Below, piece after piece: positions 1-40,427 of a DNA stretch of 40,427 bases (position 1 is its first letter; each line of letters begins with the position of its first letter). The notes under the pieces are model-generated. The model did not search any database. It was not told where the DNA came from and was given only the letters and a program-made list of their open reading frames with translations. Origin of the DNA: a bacterium (GTDB lineage Bacteria > Patescibacteriota > Minisyncoccia > Phycocordibacterales > SBAW01). The translations under genes were made by a program, and so were the position numbers. The stretch spans positions 1-40,427 of the forward strand of contig JAKBZO010000005.1 of NCBI GenBank assembly GCA_021839985.1, in the 5' to 3' direction.

Positions 1-95
1 CCGATCTCATGTACGTAAGAGCCTAGATGAAACGGAACAAGAGAAAGGGTTTTAAATGAGCTTGTAGGTGTGAGGGTAGGTGTTAGTAAAAATCT

Positions 96-140
96 ACGCC
101 ACAAAAAGCTCTTTCCAGTGGAAAGAGCTTTTTGTGGCGT
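96..140. terminator. Perfect 21-bp hairpin, probable bidirectional terminator
   Basis: The arms at 96-116 and 120-140 are exact reverse complements around a 3-nt loop, with A-rich and T-rich tracts inside the stem. It lies upstream of tRNA-Ile and would end a transcript entering from the left edge. Bases 1-95 show no convincing coding region; they are probably the 3' trailer of a gene outside the window. Confidence 0.6.
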
Positions 141-154
141 TCTGAAAAATTTTC

Positions 155-163
155 TGCTATTAT
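155..163 (+). promoter_or_regulatory. Extended -10 element of tRNA-Ile
   Basis: TGC followed by TATTAT (158-163) lies 44 nt before the mature tRNA. This is the same TGnTATNNT form seen before many protein genes here, and it predicts a pre-tRNA leader of roughly 35 nt. Confidence 0.5.
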
Positions 164-207
164 GGGCGAATCTCGATTCTTGTATCTCGTATCTTGAATC
201 TTGAAAT

Positions 208-280
208 GCGGGCATAGCTCAGTTGGTAGAGCGCTCGACTGATACTCGAAAGGTCCTAGGTTCGACTCCTAGTGCCCGCA
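208..280 (+). tRNA. tRNA-Ile (anticodon GAT)
   Basis: A full cloverleaf can be folded by eye. The acceptor is 208-214/273-279, the D stem 217-220/229-232, the anticodon stem 234-238/246-250 with loop 239-245 and GAT at 241-243, and the T stem 256-260/268-272 with loop TTCGACT. The discriminator is A280. The first anticodon-stem pair (C234:A250) is mismatched. CCA is not encoded, because CAA follows, so it must be added by a nucleotidyltransferase. The 3' half is repeated in inverted form just downstream. Confidence 0.93.
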
Positions 281-501
281 CAAATAACGAACGCAGTGAG
301 TGTATTTTGCGCGGCAAGTACTGCGCCTGCGCACAGTACGGCTAGGAGTCGAAAGTGGTTGAGCATATCGCCGCGAGTCCGAGGTTCTGCGAGGACGAAG
401 CGAGATGCGAAACCCGTACTGCGGCTGTAAGCCGAGACTCGGAGTAGCCCGCACACAGAAAAGTTCCCCCTCGCTCGTTTTCAAGTCAAAGCCTTAGACG
501 T
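281..501 (+). repeat. Post-tRNA region with inverted and direct partial copies of the tRNA-Ile 3' end
   Basis: No credible gene lies here. Bases 342-353 are the exact reverse complement of the T loop and T-stem strand at 261-272. Bases 303-316 are a near reverse complement of the acceptor strand plus trailer at 273-286. Between these two blocks sits a separate hairpin with GTACTG/CAGTAC arms at 318-339. A short, degenerate direct copy of the tRNA end (TAG, GCCCGCACA) recurs at about 445-455. Short reading frames over this stretch have no homology that I recognise and look like artefacts. Confidence 0.65.
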
Positions 502-1119
502 CTATCCAGTCGGCGTCTCGACATTGACGCGGTCATGGTTGCGATACCATGCCGCGATCGCAAGGGCGATCAGAACGATGGTGCCGAAGGCTATCCAACC
601 GGCAAGACTGAATATACCGGAGACTTCTTGCCAGTTCGCGCCGAAGAAATATCCCGTGTAGAGGATGCCGCCGTCGGATGCGAGGTTGCCGAGTATGTCA
701 TAGGTGAGGAACGTGGGATAGGAGACGCCGCTGAAACCGCACAGCAGGCTCGTGAGCGGTTCGACCGTGCCGACGAATCGCGTGAAGAAGATGGCCAGTC
801 CGGGATTATTATGCACATAATGCTCAAGGTGTTTGAAATAGGTCGGGAGTGTTTTGATGCCAAGCATAGAGATCGCGCGGTGTCCGTATCTGCGTGCAAG
901 AAAAAAATCGAAACTATCACCGAGCACGTTCGCGCCGATCGCGGCCGCGAGCGAGAGTGAAAAACTGAAGTAGCCCTGGCTCGCGAACGCGCCGGCGGCA
1001 AGCAACACGCTGTTGGACGGGATCGGCAGTATGATCGCCGCTGAACATACGACCACGAAGATCGCAAGGTATTTGTAGAGAAGCAAGAACGCGAGGAACG
1101 GCGTGATGATAGAACTCAT
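502..1119 (-). CDS. DedA family (VTT/SNARE-associated domain) membrane protein
   Basis: This is a 205-residue polytopic inner-membrane protein of the DedA/VTT superfamily. Characterised members are implicated in lipid-carrier or phospholipid flipping and in envelope homeostasis. Visible family features are an N-terminal hydrophobic pair, a re-entrant proline-rich stretch (ILPIPSNSVLLAAGA), a GDSFDFFLARRYG segment and the FFTRFVGTVEPL segment matching the family F..RF.P..R motif, followed by GFSGVSYPTF and two C-terminal membrane spans. I chose the start at 1119 because its ATG overlaps the upstream TGA stop (ATGA at 1116-1119), which implies translational coupling. A longer in-frame reading from 1317 merely overlaps the upstream gene. 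The substrate cannot be inferred from sequence alone. Confidence 0.85.
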   Translation of the reverse strand: MSSIITPFLAFLLLYKYLAIFVVVCSAAIILPIPSNSVLLAAGAFASQGYFSFSLSLAAAIGANVLGDSFDFFLARRYGHRAISMLGIKTLPTYFKHLEHYVHNNPGLAIFFTRFVGTVEPLTSLLCGFSGVSYPTFLTYDILGNLASDGGILYTGYFFGANWQEVSGIFSLAGWIAFGTIVLIALAIAAWYRNHDRVNVETPTG

Positions 1120-1526
1120 AGCGGCGTAGAAGTGCTGAGGCGCGTGCGGATCGCAGACTGTACGGCGCTTAAGGCGGCGGAGGAACTTAAGTCGGCGTCG
1201 CGCGCATAATGCGCGATCGTGATATGAGGATAATTGTTGTCCGTTATGCGGAGCGTGCTCTGCAAAAAGCTCGGCGGCAGTGCGAAGACGTGATCGATAT
1301 AATCGAAGGTCATCCATGTCTGCAGGGAAGCGACCTCGTCTGCCGTTGCTGGCGTGCGAGTGTGCAGTGCGAAGAAGAGTGACTGATATGCCGATAGTCG
1401 GTGCTCTCTTCGCAGGCGCAGATAATCATAGCCTAAGACGATCACAAAAAGCAGGAGCGCCGCAGCAATGATGGCGATCGTGGTCTTAAGGTAGGGAAGT
1501 ATGCGACGGTAAGTTGGCAGTTCCAT
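1116..1526 (-). CDS. Small membrane-anchored protein, first gene of the DedA pair
   Basis: This 136-residue protein has one N-terminal transmembrane helix (about residues 14-34, IAIIAAALLLFVIVLGY), a basic patch, then a short soluble domain. That domain contains a WMTFDYIDHVFALPPSFL segment that resembles a helix-hairpin fold found in small uncharacterised bacterial proteins. I do not recognise a named family. Its stop overlaps the dedA start by four bases, so the two are expected to be co-translated and possibly to act together at the membrane. A TATACT -10 (minus strand, 1535-1540) lies 8 nt before its ATG, suggesting a near-leaderless mRNA. Confidence 0.75.
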   Translation of the reverse strand: MELPTYRRILPYLKTTIAIIAAALLLFVIVLGYDYLRLRREHRLSAYQSLFFALHTRTPATADEVASLQTWMTFDYIDHVFALPPSFLQSTLRITDNNYPHITIAHYARDADLSSSAALSAVQSAIRTRLSTSTPL

Positions 1527-1534
1527 ATATGTAC

Positions 1535-1540
1535 AGTATA
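1535..1540 (-). promoter_or_regulatory. -10 element (TATACT) of the DedA pair
   Basis: Consensus-like TATACT lies eight bases upstream of the ATG at 1526, too close to leave a 5' leader. Confidence 0.5.
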
Positions 1541-1549
1541 CGCCGATGA

Positions 1550-1948
1550 ATTCGTTATGGTTGCCGAGCTCGCGAATATGCAGACCATTTCCTCAGAGGT
1601 TATTTTGACGGCGATGGTTCAAGTTATTCGTACAACGATCCGACGTATCCGAACAGCTTTCGATTCTATATCTCTTTCACTTCTGCGAGCCCAGCATTCT
1701 TTAAGTGGCTGAGAGGGAAACTTTTTGATGTCGCGGGGGTTAAAGGATACATAAGCCGCAATCGCAATAATCCATACCTGCAGCTGAAGTACGCAAAGAA
1801 GGAGTCGGTGCTCATCAGTGAGAAAATGTATTACAAGGGGTCGGTACCTTACTTGCGCCGCAAGCATTTGAAAATTAAGCGATCTTTGTGCATAATCAAC
1901 GGACGCCGGAGTGGTGAAATTGGTAGACACGCTACGTTCAGGTCGTAG
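1550..1948 (+). pseudogene. LAGLIDADG homing endonuclease, C-terminal remnant
   Basis: Frame 1550-1948 is open from a TGA at 1547 and has no ATG before the conserved motif. It reads YADHFLRGYFDGDGSSY, a clear second LAGLIDADG helix with its active-site Asp. Downstream come an FRFYISFTSASPAFFKWL strand-helix region and a MYYKGSVPYLRRK tail, both typical of LAGLIDADG_3 proteins. Recognisable homology stops near 1895, and the frame then runs into tRNA-Leu. The N-terminal half and a start codon are missing, so this is a decayed gene. LAGLIDADG enzymes are spread by introns and inteins, and in CPR bacteria they are common in rRNA introns. The fragment directly abuts a tRNA, which suggests a former intron or insertion. 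Confidence 0.8.
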
Positions 1949-1988
1949 TGCTCGCAAGGGCATGGAGGTTCAAGTCCTCTCTCCGGCA
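1905..1988 (+). tRNA. tRNA-Leu (anticodon CAG)
   Basis: This is a class II tRNA. The acceptor pairs 1905-1911 with 1981-1987, the anticodon loop TTCAGGT carries CAG, and there is a long variable arm (TGCTCGCAAGGGCA). The T stem is 1964-1968/1976-1980 with loop TTCAAGT, and the discriminator is A1988. CCA is not encoded. No promoter is evident directly upstream, because the endonuclease remnant occupies that space. Confidence 0.95.
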
Positions 1989-2056
1989 CAAAACAAAGAA
2001 GCCAAAGCGAATAGCTTTGGCGACTATTGTTTTGTAGTATGGAGAAAGGACTTGAA
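1988..2056 (+). repeat. Inverted copy of the tRNA-Leu 3' end, plus nested hairpin
   Basis: Bases 2041-2056 pair with 1969-1984 of the tRNA at 15 of 16 positions. Bases 2027-2035 pair perfectly with the trailer 1988-1996. Inside is an 8-bp hairpin (2001-2008/2014-2021). The whole forms one long foldback whose 5' strand is the T arm and acceptor strand of the tRNA. The inner hairpin could act as a terminator, but that alone does not need the outer match to the tRNA. Confidence 0.75.
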
Positions 2057-2100
2057 AGCGAGCGCGGGCATCCGATCGGCAGGGCGGGTCGCGCGAGCAG

Positions 2101-2148
2101 GGTCAAGAAATTTTTACGAGCGACCGGCAAGTAAAAATTTTCTTGACC
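2101..2148. repeat. 17-bp hairpin upstream of murI
   Basis: Arms 2101-2117 and 2131-2148 (GGTCAAGAAA...TTTCTTGACC) are complementary with one bulged T and a 13-nt loop. It ends 10 bp before the murI ATG. No T-tract follows on the plus strand, so an operator or mRNA structure is as likely as a terminator. Confidence 0.5.
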
Positions 2149-2158
2149 GAGCCCTCTC

Positions 2159-3001
2159 ATGCCCACAGAAATGAAAACTAGACGAACACAGTCGATCGGG
2201 GTATTTGACTCGGGGTTCGGCGGGTTGTCGGTCCTCAAGGAGATCGTGAAGGCATTGCCCGAGTATGACTACGTGTATCTCGGCGACAATGCGCGTGCGC
2301 CGTACGGCTCGCGCTCAAAGGAGGTTGTGTATGAATTCACGAAGCAGGCGGTCGACTTCTTGTTCACGCACGGCTGCGACCTGGTTGTGCTCGCGTGCAA
2401 CACCGCGTCTGCCGAGGCGCTGCGCAAGATCCAGCGCGAGTATCTGCCGAAGAAATACGGACCGCATAAGCGCGTGCTCGGCGTGATCGTGCCAGCGATC
2501 GAAGAGACGGTCGTGCGGACGACGAACGGACGCGTCGGCGTCATTGCGACGCAAGGCACGGTCCGCTCCGGCGCTTTTTCTCGTGAGTTGAATAAGGCGT
2601 CTCCCGGCATACAAGTATTTGAACAAGCGTGTCCGCTTTTGGCGCCGCTGGTGGAAGCGGGCGAACATCGCTCAAAGACCGCCGATCTGATGCTCGCACG
2701 ATATCTCACGCCGCTTCTGCGCAAGCGCATCGACACGCTCGTGCTCGGCTGCACGCATTATGGCCATCTTGAGGGAAAGATCAGGAAGATCGTCGGCCAG
2801 AATGTCGCGATCATCTCAGAAGGAAAGATCGTCGCGAAAAAACTGCAGCAGTATCTCGTGCGGCATTCCGAGCTTGAAGGCGCGCTCGCGCGCAGATCGA
2901 AACTCAAGTTCTATTCCACTGACATCGGCGAGCGCTTCGACGACCTTGGCACGATATTCTTCGGCGCTCCGGTCGTTTCAAAAAAGGCAAAATTGGGCTA
3001 G
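2159..3001 (+). CDS. murI: Glutamate racemase
   Basis: This 280-residue enzyme interconverts L- and D-glutamate, supplying D-Glu for peptidoglycan in the cytoplasm. Both catalytic cysteines are visible in family context: C80 in VVLACNTASA and C198 in LVLGCTHYGHL. The N-terminal IGVFDSGFGGLSVL (D17) and the LGDNARAPYG signature are also present. The length matches the family. The start could be 2159 or the ATG at 2171; no good Shine-Dalgarno site separates them. The stop codon TAG is part of the likely -10 of murD, ten bases before the next start. Placement before murD is logical, because MurD consumes D-Glu. Confidence 0.95.
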   Translation: MPTEMKTRRTQSIGVFDSGFGGLSVLKEIVKALPEYDYVYLGDNARAPYGSRSKEVVYEFTKQAVDFLFTHGCDLVVLACNTASAEALRKIQREYLPKKYGPHKRVLGVIVPAIEETVVRTTNGRVGVIATQGTVRSGAFSRELNKASPGIQVFEQACPLLAPLVEAGEHRSKTADLMLARYLTPLLRKRIDTLVLGCTHYGHLEGKIRKIVGQNVAIISEGKIVAKKLQQYLVRHSELEGALARRSKLKFYSTDIGERFDDLGTIFFGAPVVSKKAKLG

Positions 3002-3004
3002 TAT
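2999..3004 (+). promoter_or_regulatory. -10-like element of murD
   Basis: TAGTAT overlaps the murI stop and lies six bases before the murD ATG, the same short spacing seen before many genes here. Confidence 0.3.
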
Positions 3005-3010
3005 GGCTGC

Positions 3011-4345
3011 ATGCTCGGGTACCAAGAATTCTTCAGGGGCAAGAAGATAACCGTCATGGGGATGGGGCTCCTCGGCGGCGTGGGTGACATCCGCTTCTTG
3101 GCGGAGAATGGCGCCGACCTTATCGTGACCGATCTCAAACAAGAGAGCGAACTGTCTCCGTCGCTTGAGGCATTGCGCGAGTTCACTAATATTCGCTACA
3201 CGCTCGGCCGCCATGACCTTGCCGATTTTCAGGGTCGCGACCTGATCATTATGGCGCCGACGACACCGAAAGACTCGGTGTTCGTCGCCGAGGCACGATC
3301 GCACGGGACGCCGATCACGATGTGGGCGGCGCTCTTTTCGCGCTTCGCGCGCGAGGCGGGTGCGACGATCGTCGGCATCACCGGCACGCGCGGCAAGACG
3401 ACCACGACCGTGCTCATGGCGCAGACGCTCACGGCGGCTGGCAAGCAGGTGATCACGGGCGGCAATGTGCAGGGCACGGCGATCCTTTCGCAGCTCCCGC
3501 AGGTGACGCGCGACACGATCGTCGTGCTCGAGCTTGATTCGTGGAAACTGCAAGGCTTCGGCGAAGAAAAACTAAGTCCCGATATCGCGGTGTTCACGAC
3601 CTTCTATCCCGACCATCTCAATTACTATGGAGGCGATATGCAGGCGTACCTTGCCGACAAGGCGCTGATCTTTCTCAACCAGCGGCCGCACGACACGCTT
3701 ATCATCGGCGAGCAATGTGAGAAGATCGTGCAAGAGACCTACGAAGGCAAGATCCCGTCGCACGCGGTCGTGGCGTACGGTGATGACGTGCCGAGCGATT
3801 GGAGTCTGAAGATCCCTGGACAGCACAACCGCGACAATGCCGCGTGCGCGCTTTTTACGCTGCGCATTCTCGGCGTGGGCGAAGATGACATCAAGAAAAG
3901 TTTTGGAGCATTCACCGGTGTCGAGGGCCGTCTGCAGTTCGTGCGCGAGTTCTCTGGTGTGAAGATCTACAACGACACCACCGCCACCACGCCGGATGCG
4001 ACGATCGCCGCTTTGCGCGCGCTTGATCCTGAGGATAAAAAGAACATCGTGCTCATCATGGGCGGAGCGGATAAGGAGCTCGATATGACCGCGCTGATCA
4101 AGGAGATCCCCTTGCATGGTAAAAAAGTCATCATGCTTGACGGCACGGGAACGCAAAAGATGGCCCCGCAACTTGCGGGCTCTATGATATATCATAGTAT
4201 CGCCGAGGCAGTCGATGCCGCGATGGCGGCTGCGAGTGCAGGTGATATCATGCTCTTGAGCCCCGCGTTCGCATCATTCGGTATGTTCAAGAATGAATAC
4301 GATCGCGGCGACCAGTTCATGAAAATTATCAACTCACTGGAATAA
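3011..4345 (+). CDS. murD: UDP-N-acetylmuramoylalanine--D-glutamate ligase
   Basis: This 444-residue Mur ligase adds D-Glu to UDP-MurNAc-L-Ala using ATP in the cytoplasm. The three-domain order is clear: an N-terminal Rossmann-like UDP-binding domain (VMGMGLLGG, 15-23), a central ATPase with P-loop GITGTRGKTTTT (122-133), and a C-terminal domain with YNDTTATTPDA. The LLSPAFASFGMF and EYDRGDQF motifs are diagnostic for MurD. The P-loop has Arg where Asn is usual, and the family ELSSFQL segment reads LELDSWKL, so the protein is somewhat divergent. murI lies upstream and a secreted protein follows after 2 bp. Confidence 0.92.
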   Translation: MLGYQEFFRGKKITVMGMGLLGGVGDIRFLAENGADLIVTDLKQESELSPSLEALREFTNIRYTLGRHDLADFQGRDLIIMAPTTPKDSVFVAEARSHGTPITMWAALFSRFAREAGATIVGITGTRGKTTTTVLMAQTLTAAGKQVITGGNVQGTAILSQLPQVTRDTIVVLELDSWKLQGFGEEKLSPDIAVFTTFYPDHLNYYGGDMQAYLADKALIFLNQRPHDTLIIGEQCEKIVQETYEGKIPSHAVVAYGDDVPSDWSLKIPGQHNRDNAACALFTLRILGVGEDDIKKSFGAFTGVEGRLQFVREFSGVKIYNDTTATTPDATIAALRALDPEDKKNIVLIMGGADKELDMTALIKEIPLHGKKVIMLDGTGTQKMAPQLAGSMIYHSIAEAVDAAMAAASAGDIMLLSPAFASFGMFKNEYDRGDQFMKIINSLE

Positions 4346-4347
4346 TT

Positions 4348-5217
4348 ATGAATATATTTAAGATCATGTGCGTGGGCGTATTGATGAGCGTTATGCCGGC
4401 GATCGCGTTCGCGGATACGTCATCGTCCGATCTGCATATCGCACAGGACGGTACGGTGAGCGGCACGAATATCGTCGTGATGCAAAAGTCCGGCACCTCG
4501 AATTTCTTCACGCGTGCGGTGTGGGGCAGTGCGTTCGTGCGCGTCACGGTGCTTGCGCATGGTGATACGGTTGTGACGCGCGAACACGGTGAGTCTGCCA
4601 CGAGCGACACGGTCCAAGCGGGCGACTTGATCGATTTCGACGGTACGCTTACGACCGGCGATTCGCTCGTGGTCAATGCCGCACATATTCGCGACCACTC
4701 GCTTCTGCAGGCGCAGAAGACGATCTCGGGGACGATCCAGAAGCTGAATATGGCACAGAACTCATTCATCTTGCCGAACAATTCATTCGGACAGACGATC
4801 GTAGTCGTCCCGCAAGGACTCTCGATCCAAAAAGGCGCACGCACGATCGGCTTCGGCGATCTTGGGGTGGGCGATAAGATACTCTCCGCATCGGGCACTT
4901 ATGATTACACCACCAACACGCTCACAGCCAGCGCGCTCAGCGTATATCAGAACCCGAGCGTGTTCGTGTGGCAGAATTTCCAAGGTACTCTCAAGAGTGT
5001 CTCTGGTTCAACGCTTCCGACAACGCTCGAACTGACGATCGGTGGCAGCGACTACACGGTCTCACTGCCTACCACGGCGCGCATCTATAATAATGCACGA
5101 GGACTGACGCAACCCGCACGTTTTCAAGTGGGCGACATGGTGCGTGTTTACGGCGCGATCCGCACGACCGACCTTTCTGCGATCGACGCGATCGTCGCGC
5201 GTGACGTGAATTTTTAA
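4348..5217 (+). CDS. Secreted DUF5666-like beta-rich protein
   Basis: This 289-residue protein has a Sec signal peptide (hydrophobic 4-20, likely cut after AFA around residue 22). The rest has repeated OB-fold-like units of the DUF5666 type. They are recognisable by cycles of a GT-start strand (ISGTIQKLN, FQGTLKSVSG), a valine-rich strand, then GD..VG and ASGTYDYTTNTLTASAL. Function is unknown; members are extracytoplasmic and may bind metals or polymers. It starts 2 bp after the murD stop and is probably co-transcribed. It ends before a bidirectional terminator. Confidence 0.7.
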   Translation: MNIFKIMCVGVLMSVMPAIAFADTSSSDLHIAQDGTVSGTNIVVMQKSGTSNFFTRAVWGSAFVRVTVLAHGDTVVTREHGESATSDTVQAGDLIDFDGTLTTGDSLVVNAAHIRDHSLLQAQKTISGTIQKLNMAQNSFILPNNSFGQTIVVVPQGLSIQKGARTIGFGDLGVGDKILSASGTYDYTTNTLTASALSVYQNPSVFVWQNFQGTLKSVSGSTLPTTLELTIGGSDYTVSLPTTARIYNNARGLTQPARFQVGDMVRVYGAIRTTDLSAIDAIVARDVNF

Positions 5218-5234
5218 GAAGCCTCAAGAAAAAG

Positions 5235-5263
5235 AAAACGCTATCCGATCAGGATAACGTTTT
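5235..5263. terminator. Bidirectional terminator between convergent genes
   Basis: AAAACGCTATCC and GGATAACGTTTT form a stem with one mismatch and loop GATCA. The A/T ends suit termination in both directions, and convergent genes flank it. Confidence 0.7.
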
Positions 5264-5283
5264 GGTACTGCAGAGCCCTGTCT

Positions 5284-6144
5284 TCAGGAGCGCCGTACGA
5301 CGGCCATGAGGTATCGCGCAGAGTTGCCGCCGCGGAACGTGCGAGACACATCTGCCGGCAAGTAGGCACTTGAGAGGCTGACCTGGCTGCTTTCTGCGCC
5401 GCGGCGTACGAACTGCTCCCGGATGATCCTTGGAAGATCCGGGTATACCGCGACGGCTTGGTCGTGCGCAAAACAGTCACCGGGATAGTAGCGCCTGAGG
5501 TGATGATACAGCTTCGCGTTGTGATCGCCGTGCCGTTCGTTGCCGAACGGATGGATGAAGTCTTCGGGCCGGATCGATCCGAAGACCCACACGCGTACTT
5601 CGCTTGCATGTTTCGCCTCAAGCGCGCCGAAGATCGAATCGACGACGCTTTCGTGCTCGCGACCCTTCTTCTTGCCGTCGCTGGTGAAATATGTGCGGTC
5701 GAATAGACAGTCGCGGCCGGCGTGTGCGAACACGCATTGCTCCTCGTATGTTGCGACAATGATCGGACAGCCGCCCGCGCTGATGAGACCTGCATCGCCA
5801 AGACGTGACAGAAGCGTGCCGTCCGCTGGTTTTGCGGGGTTGCGGTACAGCGCGATCGTACTCATCCCGATCGAGTTTCCGATCGGAATCCTGATATTGA
5901 GCTCTTGTTGCCTTATGATCTTGCCATTGAACTCGATGGGCGAGGGAGCGTACGCGTGATGCGCCCCGATGCTATACAACGCTTGTGCGATCTTTTTCGC
6001 ATGCTCCGGATGAGCGGCCGCGCTCTCCGGTCCTTGGAGGGGAGCGAGCGACCATTCGGCGCCGACAAAACGTGTGATGCTGAAATCCGCATCGGAATTG
6101 GTGATGGTGATCTGTTCGGAACCTTCAAAGCCATGTACGACCAT
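5284..6144 (-). CDS. Divergent laccase-domain (YfiH/PgeF-like) protein
   Basis: I place the start at the ATG at 6144 (286 residues), because AAGGAGG sits 9 nt upstream. The GTG at 6153 would touch the Shine-Dalgarno site. The middle part (PADGTLLSRLG, then GGCPIIV with C126, then CVFAHAGRD with H141) follows the pattern ADG...ADCxP...HAGWRG of the YfiH/LACC1 family. These are zinc-dependent purine nucleoside phosphorylases, also linked to peptidoglycan editing. The VWVFGSIRPEDF segment would match the family GPSI loop. The usual Asp before Cys is Gly here and the third metal ligand is not obvious, so activity is uncertain. Its position beside mur genes fits a cell-wall editing role, but that is inference. 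Confidence 0.55.
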   Translation of the reverse strand: MVVHGFEGSEQITITNSDADFSITRFVGAEWSLAPLQGPESAAAHPEHAKKIAQALYSIGAHHAYAPSPIEFNGKIIRQQELNIRIPIGNSIGMSTIALYRNPAKPADGTLLSRLGDAGLISAGGCPIIVATYEEQCVFAHAGRDCLFDRTYFTSDGKKKGREHESVVDSIFGALEAKHASEVRVWVFGSIRPEDFIHPFGNERHGDHNAKLYHHLRRYYPGDCFAHDQAVAVYPDLPRIIREQFVRRGAESSQVSLSSAYLPADVSRTFRGGNSARYLMAVVRRS

Positions 6145-6334
6145 GATCTGCACCCTCCTTCCAGGATGAACTTAAAGCATGCTTCCATGCTCTTTCTGCA
6201 CTGAAATATAGGCATTCTCACGCATGATGTCAATGCCGTGCGCCGTGTGATCATCGCGTATACTGATGGAATGGACCCCGTTAGAAGTCTGTGGGCAACG
6301 TGTCATGAGACAATGACGGAGCGAGCTGTATTTA

Positions 6335-7666
6335 ATGACCATGCATACTAGTCCCATAAAACTTATAACTTCTAATGGGGTGGAACTTCCGCGGCGCATT
6401 CATATCATCGGTATCGGCGGCATCGGTTTGTCAGCGCTCGCGCGCCTTTTGGTGCATCGTGGACATGTGATATCTGGCACCGAAGACAACCCCAGTCACG
6501 AGACGCTCGATGGCTTGCGCGCAGAGGGCGTCCCGATATCGGAAGACCTTGAACCCTCGCACCTGCCACAAGCCGAGTGCTATCTCTACAGCGACGCATG
6601 GCTTACTAAACACATTGCCGTGCTTGAGGAGGCGCGCCGGCGCGGCGCACTGACGCTTTCATATTTCGAAGCGCTTGGGCGCGTCGCGCAAGAGTATCAG
6701 GTGATTGCCGTCGCCGGCGCGCACGGCAAGACCACGACGACCGCGATGATGATCGACGTGGCTGAGGCAGGAGGGCTTGACCCGTCCGCTATCGTCGGCT
6801 CTCTGCGCGCAAAGACCGGCAGCAATTTTCGCGCGGGCGGTGGAGTGTATTTCATCGTCGAGGCAGATGAATACCGTCGCCACTTCCTTAACTTCACGCC
6901 GCACATTCTCATCATCACCAACATCGATGCCGACCACCTCGACTACTATAAAGACCTTGCTGACATTCAGAGCGCGTTTCGCGAGCTCGTGCAGAAGATC
7001 CCGTCGGATGGTTTCGTCGTGTGCGATCCAGACAATGCTGCGGTGAAGCCGGTGCTCGAGGGCGCTCACTGCACGATCATCGATTACGAAAAATATTTCG
7101 ATCCTCAGTTGCCCCTCAAGGTCTTGTCGCTGCATCGCATCAATGCTGCGGCCGTGCTTGCCGCAGCGCAGGTGCTCGGCATTTCGCAGGCGACCGCACG
7201 GCAAGCACTCGCTGACTTCACTGGTACATGGCGGCGCTTCGAATATAAAGGAACGACGAAAAGCGGTGCGATCGTGTATGACGATTACGGCCATCACCCG
7301 ACGGAAGTGAAGACGACGCTCGAAAGCGTGCGGCAGCAGTTTCAGGGCAAGCACCTCATCGTCGCATTCCACCCGCACCTGTATTCACGCACGAAGATAC
7401 TCATGAAAGAATTCTCGGAAGCGTTCGGCGCGGCGGATGACGTCATTCTCGCACCGATCTTTGCTGCGCGCGAAGCGCCGGACCCGTCGGTCACGAGCGA
7501 GATACTTGCGCAGAGGATCCGCGAGCATGGCACGCCGGCGCAGGCCATGAGCTCGCTTGAGCTCATCGCAGGGTACCTGGAGAACACCGCTGGGCCCGAC
7601 GACATCGTTCTCACTATGGGGGCTGGCGATATCTATAAAGTTGCAGAGACGCTCGTGAGCCGCTAG
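6335..7666 (+). CDS. murC: UDP-N-acetylmuramate--L-alanine ligase
   Basis: This 443-residue Mur ligase adds L-Ala to UDP-MurNAc with ATP. Diagnostic features are HIIGIGGIGLSALAR (23-37), P-loop AGAHGKTTTT (127-136), ITNIDADHLDYY, the YDDYGHHPTEV motif and FHPHLYSRT. All are typical of MurC rather than MurD/E/F. An alternative start, the ATG at 6341, lies six bases after a TATTTA -10-like element (6329-6334) and may be the real one. The stop TAG shares a CTAG palindrome with the stop of the convergent M15 gene. Confidence 0.93.
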   Translation: MTMHTSPIKLITSNGVELPRRIHIIGIGGIGLSALARLLVHRGHVISGTEDNPSHETLDGLRAEGVPISEDLEPSHLPQAECYLYSDAWLTKHIAVLEEARRRGALTLSYFEALGRVAQEYQVIAVAGAHGKTTTTAMMIDVAEAGGLDPSAIVGSLRAKTGSNFRAGGGVYFIVEADEYRRHFLNFTPHILIITNIDADHLDYYKDLADIQSAFRELVQKIPSDGFVVCDPDNAAVKPVLEGAHCTIIDYEKYFDPQLPLKVLSLHRINAAAVLAAAQVLGISQATARQALADFTGTWRRFEYKGTTKSGAIVYDDYGHHPTEVKTTLESVRQQFQGKHLIVAFHPHLYSRTKILMKEFSEAFGAADDVILAPIFAAREAPDPSVTSEILAQRIREHGTPAQAMSSLELIAGYLENTAGPDDIVLTMGAGDIYKVAETLVSR

Positions 7667-8193
7667 AGCGTGCCCCCAGGTTTTTCAAAGTGTTGCCAAT
7701 CTCGGTTGTCGATCCAGTCGCCGCCCCACGTCCAGCCGCGCTCTTTAAAAAGCTGCACGACGATACTGTCTGCAGTGATGGTGCCGGACACTGAGGGGTC
7801 ATGCGTCGCGCCTTCCGGCACGACGACGCCGTCGCGCTGCGTGTAGGGATTGAGCTTCGGGTTGATGTCGATCGCGCGGCCGAATGAATGATTGGAGAGC
7901 CGATCGGTGCATGCAATGAATCGATAGTTGAATGCAGAGGAGTTGTTGTCTGCCATCGACGCATTGTCGTCCCAGTCGTACGCATTCACGGGGACGATCT
8001 TTTCGATAGGGAAGCCATGCGCACAGAGCTCAGCGAATATTTCTTGGAGGTCTGGCGCACAATCATGGTGGACAACCAGCTCGCCGCTCTGGTATGTGCC
8101 ATCAAATGAGACGTAGGGCACGGTGATGAGGGTGAGCGTTTTTCGGATATCTTCAGGTATGTCTTTGCCGGACAGAGCTTCGTCGAGGGTCAT
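7663..8193 (-). CDS. M15-family peptidase (D-Ala-D-Ala carboxypeptidase/endopeptidase type)
   Basis: This 176-residue protein has the M15/VanY-like zinc site. The motif SNHSFGRAIDINP gives H102 and D109, and DWQHFE gives H168 near the C terminus. The family hydrolyses peptidoglycan stem peptides, often D,L or D,D bonds. No signal peptide is visible, so export is unclear; intracellular recycling or leakage are both possible. Transcription diverges from rsmI: TGATATACT on the minus strand (8200-8208) is six bases from the ATG. It converges on murC with overlapping stops. Confidence 0.85.
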   Translation of the reverse strand: MTLDEALSGKDIPEDIRKTLTLITVPYVSFDGTYQSGELVVHHDCAPDLQEIFAELCAHGFPIEKIVPVNAYDWDDNASMADNNSSAFNYRFIACTDRLSNHSFGRAIDINPKLNPYTQRDGVVVPEGATHDPSVSGTITADSIVVQLFKERGWTWGGDWIDNRDWQHFEKPGGTL

Positions 8194-8199
8194 GTGGTT

Positions 8200-8208
8200 A
8201 GTATATCA
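8200..8208 (-). promoter_or_regulatory. Extended -10 of the M15 gene
   Basis: TGATATACT on the minus strand leaves a six-base gap to the ATG at 8193. It lies back to back with the rsmI promoter. Confidence 0.6.
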
Positions 8209-8213
8209 AGGTG

Positions 8214-8222
8214 TGCTATGAT
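8214..8222 (+). promoter_or_regulatory. Extended -10 of rsmI
   Basis: TGCTATGAT ends nine bases before the ATG at 8232. This favours 8232 over the upstream ATG at 8211, which would lie before the promoter. Confidence 0.6.
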
Positions 8223-8231
8223 GCGGTCAAC

Positions 8232-8936
8232 ATGAGGAAAATGGCAAAACTATCTGTGGTCGCAACGCCGATCGGCAATCTCGAAGATGTCACGCTGCGC
8301 GCGCTTCGAGTGCTGCGCGAGTGCGATGTGATCGCGTGCGAAGATACGCGTCAGACCCACAAGCTTTTGGCGCACTATGATATATCAAAGAAACCGACCA
8401 TCTCATTTCACGGCAATAGCGGCGAAAAGGGTTTTGAAAAGATCATCGCGCTGCTTGAAGAAGGCAAACATGTGGCACTTGTCTCCGACGCAGGGACGCC
8501 GGGCGTGTCCGACCCGGGGCAGGAGCTCGTGTCGCGCGTACGAGAACATTTTGAAGGTGACGTGGCGATCGAAGCGATCGCTGGTCCGTCGGCGCTTGCC
8601 GCGGCGATCTCTGTTGCCGGACTCCGCGCCGCGAGCTTCATGTTCTACGGCTTCTTGCCACTTAAGAAAGGTCGCGAGTCGCTCTTCAGCGAGATCGTAG
8701 AAAGCGAGCGCGCGAGCGTTTTTTATGAGTCGTCTCACCGGATCGTGAAGGCGCTCGAATCGCTCGCTGCGAGACTTCCGGACACCAGGCGAATCGGCGT
8801 CTTCCGCGAACTCACCAAACTTCACGAGGAGGCGATCATTGGCTCCGCGAGCGAGGTATTGGCGCGCGTCATGGCTGATCCCAACAAACAGCGCGGCGAA
8901 TTCGTCGTGATCATAGAAGCAGACACTAGGCGTTAG
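8232..8936 (+). CDS. rsmI: 16S rRNA (cytidine-1402-2'-O)-methyltransferase
   Basis: RsmI methylates the 2'-O of C1402 in the decoding centre using S-adenosylmethionine. The protein of 234 residues matches the family throughout: VVATPIGNLEDVTLRAL at the N terminus, ACEDTR, the VSDAGTPGVSDPG glycine-rich SAM-binding segment, AGPSAL, FYESSHRI and RELTKLHEE, ending with GEFVVIIE. The start at 8232 follows the extended -10; the in-frame ATG at 8211 is inside the promoter. Confidence 0.95.
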   Translation: MRKMAKLSVVATPIGNLEDVTLRALRVLRECDVIACEDTRQTHKLLAHYDISKKPTISFHGNSGEKGFEKIIALLEEGKHVALVSDAGTPGVSDPGQELVSRVREHFEGDVAIEAIAGPSALAAAISVAGLRAASFMFYGFLPLKKGRESLFSEIVESERASVFYESSHRIVKALESLAARLPDTRRIGVFRELTKLHEEAIIGSASEVLARVMADPNKQRGEFVVIIEADTRR

Positions 8937-9047
8937 GAATTAAGCCCTAGGCTTTAGGAAAACCAACAACTCAAGAGACGCGAGACTTCGCCGCGGGCTT
9001 TTTGAATTTAGAGAATATGCTAAAAGCGCCCGTCTTCCTAACGCCTA
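8927..9047. repeat. 12-bp inverted repeat spanning the rsmI 3' end and spacer
   Basis: TAGGCGTTAGGA (8927-8938) and TCCTAACGCCTA (9036-9047) are exact reverse complements about 97 bp apart. Additional TTAGG- and CCTAACG-like words lie nearby. The left arm contains the rsmI stop codon. I see no gene inside. A long-range foldback or a degenerate repeat is possible. Confidence 0.5.
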
Positions 9048-9060
9048 ACGCCTCATAGTG

Positions 9061-9069
9061 TGCTAAGAT
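9061..9069 (+). promoter_or_regulatory. Extended -10 of the small membrane protein gene
   Basis: TGCTAAGAT is followed by AGCACT and then the ATG at 9076, a six-base gap. Confidence 0.55.
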
Positions 9070-9075
9070 AGCACT

Positions 9076-9294
9076 ATGTCGAAAGAAACATCGGTCATTT
9101 TGCTCGGCCTCCTGGTCTTTCTTATGCCTCTTTCGGGCTTCCCAGGCGCATGGCGTACCTTCTTTATCATGGCCGCAGGTCTGGCGCTTGTGATCATTGG
9201 TTTCTTCATGCGATCACGTGCACTCGGAAGCGGCGAACGCCCAAGTGCCGATTCTTTTGTCGAAAGTATTCATCAACCGCCCGCAGAGCGCTAG
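9076..9294 (+). CDS. Small two-helix membrane protein
   Basis: This 72-residue protein has two predicted transmembrane helices (about 8-21, VILLGLLVFLMPLSG, and 27-46, TFFIMAAGLALVIIGFF) joined by a short FPGAW loop. A polar C-terminal tail of about 25 residues follows. No family is recognised. The strong promoter spacing and position just before a secreted protein gene suggest a real gene, perhaps co-transcribed with the next one. Confidence 0.65.
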   Translation: MSKETSVILLGLLVFLMPLSGFPGAWRTFFIMAAGLALVIIGFFMRSRALGSGERPSADSFVESIHQPPAER

Positions 9295-9339
9295 GTCGTA
9301 TCCCCTCTCTTTCTCGATGCGAACACACGAATATTTCCT

Positions 9340-10614
9340 ATGAAGAAAAAGACAGCCACACCGTCTAGACCCACGTGGCTTAAGAGTGTCGGGGTGGTGC
9401 CGCGCGGTGTCGCACTGCTTAGCGCATCTTTTCTTGCTCTCGCATTTGCGGTGGGCTATGTCGATCTGTCGCCCGCGACCTACAACATCATGGCGGATGC
9501 CAACGCTTCTTCAAGTACGGTGGCACATGTGATTCAGGTACTGCCGCTCGCGCCGAAGCTTGACCTCGCGGCATACAACAAAAAGATACTTCAGATAAGT
9601 AATACGCCGGGCGTCGATGAAGCACAGCTTGCGGCGGTGCGTGCGGCAGGAGAGCGGCTTATTGCGCAAGCGTCCACGACCGCAGAGCGCGACGAGGCAT
9701 CATCAACGCTTGCGGTACATGTTGCCGAGCTGCTTCGCGGCACGACCGCGTCGGCGCAGTCGAATAGTGCGGCGAGCGTGTGGGTGCCGCACGCACTGTG
9801 GCCGGTGAGCGCTGCATATCCGAAGTACGGAGCGATCCTTCCATTCTCACGCATCGTCGCGTACTACGGCAATTTCTATTCGACCCAGATGGGCGTACTC
9901 GGGCAGTATCCGCCCGACGAAATGTTGCAGCGGCTTCGCGATGCGGCGGCACAGTGGGAGGCAGCCGACCCTTCGACGCCGGTCATTCCAGCGCTTGATT
10001 ATATCGTGGTGACTGCGCAGGGAAGTGCCGGTGCCGATGGTAAGTATCGTCTGCGCATGCCGGATAGCCAGATCCAAAAAGCGATCGACTTGGCGGGACA
10101 AGTACACGGTTTGGTCTTTCTCGATGTTCAGGTTGGGCTCAGCGATCTGCAGACAGAACTTCCGCTTCTTAAGCAATATCTGGCACTGCCGCAGGTCGAG
10201 CTATCTATTGACCCGGAATTTTCGATGAAGACAGGCGCGAAGCCGGGCACGGTCATTGGCACCTTCGATGCCTCCGACGTGAACTACGCCGCGAACCTTC
10301 TTGCCGGTATCGTGAAGGCGAACGATCTGCCACCGAAGATCCTCGTCATCCACCGATTCACCGAGGCAATGGTCACCAATTACGAGCAGATAAAGCCGCT
10401 CCCTGAAGTACAGATCGTTATGGATATGGACGGATGGGGGTCGCCGGCGAAAAAGATCGGCACCTACCGTTCATTCATCGCTTCCGAGCCGGTCGAATTC
10501 ACTGGCTTCAAGCTCTTCTATAAGAATGACATCAAGCCGCCCTCAACGCGCATGCTGACGCCGACTGAAGTGCTCGCGCTCACGCCGCAACCGCTCTACA
10601 TTCAGTATCAGTAA
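9340..10614 (+). CDS. Membrane-anchored TIM-barrel-like surface protein, unknown function
   Basis: This 424-residue protein has a basic N terminus and one transmembrane or signal-anchor helix (about 20-43). An Ala/Ser/Thr-rich helical stretch (about 50-140) and a globular domain (about 150-424) follow. The globular part alternates strands and helices. Its motifs IVAYYGNFYS, VIPALDYIVV, LVFLDVQVG and LSIDPEFSM recall the acidic strand ends of glycoside-hydrolase-like TIM barrels. I do not recognise a named family and assign no activity. Export follows from the N-terminal helix. Confidence 0.6.
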   Translation: MKKKTATPSRPTWLKSVGVVPRGVALLSASFLALAFAVGYVDLSPATYNIMADANASSSTVAHVIQVLPLAPKLDLAAYNKKILQISNTPGVDEAQLAAVRAAGERLIAQASTTAERDEASSTLAVHVAELLRGTTASAQSNSAASVWVPHALWPVSAAYPKYGAILPFSRIVAYYGNFYSTQMGVLGQYPPDEMLQRLRDAAAQWEAADPSTPVIPALDYIVVTAQGSAGADGKYRLRMPDSQIQKAIDLAGQVHGLVFLDVQVGLSDLQTELPLLKQYLALPQVELSIDPEFSMKTGAKPGTVIGTFDASDVNYAANLLAGIVKANDLPPKILVIHRFTEAMVTNYEQIKPLPEVQIVMDMDGWGSPAKKIGTYRSFIASEPVEFTGFKLFYKNDIKPPSTRMLTPTEVLALTPQPLYIQYQ

Positions 10615-10652
10615 GAGGTTCTTTATTGATAGTTATTGATAATGGGATCCGT

Positions 10653-11513
10653 ATGACGTCACTCATTAAGGCAGTTCAGGATCGCTGTGGGTTCCTGCTT
10701 GTTCAGGGCTTGCTTGAGAAGGAGCCGAATGGTTGGCGTGTTTTGATCCCCGAGAAAACAAAGTTTGCTGCCCTTCCAGAGGAGCGCAGGGCGTTCGAAC
10801 AAGACAAGGGGTCTTGGCATGTCGGAGCGGGAGGCTGCCTGATGGTACTTCATTGCACGGACGTCTCGGTTGCTCTGATGCGGTACCGCGATGCTGGCGC
10901 GCCGAGTTACGGTGACCACTGGACGCTCGGTTCAGGGCTCACGGCCTCTATCGAGGAGATCGTGCGCCCCCTCCATGTCGCCGTACGCGAGTGCATCGAA
11001 GAATTCGGTGTGGTCACGCCGCGTGGAATAGTCATTCCGACGTTTGGCGATGACGAGCTCGACGGTATCGTCCGCGGGGCAGTGCGCTCGAGCGATTTTC
11101 TTCACCAGAAAGCGACACTCAAAGACTTTGAAGCTGATTCATATCTTTCTGCTGAAGCGTCCTTCAGAAAGGTTCCGGGTGAAGAGACTCTTACCGTTGC
11201 TTTTGAGGGGGTAGGCGAGACGAGTACTGCTGGCATTCTCGCGATCGACCCCAACACGCGCGGCATCGACCTCCTCAAGATCATCGATGTGAAGATACCG
11301 TACCGGCTTGCTGAGATCGCCATCGTGGATGGCGAAGAAGACAAGTACGGCAGGGCGCTCAACGCGCCGATCGGGTGCATGAACATTGAGAATCTCGTTC
11401 CAGGTCGTCAGTTCGACGCTGTATTCCAGCACGGCCAACAGCAAGATTCGACCGGGTATGTGCTCAAGAACATGACACCGCCCCTGCGAGCTGTTATTGA
11501 ACGGTTCCGGTGA
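10653..11513 (+). CDS. Nudix-like hydrolase
   Basis: The 286-residue protein contains RECIEEFGV (112-120), a perfect match to the REUXEEXGU core of the Nudix box. It is preceded by a WTLGSG segment and Glu-Glu at 101-102. The usual spacing GX5EX7 is stretched by two residues, so it is a variant box. Nudix enzymes hydrolyse nucleoside diphosphates linked to other groups; the substrate here is unknown. The ATG at 10653 follows GATAAT (10638-10643) by nine bases and is preferred over the upstream TTG at 10626. The unusually long N- and C-terminal parts have no family I can name. Confidence 0.6.
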   Translation: MTSLIKAVQDRCGFLLVQGLLEKEPNGWRVLIPEKTKFAALPEERRAFEQDKGSWHVGAGGCLMVLHCTDVSVALMRYRDAGAPSYGDHWTLGSGLTASIEEIVRPLHVAVRECIEEFGVVTPRGIVIPTFGDDELDGIVRGAVRSSDFLHQKATLKDFEADSYLSAEASFRKVPGEETLTVAFEGVGETSTAGILAIDPNTRGIDLLKIIDVKIPYRLAEIAIVDGEEDKYGRALNAPIGCMNIENLVPGRQFDAVFQHGQQQDSTGYVLKNMTPPLRAVIERFR

Positions 11514-11534
11514 TCGATCATCAGGTGATTTGTT

Positions 11535-11543
11535 TGTTATACT
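11535..11543 (+). promoter_or_regulatory. Extended -10 of the VirD4/TraG-like gene
   Basis: TGTTATACT followed by TACACC places the -10 six bases before the ATG at 11550. Confidence 0.6.
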
Positions 11544-11549
11544 TACACC

Positions 11550-13442
11550 ATGGCAGATGATCCAAACAAGGTGACGTATTTCGCTGTCACCAATTCGCGC
11601 GGCAAAGAAGTGCCGTTCGGTATCAAACGCAAAGACCGCGCGCGCCATATGTATGTGATCGGCAAGACCGGCGTCGGCAAATCGACCCTACTTGAGAACC
11701 TCGCGATCCAGGACATTCGCAATGGGGAAGGGCTCGCGTTCATCGATCCGCACGGCTCGACGGCGGAGAAACTTCTCGAATATGTGCCCGAGCATCGCCT
11801 CAAAGATGTCGTGTACTTTGCGCCGTTTGATATGGAGCATCCGATCGCATTCAATGTGATGGAAGATGTCGGCTATGATAAGCGCCACCTGGTGGTCTCC
11901 GGCCTCATGTCGGCGTTCCAGAAGATCTGGGTCGACGCGTGGAGCGCGCGCATGGAGTACATTCTCTCCAACGCCCTGCTCGCGCTTCTCGAATATCCGG
12001 ACTCGACGCTGCTTGATGTGAACACGATGCTCATCAACAAGAACTTCCGACAGAAGGTGGTCGACAATGTGAAAGATCCGCTCGTGAAGAAATTCTGGGC
12101 GGAGGAATTCGCCGGCTATTCCGACCGCTACACGCAAGACGCCACGCCCGCGATCCAGAACAAGATCGGCCAGTTCTCCAACAACCCGCTCATTCGCAAC
12201 ATCATCGGCCAGCCGAGGTCGTCGTTCGACATGCGTCGTGCGATGGACGAGAAAAAGATCCTCATCTTCAATCTCTCGAAAGGCCGCGTTGGCGATGTGA
12301 ATACGCGCCTGCTCGGCTCGATCCTCGTGACCAAGCTCTATCTATCCGCGATGAGCCGCGCCGATGTACCGCCCTCTCGGCTTGCCGAGCTGCCGAACTT
12401 CTATTTTTATGTCGACGAATTCCAGAACTTCGCCAATAAGAGTTTTGCCGACATTCTCTCCGAGGCGCGCAAGTACAAACTCAATCTCATCATCGCGCAC
12501 CAATATGTGGAGCAGATGGAAGAGGAGGTGCGCAACGCGGTCTTCGGCAACGTCGGCTCGACCATCGTGTTTCGCGTGGGGCCGTTCGACGCCGAGGTGC
12601 TCGAGACCTTGTTCCAGCCGCATTTCGAGGCTGCAGATCTGGTCAATCTCGGCATGGGGCAGATCTATCTCACGCTCATGATCGACGGCATCGGTAGCAA
12701 GCCGTTCTCCGCGACGACGCTCAAACCGTTCGACGCGCCGCCGCAGACATTCGTCGATGAGATCATCGCGTCGTCGCGCGCGCAATTCGCGAAGCCGCGC
12801 AAAGAGGTCGAAGAGTTCATTGCGCAGTGGCAAGCGAATGAAGCGCCACCTGAAGAGCCGAAGAAAGCGCCGGCGCGCAAGACGTGGAGCGGCACCGCAC
12901 CGCGCTCTACTGCGGAGCGGCCGCGAAGCGCACCACCGGCCATGTCGGAACCGGTTTCTGCGCTGCCGCGCCCGCACGCCGAAGAAGAGCCTCGCGAGAC
13001 GACAGAGAAAGCAGCGAGAGAGCCGGCCGCACCGGAGCGTGAGGAGCGCCCCGCGGGCGCGGCGGCGCCAACCCCTGCGCCAATCTCCGTACCTGCTGCG
13101 CACCCTCATCTGAAGATGAAGCCGGCTCATGTCTCGGAGCGAACACCGCATAAAGAACCCATCGCGCCGCGACCGGCACTTGAAGGCAACACCTCTCTGC
13201 GCGACGCTCTTGCCGCTCTCGCCAAACCACAACCTCACATTGAGCCAGCGCCCGAACCAGATACTCACACGGCACCGAAGCCTCCGCCACATAAACAAGT
13301 CTCATTGAAGGAGGCGCTTGAGCGTGTTGCGCCGCCTCCGGCACAGGTGTCGCCCGCATCACCTCACGCGCCGCAGAAGCCCGCCGGCATTCCCAACGAC
13401 ACGCTCAAAGATATGCTCAAGGTCGATGATGTGAACGAATAG
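11550..13442 (+). CDS. VirD4/TraG-like type IV secretion ATPase with disordered tail
   Basis: This 630-residue protein has a RecA-like motor. Walker A is GKTGVGKST (38-46). The Walker B region FYFYVDEFQNF has D289 and E290 and is followed by the SEARKYKLNLIIAHQY segment of TraD/TraG-type proteins. Such ATPases pump DNA or couple substrates to type IV secretion or pilus systems. From about residue 415 the sequence becomes low-complexity, rich in Ala, Pro, Glu and Lys. Within the tail three short amphipathic motifs recur: SLRDALAAL, SLKEALERV and TLKDMLKV. No N-terminal membrane helices are visible, unlike classical VirD4, so it is probably cytoplasmic or recruited. No other secretion genes lie nearby. 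Confidence 0.82.
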   Translation: MADDPNKVTYFAVTNSRGKEVPFGIKRKDRARHMYVIGKTGVGKSTLLENLAIQDIRNGEGLAFIDPHGSTAEKLLEYVPEHRLKDVVYFAPFDMEHPIAFNVMEDVGYDKRHLVVSGLMSAFQKIWVDAWSARMEYILSNALLALLEYPDSTLLDVNTMLINKNFRQKVVDNVKDPLVKKFWAEEFAGYSDRYTQDATPAIQNKIGQFSNNPLIRNIIGQPRSSFDMRRAMDEKKILIFNLSKGRVGDVNTRLLGSILVTKLYLSAMSRADVPPSRLAELPNFYFYVDEFQNFANKSFADILSEARKYKLNLIIAHQYVEQMEEEVRNAVFGNVGSTIVFRVGPFDAEVLETLFQPHFEAADLVNLGMGQIYLTLMIDGIGSKPFSATTLKPFDAPPQTFVDEIIASSRAQFAKPRKEVEEFIAQWQANEAPPEEPKKAPARKTWSGTAPRSTAERPRSAPPAMSEPVSALPRPHAEEEPRETTEKAAREPAAPEREERPAGAAAPTPAPISVPAAHPHLKMKPAHVSERTPHKEPIAPRPALEGNTSLRDALAALAKPQPHIEPAPEPDTHTAPKPPPHKQVSLKEALERVAPPPAQVSPASPHAPQKPAGIPNDTLKDMLKVDDVNE

Positions 13443-13470
13443 ATTCCTTCCGCGGACTCTTAGTTTCGAG

Positions 13471-13476
13471 TACAAT
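13471..13476 (+). promoter_or_regulatory. -10 element (TACAAT) of the ccdA-like gene
   Basis: TACAAT ends eight bases before the ATG at 13485. Confidence 0.45.
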
Positions 13477-13484
13477 GAGACCCT

Positions 13485-14216
13485 ATGTCTCTCATTGCCT
13501 TAGCGCCCGCCGCGTTCATCGCAGGTTTCTTGATGTTCTTGGCGCCCTGTACGCTGCCGCTTATCCCGGCCTATCTGGTGTTCATTGCCGGTACCTCGGA
13601 ATCGGACATTACTAAGGCTGGCATGTCACGCGTAATCGTTCGACGGCGCATTCTGCAGAACGCCCTCGCATTCATCTTCGGCTTCTCTGTCATTTTTGTC
13701 CTGCTCGGCATCTTCTCGTCATTCATCGGTTCGATGCTCGGCGTGTGGCGCTATACGCTTGGTGTCCGGGTCGCCGGCCTCCTCCTCATACTCTTCGGCG
13801 TTATGATGCTCGGTCTTCGCGTGCCGCTTTTGGCAGGGGAATGGCATCTCCGTATGCCGAGATTCTTACAACTCGGCAAGCCGGAGAGCGCATTCTTGCT
13901 TGGTTCACTGTTCGCGCTCGGCTGGAGTCCGTGTATCGGTCCAGTTCTCGGGTCGATCCTGTTTCTTGCAGCCACCACCAATACAGCCCTTCAAGGCGCG
14001 GTACTCCTCGGGATCTTTTCGCTCGGTCTTGCGACGCCGTTTTTCATAAGCGCGCTATTGATCGATCGCGTTGGTCGGTCGATCGAGAGCCTGACCCGCA
14101 TCTCGTCTGCGCTGTATATGATCGGAGGCATTCTTCTCGTTGTCCTCGGCATCGCGATGTTCACCGGAACCATAGGGCTGCTGTTTGAGCCGATATCCGG
14201 TATACTATTTACATAG
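13485..14216 (+). CDS. CcdA/DsbD-type transmembrane thiol-disulfide carrier
   Basis: This 243-residue protein has about six membrane helices. It belongs to the CcdA/DsbD_2 family, which passes reducing equivalents from cytoplasmic thioredoxin across the membrane. The two redox cysteines are visible in their usual settings: C22 in FLAPCTLPLIPAYL and C150 in GWSPCIGPVLGS. Length and helix count match CcdA. No cytochrome-maturation genes are near, so a role in extracytoplasmic disulfide handling, for example of surface proteins, is more likely. That is inference. Confidence 0.85.
   Translation: MSLIALAPAAFIAGFLMFLAPCTLPLIPAYLVFIAGTSESDITKAGMSRVIVRRRILQNALAFIFGFSVIFVLLGIFSSFIGSMLGVWRYTLGVRVAGLLLILFGVMMLGLRVPLLAGEWHLRMPRFLQLGKPESAFLLGSLFALGWSPCIGPVLGSILFLAATTNTALQGAVLLGIFSLGLATPFFISALLIDRVGRSIESLTRISSALYMIGGILLVVLGIAMFTGTIGLLFEPISGILFT
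14201..14206 (+). promoter_or_regulatory. -10-like TATACT upstream of the yvlD-like gene
   Basis: TATACT sits inside the end of the ccdA-like gene, about 55 bp before the ATG at 14262. It would give a leader of roughly 50 nt, longer than most here. Confidence 0.35.
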
Positions 14217-14261
14217 GCATGTGGCGTATGCCAGCGTCAATTATCCGTAGTTCAGCTTTGT

Positions 14262-14597
14262 ATGATAAAGATATTGCTCAAGTGGATCGTCTTATCAGGT
14301 GCGCTGCTCTTGATCGCACGATTTGTGCCGGGCATCGCTGTCGCGGATCTCTATACGGCACTCATCGTCGCGTTTTTGTGGGGCGCGCTTCTTTTGTTCG
14401 TTAAGCCGGTGCTTTCCATTCTTACGCTACCGATCAATCTTCTTACGCTCGGCCTCTTCTCCTTGGTGGTCAACGCATTTTTGTTCTGGTTCCTCGCGTC
14501 ATTTGTCGCAGGCTTCACGGTCGCCGGTTTCATTCCGGCGCTCATCGGCTCCATCATTCTCTCGCTCGTCGCGTGGGCGCTCCACATCATCCTCTAG
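14262..14597 (+). CDS. YvlD-type (PF04020, phage holin 4_2 superfamily) membrane protein
   Basis: This 111-residue protein has four hydrophobic segments. The family layout is clear: an N-terminal MIKILLKW, then VKPVLSILTLPINLLTLGLFSLVVNAF, where the KPVL..LTLPI.LLTLGLF..V.N motif is diagnostic. Its function is unknown. The family name refers to distant similarity to holins and does not imply lysis. It is followed by a strong terminator. Confidence 0.85.
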   Translation: MIKILLKWIVLSGALLLIARFVPGIAVADLYTALIVAFLWGALLLFVKPVLSILTLPINLLTLGLFSLVVNAFLFWFLASFVAGFTVAGFIPALIGSIILSLVAWALHIIL

Positions 14598-14619
14598 CAG
14601 GGTAGGAAGCTCAAATAGA

Positions 14620-14650
14620 AAAAACCGCCGGCGAGGTTCGGCGGTTTTTC
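14620..14650. terminator. Rho-independent terminator
   Basis: AAAAACCGCC (14620-14629) and GGCGGTTTTT (14640-14649) form a 10-bp stem with a T-tract, ending the yvlD-like transcript. It could work in both directions. Confidence 0.85.
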
Positions 14651-14686
14651 ATGTCCGCGCGTTTCCTTGAAATATGACATATTTTA

Positions 14687-14695
14687 TGGTATTGT
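14687..14695 (+). promoter_or_regulatory. Extended -10 of obg
   Basis: TGGTATTGT is followed by TCGCTC and the ATG at 14702, a six-base gap. Confidence 0.55.
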
Positions 14696-14701
14696 TCGCT
14701 C

Positions 14702-15706
14702 ATGGCACTTATCGATAAGCTCACTATTTACGCACGGGCAGGTCGCGGTGGCGACGGCGTTGTGCGTTGGCTGCACCTGAAAGGAAAAGAATTTTCCGGT
14801 CCAGCTGGCGGCAACGGTGGCGATGGCGGTGATGTTTATTTGCGCGCGGTCGCAGACATCGATCAGCTTGCGCGATATCGCGGCGCAAAAACTTTTTATG
14901 CAGAGAACGGTGCTCCTGGAGAAGGAAGAAATAAAGATGGTCGTCATGGTGAAGATCTCTACATCGACCTGCCGCGAGGTTCGATCGCGATCAACAAGAC
15001 GACTGGGGAGAAGTATGAACTCGTCACAACCGGCGAAACTCTGCTCATCCTGAAAGGCGGTCGAGGCGGTGCTGGCAATCGCGTATTCAAGTCGTCGGTT
15101 AATCGGAGCCCCGAGACAGCACTGCCGGGTACAAAAGGAGAGGCGGCTGATCTTGATATCGAACTCCGCCTCATCGCTGATGTCGGCTTGATCGGTCTGC
15201 CGAACGCCGGCAAGTCGACACTCCTCAACACGCTTACTCGGGCAGGTGCGAAAGTCGGCGCTTACGCTTTCACCACGCTCGAACCGAATCTCGGCGCTCT
15301 TGCAGAGTTCGTGCTCGCGGATATTCCCGGTCTCATCGAAGACGCCTCGCAAGGGAAAGGGCTCGGAAATGTCTTTCTGCGACACATAGCCCGCACGCGA
15401 CTCTTGGCCCACTGTGTTTCTCTGGAGGAAAAGGATCCGATGTCTAACTATAAGGTCGTGCGCTCGGAGCTTCAAAAGTGGTCTGGTCTGCCAAAGCAGG
15501 CAGGCGGACTCGAAAACAAAGACGAGATCATTGTCCTCACCAAATCGGATTTCCGAGATGCCTTGGAAATAAAAGAAATATCAGAATCATTCAGATCGTT
15601 AGGACGAGATGTGTTCGTTGTGTCGGCGATCGATGATGAAGAGATAAAAAAGTTCAAAGATGATCTTGTGAAGCTTTTACGATGGGTTCCGACCCAGGAA
15701 AAATAA
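14702..15706 (+). CDS. obg: Obg-family GTPase
   Basis: This 334-residue GTPase is linked to late 50S assembly and stress control. The N-terminal Obg fold has the glycine-rich GPAGGNGGDGGDVYL segment and GGRGGAGN. The G domain has G1 GLPNAGKST (165-173), G3 DIPGLIE (from D207), G4 TKSD (280-283) and G5 VSAI. The C-terminal OCT domain of some homologues is absent; the protein stops shortly after the G domain, as in compact genomes. It stands alone between terminators. Confidence 0.95.
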   Translation: MALIDKLTIYARAGRGGDGVVRWLHLKGKEFSGPAGGNGGDGGDVYLRAVADIDQLARYRGAKTFYAENGAPGEGRNKDGRHGEDLYIDLPRGSIAINKTTGEKYELVTTGETLLILKGGRGGAGNRVFKSSVNRSPETALPGTKGEAADLDIELRLIADVGLIGLPNAGKSTLLNTLTRAGAKVGAYAFTTLEPNLGALAEFVLADIPGLIEDASQGKGLGNVFLRHIARTRLLAHCVSLEEKDPMSNYKVVRSELQKWSGLPKQAGGLENKDEIIVLTKSDFRDALEIKEISESFRSLGRDVFVVSAIDDEEIKKFKDDLVKLLRWVPTQEK

Positions 15707-15745
15707 AATTCGATTGCTCCCATCCTTGCCACTTTTTGGAGCTTG

Positions 15746-15770
15746 AACACGTGCACGGGGCGCGTGTTTG
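15746..15770 (+). terminator. Probable weak terminator after obg
   Basis: AACACG (15746-15751) and CGTGTT (15763-15768) form a 6-bp stem with a G/C-rich loop, followed by TGTTCTTT. Confidence 0.4.
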
Positions 15771-15788
15771 TTCTTTGCGGCCCCTTTC

Positions 15789-15797
15789 TGCTATAGT
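15789..15797 (+). promoter_or_regulatory. Extended -10 of gatB
   Basis: TGCTATAGT ends eight bases before the ATG at 15806. The 13-nt word TCTGCTATAGTCT around it is identical before the bL25 gene. Confidence 0.6.
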
Positions 15798-15805
15798 CTT
15801 AGGTA

Positions 15806-17230
15806 ATGAGTTACACCCCCACGATAGGTCTTGAGATACACGCCGAGCTTAATACGACATCGAAGATGTTTTGTCTGTGCCGTAATGACGCTGAAGAGGA
15901 GACGCCGAATCTCAACATTTGCCCGATCTGTATGGCGCACCCGGGAACGCTTCCCGTGATCAACAAAGAGGCGGTGCACAAGGTATTGAAGGTCGGCGCA
16001 GCTCTTGGCGGTAGACTTGCCGATCACACCATCTTTGATCGAAAGAATTATTTTTATCCGGACATCCCCAAAGGTTTCCAGATCAGTCAGTATGAACATC
16101 CGCTTGTATCCGGGGGCTCTCTTGCAGGAGTTGAAATAACCCGTGTGCACTTGGAAGAAGACACTGCGCGTTCGAGTCACCTGCCTGCGCAGGCGGGTGA
16201 AAAAGGGAAGAGTCTGGTCGATTTCAATCGCGCAGGCGTAGCACTTATGGAGCTCGTCACCGAACCGGTCATTCACGACGCAGAGACGGCGGGCACTTTC
16301 GCTCGAGAATTACAGCTATTGTTGCGCTATCTCAATGTCGGCTATGCGAATATGGAGAAAGGAGAGATGCGTGTGGAGGCCAACATTTCAGTGAGCAAAG
16401 ACAGCACATTTGGCACTAAGGTCGAGGTCAAGAATCTCAACTCATTCCGCTCCGTCGAGCGCGCCATTGAACATGAAGTGAAGCGGCAAATAGCCGTGCT
16501 TGAAAGCGGCGGCACGATCACTCAGGAGACTCGCGGTTGGGATGAAAATAAGCAGGCAACATTCTCACAACGTAAAAAGGAATCCTCGCATGACTACCGC
16601 TATTTCCCAGAGCCAGATCTGCCCGCTCTTGTTATTTCAGAGATACCAGAGTTCTCTTTGGTAGCACTTACTGATGAACTGCCGGAACTCCCCGCGGCGC
16701 GTAGAGAACGCTATAAGAAACTCGGATTGAAGGACGACGACGCAATGATGTTCGTTCGCAACACGATCTTTGGAGATTTCTTTGATGCGGTGGTCGCGAA
16801 TGATGTTTCTATCGCTCCGAGTGCGGCGAACTACCTTGCAAGCGATATTGCCGGAAAGATCGAAGATGGGACCATGACCGAGGATTGGCTCAGTCCTTCC
16901 AATGCAGCGAGATTCCACAAACTCATTACTATGGCAGTGAGTGGCGCTCTTTCGTCTCGTGGCACGAAGGACACGCTTGCATTGATGGTGGTCCATGGGA
17001 GCGACCCTGAAGATATAGCGAAGGACAATGGCCTCATACAAGAGAGCAATGAATCTCTGATAACCGAGATGGCACAAAAGATCATTGAAAACAATAGTGA
17101 AGTCGTATCCCAATATCGGTCAGGCAAACTATCAGCACTTCAGTTTCTCATTGGCCAGGGGATGAAGCAATCGAAAGGTTCAGCGAACCCAGGCATGTTG
17201 AAGGAGGTGTTTGAGAGATTGCTCAAATAG
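15806..17230 (+). CDS. gatB: Asp-tRNA(Asn)/Glu-tRNA(Gln) amidotransferase subunit B
   Basis: GatB of the GatCAB complex phosphorylates misacylated Glu-tRNA(Gln) or Asp-tRNA(Asn) and transfers ammonia from GatA. The 474-residue protein has the diagnostic start IGLEIHAEL and the zinc-site cysteines C23, C25, C39 and C42 (CLC...CPIC). RKNYFYPDIPKGFQISQY, VDFNRAGVALMELVTEP and the KVEVKNLNS segment follow. The C-terminal YqeY-like tRNA-binding tail ends in KGSANPGMLKEVFERLL. gatA and gatC are not in the window. Its presence implies the indirect route to Gln-tRNA and/or Asn-tRNA. Confidence 0.95.
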   Translation: MSYTPTIGLEIHAELNTTSKMFCLCRNDAEEETPNLNICPICMAHPGTLPVINKEAVHKVLKVGAALGGRLADHTIFDRKNYFYPDIPKGFQISQYEHPLVSGGSLAGVEITRVHLEEDTARSSHLPAQAGEKGKSLVDFNRAGVALMELVTEPVIHDAETAGTFARELQLLLRYLNVGYANMEKGEMRVEANISVSKDSTFGTKVEVKNLNSFRSVERAIEHEVKRQIAVLESGGTITQETRGWDENKQATFSQRKKESSHDYRYFPEPDLPALVISEIPEFSLVALTDELPELPAARRERYKKLGLKDDDAMMFVRNTIFGDFFDAVVANDVSIAPSAANYLASDIAGKIEDGTMTEDWLSPSNAARFHKLITMAVSGALSSRGTKDTLALMVVHGSDPEDIAKDNGLIQESNESLITEMAQKIIENNSEVVSQYRSGKLSALQFLIGQGMKQSKGSANPGMLKEVFERLLK

Positions 17231-17240
17231 AGCGAGCCCA

Positions 17241-17262
17241 GAGAGGGTTTTGCACCCCTCTT
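17241..17262 (+). terminator. Possible terminator after gatB
   Basis: AGAGGG (17242-17247) and CCCTCT (17256-17261) form a 6-bp stem with loop TTTTGCAC; a weak pyrimidine tract follows. The rest of the spacer to 17348 shows nothing else. Confidence 0.4.
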
Positions 17263-17348
17263 CTCCTGCGCATATGGAGAGAACTTACGCCCACCGATCC
17301 GTTGTCCACTCCTGCCGAGAATTTTTGTCTCGCGTAGCCGATACCCTT

Positions 17349-17357
17349 TGATATACT
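17349..17357 (+). promoter_or_regulatory. Extended -10 of the HTH-TM gene
   Basis: TGATATACT is followed by ATATTCA and the ATG at 17365, a seven-base gap. Confidence 0.6.
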
Positions 17358-17364
17358 ATATTCA

Positions 17365-18162
17365 ATGGATACATTACAGATATCGGGTAAGTGGTACATC
17401 TCGACTGGTCGTGCTGCAAAGGAGCATGGTTATCATGCTGACTATATCGGTCAACTCATTCGTAGTGGCCAGATAAAAGGCCAGAAAGTTGGTAGAAGTT
17501 GGTATGTGTTGGCAGACTCCCTCACTGATTACTTCGAAAATAATAAAAGCACTAAGAAAGTCCTCAAGAGCAAGAAAGATAATAACAGGACCGTTACCGT
17601 TCATGCCAAGGAAGATGCAACGCACATCTCAGCGCCTATAAAGGAGGATAGGGCGGCTGATCTTTCCAAAGTAGAGTCCGCCAAAGAGCGTGTGCCAGTT
17701 ATGCAGAGTGCGTCGATCGTATCAACGTTGAAGCCTTTGATAAAGACTGAAAAAATTCCAGCCACGGAGACAAAGCTTATGACCTATATACAGGACTCCA
17801 ATGAACAAAATGACGAAAAGAGCATAGTTCCCATAGAGAAATCGTCTGACGACGAGCCCGCGACCCCGATCCACATCAAGACTCTCAGCGGCTTCTCTAG
17901 CCGTTTTGCCGACCCAAAACAGATCGACCCACTGCCGATCGTGCCAAGGGTTACAGGCGGTATGATCCGCACAATGCCCGCTAGTCCGGCCACTCAAGCG
18001 GTATCTGCAGTATCTCAAGGGGTCGGAGTAACCGTGTCTCGACCAGCCGAGGTGAATATTAAAAGTAGTCTAAGGACGACCCATCGTCCGCTGTGGCACT
18101 ATATTTTCATGTTTTTTGCTGGGGCCGTGTTGTTTATTGTTGCAAGCAACATAAATATCTGA
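17365..18162 (+). CDS. Tail-anchored helix-turn-helix protein
   Basis: This 265-residue protein has three parts. Residues 10-57 are a MerR/excisionase-type winged helix-turn-helix (YISTGRAAKEHGYHADYIGQ, ending VGRSWYVLADSLTDYF). Residues 60-240 are low-complexity and Lys/Glu/Ser/Thr-rich, probably disordered. Residues 243-262 are a single C-terminal transmembrane helix (YIFMFFAGAVLFIVAS). The DNA-binding end should be cytoplasmic. The same HTH, with the pattern DYI..L.R.G...G..(V/I)G..WYV...SL, begins the giant surface protein next door, so the two genes look like paralogous modules. I assign no known regulon; control of the neighbouring surface gene is a reasonable hypothesis only. Confidence 0.7.
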   Translation: MDTLQISGKWYISTGRAAKEHGYHADYIGQLIRSGQIKGQKVGRSWYVLADSLTDYFENNKSTKKVLKSKKDNNRTVTVHAKEDATHISAPIKEDRAADLSKVESAKERVPVMQSASIVSTLKPLIKTEKIPATETKLMTYIQDSNEQNDEKSIVPIEKSSDDEPATPIHIKTLSGFSSRFADPKQIDPLPIVPRVTGGMIRTMPASPATQAVSAVSQGVGVTVSRPAEVNIKSSLRTTHRPLWHYIFMFFAGAVLFIVASNINI

Positions 18163-18194
18163 AGTTCCATATCAAGGGTCAGGTCTATGAACAA

Positions 18195-18228
18195 AATTCG
18201 GCGGCTACACTAGAACCACCGAATTTTT
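18195..18228 (+). terminator. Probable terminator after the HTH-TM gene
   Basis: AATTCGGCGG (18195-18204) pairs with CCACCGAATT (18216-18225) with one mismatch, followed by TTT. Confidence 0.55.
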
Positions 18229-18288
18229 GGATCAAGTTACCTCTCAACCACGTATCTTCCAAATTTGCAGAATATGTAGGTGTTTGCC

Positions 18289-18337
18289 GGCTGCTAAAAA
18301 TATAAAAACAAAAATGGTGTTTGTCGAGTTATCCACA
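18289..18337 (+). promoter_or_regulatory. Leader of the giant gene with -10-like TGCTAAAAAT and a DnaA box
   Basis: TGCTAAAAATATAAA around 18291-18305 could be the promoter of the giant gene, giving a leader of about 60 nt. The leader contains TTATCCACA (18329-18337), a perfect DnaA-box 9-mer. It is an isolated box, not an origin. A Shine-Dalgarno AGGAGG follows at 18358-18363. Confidence 0.35.
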
Positions 18338-18368
18338 CCTTGCGCCCGAAAAGTATTAGGAGGATGTG

Positions 18369-21300
18369 ATGGTTGCCGATTATACTAAGTGGCATAGGGA
18401 TTGGTCGCCAGGCGACCGGTCTGTTTTTTGTATGCAAAAAATTAGCGCCCCATTCAGAGAGCCGCAAGGATACACTTCTTCTCGCGACGCGAGTAGAAAA
18501 TTCGATCTATCAAACGACTATATATCTCGTCTATGTCGTTTTGGAAAAGTCGAAGGCGTGCTTATCGGAAAAGTATGGTACGTCAACGACGAGTCACTAG
18601 CAGCTTTCATTGCTCATACTGTTTCGCGGCGCGCAGAATATGCGAAGTCTCTTGCAGAGCAGCGTAAAAAAGAGTATGACGAAAACCTCAGTCGTGTGAC
18701 GAACCAGGTAGAAGCTGCCGCACAAAACGCACAAGAGAAGATAGATAATGGATCGCGTGCGCCGTTGTCTGGCCGAAAGGGACCGATGAAGATCGAAGCT
18801 GTTGTCGGGCGCTCTGCGTCAGTGGCAGGTCGGTTCAGTGCCGCTCTGGCGACTGCTTTTGTGAGCATTGCGCTCGTGGGAGTGGCATATGCGATGCCGT
18901 TCATAGCGACGCCAGCGATATCTTCGCTTGCAAGTGCGGTGCAAGGCGCTCAGTCCGCGTTCTTTTCACAGCCGCAACTAACTGATACTGGCGTATTCAG
19001 CCGAGCACTCTCTCATCTTGAAGAGTTCGGCGCAAGCGTCATCTCTTCACTTATCCGTTCGGTCGCGTCGACGACTTCTTCGCCGCAGATCGTCTATATT
19101 GCGACTTCGACGAGCGCTGTTGCTGGTGGGGTAAGCGGCAATGCGGCGCCTGCGGTAGTGTACTTGCCGTCGCCGACCATTCAAAGAACTACTATAGTGC
19201 AGGGAGGCGTAACGCAAGAAGATCTTACCGCGCAAATGCAGGCGCTTAAGAACTCAGTCCTCTCGCAGATCTTCAGTGCGGGTCCAACGCCAGGATCAGG
19301 AGGTCTCATCAATATGATCGCGGCAAGTCAGCGAGTCAACACGATTTCCAACGCCACTATCTCTGGCGCGTCTATTTCCGGTTCGAGTGTCAGTGGTGGC
19401 TCAGGCTCATTCACTTCACTTGATACCAGCGGAGTCTTGTCCGTCACGGGGACAGGAACCTCGACGATCACAAGCGATCTCAATGTGGGAAGCGGCGTGT
19501 TGTACGTCGATTCGATCAATGGCCGAGTTGGTATTGGCACGACCACTCCGTCCCAGACTTTCACGGTGAGCGGGGATGGTAATTTTACCGGCGTTCTTAC
19601 TGCAGCAAACCTCACCGCATCAGGCGGACTTACCCTTACCGGTCTCGCAAAGAATTCGGTGCTTGCATCCGATGCAACGGGCGCTATCACAGCAACGAGC
19701 ACGCCTTATGTCGCAGCTATCGTTGCGACATCCACATCGGCAACATCAACTCTCGCGGGCGGTTTCGCTGTTGGCGGCGATCAACTTCTCGTCCAACAAG
19801 CGACGGGATATATTGGCATCGGCACGACCTCACCATTCGCACTGCTCTCAGTGAACGGCAGCGGCTTCTTCGGCGGCAGCATGACCGCCACCGACCTCAC
19901 CGCGACCGGCACGGTCACTGCGGTGAACATCCTCGCGACCGGTTCGACCACGCTGCAGAACTTCACGGGCATGAATGCTACGACAACGAACGCCACCACC
20001 ACCAACTTCAACGCCACCGACCTTGTCGCCAGTGCAGCCACTTCCACTTCGCTCTATGCCTCGGTCGCGCACTTTGCCTCAAGCGTCTTCGATTCCTTCA
20101 CCGCCACCCTCGCCACTATCGCCGGTCTCAACGTCACGAACTCCACCACGACCAATGCGACGTCGACCAATTCATACAGCAGCACGCTCGAAGCAGGCGC
20201 TGCATTATTCGGAGGGACCGCAACCTCTTCATTCGCTTCAAACGGTGCGCTGACGCTCTCGCAAGCACTTGCCGAGACGTCTGGCGGTACCGGTCAAAAT
20301 TCGTACACGCTTGGAGATATGCTCTATGGCTCTGGCACCAACACGCTCGCTAAACTGGCAGGCAACACGTCGACCGTACAAAAATTCCTCTCGATGACCG
20401 GCGACGGCACCAATGCCGGTGCGCCATCGTGGCAGGTGTTGCCGGTGTCTGGCACGTTGTCCTACTATTTCTATGGCCTCCAGGCAACCTCTTCTCCGGC
20501 ATATCTTTTGATGCAGTCGGCCGCGACCTCTTCAGAGGTCATAAATACCTATTCGGGCCTTACATCAACAACGCTTATTCAGAATTGGATAACGCCGACT
20601 GGCTTCCCAGCACTTTCATTCATCCCAGCAGGCGAGTATGAATTCCATATACACGCCTCTCAGACAGCCGGTACGGCGGGCACCTTGTATGCCGAATTCT
20701 GGGAAGTAGATTCAACTGGCAAGGACATCGCGAAGATCGGCACATCAGAATCTTCATCGGCGCTTCCGGGCACTGAAACCGAGTACCGGCTGTTCTTCTC
20801 GAATCCCAACACCTACACCATGGCATCGACTGCCTCGCGTATCGTCGCGAAGGTCTACTTCACCTATGTGGGCGGGACCGACACCGTGAATCTCTACTTG
20901 GGCGGTACCGCTGATTCGCATATCACGCTTCCGAGCAACACGGTCGACGCAACGAACTTCGTGCCCTATGTCGGTGCGACAAAGAATCTCGATCTCGGCT
21001 TGTTCAATGCGTCGTCGACAGAGTTCACCACCTCCGGCACGACCTATCTCGCGACAGCGGGCGGCAACGTCGGAGTGGGCACGACTTCTCCATGGCGCTC
21101 TCTCTCAGTGAGTGGTTCGTCGGATCTTGGCGTGAACGCGCTTGCCGGTTCCTTTACCGCTACCTCGACGGCAACATCGACCTTTGCCGGTCCGATCTCA
21201 TCTCCATCAGGTAACCTCATCATCAGCTCTTTCGATGGTGGCAACAAACTCCTCCTCAATCCATACGGCAATGCGGTCGGTATCAACACACTCAACCCGA

Positions 21301-24300
21301 CTTACCAGCTCGACGTGAACGGTACGGGGCGATTTGGTGGTACGCTCAATTTGGCAACGGCACTTTCTTGTACGGGTTCGCAAGCACTTCAGACCGATGC
21401 TTCCGGCAATGTGTCCTGTGGAAATCTTTCTGGCGTCTCCACTATCGCGGGCGCAGCCGGTTGGGTGACGAATAATGTTGGACAGATCACGCTCGCGACC
21501 ACGACCGATCAAGTCGGCATCGGCGCAACGACGACGCCCTATGCGAAGCTCTCGGTTATATCGGGGAGTACAGGCACTACGACACTCGCTCTCGTGCCGT
21601 CTCCGTCGGCAACCGCTCATATCTTTGACATCTACGACAACTTCGGCAACCTCGCATCAGTATTTACCGCGGACGGACACTTCGGCATCGGTACGACTTC
21701 GCCAATGTCGCAGCTCGCGATCAGTAGTTCTTTGACCGGCCCGTCCGACGTGTCGCTCACGTTCGCCGACACATACAGTGGCGTTAATGGTTACGTTGGT
21801 GTCGACAATGGTGACTCGGCGATCGATCTCGGTTCATACACGGCAAGTGACGTACGCCTTGAGACGCATGGTACTGAACGTCTGCGTGTGCTTGGCACCA
21901 ACGGTTATATCGGCATTGCCTCAACATCGCCGTGGGGTCTGCTTTCGATCAACGCGAACGGCAATATCACCCCGGGTACGCCCGAATTCGTCGTCGGCTC
22001 ATCAACGGTGACCGACTTTATCGTAAGTAATGGCGGCAACGTCGGAGTGGGCACGACCTCGCCCTTCGCACTGCTCTCAGTGAACGGTAGCGGCTTCTTC
22101 GGCGGCAGCGTGACCGCGACCAACCTCACCGCCACCGGCACGGTCACTGCGGTGAGCATCCTCGCGACCGGTTCGACCACGCTGCAGAACTTCACCGGCG
22201 TGAATGCAACGACAACGAACGCCACCACCACCAATGCATACGAGTCGAACCTGGTAGCAGTGAACGCAACATCGACCAACCTTTATGCCTCGGTCGCGCA
22301 CTTTGCCTCAAGCATCTTCGATTCCTTCACCGCCACCCTTGCTACCATCACCGGACTTAACGTCACGAACTCCACCACGACGAATGCGACGTCGACCAAT
22401 GCATACAGCAGCACGCTCGCAGCAGGCACTGCATCATTCGGAGGGACCGCAACCTCTTCATTCGCTTCAAACGGTGCGCTCACGCTGGCAGGCCCATTGA
22501 ATGGCCCGCTTCAGGCGAACAACGGACTCGTCTCAGCGACAACGTCAGTGGGCGTTCTGTATGGCGGCACGGGCCTTACCGTTGCGCCGACCTACGGCCA
22601 ACTTCTCGTCGGCAATGCCACCGGCGGCTACGCGCTCACCGCGACATCAAGCCTCGGCCTCCCGACCTTCGGCACGCTCGCTGCCACCTATCCGCTTCAA
22701 TATGACGGCACGGGCACCTTCTCGCTTGCTTTCGGCACCACGACCTCCAACGCCTGGGCAGGCACGCAGACCTTCACCAATGCACCGACACTCAGCAACT
22801 TCACCGGCCTCGTCGCGGCAAACGGGGGAGTGACCTATGCGACCGCGACCACCACGCTCGTCGCCGGTACGAACCTCACCTTCTCAGGCGGCACCCCGGT
22901 CGTTCTCGGCTCATCGCCGATCACGCTCAACGTAGCCAGCTCGGGCAATGTCGCCACCTCGTCGGCCGAGACCGCCGGACAGCTTCCGTACTGGACCACT
23001 ACATCGGGAACTCCTGCTAAGCTCGGCAGCATCGCCACTTCCTCGCTCACGCTCGGCCTCGGTCTGAATTACTCGGGCACACTCGGTTCGCTTGTGGGCG
23101 GCACCTCCGGCAACTTCACGCTCGCGACCTCCTCACTCTTCACGGGAGCGCTCGGTCAGGCTGCATACTTCAACGGCGCGAACGCTCTCACGGCTACCTC
23201 CTCGCTCTTCTTTGCAACGAGTGGCAACGTCGGCATCGGGACGACCACCCCCGGCTCGCTCTTTGCAATACAAGGCATCGCAAACTTCACCACGGCGACG
23301 AGTACCCTCTATTCTTCAGGCGGCATCAACCTCACGAGCGGCTGCTTCGCGATTGCGGGCGTCTGTATCACTGGCACTGGCGGGGGAGGCGGCACGACGC
23401 TCACCGGCCTGCAGGTAAATGATGCGACCAACACCGGCGCCACCCTTCCCAGCAACCTCTACACCTCCCAAACCGCCGTCATCGGCAACACCATCTACCT
23501 CTTCGGCGGGTACAACGGCAGCGCCGTCACCAACGTCATATATAGCGCCCCCGTCTCTAACCCCACCAGCTGGACCAACACCGGCGCCACCCTCCCCGGC
23601 AACCTCGACAGCTCCCAAATCGCCGTCATCGGCAACACCATCTACCTCTTCGGCGGGTACAACGGCAGCGCCACCACCAACGTCATATATAGCGCCCCCG
23701 TCTCTAACCCCACCAGCTGGACCAACACCGGCGCCACCCTCCCCGGCAACCTCGACAGCTCCCAAATCGCCGTCATCGGCAACACCATCTACCTATTCGG
23801 CGGGAGCAACGGCAGCGCCGCCACCAACGTCATATATAGCGCCCCCATCTACTCCAGCAACCCTTCAAACCTCGCCTACAACAACTCGTGGAAAGTCGAT
23901 GGCAATGGCGTGAACTCTGGCGGCGTGAATGTCGGCACTCAGGGTCAGCTCCCGTTCTACAATGCCGCCGGCACTACGCTCTCCGCCACCTCCTCGATCT
24001 TCCTCGCGCAGAGCGGCTACGTCGGCATCGGCACGACCACGCCGAACTGGCTCCTGCAAGTCGCTGGCACACGCCCATCGCTCGCACTTACGGACACCTC
24101 AGCGGGTACGAATCTGAAGCACTGGCTCTTCTCCTCAATGGGAGGAAACCTCTACATCGGCACTTCGACCGATGCGTATGCCACCAGCACGCCATCGGCG
24201 CTCACGATATTGAACAACGGCAACGTCGGCATCGGCACGGCGAGTCCGACACAGAAGCTTGAGGTATCCAGCGTAGGTGGCAGTTATCCACAGGTGAAAA

Positions 24301-26267
24301 TCGACAACACTAGCGCCGGTGGCTCGGCGGGTATGCGGCTCTCCGGTAACAACGGCAGCTCGGTATGGGATGTCGCCTCAAACTGGTCCGGCTCGAACAA
24401 CGAGTTTACCGTCCTCTACAATTCCACGACGAGCGTGATCACCGCATTAACAAATGGCAACGTCGGCATCGGCACGACAGGACCGCTGACGAAGCTTGAC
24501 GTGAATGTTCCAGGTACTACGACGCTCGCGAACATTCAACAGAACTTGAGTAGCAATGGTATCGCGTTGAACGGAGGAGCCTATGGAGCCGGAAATTATT
24601 TGCCGGGTCTTATCTGGTATACCGGCGACCAGGTGAAGCCCAAGGCGGGAGTATGGGCTCAAGAGACCGCGAATGGTTCGTACCTCGACTTCGGTACGTC
24701 GAATAATTATGGTATTGGAATCACTAATACGGCACTGGCCATAGATTATGACGGCAATGTCGGTATCGGGACGACGAGTCCTGTCGCCCCGCTCTCTGTA
24801 GTGGCCGTGTCGTCGGCAACTTCGACGATCACTGTCGGTCGGAGCGAGGTAGGTAGCGAGTCGCAGATCCTCATGTACGGCGGCCTTGGCGGGCATAATT
24901 ATTCGATTACAAACAACAATTTCGTCGACGGGCTCGAGTTTACGCCTTCGACGGCTATAGCCGGCACGGCATTTACCACACCGACACTCGAACTCCTCGG
25001 CAACGGCAACGTCGGCATCGGGACGACGAGTCCGGCGACCTTGCTCGAAGCGGGCGGTTCGACGGCGAACGTGACCTTCGACGGGTATAAGAACTGCACC
25101 GGATTCACGAGCAACGCCAACGGCCTCCTCGCCTGCACCGCATCCGACGAACGCTTGAAGCAAGACATCACGCCGCTTGATAGCGTGGCTACGCTTGCGG
25201 GCATCGATGCACTCAACCCGGTCTCGTTCTATTGGGATCCAGAAACGCAGCGCGGGCCGAGAGAGCAGTTCGGCTTCATCGCCCAGCAAGTGCAGCAGGT
25301 GTTCCCGAACCTGGTCGCCACGAGCTCGCCGACGAGCCTTACGCCTGACGGCACGCTCTCGCTTGACTACAACGGCCTCATCGCGCCGGCAGTCCTTGCG
25401 ATCCAGGAGCTCCACCTCGATCTCAATGCCATTGCGTCGGCGGCCGCATCGTCGACGCCGGAGTCTCAGAGCTTCGCATCGTCGTTCTTCAGCAACCTTT
25501 TCGCGAAACTCGTGCAGTGGTTCGCGGATGCGACGAACGGCATCGGCAAGTTCTTTGCCGGTGAGGTGCACACGAAGGAGATGTGCGTGGCGAAGTCCGA
25601 CGGTACGGAAGCCTGCCTCAATGGCGATGAACTTGCAGCGCTCATGGCGGGCCAGACGACCTCATCGTCAACCACTTCTTCGACCTCAACTTCGACCTCA
25701 ACTTCGACAACGACCTCGACAACGACCTCATCGACGAGCACGTCGACGCCGCCGGTCATTTCAGTGAATGGTGCGGATCCGGCGGAGATTACGGTCGGTG
25801 ACAGCTATGTCGATCTTGGCGCGACGATCACCGGTCCGTCAAGCGACCTCAATCTCGGCATCTCTGCGATCGTCAACGGCGGCGCGACGACCACGGTCGA
25901 TCAGATTCACATCGACACTTCCACCGCAGGAACGTCGACGATCGAGTATGTCGTTGTCGACCAAAACGGACTCATGGGAACAGCGACGCGCACGGTGGTC
26001 GTGAATCCGGTAACGCCCGCGCCGGCACCGACCACATATTCGATCATCGCATCGGTCTCGGGTACTGGTATCGGCGCTATCTCGCCGACCGGCACGACGA
26101 CGGTGACGAGCGGCAACACACAGCAATACACCGTCACGCCGGACGCATCGTCGACCATCAGCGCGCTCATCGTTGACGGCGCATCGGTGGCGACCAGTAC
26201 GACCTACACCTTCTCTAACGTAACCGCGAACCACACGATCGACGCCGAGTTCACCCCGCTGCCATAA
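18369..26267 (+). CDS. Giant HTH-transmembrane-tail-fibre surface protein with S74 domain
   Basis: AGGAGG (18358-18363) sits 5 nt before the ATG, giving 2632 residues. Order: cytoplasmic MerR-like HTH (about 35-82), charged helix (85-140), one membrane span (about 158-180), then an external stalk. The stalk has about 14 copies of a VGIGTTSP..LLSVNG-type motif common in phage tail and CPR surface proteins, and many NATTTNAT-like segments. Three 49-residue kelch-like repeats with IYLFGG lie near residues 1690-1830. The S74 endosialidase-chaperone domain starts at S2259-D2260 (SDERLKQDI, then FGFIAQQVQQVFPNLV and LDYNGLIAP). This domain normally trimerises the stalk and cuts itself before the Ser-Asp. 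Unusually, about 290 residues follow it: a two-Cys segment, a Ser/Thr linker, a DUF5011/Ig-like domain and a bacterial-repeat (Flg_new_2-like) domain. A role in host attachment is inference. Confidence 0.85.
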   Translation: MVADYTKWHRDWSPGDRSVFCMQKISAPFREPQGYTSSRDASRKFDLSNDYISRLCRFGKVEGVLIGKVWYVNDESLAAFIAHTVSRRAEYAKSLAEQRKKEYDENLSRVTNQVEAAAQNAQEKIDNGSRAPLSGRKGPMKIEAVVGRSASVAGRFSAALATAFVSIALVGVAYAMPFIATPAISSLASAVQGAQSAFFSQPQLTDTGVFSRALSHLEEFGASVISSLIRSVASTTSSPQIVYIATSTSAVAGGVSGNAAPAVVYLPSPTIQRTTIVQGGVTQEDLTAQMQALKNSVLSQIFSAGPTPGSGGLINMIAASQRVNTISNATISGASISGSSVSGGSGSFTSLDTSGVLSVTGTGTSTITSDLNVGSGVLYVDSINGRVGIGTTTPSQTFTVSGDGNFTGVLTAANLTASGGLTLTGLAKNSVLASDATGAITATSTPYVAAIVATSTSATSTLAGGFAVGGDQLLVQQATGYIGIGTTSPFALLSVNGSGFFGGSMTATDLTATGTVTAVNILATGSTTLQNFTGMNATTTNATTTNFNATDLVASAATSTSLYASVAHFASSVFDSFTATLATIAGLNVTNSTTTNATSTNSYSSTLEAGAALFGGTATSSFASNGALTLSQALAETSGGTGQNSYTLGDMLYGSGTNTLAKLAGNTSTVQKFLSMTGDGTNAGAPSWQVLPVSGTLSYYFYGLQATSSPAYLLMQSAATSSEVINTYSGLTSTTLIQNWITPTGFPALSFIPAGEYEFHIHASQTAGTAGTLYAEFWEVDSTGKDIAKIGTSESSSALPGTETEYRLFFSNPNTYTMASTASRIVAKVYFTYVGGTDTVNLYLGGTADSHITLPSNTVDATNFVPYVGATKNLDLGLFNASSTEFTTSGTTYLATAGGNVGVGTTSPWRSLSVSGSSDLGVNALAGSFTATSTATSTFAGPISSPSGNLIISSFDGGNKLLLNPYGNAVGINTLNPTYQLDVNGTGRFGGTLNLATALSCTGSQALQTDASGNVSCGNLSGVSTIAGAAGWVTNNVGQITLATTTDQVGIGATTTPYAKLSVISGSTGTTTLALVPSPSATAHIFDIYDNFGNLASVFTADGHFGIGTTSPMSQLAISSSLTGPSDVSLTFADTYSGVNGYVGVDNGDSAIDLGSYTASDVRLETHGTERLRVLGTNGYIGIASTSPWGLLSINANGNITPGTPEFVVGSSTVTDFIVSNGGNVGVGTTSPFALLSVNGSGFFGGSVTATNLTATGTVTAVSILATGSTTLQNFTGVNATTTNATTTNAYESNLVAVNATSTNLYASVAHFASSIFDSFTATLATITGLNVTNSTTTNATSTNAYSSTLAAGTASFGGTATSSFASNGALTLAGPLNGPLQANNGLVSATTSVGVLYGGTGLTVAPTYGQLLVGNATGGYALTATSSLGLPTFGTLAATYPLQYDGTGTFSLAFGTTTSNAWAGTQTFTNAPTLSNFTGLVAANGGVTYATATTTLVAGTNLTFSGGTPVVLGSSPITLNVASSGNVATSSAETAGQLPYWTTTSGTPAKLGSIATSSLTLGLGLNYSGTLGSLVGGTSGNFTLATSSLFTGALGQAAYFNGANALTATSSLFFATSGNVGIGTTTPGSLFAIQGIANFTTATSTLYSSGGINLTSGCFAIAGVCITGTGGGGGTTLTGLQVNDATNTGATLPSNLYTSQTAVIGNTIYLFGGYNGSAVTNVIYSAPVSNPTSWTNTGATLPGNLDSSQIAVIGNTIYLFGGYNGSATTNVIYSAPVSNPTSWTNTGATLPGNLDSSQIAVIGNTIYLFGGSNGSAATNVIYSAPIYSSNPSNLAYNNSWKVDGNGVNSGGVNVGTQGQLPFYNAAGTTLSATSSIFLAQSGYVGIGTTTPNWLLQVAGTRPSLALTDTSAGTNLKHWLFSSMGGNLYIGTSTDAYATSTPSALTILNNGNVGIGTASPTQKLEVSSVGGSYPQVKIDNTSAGGSAGMRLSGNNGSSVWDVASNWSGSNNEFTVLYNSTTSVITALTNGNVGIGTTGPLTKLDVNVPGTTTLANIQQNLSSNGIALNGGAYGAGNYLPGLIWYTGDQVKPKAGVWAQETANGSYLDFGTSNNYGIGITNTALAIDYDGNVGIGTTSPVAPLSVVAVSSATSTITVGRSEVGSESQILMYGGLGGHNYSITNNNFVDGLEFTPSTAIAGTAFTTPTLELLGNGNVGIGTTSPATLLEAGGSTANVTFDGYKNCTGFTSNANGLLACTASDERLKQDITPLDSVATLAGIDALNPVSFYWDPETQRGPREQFGFIAQQVQQVFPNLVATSSPTSLTPDGTLSLDYNGLIAPAVLAIQELHLDLNAIASAAASSTPESQSFASSFFSNLFAKLVQWFADATNGIGKFFAGEVHTKEMCVAKSDGTEACLNGDELAALMAGQTTSSSTTSSTSTSTSTSTTTSTTTSSTSTSTPPVISVNGADPAEITVGDSYVDLGATITGPSSDLNLGISAIVNGGATTTVDQIHIDTSTAGTSTIEYVVVDQNGLMGTATRTVVVNPVTPAPAPTTYSIIASVSGTGIGAISPTGTTTVTSGNTQQYTVTPDASSTISALIVDGASVATSTTYTFSNVTANHTIDAEFTPLP
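19821..20257 (+). repeat. Long direct repeat within the giant gene, copy A
   Basis: This stretch is nearly identical to 22050-22486 at a constant offset of 2229 bp (743 codons). Only the central part (about 20004-20055) diverges clearly. Confidence 0.85.
22050..22486 (+). repeat. Long direct repeat within the giant gene, copy B
   Basis: Copy B of the 437-bp in-frame duplication. There are no length differences from copy A across the aligned stretch, so recombination would remove or add exactly 743 codons. Confidence 0.85.
23434..23850 (+). repeat. Three 147-bp tandem kelch-like repeats, C-rich
   Basis: Units start at 23434, 23581 and 23728 and are almost identical. Each encodes 49 residues with AVIGNTIYLFGG, NGSA and NVIYSAPVSNPTSW. 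Counting unit 2 by hand gives 66 C and 27 G in 147 bases, a strong C bias on the coding strand that differs from the sequence further out. The bias and near-identity suggest recent amplification or import. Confidence 0.85.
25665..25745 (+). repeat. Ser/Thr-linker minisatellite
   Basis: Twelve-base units CGACCTCAACTT (25681 and 25693) and CGACAACGACCT (25705 and 25717) are tandem, flanked by degenerate versions. They encode a Ser/Thr-only linker of about 28 residues whose length could vary by slippage without breaking the frame. Confidence 0.75.
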
Positions 26268-26285
26268 GGAAGGATAGCTACAAGG

Positions 26286-26328
26286 TTACAAGGGGCACCC
26301 TTGTGCCTAACAAGGGTGCCCCTTGTAA
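26286..26328. repeat. REP palindrome pair left of the RAYT gene
   Basis: Perfect 19-bp inverted repeat (26286-26304/26310-26328) with loop GCCTA. Each arm is a 17-nt unit, ACAAGGGTGCCCCTTGT or its reverse, that can itself fold into a 7-bp hairpin. Confidence 0.85.
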
Positions 26329-26332
26329 ATTG

Positions 26333-26412
26333 TGATATACTAAATGTCAAACAGGCCCGATCCGCTCTACCGACGCGGGAGGCCGAACCTTTTTAGAGGT
26401 TCGGCCTCTCTT
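26333..26412 (+). ncRNA. Candidate short transcript between promoter and terminator
   Basis: An extended -10, TGATATACT (26333-26341), is followed by about 40 bases and then a 12-bp terminator-like hairpin (26379-26390/26397-26408, loop TTTTAG) with a pyrimidine tail. This would give an RNA of about 65 nt. A 38-codon frame from 26344 crosses the hairpin and the REP, and I do not regard it as coding. Alternatively the hairpin simply ends the giant gene's transcript. Confidence 0.3.
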
Positions 26413-26418
26413 CTTATC

Positions 26419-26435
26419 ACAAGGGTGCCCCTTGT
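26419..26435 (+). repeat. Single REP unit next to the RAYT start
   Basis: ACAAGGGTGCCCCTTGT again, 17 bp before the RAYT ATG and overlapping its promoter region. Confidence 0.8.
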
Positions 26436-26439
26436 AACG

Positions 26440-26445
26440 TATCTT
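26440..26445 (+). promoter_or_regulatory. -10-like TATCTT of the RAYT gene
   Basis: Seven bases before the ATG at 26453 and five bases after a REP unit, so transposase binding to the REP could repress its own gene. That is inference. Confidence 0.4.
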
Positions 26446-26452
26446 ACACACC

Positions 26453-27079
26453 ATGAGACGTCGTGATTATAAAGAATTCGCTCCAGGAGTTTCGTACCAT
26501 ATCTATAACCGAGGTAACGGCAAGATGGATATCTTCAGGGACGAACAGGATTACTTGAACTTTCTCAGGCGTCTTCGTATTGCGCTTGGAAAGTCGCAGG
26601 GCGCCACCTCGTCGATCCGTCTTACCCCATTCGATCCGAGTTTCTTCTCACTCATCGCATACTGCCTCATGCCGAACCATTTTCACTTCCAGATCAAGCA
26701 GTGCGGGGAAGTGCCGCTTGGAAAACTCCTACTCAAGGTGTGCACCAGCTACTCAATGTACTTTAATAAGAAATATGACCATGTCGGACATGTGTTCCAG
26801 GATCAGTTCAAAGCCGTTCCTATACAGACAGATGGTCAAGCGATCGCGCTGTCCGCGTATATCCACCAGAATCCGAAAGTCGCAAGGTTTGCAGATGCGC
26901 CCGAACAATGGGCGTACAGCAGCTACCAAGATTACATCGGCTCTCGACACGGGAATCTTATCGACCCCAGCTTCATACTCACGCAGTTTACGGATAGGAA
27001 GGCGTATAAGGCCTTTGTCGATGAAAGTTTTGAAGACATCCTTGAGTATAAGAACATCGGGAAACTTATTCTAGATTAA
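26453..27079 (+). CDS. REP-associated tyrosine transposase (RAYT, Y1 HUH family)
   Basis: This 208-residue Y1 transposase-like protein has the HUH motif H76-F-H78 in CLMPNHFHFQIK and the catalytic Tyr136 in SAYIHQNP. It also has an N-terminal GVSYHIYNRGN strand and a WAYSSYQDYIG segment, all standard for TnpA_REP. Such enzymes nick single-stranded REP hairpins and are thought to spread them. Five copies of one 17-nt palindromic unit bracket the gene (two left, one at the start, two right), exactly the arrangement expected for an autonomous RAYT/REP element. All key residues are present, so it may be active. Confidence 0.93.
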   Translation: MRRRDYKEFAPGVSYHIYNRGNGKMDIFRDEQDYLNFLRRLRIALGKSQGATSSIRLTPFDPSFFSLIAYCLMPNHFHFQIKQCGEVPLGKLLLKVCTSYSMYFNKKYDHVGHVFQDQFKAVPIQTDGQAIALSAYIHQNPKVARFADAPEQWAYSSYQDYIGSRHGNLIDPSFILTQFTDRKAYKAFVDESFEDILEYKNIGKLILD

Positions 27080-27086
27080 AGCCTGC

Positions 27087-27134
27087 CCCCAACAAGGGGC
27101 ACCCTTGTGTTCACAAGGGTGCCCCTTGTTGGGG
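27087..27134. repeat. REP palindrome pair right of the RAYT gene
   Basis: Perfect 23-bp inverted repeat (27087-27109/27112-27134) with a 2-nt centre. It contains two copies of the 17-nt REP unit in inverted order and extends with CCCC/GGGG. It may also serve as the terminator of the RAYT gene. Confidence 0.85.
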
Positions 27135-27135
27135 A

Positions 27136-27144
27136 TGGTATGAT
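27136..27144 (+). promoter_or_regulatory. Extended -10 of gap
   Basis: TGGTATGAT ends nine bases before the ATG at 27154 and begins directly after the REP palindrome. Confidence 0.55.
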
Positions 27145-27153
27145 GAGAGATAT

Positions 27154-28188
27154 ATGACAAAGATAAAGATCGCGATCAATGGGTTCGGGCGTATCGGGCG
27201 AGCGTTCTTGCGGGTCGCACAAACGCGGCCGGAATTAGAAGTGGTGGCGATCAACGATCTCGGCTCGGTCGAGAATCTCGCCTATCTTTTGAAATACGAC
27301 AGCGTCTACGGCCGCGCGCCGTTTGAGGTAACCAGCCGGCAGAATGCGGACGGCGCAGGCGGCGCGATCATGGTGGAGGGCAGAGAGATCGTCGTACTCG
27401 CGCAGAAAGATCCCGCACTCTTGCCGTGGAAAGACCTTGGTATCGACGTGGTAGTGGAGTCGACCGGCTTCTTCACGCACTTTGAGGATGCGCAAAAACA
27501 TATCACCGCCGGCGCGAAGCGTGCGGTCATCAGCGCGCCTGGCAAGGGTGATGAATCGCTCGGGGCCACGGTGCTTGTGGGTGTGAATGAGGATCGATTC
27601 GGGATCTGTTCGGTCACGAGCAATGCATCGTGTACCACCAACGCGGCAAGTCCGACCATCGCCATTCTTGATGAAGCGATCGGCATCGAAAAGGCCGTGC
27701 TTTCCACCACGCACGCCTACACTGCAAGCCAGTCGATCGTCGACGGTCCGTCAAAGAAAGATGTGAGAGAAGGTCGTGCGGGCGCGCACAATATCGTTCC
27801 GACCTCGACCGGCGCCGCGATCGCAGTCACGCAAGCGTATCCGTCGCTCTCGGGTAAGTTCGACGGCATCTCACTGCGCGTGCCGGTCATCGCCGGCTCG
27901 ATCGCTGACATTACGTTCATCGCAAAGCGCGATACGAGCGCCGAAGAAGTGAATGATATTTTGAAGAAAGCTGCCACGCAGGATCGCTGGAGTGCGGTCT
28001 TCGCGACGACCGATGAACCGCTCGTCTCCAGCGATATCGTCGGCGCGGTTCATGCGTCGATCGCTGACCTCAGTATGACGCGCGTGGTCGGAGGCAACCT
28101 CGTGAAAGTGCTCGCGTGGTATGACAATGAAATGGGATACACGCATTCGCTCGTCGAACACGTCGTGCGGCTCGCGGCGCATATTTAA
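27154..28188 (+). CDS. gap: Glyceraldehyde-3-phosphate dehydrogenase, type I
   Basis: This 344-residue glycolytic enzyme oxidises and phosphorylates glyceraldehyde 3-phosphate with NAD(P). The N-terminal Rossmann motif is INGFGRIGR (8-16). The catalytic Cys160 is in SNASCTTN, and His187 is in STTHAYTASQ. The C-terminal WYDNEMGYTHSLV is diagnostic. It heads a five-gene carbon operon with rpiB, rpe and the split transketolase. Confidence 0.97.
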   Translation: MTKIKIAINGFGRIGRAFLRVAQTRPELEVVAINDLGSVENLAYLLKYDSVYGRAPFEVTSRQNADGAGGAIMVEGREIVVLAQKDPALLPWKDLGIDVVVESTGFFTHFEDAQKHITAGAKRAVISAPGKGDESLGATVLVGVNEDRFGICSVTSNASCTTNAASPTIAILDEAIGIEKAVLSTTHAYTASQSIVDGPSKKDVREGRAGAHNIVPTSTGAAIAVTQAYPSLSGKFDGISLRVPVIAGSIADITFIAKRDTSAEEVNDILKKAATQDRWSAVFATTDEPLVSSDIVGAVHASIADLSMTRVVGGNLVKVLAWYDNEMGYTHSLVEHVVRLAAHI

Positions 28189-28192
28189 CGCT

Positions 28193-28633
28193 ATGCATAT
28201 TTATCTCGCGAGCGACCATGCGGGCTTCGAACTCAAGACAACGCTCGTCGATTTTTTGCGCGAGCATGGCCATGAGGCCGATGATCTCGGCCCCTATGCG
28301 CTCGACGAACAGGATGACTATCCGGATTTCATCGTGCCGCTTGCTCGGCGCGTGGCAAGCGAGCCAGGAAGTTTCGGCATCATCCTCGGCGGATCAGGCG
28401 AAGGGGAGGCGATGGCAGCCAATCGCATTCAAGGCGCGCGCGCGGCAGTATTCTACGGCGGCTCGCGCGGCGTGAACATCGTGCGGCTCTCGCGCGAACA
28501 TAATGATGCGAACATTCTTTCGATCGGCGCGCGTTTCGTTTCAAGCGATGAAGCGAAAGAAGCGGTGTTGCTCTGGCTGGCGACTTCATTCTCCGGCGAT
28601 GCGCGCCATATTCGCAGACTCTCGAAATTCTGA
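28193..28633 (+). CDS. rpiB: Ribose-5-phosphate isomerase B
   Basis: This 146-residue RpiB/LacAB-family isomerase interconverts ribose 5-phosphate and ribulose 5-phosphate. The start at 28193 is 4 bp after the gap stop; longer readings would overlap gap. The N terminus IYLASDHAGFELK is typical. The active-site loop GGSGEGEAMAANR has no Cys. Like the mycobacterial enzyme, it places Glu (E72) where E. coli-type RpiB uses Cys, so a Glu-based mechanism is expected. Confidence 0.92.
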   Translation: MHIYLASDHAGFELKTTLVDFLREHGHEADDLGPYALDEQDDYPDFIVPLARRVASEPGSFGIILGGSGEGEAMAANRIQGARAAVFYGGSRGVNIVRLSREHNDANILSIGARFVSSDEAKEAVLLWLATSFSGDARHIRRLSKF

Positions 28634-28656
28634 TAGGTGTTAGCCTTACCTTATAT

Positions 28657-29355
28657 ATGATCGAAATAGTACCGGCGATCTTGGAAGTCTCGCTCGCTGA
28701 TATCAAAGAGCGGCTTTTGCAGGTGCGTGGCGCCGTGCGCGCGGTGCAGCTTGATGTCGTGGACGGCGTCTACGCGCGCAACCGCACGTGGCCGTATGCG
28801 GGCGCACATGCGCAAGAAGAATTCACGCATATCGTTGCGCAAGAAGACGGACTGCCGCTGTGGGAAGAATTCGATTTTGAGATCGACCTGATGGTCGAAC
28901 ATGCCCGGCTTGAGTCGGCGCGGTGGGTTGAAGCCGGCGCTTCGCGTATCATCGTGCACGCGGACAGTCCCGATGCGCGTGAGTCGCTGGAGAGTCTGCA
29001 GATGTCGCGCGGCGGCAACACGGGGATCAAAGTTGGCGTCGCGCTGGCGTCAACCGATGAACCAGAGAAGCTCGAAACATTCGATAGTTTGTATGACTTC
29101 GTGCAGGTGATGGGGATCGAGCATGTCGGTTCTCAAGGAAATCCTTTTGATCCGCGCGCACTCGCACTCGTGCGAGCTCTGCATGAGCGCTATCCTGAAC
29201 TTTCGATACAGGTCGACGGCGGCATTGGGGAGGATCACGCGCGCGAGTGTGCGGATGCGGGCGCGAGCCGGCTTGTCGTCGGCAGCACGATCTTCACCTC
29301 GATCGATCCTAGAGGAGCGCTTGAAGATCTGCGCGCTGCTGTGAATAGTCGCTGA
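28657..29355 (+). CDS. rpe: Ribulose-phosphate 3-epimerase family protein
   Basis: This 232-residue TIM barrel starts with VPAILEVSLADI, has AVQLDVVDGVYARNRTWP in place of the usual HxDxMDGxFVPN, then VQVMGIEHVGSQGNPF and LSIQVDGGIGEDHA. It is thus a clear but divergent Rpe: the metal-binding His of the first motif is Gln (VQLDVVDG). Position between rpiB and transketolase supports epimerisation of ribulose 5-phosphate to xylulose 5-phosphate. Confidence 0.82.
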   Translation: MIEIVPAILEVSLADIKERLLQVRGAVRAVQLDVVDGVYARNRTWPYAGAHAQEEFTHIVAQEDGLPLWEEFDFEIDLMVEHARLESARWVEAGASRIIVHADSPDARESLESLQMSRGGNTGIKVGVALASTDEPEKLETFDSLYDFVQVMGIEHVGSQGNPFDPRALALVRALHERYPELSIQVDGGIGEDHARECADAGASRLVVGSTIFTSIDPRGALEDLRAAVNSR

Positions 29356-29370
29356 TCATGAAGTTTCACT

Positions 29371-29379
29371 TGCTATACT
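29371..29379 (+). promoter_or_regulatory. Extended -10 inside the carbon operon, before transketolase
   Basis: TGCTATACT followed by GATGAT and the ATG at 29386. It suggests a second, internal promoter for the transketolase pair. Confidence 0.55.
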
Positions 29380-29385
29380 GATGAT

Positions 29386-30222
29386 ATGGTAACAGACGAA
29401 CAAGTACGCAGCATCGAGCAACAAGCGCTCGCGATCCGCGAGACGATCATCACGATGCTCGTTGAAGCAAAGAGCGGCCACACGGCGGGGCCTTTGGGCA
29501 TGGCGGATATCTTCGCCGCATTCTACTTTCATATTCTCAAACACGATCCGCACAATCCGCAGTGGGAAGATCGCGATCGCCTATTTCTCTCCAACGGTCA
29601 CATCACGCCGGTGCGCTATGCGACCATGGCGCACGCCGGATACTTTCCCGTCGAGGAATGTATGACGCTGCGCAAATTCGGCAGCCGCTTGCAAGGACAT
29701 CCGGAGCGCGAGCGCTTGCTTGCGGTGGAGACGACATCCGGGCCGCTCGGCAGCGGGCTTGGTCAGGCATCCGGCTACGCGCTCGGCGCGCGCATGGATG
29801 ACAAGAAATTCCGCGTGTACTGTCTCATGAGCGACGGCGAACAAGATGCGGGCAATACCTGGGAGGCGGCGATGTTCGCGGGTAACAATAAACTTGCTAA
29901 CCTCACGGCGGTGATGGATCGCAACAACATCCAGATCGATGGCGTGACGGAAGTGGTGATGCCGCTTGAACCGCTCGCCGATAAGTACCGTGCATTCGGC
30001 TGGCATGTCATCGAGGTCGATGGGCACAACATCCGGCAGTTCATCGCTGCGATCGACGAAGCGCATGCGATCGTCGAGAAACCGACGCTCATCATGGCGC
30101 ATACGATCCCCGGCAAGGGCGTGCCGGATATCGAGTATGATTATCGCTGGCACGGCAAGCCGCCGACCAAAGAAGAAGGCGAGAGATTTTTAGCGCAATT
30201 GCGACAAACCTATGCTCAATAA
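29386..30222 (+). CDS. Transketolase, N-terminal (thiamine-binding) subunit
   Basis: This 278-residue subunit carries the thiamine-diphosphate/Mg domain: KSGHTAGPLGMADI, SNGHITPVRYA, TSGPLGSGLGQASG, and the SDGEQDAGNTWEA motif (149-161) with a downstream DRNNIQIDG. It pairs with the next gene, which overlaps by 11 bp, to form the split transketolase common in archaea and CPR. Together they transfer two-carbon units in the non-oxidative pentose phosphate pathway. Confidence 0.94.
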   Translation: MVTDEQVRSIEQQALAIRETIITMLVEAKSGHTAGPLGMADIFAAFYFHILKHDPHNPQWEDRDRLFLSNGHITPVRYATMAHAGYFPVEECMTLRKFGSRLQGHPERERLLAVETTSGPLGSGLGQASGYALGARMDDKKFRVYCLMSDGEQDAGNTWEAAMFAGNNKLANLTAVMDRNNIQIDGVTEVVMPLEPLADKYRAFGWHVIEVDGHNIRQFIAAIDEAHAIVEKPTLIMAHTIPGKGVPDIEYDYRWHGKPPTKEEGERFLAQLRQTYAQ

Positions 30223-31198
30223 CACACTCAAACTCCGCGAAGATCTTTTTGATGCTTCGGAGCAGAAGCCGACGCGCGATGGTTTCGGTTCTGCGATGAT
30301 GGAGCTCGGCGAGAAAGAGCCGCGCGCGGTGATCGTGTGCGCCGATCTTGCGGAGTCGACGCGCGCGCTCGCATTCAAAATGAAATATCCAGCGCGCTAC
30401 ATCGAGATGGGCGTTGCGGAGCAGAACATGGCGACGGTGGCAAGCGGTCTCGCTAACTACGGCAAGATTCCGTTCATGGCGTCGTATGCGGCATTCTCAC
30501 CGGGGCGCAACAACGAACAGATCCGCACGACGATATCGCTCAATGATGTGCCCGTTAAGATCATGGGCATGCATGCGGGCGTGTCGGTCGGCCCCGACGG
30601 CGCAACGCATCAGGCGCTTGAGGACATGGCGCTCATGCGCGTGCAGCCCAATATGATCGTGATCTCGCCGTGCGACGCGATCGAAGCGCACAAAGCGGTG
30701 CTCGCGGTCGCGCACAATGGCAAGCCGTCGTATGTGCGCTTCGCGCGCGAGAAGACGCCGGTCATGACGACCGTTGAGACGCCATTTGAGATAGGGAAGG
30801 CGAATGAAATGTGGCGCAGTGCTGCGCCTAGTGTGGCGGTCTTTGCGATCGGCCCGCTTCTCTTTGAAGCGCTGAAGGCGGCGCGCGATCTTGATGCGCA
30901 AGGTATCGGTTCGGTCGTCGTGAATGTGCATACGGTCAAACCACTTGATGAGGAGGCGGTGGAGCGCGCGGCGCGCGAGTGCGGTGCCGTCGTCACGGTT
31001 GAAGAACATCAGATCGCGGGCGGACTTGGCGGCGCGGTCGCAGAGGCACTCGCGCGCCGCGCGCCCACGCCCATCGAATTCATCGGCGTCCATGATCGCT
31101 ATGGCCAGTCGGGCGAACCAGCAGAGCTCCTGCGCGAATACGGTCTCGACGCGCAAGCGATCAGCGAGGCAATGAAAAAAGTCATCGCGCGAAAATAG
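30212..31198 (+). CDS. Transketolase, C-terminal (pyrimidine-binding) subunit
   Basis: This 328-residue partner contains the pyrimidine-binding and C-terminal regulatory domains. Landmarks are VIVCADLAEST, the catalytic-type Glu in YIEMGVAEQNMATVASGLA, FMASYAAFSPGR, MHAGVSVGPDGATHQALED, YVRFAREKTP and VVTVEEHQIAGGLGGAVAE. The start overlaps the N-terminal subunit by 11 bp, which implies translational coupling. Confidence 0.94.
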   Translation: MLNNTLKLREDLFDASEQKPTRDGFGSAMMELGEKEPRAVIVCADLAESTRALAFKMKYPARYIEMGVAEQNMATVASGLANYGKIPFMASYAAFSPGRNNEQIRTTISLNDVPVKIMGMHAGVSVGPDGATHQALEDMALMRVQPNMIVISPCDAIEAHKAVLAVAHNGKPSYVRFAREKTPVMTTVETPFEIGKANEMWRSAAPSVAVFAIGPLLFEALKAARDLDAQGIGSVVVNVHTVKPLDEEAVERAARECGAVVTVEEHQIAGGLGGAVAEALARRAPTPIEFIGVHDRYGQSGEPAELLREYGLDAQAISEAMKKVIARK

Positions 31199-31276
31199 CA
31201 TCGTCATGCTGATCCCGAGCCACTCCATCTGTGCCGTTAAACTAGCAGCACTGTTCAGTTAGCAGCGTCTATGAAA

Positions 31277-31322
31277 TTCTCTTTCCACTTCCGTGACGAC
31301 CGTCACGGAAGTGGAAAGAGAA
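31277..31322. repeat. Palindrome A, upstream of the PaaX/Cas2-like gene
   Basis: Perfect 22-bp inverted repeat (31277-31298/31301-31322) around AC. The core TTCCACTT...GACGACCGTC...AAGTGGAA is shared with palindrome B on the other side of the gene, while the bases between vary in a compensated way. The 31199-31276 spacer otherwise shows no gene. Confidence 0.85.
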
Positions 31323-31352
31323 AATGATCCCCATCTCTCATAGTATATTTAG

Positions 31353-31358
31353 TATATT
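31353..31358 (+). promoter_or_regulatory. -10-like TATATT of the PaaX/Cas2-like gene
   Basis: It lies 13 bases before the preferred ATG at 31372 and 31 bp after palindrome A. Confidence 0.35.
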
Positions 31359-31371
31359 CATAAACCTTGTT

Positions 31372-31986
31372 ATGAATAACAAAATAAATTCTATCGAATA
31401 CAGGATCTCGCGCCTTACAAGACGTCAACGCACGCAGGACATAGTTCTCATGTCTTTGTATACGCTGAGCGTTTTGGGTGTTGGTATTGTGGCACCGAAC
31501 GCGCTTCAGTTGTTTAAGTATGTTGAAAAATATTTGCCGCAGAAGACAAATATAAAGACTCGCACAAGTCAGGCGATCACTCGGCTGGTTGCCAAGGGCT
31601 TGGTTGTGCGTACAAAAAATGCGGGGCGTACGGTATTACGACTCACACGAAAGGGGAAAGAAGCTGCAAACGCTATCGAAATACGGCAAAAGGTCAGTCC
31701 GCAGAAACCGAAACGCTGGGATGGTAAATGGAGGATCGTGATCTTTGATGTTTGGGAAAAACGTCGAAGTGTCCGGAACAAGCTCCGAATCATGCTGCAC
31801 AATACGGGCTTCGTAAAGATCCAACACAGTGTGTGGGTCTATCCATATCCGTGTGAGGATCTGTTTGTGTTCTTGCGAGCAGACTTGCGGTTGGGACAGG
31901 GTATGCTCTACATTGTTGCAGACGAGATAGAGCACGATGCGCGCCTGCGCCAACACTTCGGCTTACCCGCTTCGCTGTCCTCATAA
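31372..31986 (+). CDS. PaaX/Cas2-like HTH protein bracketed by palindromes
   Basis: With the start at 31372 (204 residues; an ATG at 31324 is possible) the protein has three parts. First is a basic N-terminal region with a hydrophobic helix (IVLMSLYTLSVLGVGIVA). Next is a winged helix-turn-helix (TSQAITRLVAKGLVVRTKNA, then VLRLTRKGKEA). Last is a C-terminal Cas2-like ferredoxin fold (WRIVIFDVWEKRRSVRNKLR, GFVKIQHSVWVYPYP). D126 in IFDV corresponds to the conserved Cas2 Asp. This matches PaaX-family regulators and the Cas2-like proteins often annotated in CPR genomes. There is no CRISPR array here. Related palindromes immediately flank the gene on both sides, so it may bind or mobilise them. 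Confidence 0.75.
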   Translation: MNNKINSIEYRISRLTRRQRTQDIVLMSLYTLSVLGVGIVAPNALQLFKYVEKYLPQKTNIKTRTSQAITRLVAKGLVVRTKNAGRTVLRLTRKGKEAANAIEIRQKVSPQKPKRWDGKWRIVIFDVWEKRRSVRNKLRIMLHNTGFVKIQHSVWVYPYPCEDLFVFLRADLRLGQGMLYIVADEIEHDARLRQHFGLPASLSS

Positions 31987-31987
31987 T

Positions 31988-32029
31988 CATATTCCACTTA
32001 TGCGACGACCGTCGTATAAGTGGAATATG
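31988..32029. repeat. Palindrome B, downstream of the PaaX/Cas2-like gene
   Basis: 20-bp inverted repeat (31988-32007/32010-32029) with a single G.T pair, centred on AC. The core matches palindrome A; the differing bases change on both arms, so the stem is kept. It starts 1 bp after the stop codon and could also end transcription. Confidence 0.85.
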
Positions 32030-32072
32030 AGCTCCATAAGCTTTTAGAGAATAAGCTTAGAGGATCCTTGCT

Positions 32073-33062
32073 CTACAGGAGTGGCGTGAGTTTGTAGCTC
32101 TCCGGCGCCTCCGCGAGCAGCTTCTCGATCTGCTCTCGCGTGAAGAGGCCTTTTTGCGCGCCGATCTCTTGAACCACACCCATCGCATTGATCGGTCCCC
32201 ACAGAAGTGCTTGCTCAAGCGGCAGTCCGAGCGCGAGGGCGGCGACCACGGTCGAGGCGAATGCATCGCCGGCGCCGGTGCGCTCGAACGGCGGCTTGGG
32301 GTCGGGATACATCGGTATGTTCCACATCCGGTCCTGCTCATCGAGCACATAGGCGCCGAAGTGGCCGTCGGTGATGACGACGATCTTGGGTCCGAGCGCG
32401 CGCAGCTCGCGCAAAAGCTCGCGCGAGTCCTCGCTGCTGGAGCCCGTGATGATCTGCGCTTCTTCTTTGTTGCAGAAGAAGATATACGTGCGGGCGTAGA
32501 TGTCGCGCAGCGCTTCTGCGCCGAACTTTATTTGGAACGTCCCCGGCTGGAACGCGAGCTTGGTGTCCGGCCATGCGGCGAACTGTGCGGCGAGCTGTGC
32601 GTGGTAGGGAAGCGAGTTGCCGCTGAGTGATGAGAGATACACCCATGCTGGCGCCTCCGCGGCCTTCGGCGTCGTGTAATCGAACATCTCGTGTTTGATG
32701 AGAATGGTGCGCTCGTCTTCGAACCACAGCACGAAGTGGTAGTTGGTGTGCTTGCCATCCTGCGTCTCCATGAGAGCAGTGTCCACGTCCGCCACCTTCA
32801 GTGCGTCGAGGCACCGCACGCCATGCTCATCATTACCGACATACGCATGCAGTGCGGCAGGAACGCCGAGCTTTGCCGCAGCGACGGCGGCATTGGAGGC
32901 ATTGCCGACCGCGGGTACCTCGACCGAATATTCAAATGGTATTTTGTCGGCAAAGCGCATGCAGAGCGTTGGGTGCTCGGGGTCGCCAGTGACCTGCGCC
33001 TCCTTGAGACGGATGAAATTATCGATAACGATGTCGCCGATAGCAAGAATATCATTCTTCAT
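32073..33062 (-). CDS. PfkB/ribokinase-family sugar kinase
   Basis: This 329-residue kinase has AIGDIVIDNF at the start, the VGNASNAAVAAAKLG segment with YVGNDEHG (PfkB signature 1 region), and ERTGAGDAF with catalytic D266 (signature 2). The substrate is not fixed by the sequence: ribokinase, fructokinase or a phosphofructokinase-like role are all possible. Position beside fba and the pentose operon makes a central-sugar substrate likely. It is transcribed away from fba. TGCTATTAA on the minus strand (33083-33091) is a plausible promoter with a 20-nt leader. Confidence 0.85.
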   Translation of the reverse strand: MKNDILAIGDIVIDNFIRLKEAQVTGDPEHPTLCMRFADKIPFEYSVEVPAVGNASNAAVAAAKLGVPAALHAYVGNDEHGVRCLDALKVADVDTALMETQDGKHTNYHFVLWFEDERTILIKHEMFDYTTPKAAEAPAWVYLSSLSGNSLPYHAQLAAQFAAWPDTKLAFQPGTFQIKFGAEALRDIYARTYIFFCNKEEAQIITGSSSEDSRELLRELRALGPKIVVITDGHFGAYVLDEQDRMWNIPMYPDPKPPFERTGAGDAFASTVVAALALGLPLEQALLWGPINAMGVVQEIGAQKGLFTREQIEKLLAEAPESYKLTPLL

Positions 33063-33082
33063 ATGCCGTGAGTCAGTTGTTG

Positions 33083-33091
33083 TTAATAGCA
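33083..33091 (-). promoter_or_regulatory. Extended -10-like element of the PfkB gene
   Basis: TGCTATTAA on the minus strand, 20 bases before the ATG at 33062. Confidence 0.35.
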
Positions 33092-33138
33092 GGCGCTAGG
33101 CACTGCGATGGTATCAGTATATCATTGAGGAACAGGAT

Positions 33139-34008
33139 ATGACCTCTATTCGCTCCATGCTCGAACGCGCACGCATCGCCCATCGCGGTGTCGGCCATTT
33201 CAATATTTCCGATTCCAATCAGCTGAAGGCAATCGCGAACGCGGCGCGCGAGACGGGACTGCCGGTCGTGGTCGGTCTCTCGGAAGGCGAGCGCGAATTC
33301 TTGCCGCTCGCGCAGGTTCGCGGCATGATCGACTGCTATCGCGCGGAAGGCCTGCAAATGTTTCTTAACGCCGACCATACCTATTCATTCGACAAGGCAC
33401 GCGACGCGATTGACGCAGGCGTTGATTCGATCGTCGTCGATGGCGCAAAGCTTTCCTACGCCGAGAATGTGAAGCTGGTCTCGCTGGTCGTCATTTATGC
33501 GCGCGGCTCCGGTCGCGACGTGGTCGTTGAAGGCGAGCTTGGCTACATCGGACAGTCATCGCAAGTGATCGACCGCCTTCCGGAGGGCGCGGCTGTTACC
33601 GAAGCAATGATGACCAAGCCGGAGGAGCTGCATCGCTTCGCCATCGAAACCGGCGTCGATGCCATGGCGCCAGCAGTCGGTAATGTGCATGGCATTGTCT
33701 CAAGCGGCCAGCCGAAGCTTTCGATCGAGCGCATCAAAGCGCTTGTGGCGGAATCGCCGGTTCCGCTCGTGCTCCATGGCGGATCAGGTTCGAGCGACGA
33801 AGAATTCCGCGAGGCGGTGGCCGCCGGCATCGCGATGATCCACATCAATACCGAGTTGCGCCTGACCTATCGCCATGGCATCGAACGCGGTCTTGCAAGC
33901 ATGCCGCATGAAGCGGCGCCGTATAAATTCCTGGCACCAGCGGTCGAAGACATGAGCGCCTATGTGGCACAGAAACTGCGGCTGTTCTCTGGCACCAGCA
34001 TGATATAA
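33139..34008 (+). CDS. fba: Class II fructose-bisphosphate aldolase
   Basis: This 289-residue zinc aldolase cleaves fructose 1,6-bisphosphate. The motif NADHTYSFD has catalytic-type D79 and zinc ligand H80. VEGELGYIG, a VHGIVSSGQPKL segment with a zinc His, LVLHGGSGSSDEEF and the IHINTELRL strand follow. The start has a GAGGAACAGG Shine-Dalgarno-like stretch. The stop TAA lies inside a TGATATAAT promoter for the downstream pseudogene. Confidence 0.95.
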   Translation: MTSIRSMLERARIAHRGVGHFNISDSNQLKAIANAARETGLPVVVGLSEGEREFLPLAQVRGMIDCYRAEGLQMFLNADHTYSFDKARDAIDAGVDSIVVDGAKLSYAENVKLVSLVVIYARGSGRDVVVEGELGYIGQSSQVIDRLPEGAAVTEAMMTKPEELHRFAIETGVDAMAPAVGNVHGIVSSGQPKLSIERIKALVAESPVPLVLHGGSGSSDEEFREAVAAGIAMIHINTELRLTYRHGIERGLASMPHEAAPYKFLAPAVEDMSAYVAQKLRLFSGTSMI

Positions 34009-34009
34009 T
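34001..34009 (+). promoter_or_regulatory. Consensus extended -10 before the broken surface gene
   Basis: TGATATAAT, the best consensus -10 in the window, nine bases before an ATG at 34019. That ATG is not in frame with the remnant. Confidence 0.5.
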
Positions 34010-34582
34010 TTCAGCATCATGGTCTCAAGATCTCCAAGAACCGCGTCGACATCGGTCTTGAGCAGCTTCAGAACGCCGAGCTCAAGAACTACTCCTACAC
34101 CACGGTGACCGCCAACTCCGGCACCACCTACACCGCCGACCTCTCGCAAGGCAACGTCTTCAACATAACGCTCACCGGCAACTGCACGTTCGCCCTCAGC
34201 AATGCGCCAGCATCGGGTAAGATGGGGCATGTCTTCTTTTCTTAGTGCAAGACAGCACGGGCGGTCGCACGGCTACCTGGCCCAGTAGCGTCAAATGGCC
34301 GTCGGCAACGGCGCCCATGTTGTCCGCGGCTGCGAATGCAGTGGACATTGTGCGTCTCGCGACGGTCAAGGGGGCACGACCTGGCTCGGTACATTGCAGA
34401 CATCTAACGTCAGGAATTTTCCCACGGCCCTCTGGACCTGGGGGTACAACCCCAACGGCCAGCTCGGCCTCGGCGACACCACCGCCCGCTCCTCTCCGGT
34501 CTAAGTCGGCGCTCTCACCACCTGGTCGAGCGTGGCGGGTGGCGGGTCTGGCTCGTACACCGTAGCCATTCAAACAAGCTGA
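34009..34582 (+). pseudogene. Broken tail-fibre/RCC1-repeat surface gene
   Basis: Three successive frames carry one protein. 34009-34245 reads GLEQLQNAELKNYSY, then NSGTTYTADLSQGNVFNITL and TGNCTFALSNAPASGKMG, like tail-fibre head domains. After a -1 shift near 34240, VQDSTGGRTATWPSSVKWPS continues the same domain. After another -1 shift in the G-run near 34371, TTWLGTLQTS is followed by an RCC1 beta-propeller repeat (LWTWGYNPNGQLGLGDTTAR, SSPV, TAA at 34502, VGALTTWSSVAGG). Two frameshifts and one in-frame stop make it non-functional as read. The C-rich wording of the RCC1 part resembles the kelch block of the giant gene. Confidence 0.85.
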
Positions 34583-34659
34583 TCAAATCAATCCTTTACA
34601 GAGGGTTCCCCTCTGTAGGGCTGAAACGATATCCGAGGCTTGCTCGCAGAAGTTTTGTC

Positions 34660-34668
34660 TGCTATAGT
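34660..34668 (+). promoter_or_regulatory. Extended -10 of the bL25 gene
   Basis: TGCTATAGT then CTCTCTC and the ATG at 34676. It decides the start: the frame is open from 34640, upstream of the promoter. Confidence 0.6.
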
Positions 34669-34675
34669 CTCTCTC

Positions 34676-35311
34676 ATGCAAACACTGAACGCACAAAAGC
34701 GCGAAGCGGGGAAGGCGGCGGCATTGCGCCGCACTGGCCAGATCCCAGCGGTCATGTACGGTCGTCACAGCACTGCGGAGTCGATCGCCGTACCGCTTAT
34801 CGATTTTCAGAAGACCTACGCTTCGGCGGGCGAGTCAACGGTCATTACGCTCGAAGGTCTTGATGCGCGCAAGGACGTACTTATTCACGATGTCGAGCAC
34901 GATGCGGTCTCCGGTCTTCCGATCCATGTTGATTTTTATGTGATTGAGAAGGGTCAGAAAGTCACCGTAGCTGTGCCGCTCCATTTCGAAGGTGTCTCAG
35001 GTGCGGTGAAGGACCAAGGCGGTATTTTGGTGAAGGTCATGCACGAACTTGAAGTCGAAGGTGAGCCGAGCGCTCTGCCGCATGCGATCATCGTCGATCT
35101 TGCCAAGCTCGACGCCCTTGGATCTCAGATCCATGTGCGCGATCTCGCACTTCCGAAGGGCGCGACCACTGATGTCGATCCGGAAGAAGTTGTCGCCATG
35201 ATCTCGGTCGCCAAGGAAGAGGTGGAAGAAGCGCCGGCACTCGACATCTCTCAGATCGAAGTCGAGAAGAAAGGTAAGAAGGAAGAGGAAGGAGAGGCAG
35301 CGGCAGAGTAA
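34676..35311 (+). CDS. rplY: 50S ribosomal protein bL25 (long, CTC type)
   Basis: This 211-residue protein binds 5S rRNA. The N-terminal L25 beta-barrel begins LNAQKREAGKAAALRRTGQIPAVMYG. The C-terminal CTC-type domain contains FYVIEKGQKVTVAVPLHFEG and LPKGATTDVDPEEVVAMI. An acidic/lysine tail of about 30 residues ends the protein. The start at 34676 fits both family N termini and the -10 spacing. Confidence 0.93.
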   Translation: MQTLNAQKREAGKAAALRRTGQIPAVMYGRHSTAESIAVPLIDFQKTYASAGESTVITLEGLDARKDVLIHDVEHDAVSGLPIHVDFYVIEKGQKVTVAVPLHFEGVSGAVKDQGGILVKVMHELEVEGEPSALPHAIIVDLAKLDALGSQIHVRDLALPKGATTDVDPEEVVAMISVAKEEVEEAPALDISQIEVEKKGKKEEEGEAAAE

Positions 35312-35326
35312 TTCATTTCATTATGT

Positions 35327-35360
35327 AAAAAGAGCGCGGACCGAAGGTCCGCGCTCTTTT
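35327..35360. terminator. Rho-independent terminator after rplY
   Basis: AAAAGAGCGCGGACC and GGTCCGCGCTCTTTT form a perfect 15-bp stem with loop GAA and a T-tract. Confidence 0.9.
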
Positions 35361-35373
35361 CTGATCCGATGTT

Positions 35374-35382
35374 TGGTATACT
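35374..35382 (+). promoter_or_regulatory. Extended -10 of the transglycosylase gene
   Basis: TGGTATACT ends nine bases before the ATG at 35392. Confidence 0.6.
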
Positions 35383-35391
35383 ATTTCGTAT

Positions 35392-36774
35392 ATGCATGTT
35401 GGCGAAGGAATATCCTGGCGCGCTCGAGTCGTTGTGTCGGCTGCGGCCGTGGTGCTGTGCGCGACCGCAGCGCCTGTCGCTCATGCCGAAGTGAGCGCCG
35501 CCGTCTCTTCGCTGCAAGCGCAACTCAACCAGATCAACGCCGAGATCGGTGATCTGAATACCAATCTGCAGAACTCGCAGAAACAGCAAACATCGCTGGA
35601 ACGCGACCTGAGCATCCTCGACGACCAGATCAAAAAATCGCAGCTCGAAATTCAGCGCCGCAACATCACTATCGCGCAGCTCTCGCAAGGCATCCAAGGG
35701 AAAGAGGACACGATCTCGGGACTCAACGATCAACTCAACAACGAATATGAATCGCTTGCGGCGATCATGCGCGAGACCGACCAGCTTGATTCGACGAGTC
35801 TCGTGGTGGCGGCGCTGACCTCGCAAAGCCTCTCGGAATTCTTCGACGATTACTCCGCTTTCAACGCGATCGGGGAACACATGCAGGATTCGTTCACGCA
35901 GATCCAGACCAACAAACAGCTCAACGAGCAGCAAAAGGCCGACCTCGAAGATCAACTGCAAGAAGAGACGCAGTTGCGCCAAGTGCAGCAGCTTCAGCAG
36001 CAGCAGATACAGGATCAAGAGGATCAGAAGAATCAGATCCTCAAAGCGACGAAAGGCCAGGAAGCGGCGTATCAAAAACTGCTGGCGTCGAAACAGCAGA
36101 CGGCGGCGCAGATCCAGGCGGCGCTCTTCGAACTTACCGGTACCAACACGAAGGGTATTTCGTTCGGGCAAGCGCTGCAGTATGCCAATCTCGCAGCGGC
36201 GAAGACCGGCATCCGCCCGGCGTTCTTGCTCGGCCTCATTACTGAAGAGTCGGGGCTTGGCAAAAATGTTGGAACGGGCACGTGGTATGCCGACATGAAT
36301 CCGACGCGCGATGTGCCGATCTTCAAAGCGATCACGCAGTCGCTCGGCATCGATCCCAATGCGATGCCGGTGTCCAAGCGCGCGTGGTATGGATGGGGAG
36401 GGGCCATGGGACCGGCGCAGTTCATTCCGTCGACGTGGGCGCTCTATGCCGGCTACGTGAAGCCGAACTGGACCTATGACCCGTCGAAAGATCGCATCGG
36501 CAGACTCACGGGCAACACGCCGCCCGATCCATGGAACCCAGAAGATGCCTTCATGGCGGCGGCGATCTATCTCACCGACTCGGGCGCCGGTATACAGACT
36601 TATTCTGGCGAATTCAAGGCGGCGATGTGCTACCTCGCCGGCTGCGGCAATACGAACAAGGCCGACCTGCAGTTCTACGGCAATGACGTGATGAGTTTTG
36701 CGGCGAAGTATCAGTGCCAGATCGATATCATCGACGGGAAGTCGAATAGCTCAAGTTGCGCGAGCGCGTTCTAA
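35392..36774 (+). CDS. Secreted coiled-coil lytic transglycosylase
   Basis: This 460-residue protein has a signal peptide (hydrophobic about 13-30, likely cut after AHA). A long coiled coil follows (about 35-240, rich in Gln, Leu, Asp), similar to the regulatory helices of PcsB/EnvC-type hydrolases. The C-terminal domain is of lytic-transglycosylase (SLT_2) type: LGLITEESGLG with catalytic-type E285, WGGAMGPAQFIPSTW, and NPEDAFMAAAIYL. It should cut glycan strands outside the membrane, perhaps during division or surface-appendage assembly. The coiled coil suggests control by a partner such as FtsX, which is not in the window. Confidence 0.88.
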   Translation: MHVGEGISWRARVVVSAAAVVLCATAAPVAHAEVSAAVSSLQAQLNQINAEIGDLNTNLQNSQKQQTSLERDLSILDDQIKKSQLEIQRRNITIAQLSQGIQGKEDTISGLNDQLNNEYESLAAIMRETDQLDSTSLVVAALTSQSLSEFFDDYSAFNAIGEHMQDSFTQIQTNKQLNEQQKADLEDQLQEETQLRQVQQLQQQQIQDQEDQKNQILKATKGQEAAYQKLLASKQQTAAQIQAALFELTGTNTKGISFGQALQYANLAAAKTGIRPAFLLGLITEESGLGKNVGTGTWYADMNPTRDVPIFKAITQSLGIDPNAMPVSKRAWYGWGGAMGPAQFIPSTWALYAGYVKPNWTYDPSKDRIGRLTGNTPPDPWNPEDAFMAAAIYLTDSGAGIQTYSGEFKAAMCYLAGCGNTNKADLQFYGNDVMSFAAKYQCQIDIIDGKSNSSSCASAF

Positions 36775-36830
36775 GAGTCCTCTCGTGTTACACTTGATGT
36801 GTCGGACATTAATCATTAATTCGATATTTT

Positions 36831-37091
36831 ATGCATTATTCTTCTTTTGCGACGATGAATTCGTGGTACGGACCGTGGGGTGGGCCGTTCGCGTCTTTCG
36901 GCTTTTTATTTTTGGTCCTTATCGTGTGGTCGCTTGTGTGGAAAGGCTTGGCGCTGTGGGCTGCTGCGCATGATGAAAGCAAACCGTGGTTCATTGCGCT
37001 GCTCATCATCAACACCGCCGGTATTCTTGAGATCATGTATCTCTATATTTTCCGCAAAGGGCTCCGCAAGGAAAAGAAGGAGACGAACTAA
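36831..37091 (+). CDS. DUF5652-like small membrane protein
   Basis: This 86-residue protein has two membrane helices (about 22-45 and 53-73). The segments WSLVWKGLALWAAA and WFIALLIINTAGILEIMYLY match the DUF5652 pattern of CPR and archaeal proteins. Its function is unknown. A short hydrophilic C-terminal tail is Lys-rich. The start could also be the ATG at 36855. Confidence 0.8.
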   Translation: MHYSSFATMNSWYGPWGGPFASFGFLFLVLIVWSLVWKGLALWAAAHDESKPWFIALLIINTAGILEIMYLYIFRKGLRKEKKETN

Positions 37092-37098
37092 TAGGCAC

Positions 37099-37222
37099 TA
37101 GACCTCTCAAAAAGTCTCACCTGCTGCGTTGCGGGCTCCGGTGCTCACTCACCGTATATTGAATACGGCTCGCTTCGCTCCTCGCCCGCGCCTTGCATCT
37201 GAGAACTTTTGAAGGAGGTCTA
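37099..37222. repeat. Long palindromic repeat element
   Basis: The ends TAGACCTC (37099-37106) and GAGGTCTA (37215-37222) pair perfectly. TCAAAA/TTTTGA then pairs, followed by imperfect pairing through the G/C-rich middle to a CCGTAT/ATACGG tip. There is no gene. It resembles the widespread palindromic elements built on CTGCGTTGCG...CCTTGC...TGAGAACTTTTGA words. It may be a non-autonomous mobile element or a structured RNA. Confidence 0.65.
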
Positions 37223-37260
37223 CTTAAAAACCGCCCGTCGGACGACGGGCGGTTTTTAAG
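37223..37260. terminator. Bidirectional terminator
   Basis: CTTAAAAACCGCCCGTC and GACGGGCGGTTTTTAAG form a perfect 17-bp stem with a 4-nt loop. It is placed immediately after the palindromic element. Confidence 0.85.
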
Positions 37261-37271
37261 ACAAAAGAATT

Positions 37272-37298
37272 GCCCCCAGCACGTGCTGTGCTGGGGGC
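37272..37298 (-). terminator. Hairpin after the 38-residue gene
   Basis: GCCCCCAGCAC and GTGCTGGGGGC (11 bp, loop GTGCT). Read on the minus strand it is followed by AATTCTTTTGTC, so it could terminate the small gene. Confidence 0.6.
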
Positions 37299-37333
37299 GG
37301 TGTTGCGCTCTTGCGAGCAGTACCGGAGGCCGG

Positions 37334-37450
37334 TTACTGCGCCGCGGAGCCGTTCGAGGAGTTGGACTCGCCAGCGGCCATGACCAGGGCGCGGTTGGCG
37401 GACAGCTTCTTGCACTTGGCGACGATGACGAACGGTTGCCGTGTTTTCAT
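37334..37450 (-). CDS. Possible 38-residue basic small protein
   Basis: AAGGAG lies 8 nt before the ATG on the minus strand. The frame reads MKTRQPFVIVAKCKKL, then SANRALVMAAGES and a Ser/Asn/Ala-rich end. A terminator-like hairpin follows about 35 bp after the stop. A -10-like TATGAT at 37533-37538 would give a leader of about 75 nt, long for this genome. No family is recognised; the evidence is the Shine-Dalgarno site and the terminator. Confidence 0.5.
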   Translation of the reverse strand: MKTRQPFVIVAKCKKLSANRALVMAAGESNSSNGSAAQ

Positions 37451-37532
37451 GCGGGTTTCTCCTTAAGGCGACAGTTGTTGAAGGGCGTACTCCCAAGCGC
37501 CAGTCCTAAAAATAGGTGCGTTGGGTACATTC

Positions 37533-37538
37533 ATCATA
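37533..37538 (-). promoter_or_regulatory. -10-like TATGAT for the 38-residue gene
   Basis: Minus-strand TATGAT, about 83 bp upstream of the small ATG. Confidence 0.3.
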
Positions 37539-37565
37539 TAGTACCGGCTTAATTGGCGCAAGGAG

Positions 37566-37574
37566 TTATCCACA
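37566..37574 (+). promoter_or_regulatory. Perfect DnaA-box 9-mer
   Basis: TTATCCACA in the spacer upstream of rpmE. It is isolated, with no AT-rich unwinding region or cluster, so not an origin. Confidence 0.35.
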
Positions 37575-37639
37575 GAATGGTGCGGGCGCCTGCGACGACG
37601 GCAAAACCTACTGATGGGGTTGCGCGACCAGGCGGCCCG

Positions 37640-37648
37640 TGCTAATCT
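37640..37648 (+). promoter_or_regulatory. Extended -10 of rpmE
   Basis: TGCTAATCT followed by GTGCGAT and the ATG at 37656. The same GTGCTAATCTGT word precedes rpsB. Confidence 0.6.
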
Positions 37649-37655
37649 GTGCGAT

Positions 37656-37865
37656 ATGCAAACGGATATTCATCCCAAGTACGAAACGGACTCGACCATC
37701 ACCTGCGCATGCGGCGCGGTCTTTCCGGTTGGTGCGACCAAGAAGGCGCAGTCGGTAGAGATCTGCAGCCAGTGCCATCCGTTCTACACCGGCAATGAGA
37801 AGACCCTCGACGCCGCCGGTCGCGTTGAGAAATTCAAATCACGCGCTTCGAAGAAGACCAAGTAG
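37656..37865 (+). CDS. rpmE: 50S ribosomal protein bL31
   Basis: This 69-residue zinc-type bL31 has CXC (C17, C19 in TCACGAVF) and CXXC (C37, C40 in ICSQCHPFYTG), the metal ligands of the C+ form. IHPKYE at the start is typical. The start at 37656 is set by the -10 and the family N terminus; the frame is open from 37614. A strong terminator follows. Confidence 0.95.
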   Translation: MQTDIHPKYETDSTITCACGAVFPVGATKKAQSVEICSQCHPFYTGNEKTLDAAGRVEKFKSRASKKTK

Positions 37866-37875
37866 ATACATCCAG

Positions 37876-37902
37876 CCCGCGCCGCGAAGCGGCGCGGGTT
37901 TT
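37876..37902 (+). terminator. Rho-independent terminator between rpmE and prfA
   Basis: CCCGCGCCGC and GCGGCGCGGG (10 bp, loop GAA) followed by TTTT. The T-tract ends two bases before the annotated prfA ATG. Confidence 0.88.
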
Positions 37903-37904
37903 GT

Positions 37905-38909
37905 ATGTCTCAACCTATGAACACTCCTGCGGATATCGCCCGCTACAAGGAAAATCAAAAGACCGCCTATCTTGCGGTCGAGCTTGAGCGTGTGCTTGCG
38001 GAGGAACAAGAGATCGCGGAACTCGCGCAGGACCCCGACATGGGTACGCTCGCGCGCGAAGATCTGGCACGGATCGCAGAGCAGCGAGATGCGCTCATTG
38101 CTCAGATGAATGCGATCCTTGAGCAGGACCGCGCCGAAGAAGAATTTCCCAACGAGCTCATCATGGAGATCCGCGCTGGTGCCGGCGGGGAAGAAGCGGC
38201 GTTATTTTCTGAAGAGCTTGCGCACATGTACGGCGCCTACGCCGACGCGCATGGGTGGACCACCAAGACCCTCTCTGAATCAAAGACCGACCTCGGCGGG
38301 TATAAAGAAGTCATCATCGAAATGCATGGCCGGGACGCCTACCGCATCATGCGGTTCGAGACCGGCGTGCATCGTGTGCAGCGCATTCCTGCTACTGAAA
38401 AGAGCGGCCGCGTGCACACGTCGACCGCGTCGGTCGCCGTCTTCCCGATCCGCAAGAAACCGAAGATCGAGGTCAGCCCGGCAGATATTGAGATGGAGCT
38501 CTCGCGCTCAGGCGGGGCAGGCGGACAGAACGTCAACAAGGTCGAGACCGCGGTGCGCCTCATCCACCGTCCGACCGGTCTTGATGCGCGATCGACCTCG
38601 GAGCGCTCTCAAGCACAGAACCGACTCCACGCGATGGCGCTCCTCATGGCGAAACTCGAACGCCTGCACGAGGAGCAAGAAGAAGCGAAGAACGCTGCTG
38701 AGCGCAAAGACAAGATCGGCTCCGGCGACCGCTCTGAGAAGATCCGCACCTACAATGTCCTTCAGGACCGCGTGACCGATCATCGCATCAAGGAAAGCTG
38801 GCACAATCTTCCCGCGATCATGACGGGCGGCATCGACGCCATCCTTCAGGCGCTCGAGGGGGCAAGCCAGACCGGCGGCTTTTCCGAAGAACCGGATGTT
38901 GACGAGTAA
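37905..38909 (+). CDS. prfA: Peptide chain release factor 1
   Basis: RF1 ends translation at UAA and UAG. This 334-residue protein has the catalytic GGQ (G206-Q208 in [20 protein letters not shown]) and the anticodon-like P162-A-T164 ([20 protein letters not shown]). It is somewhat shorter than the usual 355-360 residues, mainly at the N terminus. Start choice is open: 37905 touches the upstream terminator, whereas the ATG at 37917 lies seven bases after a TATGTC -10-like stretch. A terminator follows the gene. Confidence 0.95.
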
Positions 38910-38921
38910 TGCAATAAAAAG

Positions 38922-38947
38922 ACCGGATGCACATGCGTGCATCCGGT
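38922..38947. terminator. Bidirectional terminator
   Basis: ACCGGATGCAC and GTGCATCCGGT (11 bp, loop ATGC) lie between convergent prfA and the TraB-like gene. Confidence 0.75.
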
Positions 38948-38963
38948 TGGAACCAACGAACAT

Positions 38964-39659
38964 CTACTCATAGTCCGACAGTGCGAACGTTGGCAGCAAG
39001 TCTGTTGACTCTACGGTGAAGCCGGCGTCGAGCAACCGTTGCGAGATGCCAGGTATGTGTGCTGCGCCCCAATATGTTGCAACGTTGTCATGCTCGGCAT
39101 GGCGGATGATGGACGTAGCTGCAATTTCATCTCGCCTGTTGACGATTACGGGATGAGGTTCGTATTCGACTCCACGAAGTATGGGCTCGATCACGGCCTG
39201 CTTGACCCACCTCTTCGGGTTTTCGATCGCATAGTCGAACCGAGCTATACGTCGGATCATCTCGTCTATATTGTACAGCGACGGTACCTCGCGGCATATT
39301 TGATCCGTCGCCATATCGGATGACACCCATGTTGCTTGAATAGGGATGCGGTCTGTCTGTGATCCGATCTTGAGGTCTCGAAGCCGTCTGACAAGCTTGG
39401 CCATCTTGAACATAAGCCGCTTATGCATGCGCCTTGCGTCCGATGATCCAAGGTTTGGCTCTGGATCAATCGCCTCACGCAACACTTGGTACCCTGCGCG
39501 TTCGTATTCGAACAGTCTCCGTGATACCTCAGCAAAGAAGACGAGTGGCGCGATGTGCATCATGCCGATAAGCACTACGCGACGTTTCTTTTTTGCTAGC
39601 GTGATCACGGGCAGTTGAAGGTGCCCATCCACGATATGAATGATCTCATTGAGCTTCAT
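38964..39659 (-). CDS. TraB/GumN (TIKI)-like protein
   Basis: I place the start at 39659 (231 residues), where GGAAGG sits 9 nt upstream; the longer reading from 39722 has no such site. The motif VVLIGMMHIAP (H35) near the N terminus and ATYWGAAHIPGISQRLLDAGF (H201) near the C terminus form the GxxH...GxxH pair of the TraB/PrgY/GumN superfamily, related to TIKI metalloproteases. No signal peptide is visible. Substrate unknown. Confidence 0.65.
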   Translation of the reverse strand: MKLNEIIHIVDGHLQLPVITLAKKKRRVVLIGMMHIAPLVFFAEVSRRLFEYERAGYQVLREAIDPEPNLGSSDARRMHKRLMFKMAKLVRRLRDLKIGSQTDRIPIQATWVSSDMATDQICREVPSLYNIDEMIRRIARFDYAIENPKRWVKQAVIEPILRGVEYEPHPVIVNRRDEIAATSIIRHAEHDNVATYWGAAHIPGISQRLLDAGFTVESTDLLPTFALSDYE

Positions 39660-39747
39660 TTTGCAGTTCCTTCCAAAAAACAAGACTGCAGACAGATTAC
39701 ATATATTTATATAACTTGTCAAGCATGTTGTGCTTCGAACAACCTTG

Positions 39748-39756
39748 TGCTAATCT
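39748..39756 (+). promoter_or_regulatory. Extended -10 of rpsB, with possible -35
   Basis: TGCTAATCT is followed by GTCCATC and the ATG at 39764. TTGTGC at 39728-39733, with a 17-bp spacer, is a candidate -35. Confidence 0.6.
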
Positions 39757-39763
39757 GTCCATC

Positions 39764-40427
39764 ATGACCGAAAAGACAAATCCGCTTATCGATAAACTGT
39801 TTTCAGTTGGCGCACATTATGGCTATGCGAAATCTCGCCGCCATCCGTCAGTGCGTCGTTTTATCTTTGGAAGCAAGGGCAACGTCGAGATCTTCGACCT
39901 TGAACAGACGTCTGCCATGATGGAGAAAGCGCTCGCTTTCCTCACGACCGCGGCCGCAAAGCGCGAGACCGTGCTCTTCGTCGGCAGCAAGCCGGAAGCG
40001 CGCGGCGCTCTCGAGCGCGTCGCTCGTCGCCTCAATCAGCCGTTCGTGATCGGTCGCTGGATCGGCGGTTCGCTCACCAACTGGAGCGAGATCAAGAAGC
40101 GCCTCGCGCGCCTTCAGGAGCTTACCGATATGCGCGAGAAGGGCGAGGGTGCGAAGTTCACCAAACTCGAACGACTGCTCCTTGAGCGCGAAGAGAAAGA
40201 ATTGGATGCTATGTTCGGCGGTCTGCGCGGCCTTGAGAAGACGCCGTCGGCAATGGTGGTCGTCGACTCGCGCAAAGAAGCGACAGCGATCGCGGAGGCA
40301 GCCAAGCTCGGCATTCCGGTCGTTGCACTCATCAATTCTGATTGTGATGCGAGCGTCGTGAACTATGCGATCCCGGCTAACGATTCGTCGCGCCACACCA
40401 TCGAGCTCGTTCTCGGTGAGATCGCAC
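39764..40427 (+). CDS. rpsB: 30S ribosomal protein S2 (cut by the window end)
   Basis: The first 221 codons are present and no stop is reached. LFSVGAHYGYAKSRRHPSVR, FIFGSKGNVEIFDLEQT, VLFVGSKPEARGALERVA, the RWIGGSLTNWSEIKKR loop and VVVDSRKEATAIAEAAKLGIP are typical of bacterial S2. The LINSDCDASVVNYAIPANDSS segment is the conserved C-terminal core. Presumably tsf follows outside the window. Confidence 0.95.
   Translation, partial: MTEKTNPLIDKLFSVGAHYGYAKSRRHPSVRRFIFGSKGNVEIFDLEQTSAMMEKALAFLTTAAAKRETVLFVGSKPEARGALERVARRLNQPFVIGRWIGGSLTNWSEIKKRLARLQELTDMREKGEGAKFTKLERLLLEREEKELDAMFGGLRGLEKTPSAMVVVDSRKEATAIAEAAKLGIPVVALINSDCDASVVNYAIPANDSSRHTIELVLGEIA

Follow-up and report, generated by a model that had tools for sequence, protein, structure and literature searches.

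Repeat elements behind two tRNA genes of the window

The window analysed here, 40,427 nt in length, is contig C5 of a 736-kb patescibacterial genome (G000) that is 94.6% complete and has 47 tRNA genes. Towards its start lie the genes for tRNA-Ile(GAT) and tRNA-Leu(CAG), each followed on the same strand by one or two hairpins, copies of the tRNA 3' end in both orientations and a structured core (Table 1). Behind tRNA-Ile the order is a hairpin in the trailer (HP1), an inverted copy (IC) of the tRNA 3' end with a second hairpin (HP2) in its middle, the core and a degenerate direct copy (DC). A sequence-only reading of this stretch had proposed such an inverted copy in two blocks, split by a hairpin and followed by a degenerate direct copy near position 445, and each of these parts was borne out. 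The block ctaggagtcgaa (342-353) is the exact reverse complement of ttcgactcctag (261-272), the bases at 303-316 do resemble the reverse complement of 273-286, the arms GTACTG and CAGTAC (318-323 and 334-339) form the hairpin that splits the IC, and the direct copy could be placed at 436-453 (GACTCGGAGTAGCCCGCA against GACTCCTAGTGCCCGCA). When the 20-nt 3' end of tRNA-Ile was compared with the next 155 nt, the score was reached by 1 of 5000 dinucleotide shuffles (p=0.0002).

Table 1. Positions of the two tRNA-associated elements in the window (HP, hairpin; IC, inverted copy; DC, direct copy).
Feature	Position	Strand	Basis
tRNA-Ile(GAT), host gene of element 1	208..280	+	ARAGORN; Rfam RF00005, 72.6 bits
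Copy 1 of tRNA-Ile 3' end (tRNA positions 54-73: T loop, T stem, acceptor, discriminator)	261..280	+	sequence; own-versus-swapped tests
HP1, trailer fold-back hairpin directly 3' of tRNA-Ile, imperfect here	281..306	+	sequence; RNA fold
IC, degenerate: acceptor 3' strand and first trailer bases	303..316	+	sequence
HP2, inserted at T-stem/acceptor boundary of IC	317..341	+	sequence; HP2 counts across elements
IC of T arm, exact 12/12	342..353	+	sequence; shuffle test
Structured core, type C (GGTTGAGCATATCGC...GCGAGATGCGAAACC...CTGTAAGCC)	354..435	+	same core at other tRNAs of this genome and of G002/G037; fold
Degenerate DC of tRNA-Ile 3' end	436..453	+	sequence comparison
tRNA-Leu(CAG), host gene of element 2	1905..1988	+	ARAGORN; Rfam
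HP1 of tRNA-Leu element, type A motif CAAAACAAAG...GCGACTATTGTTTTGTAG	1989..2037	+	sequence
IC of tRNA-Leu 3' end; T-arm part 2044-2056, 12/13 bases; acceptor part degenerate; no HP2	2038..2056	+	
Structured core, type A (GCGAGCGCGGGCATCC...GGGTCGCGCGAGCAGGG...)	2057..2147	+	resemblance to other type A cores
Degenerate DC of tRNA-Leu 3' end	2148..2165	+	score 13, weak

The same architecture had also been claimed behind a second, unrelated tRNA, presumably tRNA-Leu; it is present there, but without the splitting hairpin. The inverted match of tRNA-Leu gave the same dinucleotide-shuffle value (p=0.0002), and its core belongs to a type that occurs with 78-93% identity at Leu, Ala, Val, Gly, Ser, Lys and Arg tRNAs. 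The tRNA-Leu element is to be seen as another type of the element found behind tRNA-Ile.

A number of reading frames were recorded in the surroundings of these and other tRNA genes. Between the two loci, a LAGLIDADG_3 homing-endonuclease-like reading frame (26 bits, E=1.1e-5) lies at 1583-1774 on the forward strand, and other LAGLIDADG frames of G000 occur near tRNA-Leu(caa) (C29:8015) and tRNA-Leu(gag)/His (C25:23416-23919). GIY-YIG/T5orf172-like frames begin, as judged by eye, just 3' of tRNA-Met(cat) on contig C18 of G000, of tRNA-Gln(ctg) in G003 (L124) and of tRNA-Trp in G001 (L132). Further along the window (18366-26267, forward strand) a protein of 2633 amino acids is encoded, possessing Kelch repeats, an Ig-like domain and a Peptidase_S74 (endosialidase chaperone) domain.

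Elements across the source genome

Reading the 3' flank of every tRNA gene of G000 identified both an IC and a DC of the gene's own 3' end at 19 of the 47. The elements are roughly 150-250 nt long and follow the layout tRNA copy 1, HP1, IC, structured core, DC. Truncated remnants were seen by eye at further tRNAs, for example Ser(gga), Arg(gcg), Lys(ttt) and Arg(cct). Four core types could be told apart: type A (GCGAGCGCGGGCACC) and type D (GAGCCGCCGCGAAGCC), both without HP2, type B (GCCGGAGCAT...AGCGAGGC) with an HP2 of 25 nt, and type C (GGTTGAGCATATCGC), to which the tRNA-Ile element of the window belongs, with an HP2 of 22-25 nt. Among the 74 elements with a readable acceptor block, the boundary between T stem and acceptor is occupied by 24-27 nt (HP2) in 51 and by 0-1 nt in 18.

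Arms fitted to the host tRNA

Covariation between the T arms and their downstream copies had been named in the sequence-only reading as the test of its claim, and it was found. At T-arm positions 59-64 the IC agrees with its own tRNA in 94.0% of cases, as opposed to 57.6% after permutation of the tRNAs (maximum 61.9% in 1000), the first figure being inflated in that the 108 elements, from several dozen genomes, were picked partly for an inverted match. In the element counts, one element is common to Pro(cgg) and Pro(ggg) of G001. A further comparison used 30 pairs of near-identical cores (identity of at least 0.80) located at tRNAs of different families, with some elements present in more than one pair; at the positions where the two tRNAs differ, the IC matched the local tRNA in 94.0% and the partner in 4.8%. 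Selection for an inverted match explains this contrast less easily than it does the 108-element figure. Such pairs include Arg(tct) and Ser(tga) of G059 (cores 97% identical), His of G000 and Arg(tct) of G002 (97%), and Lys(ttt) of G002 and Val(tac) of G000 (93%). On the aligned sequences, these pairs demonstrate near-identical cores behind unrelated tRNAs, with the arms of each fitted to its own tRNA. The earlier argument that the recurrence of the layout spoke against chance was upheld, since chance or T-loop conservation alone is excluded by the own-versus-swapped and permutation tests.

The IC matches best beside the core, its agreement falling to a minimum of 0.67 at the discriminator, and the DC agrees with the tRNA at positions 70-73, where the IC does not. 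Divergence from the tRNA is about equal for the two copies and has arisen in each independently of the other, with no sign of compensating changes in the IC:DC pairs of the 108-element comparison. By these comparisons, both IC and DC are specific to the host tRNA. The nearest neighbour of a core was found in the same genome in 14 of 78 cases, against 5.2 expected and a maximum of 15 in 1000 shuffles, and this excess of similarity within genomes over that between genomes is suggestive only.

The core as a structured RNA

To describe the core, 108 sequences were aligned by fitting them to a model, the structure itself being taken from a MAFFT/RNAalifold run, in which 9 of 11 pairs were changed on both sides. 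Across the 108 distinct sequences the pairs are formed in 96.9% of cells, and the covariation score of 0.598 compares with 0.227 for shuffled alignments and at most 0.123 when the partners were slid. One of the pairs is G-U in 81 of 108 sequences, which favours an RNA of the tRNA strand. As judged from the alignment, these data demonstrate that the core is a covarying structure of a tRNA-sense RNA.

Distribution

Covariance models A1 and R1, which were built on type B cores only, had matches in 110 of 148 genomes of the order (Parcubacteria/Paceibacterota), representing 90 of 119 genera, with sparser matches beyond it (76 of 286 genomes in a sample of the class and 29 of 287 in a sample of the phylum). 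Exact pattern matches in named genomes came nearly all from Parcubacteria-type candidate phyla or unnamed Patescibacteria bins, the groups being Yonath-, Nomura-, Lloyd-, Kaiser-, Campbell-, Taylor- and Zambryskibacteria. The search pattern sits inside the core and is blind to tRNAs, and a same-strand tRNA or tmRNA gene ended at most 450 nt upstream of 66 of 82 matches; in 8 the gene was downstream and in 4 on the other strand, and at least two of the remaining matches resemble plain chance matches. The host genes are tRNAs of most amino acids and tmRNA (L147, L199). Outside the class the same grammar was observed; at L357 the elements of tRNA-Arg form a perfect tandem array, and at L350 and L358 the direct repeats extend past the CCA into the trailer. 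In viral contigs a single pattern match was obtained, which is not the element, and phage-borne copies were discounted.

Some loci depart from the usual form. A few elements lie behind protein genes, apparently rplL (L190) and rpsI (L201, L236), and by eye their IC copies the gene's own last codons. Short variants, in which the IC comprises the trailer and acceptor end only and the T arm is not covered, occur at L160, L207, L221, L223, L224, L227 and L228. A different-looking repeat with a full second T arm is found at tRNA-Gln(ctg) of G001 (L133), where the CCA is present in the downstream copy only.

Rfam searches returned only the tRNAs above the gathering threshold in the window, only an unrelated weak match at E of at most 10 for positions 280-470, and only tRNA or tmRNA above gathering at 20 further element loci. 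Group I and II introns and known ribozymes were likewise discarded as candidates, no Rfam family model of these matching the elements. A search of open-licence papers found no description of such elements.

Turnover between related genomes

Two congeners of the source genome, G002 and G003, allowed orthologous tRNA genes to be compared. Ser(tga) and Gly(tcc) carry an element in G000 and are empty in G002, and Arg(cct) is filled in G002, the G000 tRNA being directly joined to the same flank that follows the G002 DC. At Lys(ctt) the two genomes have the same diverged DC and flank, with a core of type B in G000 and of type C in G002; HP1 and HP2 also differ between them, and the arms and DC stay. 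Tandem stacks were found at Tyr, Asp and Val, in which the intact copy adjoins the tRNA and mostly truncated ones lie behind. Among the tRNAs listed for G003 (42 found) no element was seen. These orthologous loci demonstrate the gain or loss of elements, their tandem stacking and the substitution of one type for another. The DC of Arg(tct) in G000 equals the 3' end of the G002 tRNA, and at Lys(ttt) of G002, as at Gln(ctg) of G001, the downstream copy has a CCA and copy 1 is without it; these cases suggest that the DC often keeps an older 3' end.

Nature and origin of the elements

The elements are probably members of one non-coding mobile family that uses the 3' ends of tRNA and tmRNA genes, and rarely those of other genes, as insertion sites, duplicates the target and has its arms remade at each site. 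We are evenly divided on the wider proposal that they represent an undescribed, protein-less class of mobile element, based on a structured RNA and spreading among the tRNA and tmRNA genes of Patescibacteria by duplication of the 3' end together with a new target-matching inverted arm, of which E. coli would have an isolated relative in its tyrT repeats. The similar and independent divergence of IC and DC is what would be expected if both arose on insertion and drifted thereafter, and not what a selected IC:DC stem would show; for this reason a selfish element is favoured.

A functional 3' RNA switch or processing signal appears unlikely. In such a switch the core would choose between two partners for the IC, namely the tRNA, which is blocked by the pairing, and the DC, which leaves the tRNA free, and both pairings would be under selection. 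The layout is indeed riboswitch-like, with a closing IC:DC stem that excludes IC:tRNA pairing; the minimum-energy fold of 208-460 pairs the IC with tRNA-Ile, whereas the stretch from IC to DC of the tRNA-Phe element, taken alone, folds far better than its shuffles (z -7.3); and the orthologous Val(cac) and Glu(ctc) elements keep their HP1 and HP2 pairs through paired changes, in a consensus fold that itself favours kept pairs. A switch does not readily account for a DC that equals the tRNA at positions 70-73 where the IC does not, nor for the independent divergence of the two copies and hence the missing compensation. Presence, type and tandem number moreover vary at orthologous tRNAs within one genus, G003 having none among its listed tRNAs, and cores that are 97% identical have wholly different arms, a change too fast for stepwise co-evolution. 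A plain riboswitch, with a DC that existed only to pair with the IC, was rejected as insufficient, given that the DC follows the tRNA where the IC does not. More doubtful still is the idea that the arms are old residents, long fixed at each tRNA, and that only the cores are swapped by homologous recombination. The shared part of the elements is indeed the core and the local part the arms, yet the filled and empty pairs and the insertions beside older truncated copies point to the gain of whole elements, and the Lys(ctt) locus, where both hairpins and the core differ around constant arms and DC, needs more than core conversion. Core movement could nonetheless partly be gene conversion between resident elements.

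It seems highly improbable that the elements are tRNA-primed retroelements, the IC being a primer-binding site copied from the tRNA primer in each round and insertion taking place by homology at the matching tRNA gene. Copying from a primer would account for the retailored arms, and the complementarity of the IC to the tRNA 3' end extends through the T loop, resembling that of the primer-binding sites generally known from retroviruses. Nevertheless, no reverse transcriptase (PF00078) was found in G000, with its 19 elements, or in G003 (G001 has two and G002 one), and the elements are without coding capacity. The least credible reading is that of ordinary attachment-site scars, namely remnants of islands or phages left by tyrosine recombinases, with the hairpins as terminators. 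Integration of that kind is generally known to leave the tRNA 3' end directly repeated, but in the elements read there are only hairpins, the IC and a conserved RNA structure of roughly 80-150 nt between the repeats, with no integrase or cargo. Such scars have neither an inverted target copy nor a covarying core, and the shared covarying core speaks against them.

For a mobile element of the kind preferred here, the direct repeats would be the target duplication, the downstream one often representing the older tRNA 3' end, and the tRNA would stay intact on insertion. With every insertion the target would serve as template for a new inverted arm. Most probably, the tRNA 3' end would be copied in fold-back fashion at the trailer hairpin, and the template would switch to the core at TTCGAA, a near-palindromic motif of the T loop. 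This is the simplest scheme that we can offer, and it leaves HP2 unexplained. It predicts the best match near the hairpin, and the observation that the IC matches best beside the core counts against it. The end of the direct repeat and the apex of HP1 fit at Ala(ggc) of G000 (24 against 23) and, by eye, at L350; most other elements gave no fit or were not scorable. The element RNA is predicted to be co-transcribed with the tRNA. Pairing of IC with DC would then recreate an acceptor/T-arm helix, and the position of HP2, in place of the D and anticodon arms of a tRNA, suggests a tRNA-like IC:DC fold for processing, a shape that could be excised by RNase P and RNase Z; this fold is unsupported by covariation.

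The mobilising enzyme would act in trans. A Y1 transposase is present in 90 of 148 genomes and is associated with the elements (odds ratio 3.8, p=9e-4, with no correction for phylogeny or genome size), with 34 element-bearing genomes having none, and the association is a loose one. LAGLIDADG proteins were set aside as movers on account of their weak association (p=0.055).

The mobile-element reading predicts a co-transcribed tRNA-like RNA as well as new insertions with perfectly fitted arms. Elements of this kind may affect the making of tRNA and tmRNA 3' ends in Patescibacteria.

Comparison with known systems

Islands and phages integrated at tRNA genes are generally known to restore and duplicate the tRNA 3' end, as the elements do, but the latter have a target-derived inverted copy and no integrase or coding cargo between the repeats. 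The primer-binding sites of LTR retroelements are, like the IC, complementary to a tRNA 3' end, and are re-copied from the tRNA; the elements differ in adjoining the tRNA gene whose end they copy and in the absence of a reverse transcriptase from G000. REPINs and REP-associated tyrosine transposases (RAYTs) comprise short, non-coding, palindromic elements that multiply in bacterial genomes and are tied to a transposase acting in trans (PMC3116915, PMC2817692), and the present elements resemble them in being short and non-coding and, probably, in being able to multiply. They are distinguished from REPINs by their location at tRNA 3' ends, by a multi-helix core and by arms that follow the host tRNA and are not target-independent. 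To our knowledge, REPs do not carry copies of their targets. TIGR arrays (TIGR-Tas), also found in Patescibacteria, are built of 8-12-nt repeats that alternate with 9-nt spacers, lie next to a Nop-domain protein and similarly have guide-like segments split by a repeat (PMC12045711). The published description sets them apart from the elements, which form a single tRNA-matching unit with a larger core.

The closest resemblance is to the 178-bp repeats of E. coli tyrT/tyrV with their rtT (RttR) RNA, whose unit, directly 3' of a tRNA, likewise has a direct copy of the tRNA 3' end on either side. A 19-nt direct copy (AATCCTTCCCCCACCACCA) lies 159 nt downstream, and in E. coli K-12 (L365, 1286900-1288200) the tRNA-Tyr 3' end was found to have a 10-nt inverted copy (GGGGAAGGAT, p=0.004) between the direct copies, where in the fold it pairs with the direct copy to form a closing stem. 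In this comparison, made at one E. coli tRNA only, HP2 is absent, and no homology of the cores was found, model R1 scoring 2.6 bits (E=0.82) on the E. coli region. Rfam, with its RtT model, gave no match to the new elements. The rtT repeats would appear to be either distant relatives or convergent, with the outer layout in common and the core not. If they prove homologous, the claim of a wholly new class would weaken.

The class is rated as new on account of its inverted arm, as no other element is known to us whose inverted arm stems from the target and is rebuilt site by site. The elements stand behind about 40% of the tRNA genes of a streamlined genome and extend through much of an order, yet are without an Rfam family, and through them the tyrT repeats of E. 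coli can be placed in a comparative context. Known small mobile elements have fixed ends; those described here seem to rewrite their arms for each tRNA, and information would hence flow from the target to the element.

What the first reader, a model, noticed from the sequence alone, without database searches (positions are those of the whole stretch)
1969..2056. tRNA-Leu followed by an inverted copy of its own 3' end
Seen: 1969-1984 (T loop, T stem and acceptor strand) pairs with 2041-2056 at 15 of 16 positions, and the trailer 1988-1996 pairs perfectly with 2027-2035. A further 8-bp hairpin sits inside. A precursor containing this could fold the tRNA 3' half away from the cloverleaf. An ordinary terminator would not need to match the tRNA. 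Possible roles are control of 3' processing, a tRNA-derived mobile scar, or an attachment site.
Basis: seen in the sequence. Interest (0 to 1): 0.72.

Follow-up and report, generated by a model that had tools for sequence, protein, structure and literature searches.

The report
Mobile tRNA-end element with matching guide
The odd inverted copy beside this tRNA gene is one arm of a small structured DNA/RNA element that has spread to the ends of many tRNA genes in a large group of uncultured bacteria; it duplicates part of each tRNA it sits beside and carries a reverse-complement stretch matched to that tRNA.

Summary
The inverted repeat is real (15/16 pairs; 0 of 20,000 shuffles) and is one instance of a dispersed element. 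In this 736-kb Patescibacteria genome about 20 of 47 tRNA genes are followed by a ~155-220 bp unit: [tRNA 3' half, copy 1]-[hairpin(s)]-[reverse complement of that tRNA's own T arm/acceptor strand]-[conserved two-helix core P2-P3]-[tRNA 3' half, copy 2]. Matches follow the unit's own tRNA: 18/46 versus 0.7 expected with swapped tRNAs. A congeneric genome tested identically has essentially none. Core pairs covary strongly. Cores do not follow tRNA identity across genomes (99% identical cores at Arg versus Ala tRNAs), and two orthologous empty sites show clean insertion with duplication of the tRNA 3' end, so the unit moves. Core models find it across the phylum, occasionally at other gene ends. 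The architecture closely parallels the 178-bp RtT repeats after E. coli tyrT/tyrV, but the sequences differ and RtT is seen here only at tRNA-Tyr. Both tRNAs of the window (Ile, Leu) carry the element; the Leu copy 2 is decayed. Best reading: a mobile, structured, RtT-like element whose inverted arm is its host-matched pairing segment. Insertion enzyme, expression and function are unproven.

The parts
1905..1988 (+). tRNA-Leu(CAG), host tRNA of the element
   Evidence: ARAGORN and Rfam RF00005
1971..1989 (+). copy 1: tRNA 3' half from C56 to C74, the segment that is duplicated in intact elements
   Evidence: direct repeats start at C56 in 36 of 75 contexts with a repeat; coordinates
1990..2033 (+). 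hairpin 1 with conserved AAAACAAAG / GACTATTGTTTT base
   Evidence: compensated changes in the Val-CAC orthologue pair
2058..2098 (+). core helix P2 (type A)
   Evidence: covariance model R1 and pair counts
2101..2148 (+). core helix P3 (type A)
2149..2166 (+). copy 2 of the tRNA 3' half, decayed (GAGCCCTCTCATGCCCAC)
   Evidence: position fits intact copies at other tRNAs; the match itself is weak in the window
208..281 (+). tRNA-Ile(GAT), second host tRNA in the window
282..454 (+). second element (type C core): hairpins 282-341, guide 342-353, P2 354-415, P3 419-436, copy 2 437-454

Best explanation
The inverted copy is the host-matched pairing segment of a small mobile, structured, non-coding element that inserts at the 3' end of tRNA genes. 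A unit consists of a hairpin, a stretch complementary to T54-C74 of the host tRNA, and a conserved two-helix core (P2-P3). Insertion leaves the tRNA 3' half (C56 or G57 to C74) directly duplicated on both sides, so copy 1 keeps the tRNA whole. In RNA the segment can pair with copy 1 while, in intact elements, copy 2 closes the T stem and acceptor, so that the unit lies like an insert in the T loop. Shown: dispersal, own-tRNA matching, duplication with precise empty sites, covarying structure, movement between tRNA species. Inferred: that the matched segment directs where insertion happens, or is rewritten from the host at insertion, and that an unidentified enzyme or the RNA itself does the insertion. 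The architecture is that of E. coli RtT repeats.
For: Other copies sit mostly beside other tRNAs in the same genome. Own inverted match >=10: 18/46, 13/32 and 1/33 in G000, G002 and G003, against swap expectations 0.7, 0.9 and 0.1; own direct repeat >=12: 14/46, 13/32 and 0/33, against 0.9, 0.4 and 0.6. Core: 97% of cells paired, 18 of 26 pairs with double changes, slid controls 31-40% paired. Two empty sites: the flank after copy 2 aligns with the flank directly after the orthologous tRNA at Arg-CCT (106/115 identical) and Ser-TGA (86/103), while the element does not. Orthologous tRNAs carry different core types or none. Cores 93-99% identical sit at different tRNA species whose guides fit their own hosts better than chance. 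Tandem units occur at Tyr in G000 and at Ser in G403 and at Arg in G260. Phylum-wide distribution.
Against: No insertion enzyme was found: reverse transcriptase (RVT_1) is not detected in G000, Y1 transposase not in G002 or G035, and LAGLIDADG not in G002. No transcript evidence. Direct-repeat length varies (about 5, 18-19, about 55), unlike a classical transposon. The matching segment can be imperfect where the direct repeat is perfect (G013 Leu-CAA, G023 Leu-TAG). The Val-CAC unit of G000 and G002 stays about 90% alike with compensated changes while the flank beyond copy 2 no longer aligns, which suggests selection for a host role beyond selfish spread. Hairpin 1 may itself terminate transcription.
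Confidence: 0.62

Rival explanations
1. A host-serving cis element for tRNA maturation: the unit is transcribed with the tRNA and the matched segment competes for the tRNA 3' half, controlling 3' processing, quality or amount of the tRNA; copy 2 is a built-in rescue.
For: Strong base-pair constraint in core and hairpins; alternative folds differ by a median of 9 kcal/mol in favour of the copy-2 cloverleaf in 13 of 15; the E. coli counterpart by architecture is an annotated small RNA, RttR.
Against: Patchy: orthologous tRNAs in sister genomes have another type or none, G003 has none; similar cores also occur at rnpB-like, rpsI and another protein-gene 3' end (gene names read by eye). In the window copy 2 is decayed, so rescue is not possible there.
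Confidence: 0.2
2. Local by-product of replication: slippage and template switching at tRNA ends make direct and inverted copies, quasi-palindrome correction keeps them perfect, and gene conversion spreads the core.
For: Perfect long palindromes; tandem units; matched segment tracks the host.
Against: The conserved, covarying P2-P3 core and its spread among unrelated tRNAs and genomes; the whole unit differs between orthologues at Arg-CCT with a precise junction.
Confidence: 0.09
3. Ordinary attachment site or remnant of an integrase-carrying island at the tRNA 3' end.
For: Direct repeats of the T-loop-to-3'-end segment are what tRNA-integrating recombinases leave; one tRNA-Glu of this genome does hold a recombinase island.
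Against: Units are only 155-220 bp, numerous, matched to about 19 tRNA isotypes, and contain the host-matched inverted segment and conserved core; copy 1 is host sequence, not a foreign attP half.
Confidence: 0.05
4. An ordinary intrinsic terminator that matches the tRNA by chance.
For: Hairpin 2001-2021 is terminator-like, with a poor T tract.
Against: Terminator-like sites are no more than in shuffles; own-tRNA matching across the genome and the core.
Confidence: 0.02

Closest known systems
RtT RNA / rttR repeats of the E. coli tyrTV operon (Rfam RF00391)
   Same: Tandem units of 178 bp; each carries 18-19 nt of the tRNA 3' end (here from T-loop A58 to CCA), a segment complementary to the tRNA 3' half (GGGGAAGGAT), a structured core, then the tRNA 3' end again.
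   Different: Seen at tRNA-Tyr only in the region examined; no sequence match of RtT to the window; the Patescibacteria core model scores RtT at only 8 bits, E about 0.3; the pairing segment is shorter; the copy-2 fold has almost no advantage (-1.4 and -0.3 kcal/mol).
Integrative elements at tRNA 3' ends (T-loop sublocation)
   Same: Direct repeat from T loop to tRNA 3' end; tRNA kept intact.
   Different: No integrase gene, very small, host-matched inverted segment, duplicated segment is the host's own.
Guide-based mobile RNAs (group I/II introns, IS110 bridge RNA) - by working principle only, from general knowledge
   Same: An RNA segment complementary to the target lies beside a conserved structured core.
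   Different: No match to any Rfam family, including introns, at gathering level or believable at E<=10; leaves a target duplication; splicing not shown.
Transposing tRNA introns of Thermoproteales archaea (cited in PMC10714607)
   Same: Inserts that move among different tRNA genes and can lie within the tRNA fold.
   Different: Bacterial, flanked by a duplication; no archaeal splicing motif was looked for.

Membership tests
RtT RNA (RF00391) | Score above the Rfam gathering threshold | tested here: not met
   No RtT match in the window nor in L046 at E<=10; E. coli control scores 133-138 bits
RtT RNA (RF00391) | Unit bounded by copies of the host tRNA 3' end, about 18-19 nt, spacing about 160-180 | tested here: met
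   Direct repeats mostly 12-23 nt, 19 commonest; spacing clusters at 155-160 and about 200; E. coli 19 nt at spacing 159. Window copy 2 itself decayed
RtT RNA (RF00391) | Segment complementary to the host tRNA 3' half before the core | tested here: met
RtT RNA (RF00391) | Located after tRNA-Tyr | tested here: not met
   About 19 tRNA isotypes
Integrative element at tRNA | Integrase gene within the element | tested here: not met
   Units of 155-220 bp cannot hold one; none inside
Group I / II intron | Rfam intron model match | tested here: not met
Self-splicing intron in general | Excision and ligation of exons | not testable with these tools
   The fold is compatible, activity unknown
Intrinsic terminator | G+C hairpin followed by T run, more than chance | tested here: inconclusive
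   Hairpin present, T run interrupted; count equals shuffles

The most novel reading that the evidence does not exclude
A phylum-wide class of RNA-guided mobile elements: the RNA segment complementary to T54-C74 of a tRNA selects the tRNA gene, the paired stretch sets the length of the target duplication, and the segment is rewritten from the new host with each move; RtT of E. coli would be a surviving relative.
Probability: 0.22. Interest if true: 0.93.

Novelty: new variant of a known kind. Interest (0 to 1): 0.76.

Why it matters
RtT repeats have been known at the E. coli tyrT locus without a clear function. Finding the same architecture at many tRNA species across Patescibacteria, moving and re-matched to each host tRNA, makes their origin and mechanism testable by comparison. 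It also gives a bacterial case in which an element duplicates a tRNA half and carries a host-matched complementary stretch, relevant to guide-directed insertion and to how tRNA ends act as landing sites. Units of this kind should be annotated in Patescibacteria genomes, where neither ARAGORN nor Rfam reports them here.

Tried and rejected
Chance or terminator: rejected by shuffles and swaps. Known RNA family: none at gathering or believable at E<=10. Classical att site: rejected because both tRNA-half copies are host sequence and the units are tiny. Reverse transcriptase, Y1 transposase and LAGLIDADG endonuclease as the partner: distributions do not follow the element. The large serine recombinase next to tRNA-Glu looks like a separate island that split that tRNA from its unit. 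Tracing the donor tRNA from imperfect guides: only G023 Leu-TAG, whose guide resembles Leu-CAA, looked suggestive; with 231 tRNA ends to choose from the test is too weak. Lys-TTT and Pro-TGG did not give clean empty sites. Viral contigs: no exact match of the core pattern. Literature: nothing found on these units; the library lacks most subscription papers, so absence is weak.

Full report
Check of the observation. The window carries tRNA-Ile(GAT) at 208-281 and tRNA-Leu(CAG) at 1905-1989. No shuffle out of 20,000 reached 15/16. As RNA, 1905-2060 folds 7.3 standard deviations better than shuffles, with the tRNA 3' half taken out of the cloverleaf.

What it is. A search of the window's own genome (736 kb, 38 contigs) with 1880-2170 gave eight further matches, most of them just downstream of other tRNAs. 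All 47 tRNAs were then located and the flanks of essentially all read. About 20 are followed by one architecture: copy 1 of the tRNA 3' half; one or two hairpins; a segment complementary to that tRNA's own T arm and acceptor strand; a core of two helices, P2 and P3; and copy 2 of the tRNA 3' half. The best copies have perfect 19-nt direct repeats starting at C56 in the T loop. Three or more core types occur (A: GCGAGCGCGGGCACC..; B: GCCGGAGC..GCGAGGCGGGGTCGCG..; C: Ile, Asp, Tyr). In the window, Leu carries type A with a decayed copy 2 (2149-2166) and Ile carries type C.

Is it more than chance? Own inverted match of score 10 or more: 18 of 46 tRNAs in G000 (0.12 expected from shuffles, 0.7 from swapped tRNAs), 13 of 32 in G002, 1 of 33 in G003. 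Own direct repeat of score 12 or more: 14, 13 and 0. G003 serves as a negative control run in the same way, although its tRNAs show it to be rather distant. The core is a real structure: 97% of cells paired, 18 of 26 pairs with changes on both sides, against 31-40% of cells paired for slid versions (relatedness can inflate the shuffle control there, and the alignment was fitted to the structure). The independent MAFFT alignment of 21 copies already showed 13 of 26 pairs with double changes. The 75 of 258 contexts are hit-driven and are not a prevalence.

Does it move? Four lines say yes. (1) Orthologous tRNAs of G000 and G002 carry different core types or none: Arg-CCT and Lys-TTT have it only in G002, Ser-TGA only in G000; Lys-CTT, Asp, Val-TAC, Tyr and Arg-TCT have different types (types assigned by eye). 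(2) Two clean empty sites: at Arg-CCT the flank after copy 2 in G002 is 106/115 identical to the flank right after the tRNA in G000, and the reverse holds at Ser-TGA, 86/103. At Arg-CCT both genomes also keep what looks by eye like the head of an older type-B unit, so the type-A unit went in at the same point. (3) Cores are shared across tRNA species: G002 Arg-TCG and G000 Ala-GGC are 99% identical, G000 Ser-TGA and G001 Tyr 95%, G000 Val-TAC and G002 Lys-TTT 93%; only Val-CAC is shared by descent. In these pairs the pairing segments differ with the host tRNA: Val-TAC's segment is perfect over 21 nt, G002 Arg-TCG's over 19, Ala-GGC's only partly. (4) Tandem units at Tyr, Ser and Arg.

Range. 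Model R1 (type A) hits 22 of 41 genomes of the family and 6 of 379 sampled from the phylum; model R2 (type B) hits 47 of 379, including other classes. Of 15 such loci displayed, most have a tRNA just upstream with a matched segment and copy 2. A pattern scan of 84,980 species genomes found 40 loci, whose titled organisms are Patescibacteria (Kaiser-, Yonath-, Lloyd-, Nomura-, Vogel-, Yanofsky-, Moranii- and Parcubacteria) or unnamed bacteria; viral contigs gave none. Some of the 40 lie at other gene ends: after an RNase P RNA-like gene, after rpsI, and at the end of a short protein gene, with direct repeats from about 5 to about 55 nt (gene identities read by eye, not tested). The part that stays constant is that the matched segment lies just before P2 and pairs with the left boundary of the duplicated stretch.

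How it may work. Shown: structure, host matching, duplication, dispersal. Inferred: that the matched segment directs insertion or is written from the host at insertion. The second fits the pairs with 93-99% identical cores but different host-matched segments; against it stand G013 Leu-CAA and G023 Leu-TAG, with perfect direct repeats and poor segments. Folding the precursor with either 3' half forced into the cloverleaf favours copy 2, with the unit as an insert in the T loop, in 13 of 15 units (median -9 kcal/mol); the window's unit is an exception because its copy 2 is decayed. A unit of this build can therefore pair with copy 1 without destroying the tRNA. In the shared Val-CAC unit the hairpin shows compensated changes between species while the flank beyond copy 2 no longer aligns, and the Glu-CTC unit also shows a double change in hairpin 2: this argues for selection on units that stay in place, and raises the rival that they serve the host.

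Enzyme. Reverse transcriptase, IS200-type Y1 transposase and LAGLIDADG genes were searched in 41 genomes; none follows the element. G000 has many units and no detected reverse transcriptase. This leaves the insertion step unexplained.

Comparison with known systems. The E. coli K-12 tyrT/tyrV region was read as a comparison. Each RtT unit (Rfam RF00391) has the 19-nt tRNA-Tyr 3' end at spacing 159, a complementary segment GGGGAAGGAT(GAGAA), a structured core and the tRNA 3' end again. The architecture is the same; the sequence is not (no RtT match in the window; model R2 scores RtT at 8 bits, although its three best hits in that region all lie in RtT units). So this is built like RtT but is not a member of that family by sequence. 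No paper on such units was found in the held library.

Verdict. Most likely a mobile, structured, RtT-like element with a host-matched segment. Movement is well supported; mechanism and function are open.

Noticed in passing
window 1550-1948 +, G000 C29:7676-8257 (L040 1177-1758 +), G000 C25:23416-23919 -, and L242-L263: LAGLIDADG_3 endonuclease-like ORFs in this family lie directly beside tRNAs, mostly immediately upstream of tRNAs with a long variable arm (Leu, Ser, Tyr). In the window a fragment abuts tRNA-Leu(CAG).
   Followed up: partly
G000 C37:15849-21922 (L048): A roughly 6-kb island with a large recombinase-like ORF (582 aa, read by eye as a serine recombinase, C terminus overlapping the tRNA) sits between tRNA-Glu(TTC) and its unit; orphan Glu-type units in G019, G021 and G028 (L093, L094, L091) may have similar neighbours.
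   Followed up: partly
L099 (G005), L145, L228 (G429): Units without a tRNA directly preceded by a near-consensus promoter (TTGRAAATAGGTTCTAACTTGGTACAAT in two of them), as if the unit RNA were expressed on its own.
   Followed up: no
L133, L140, L143, L148, L153, L157, L162: The same core at the 3' end of one protein gene (..MMEGTKTIPERC..NPHKL) in several Patescibacteria, with direct repeats up to about 55 nt that restore the gene end.
   Followed up: no
L095 (G031) Arg-CCG: Short 39-nt tandem repeat after the tRNA (tRNA 3' half plus 20 nt), without hairpins or core.
   Followed up: no
window 26453-27079 +: IS200-type Y1 transposase-like gene (PF01797) in the window.
   Followed up: partly
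window 18366-26267 +: Open frame of 2633 aa, not examined.
   Followed up: no
window 96-140: Perfect long hairpin CGCCACAAAAAGCTCTTTCC/GGAAAGAGCTTTTTGTGGCG upstream of tRNA-Ile.
   Followed up: no
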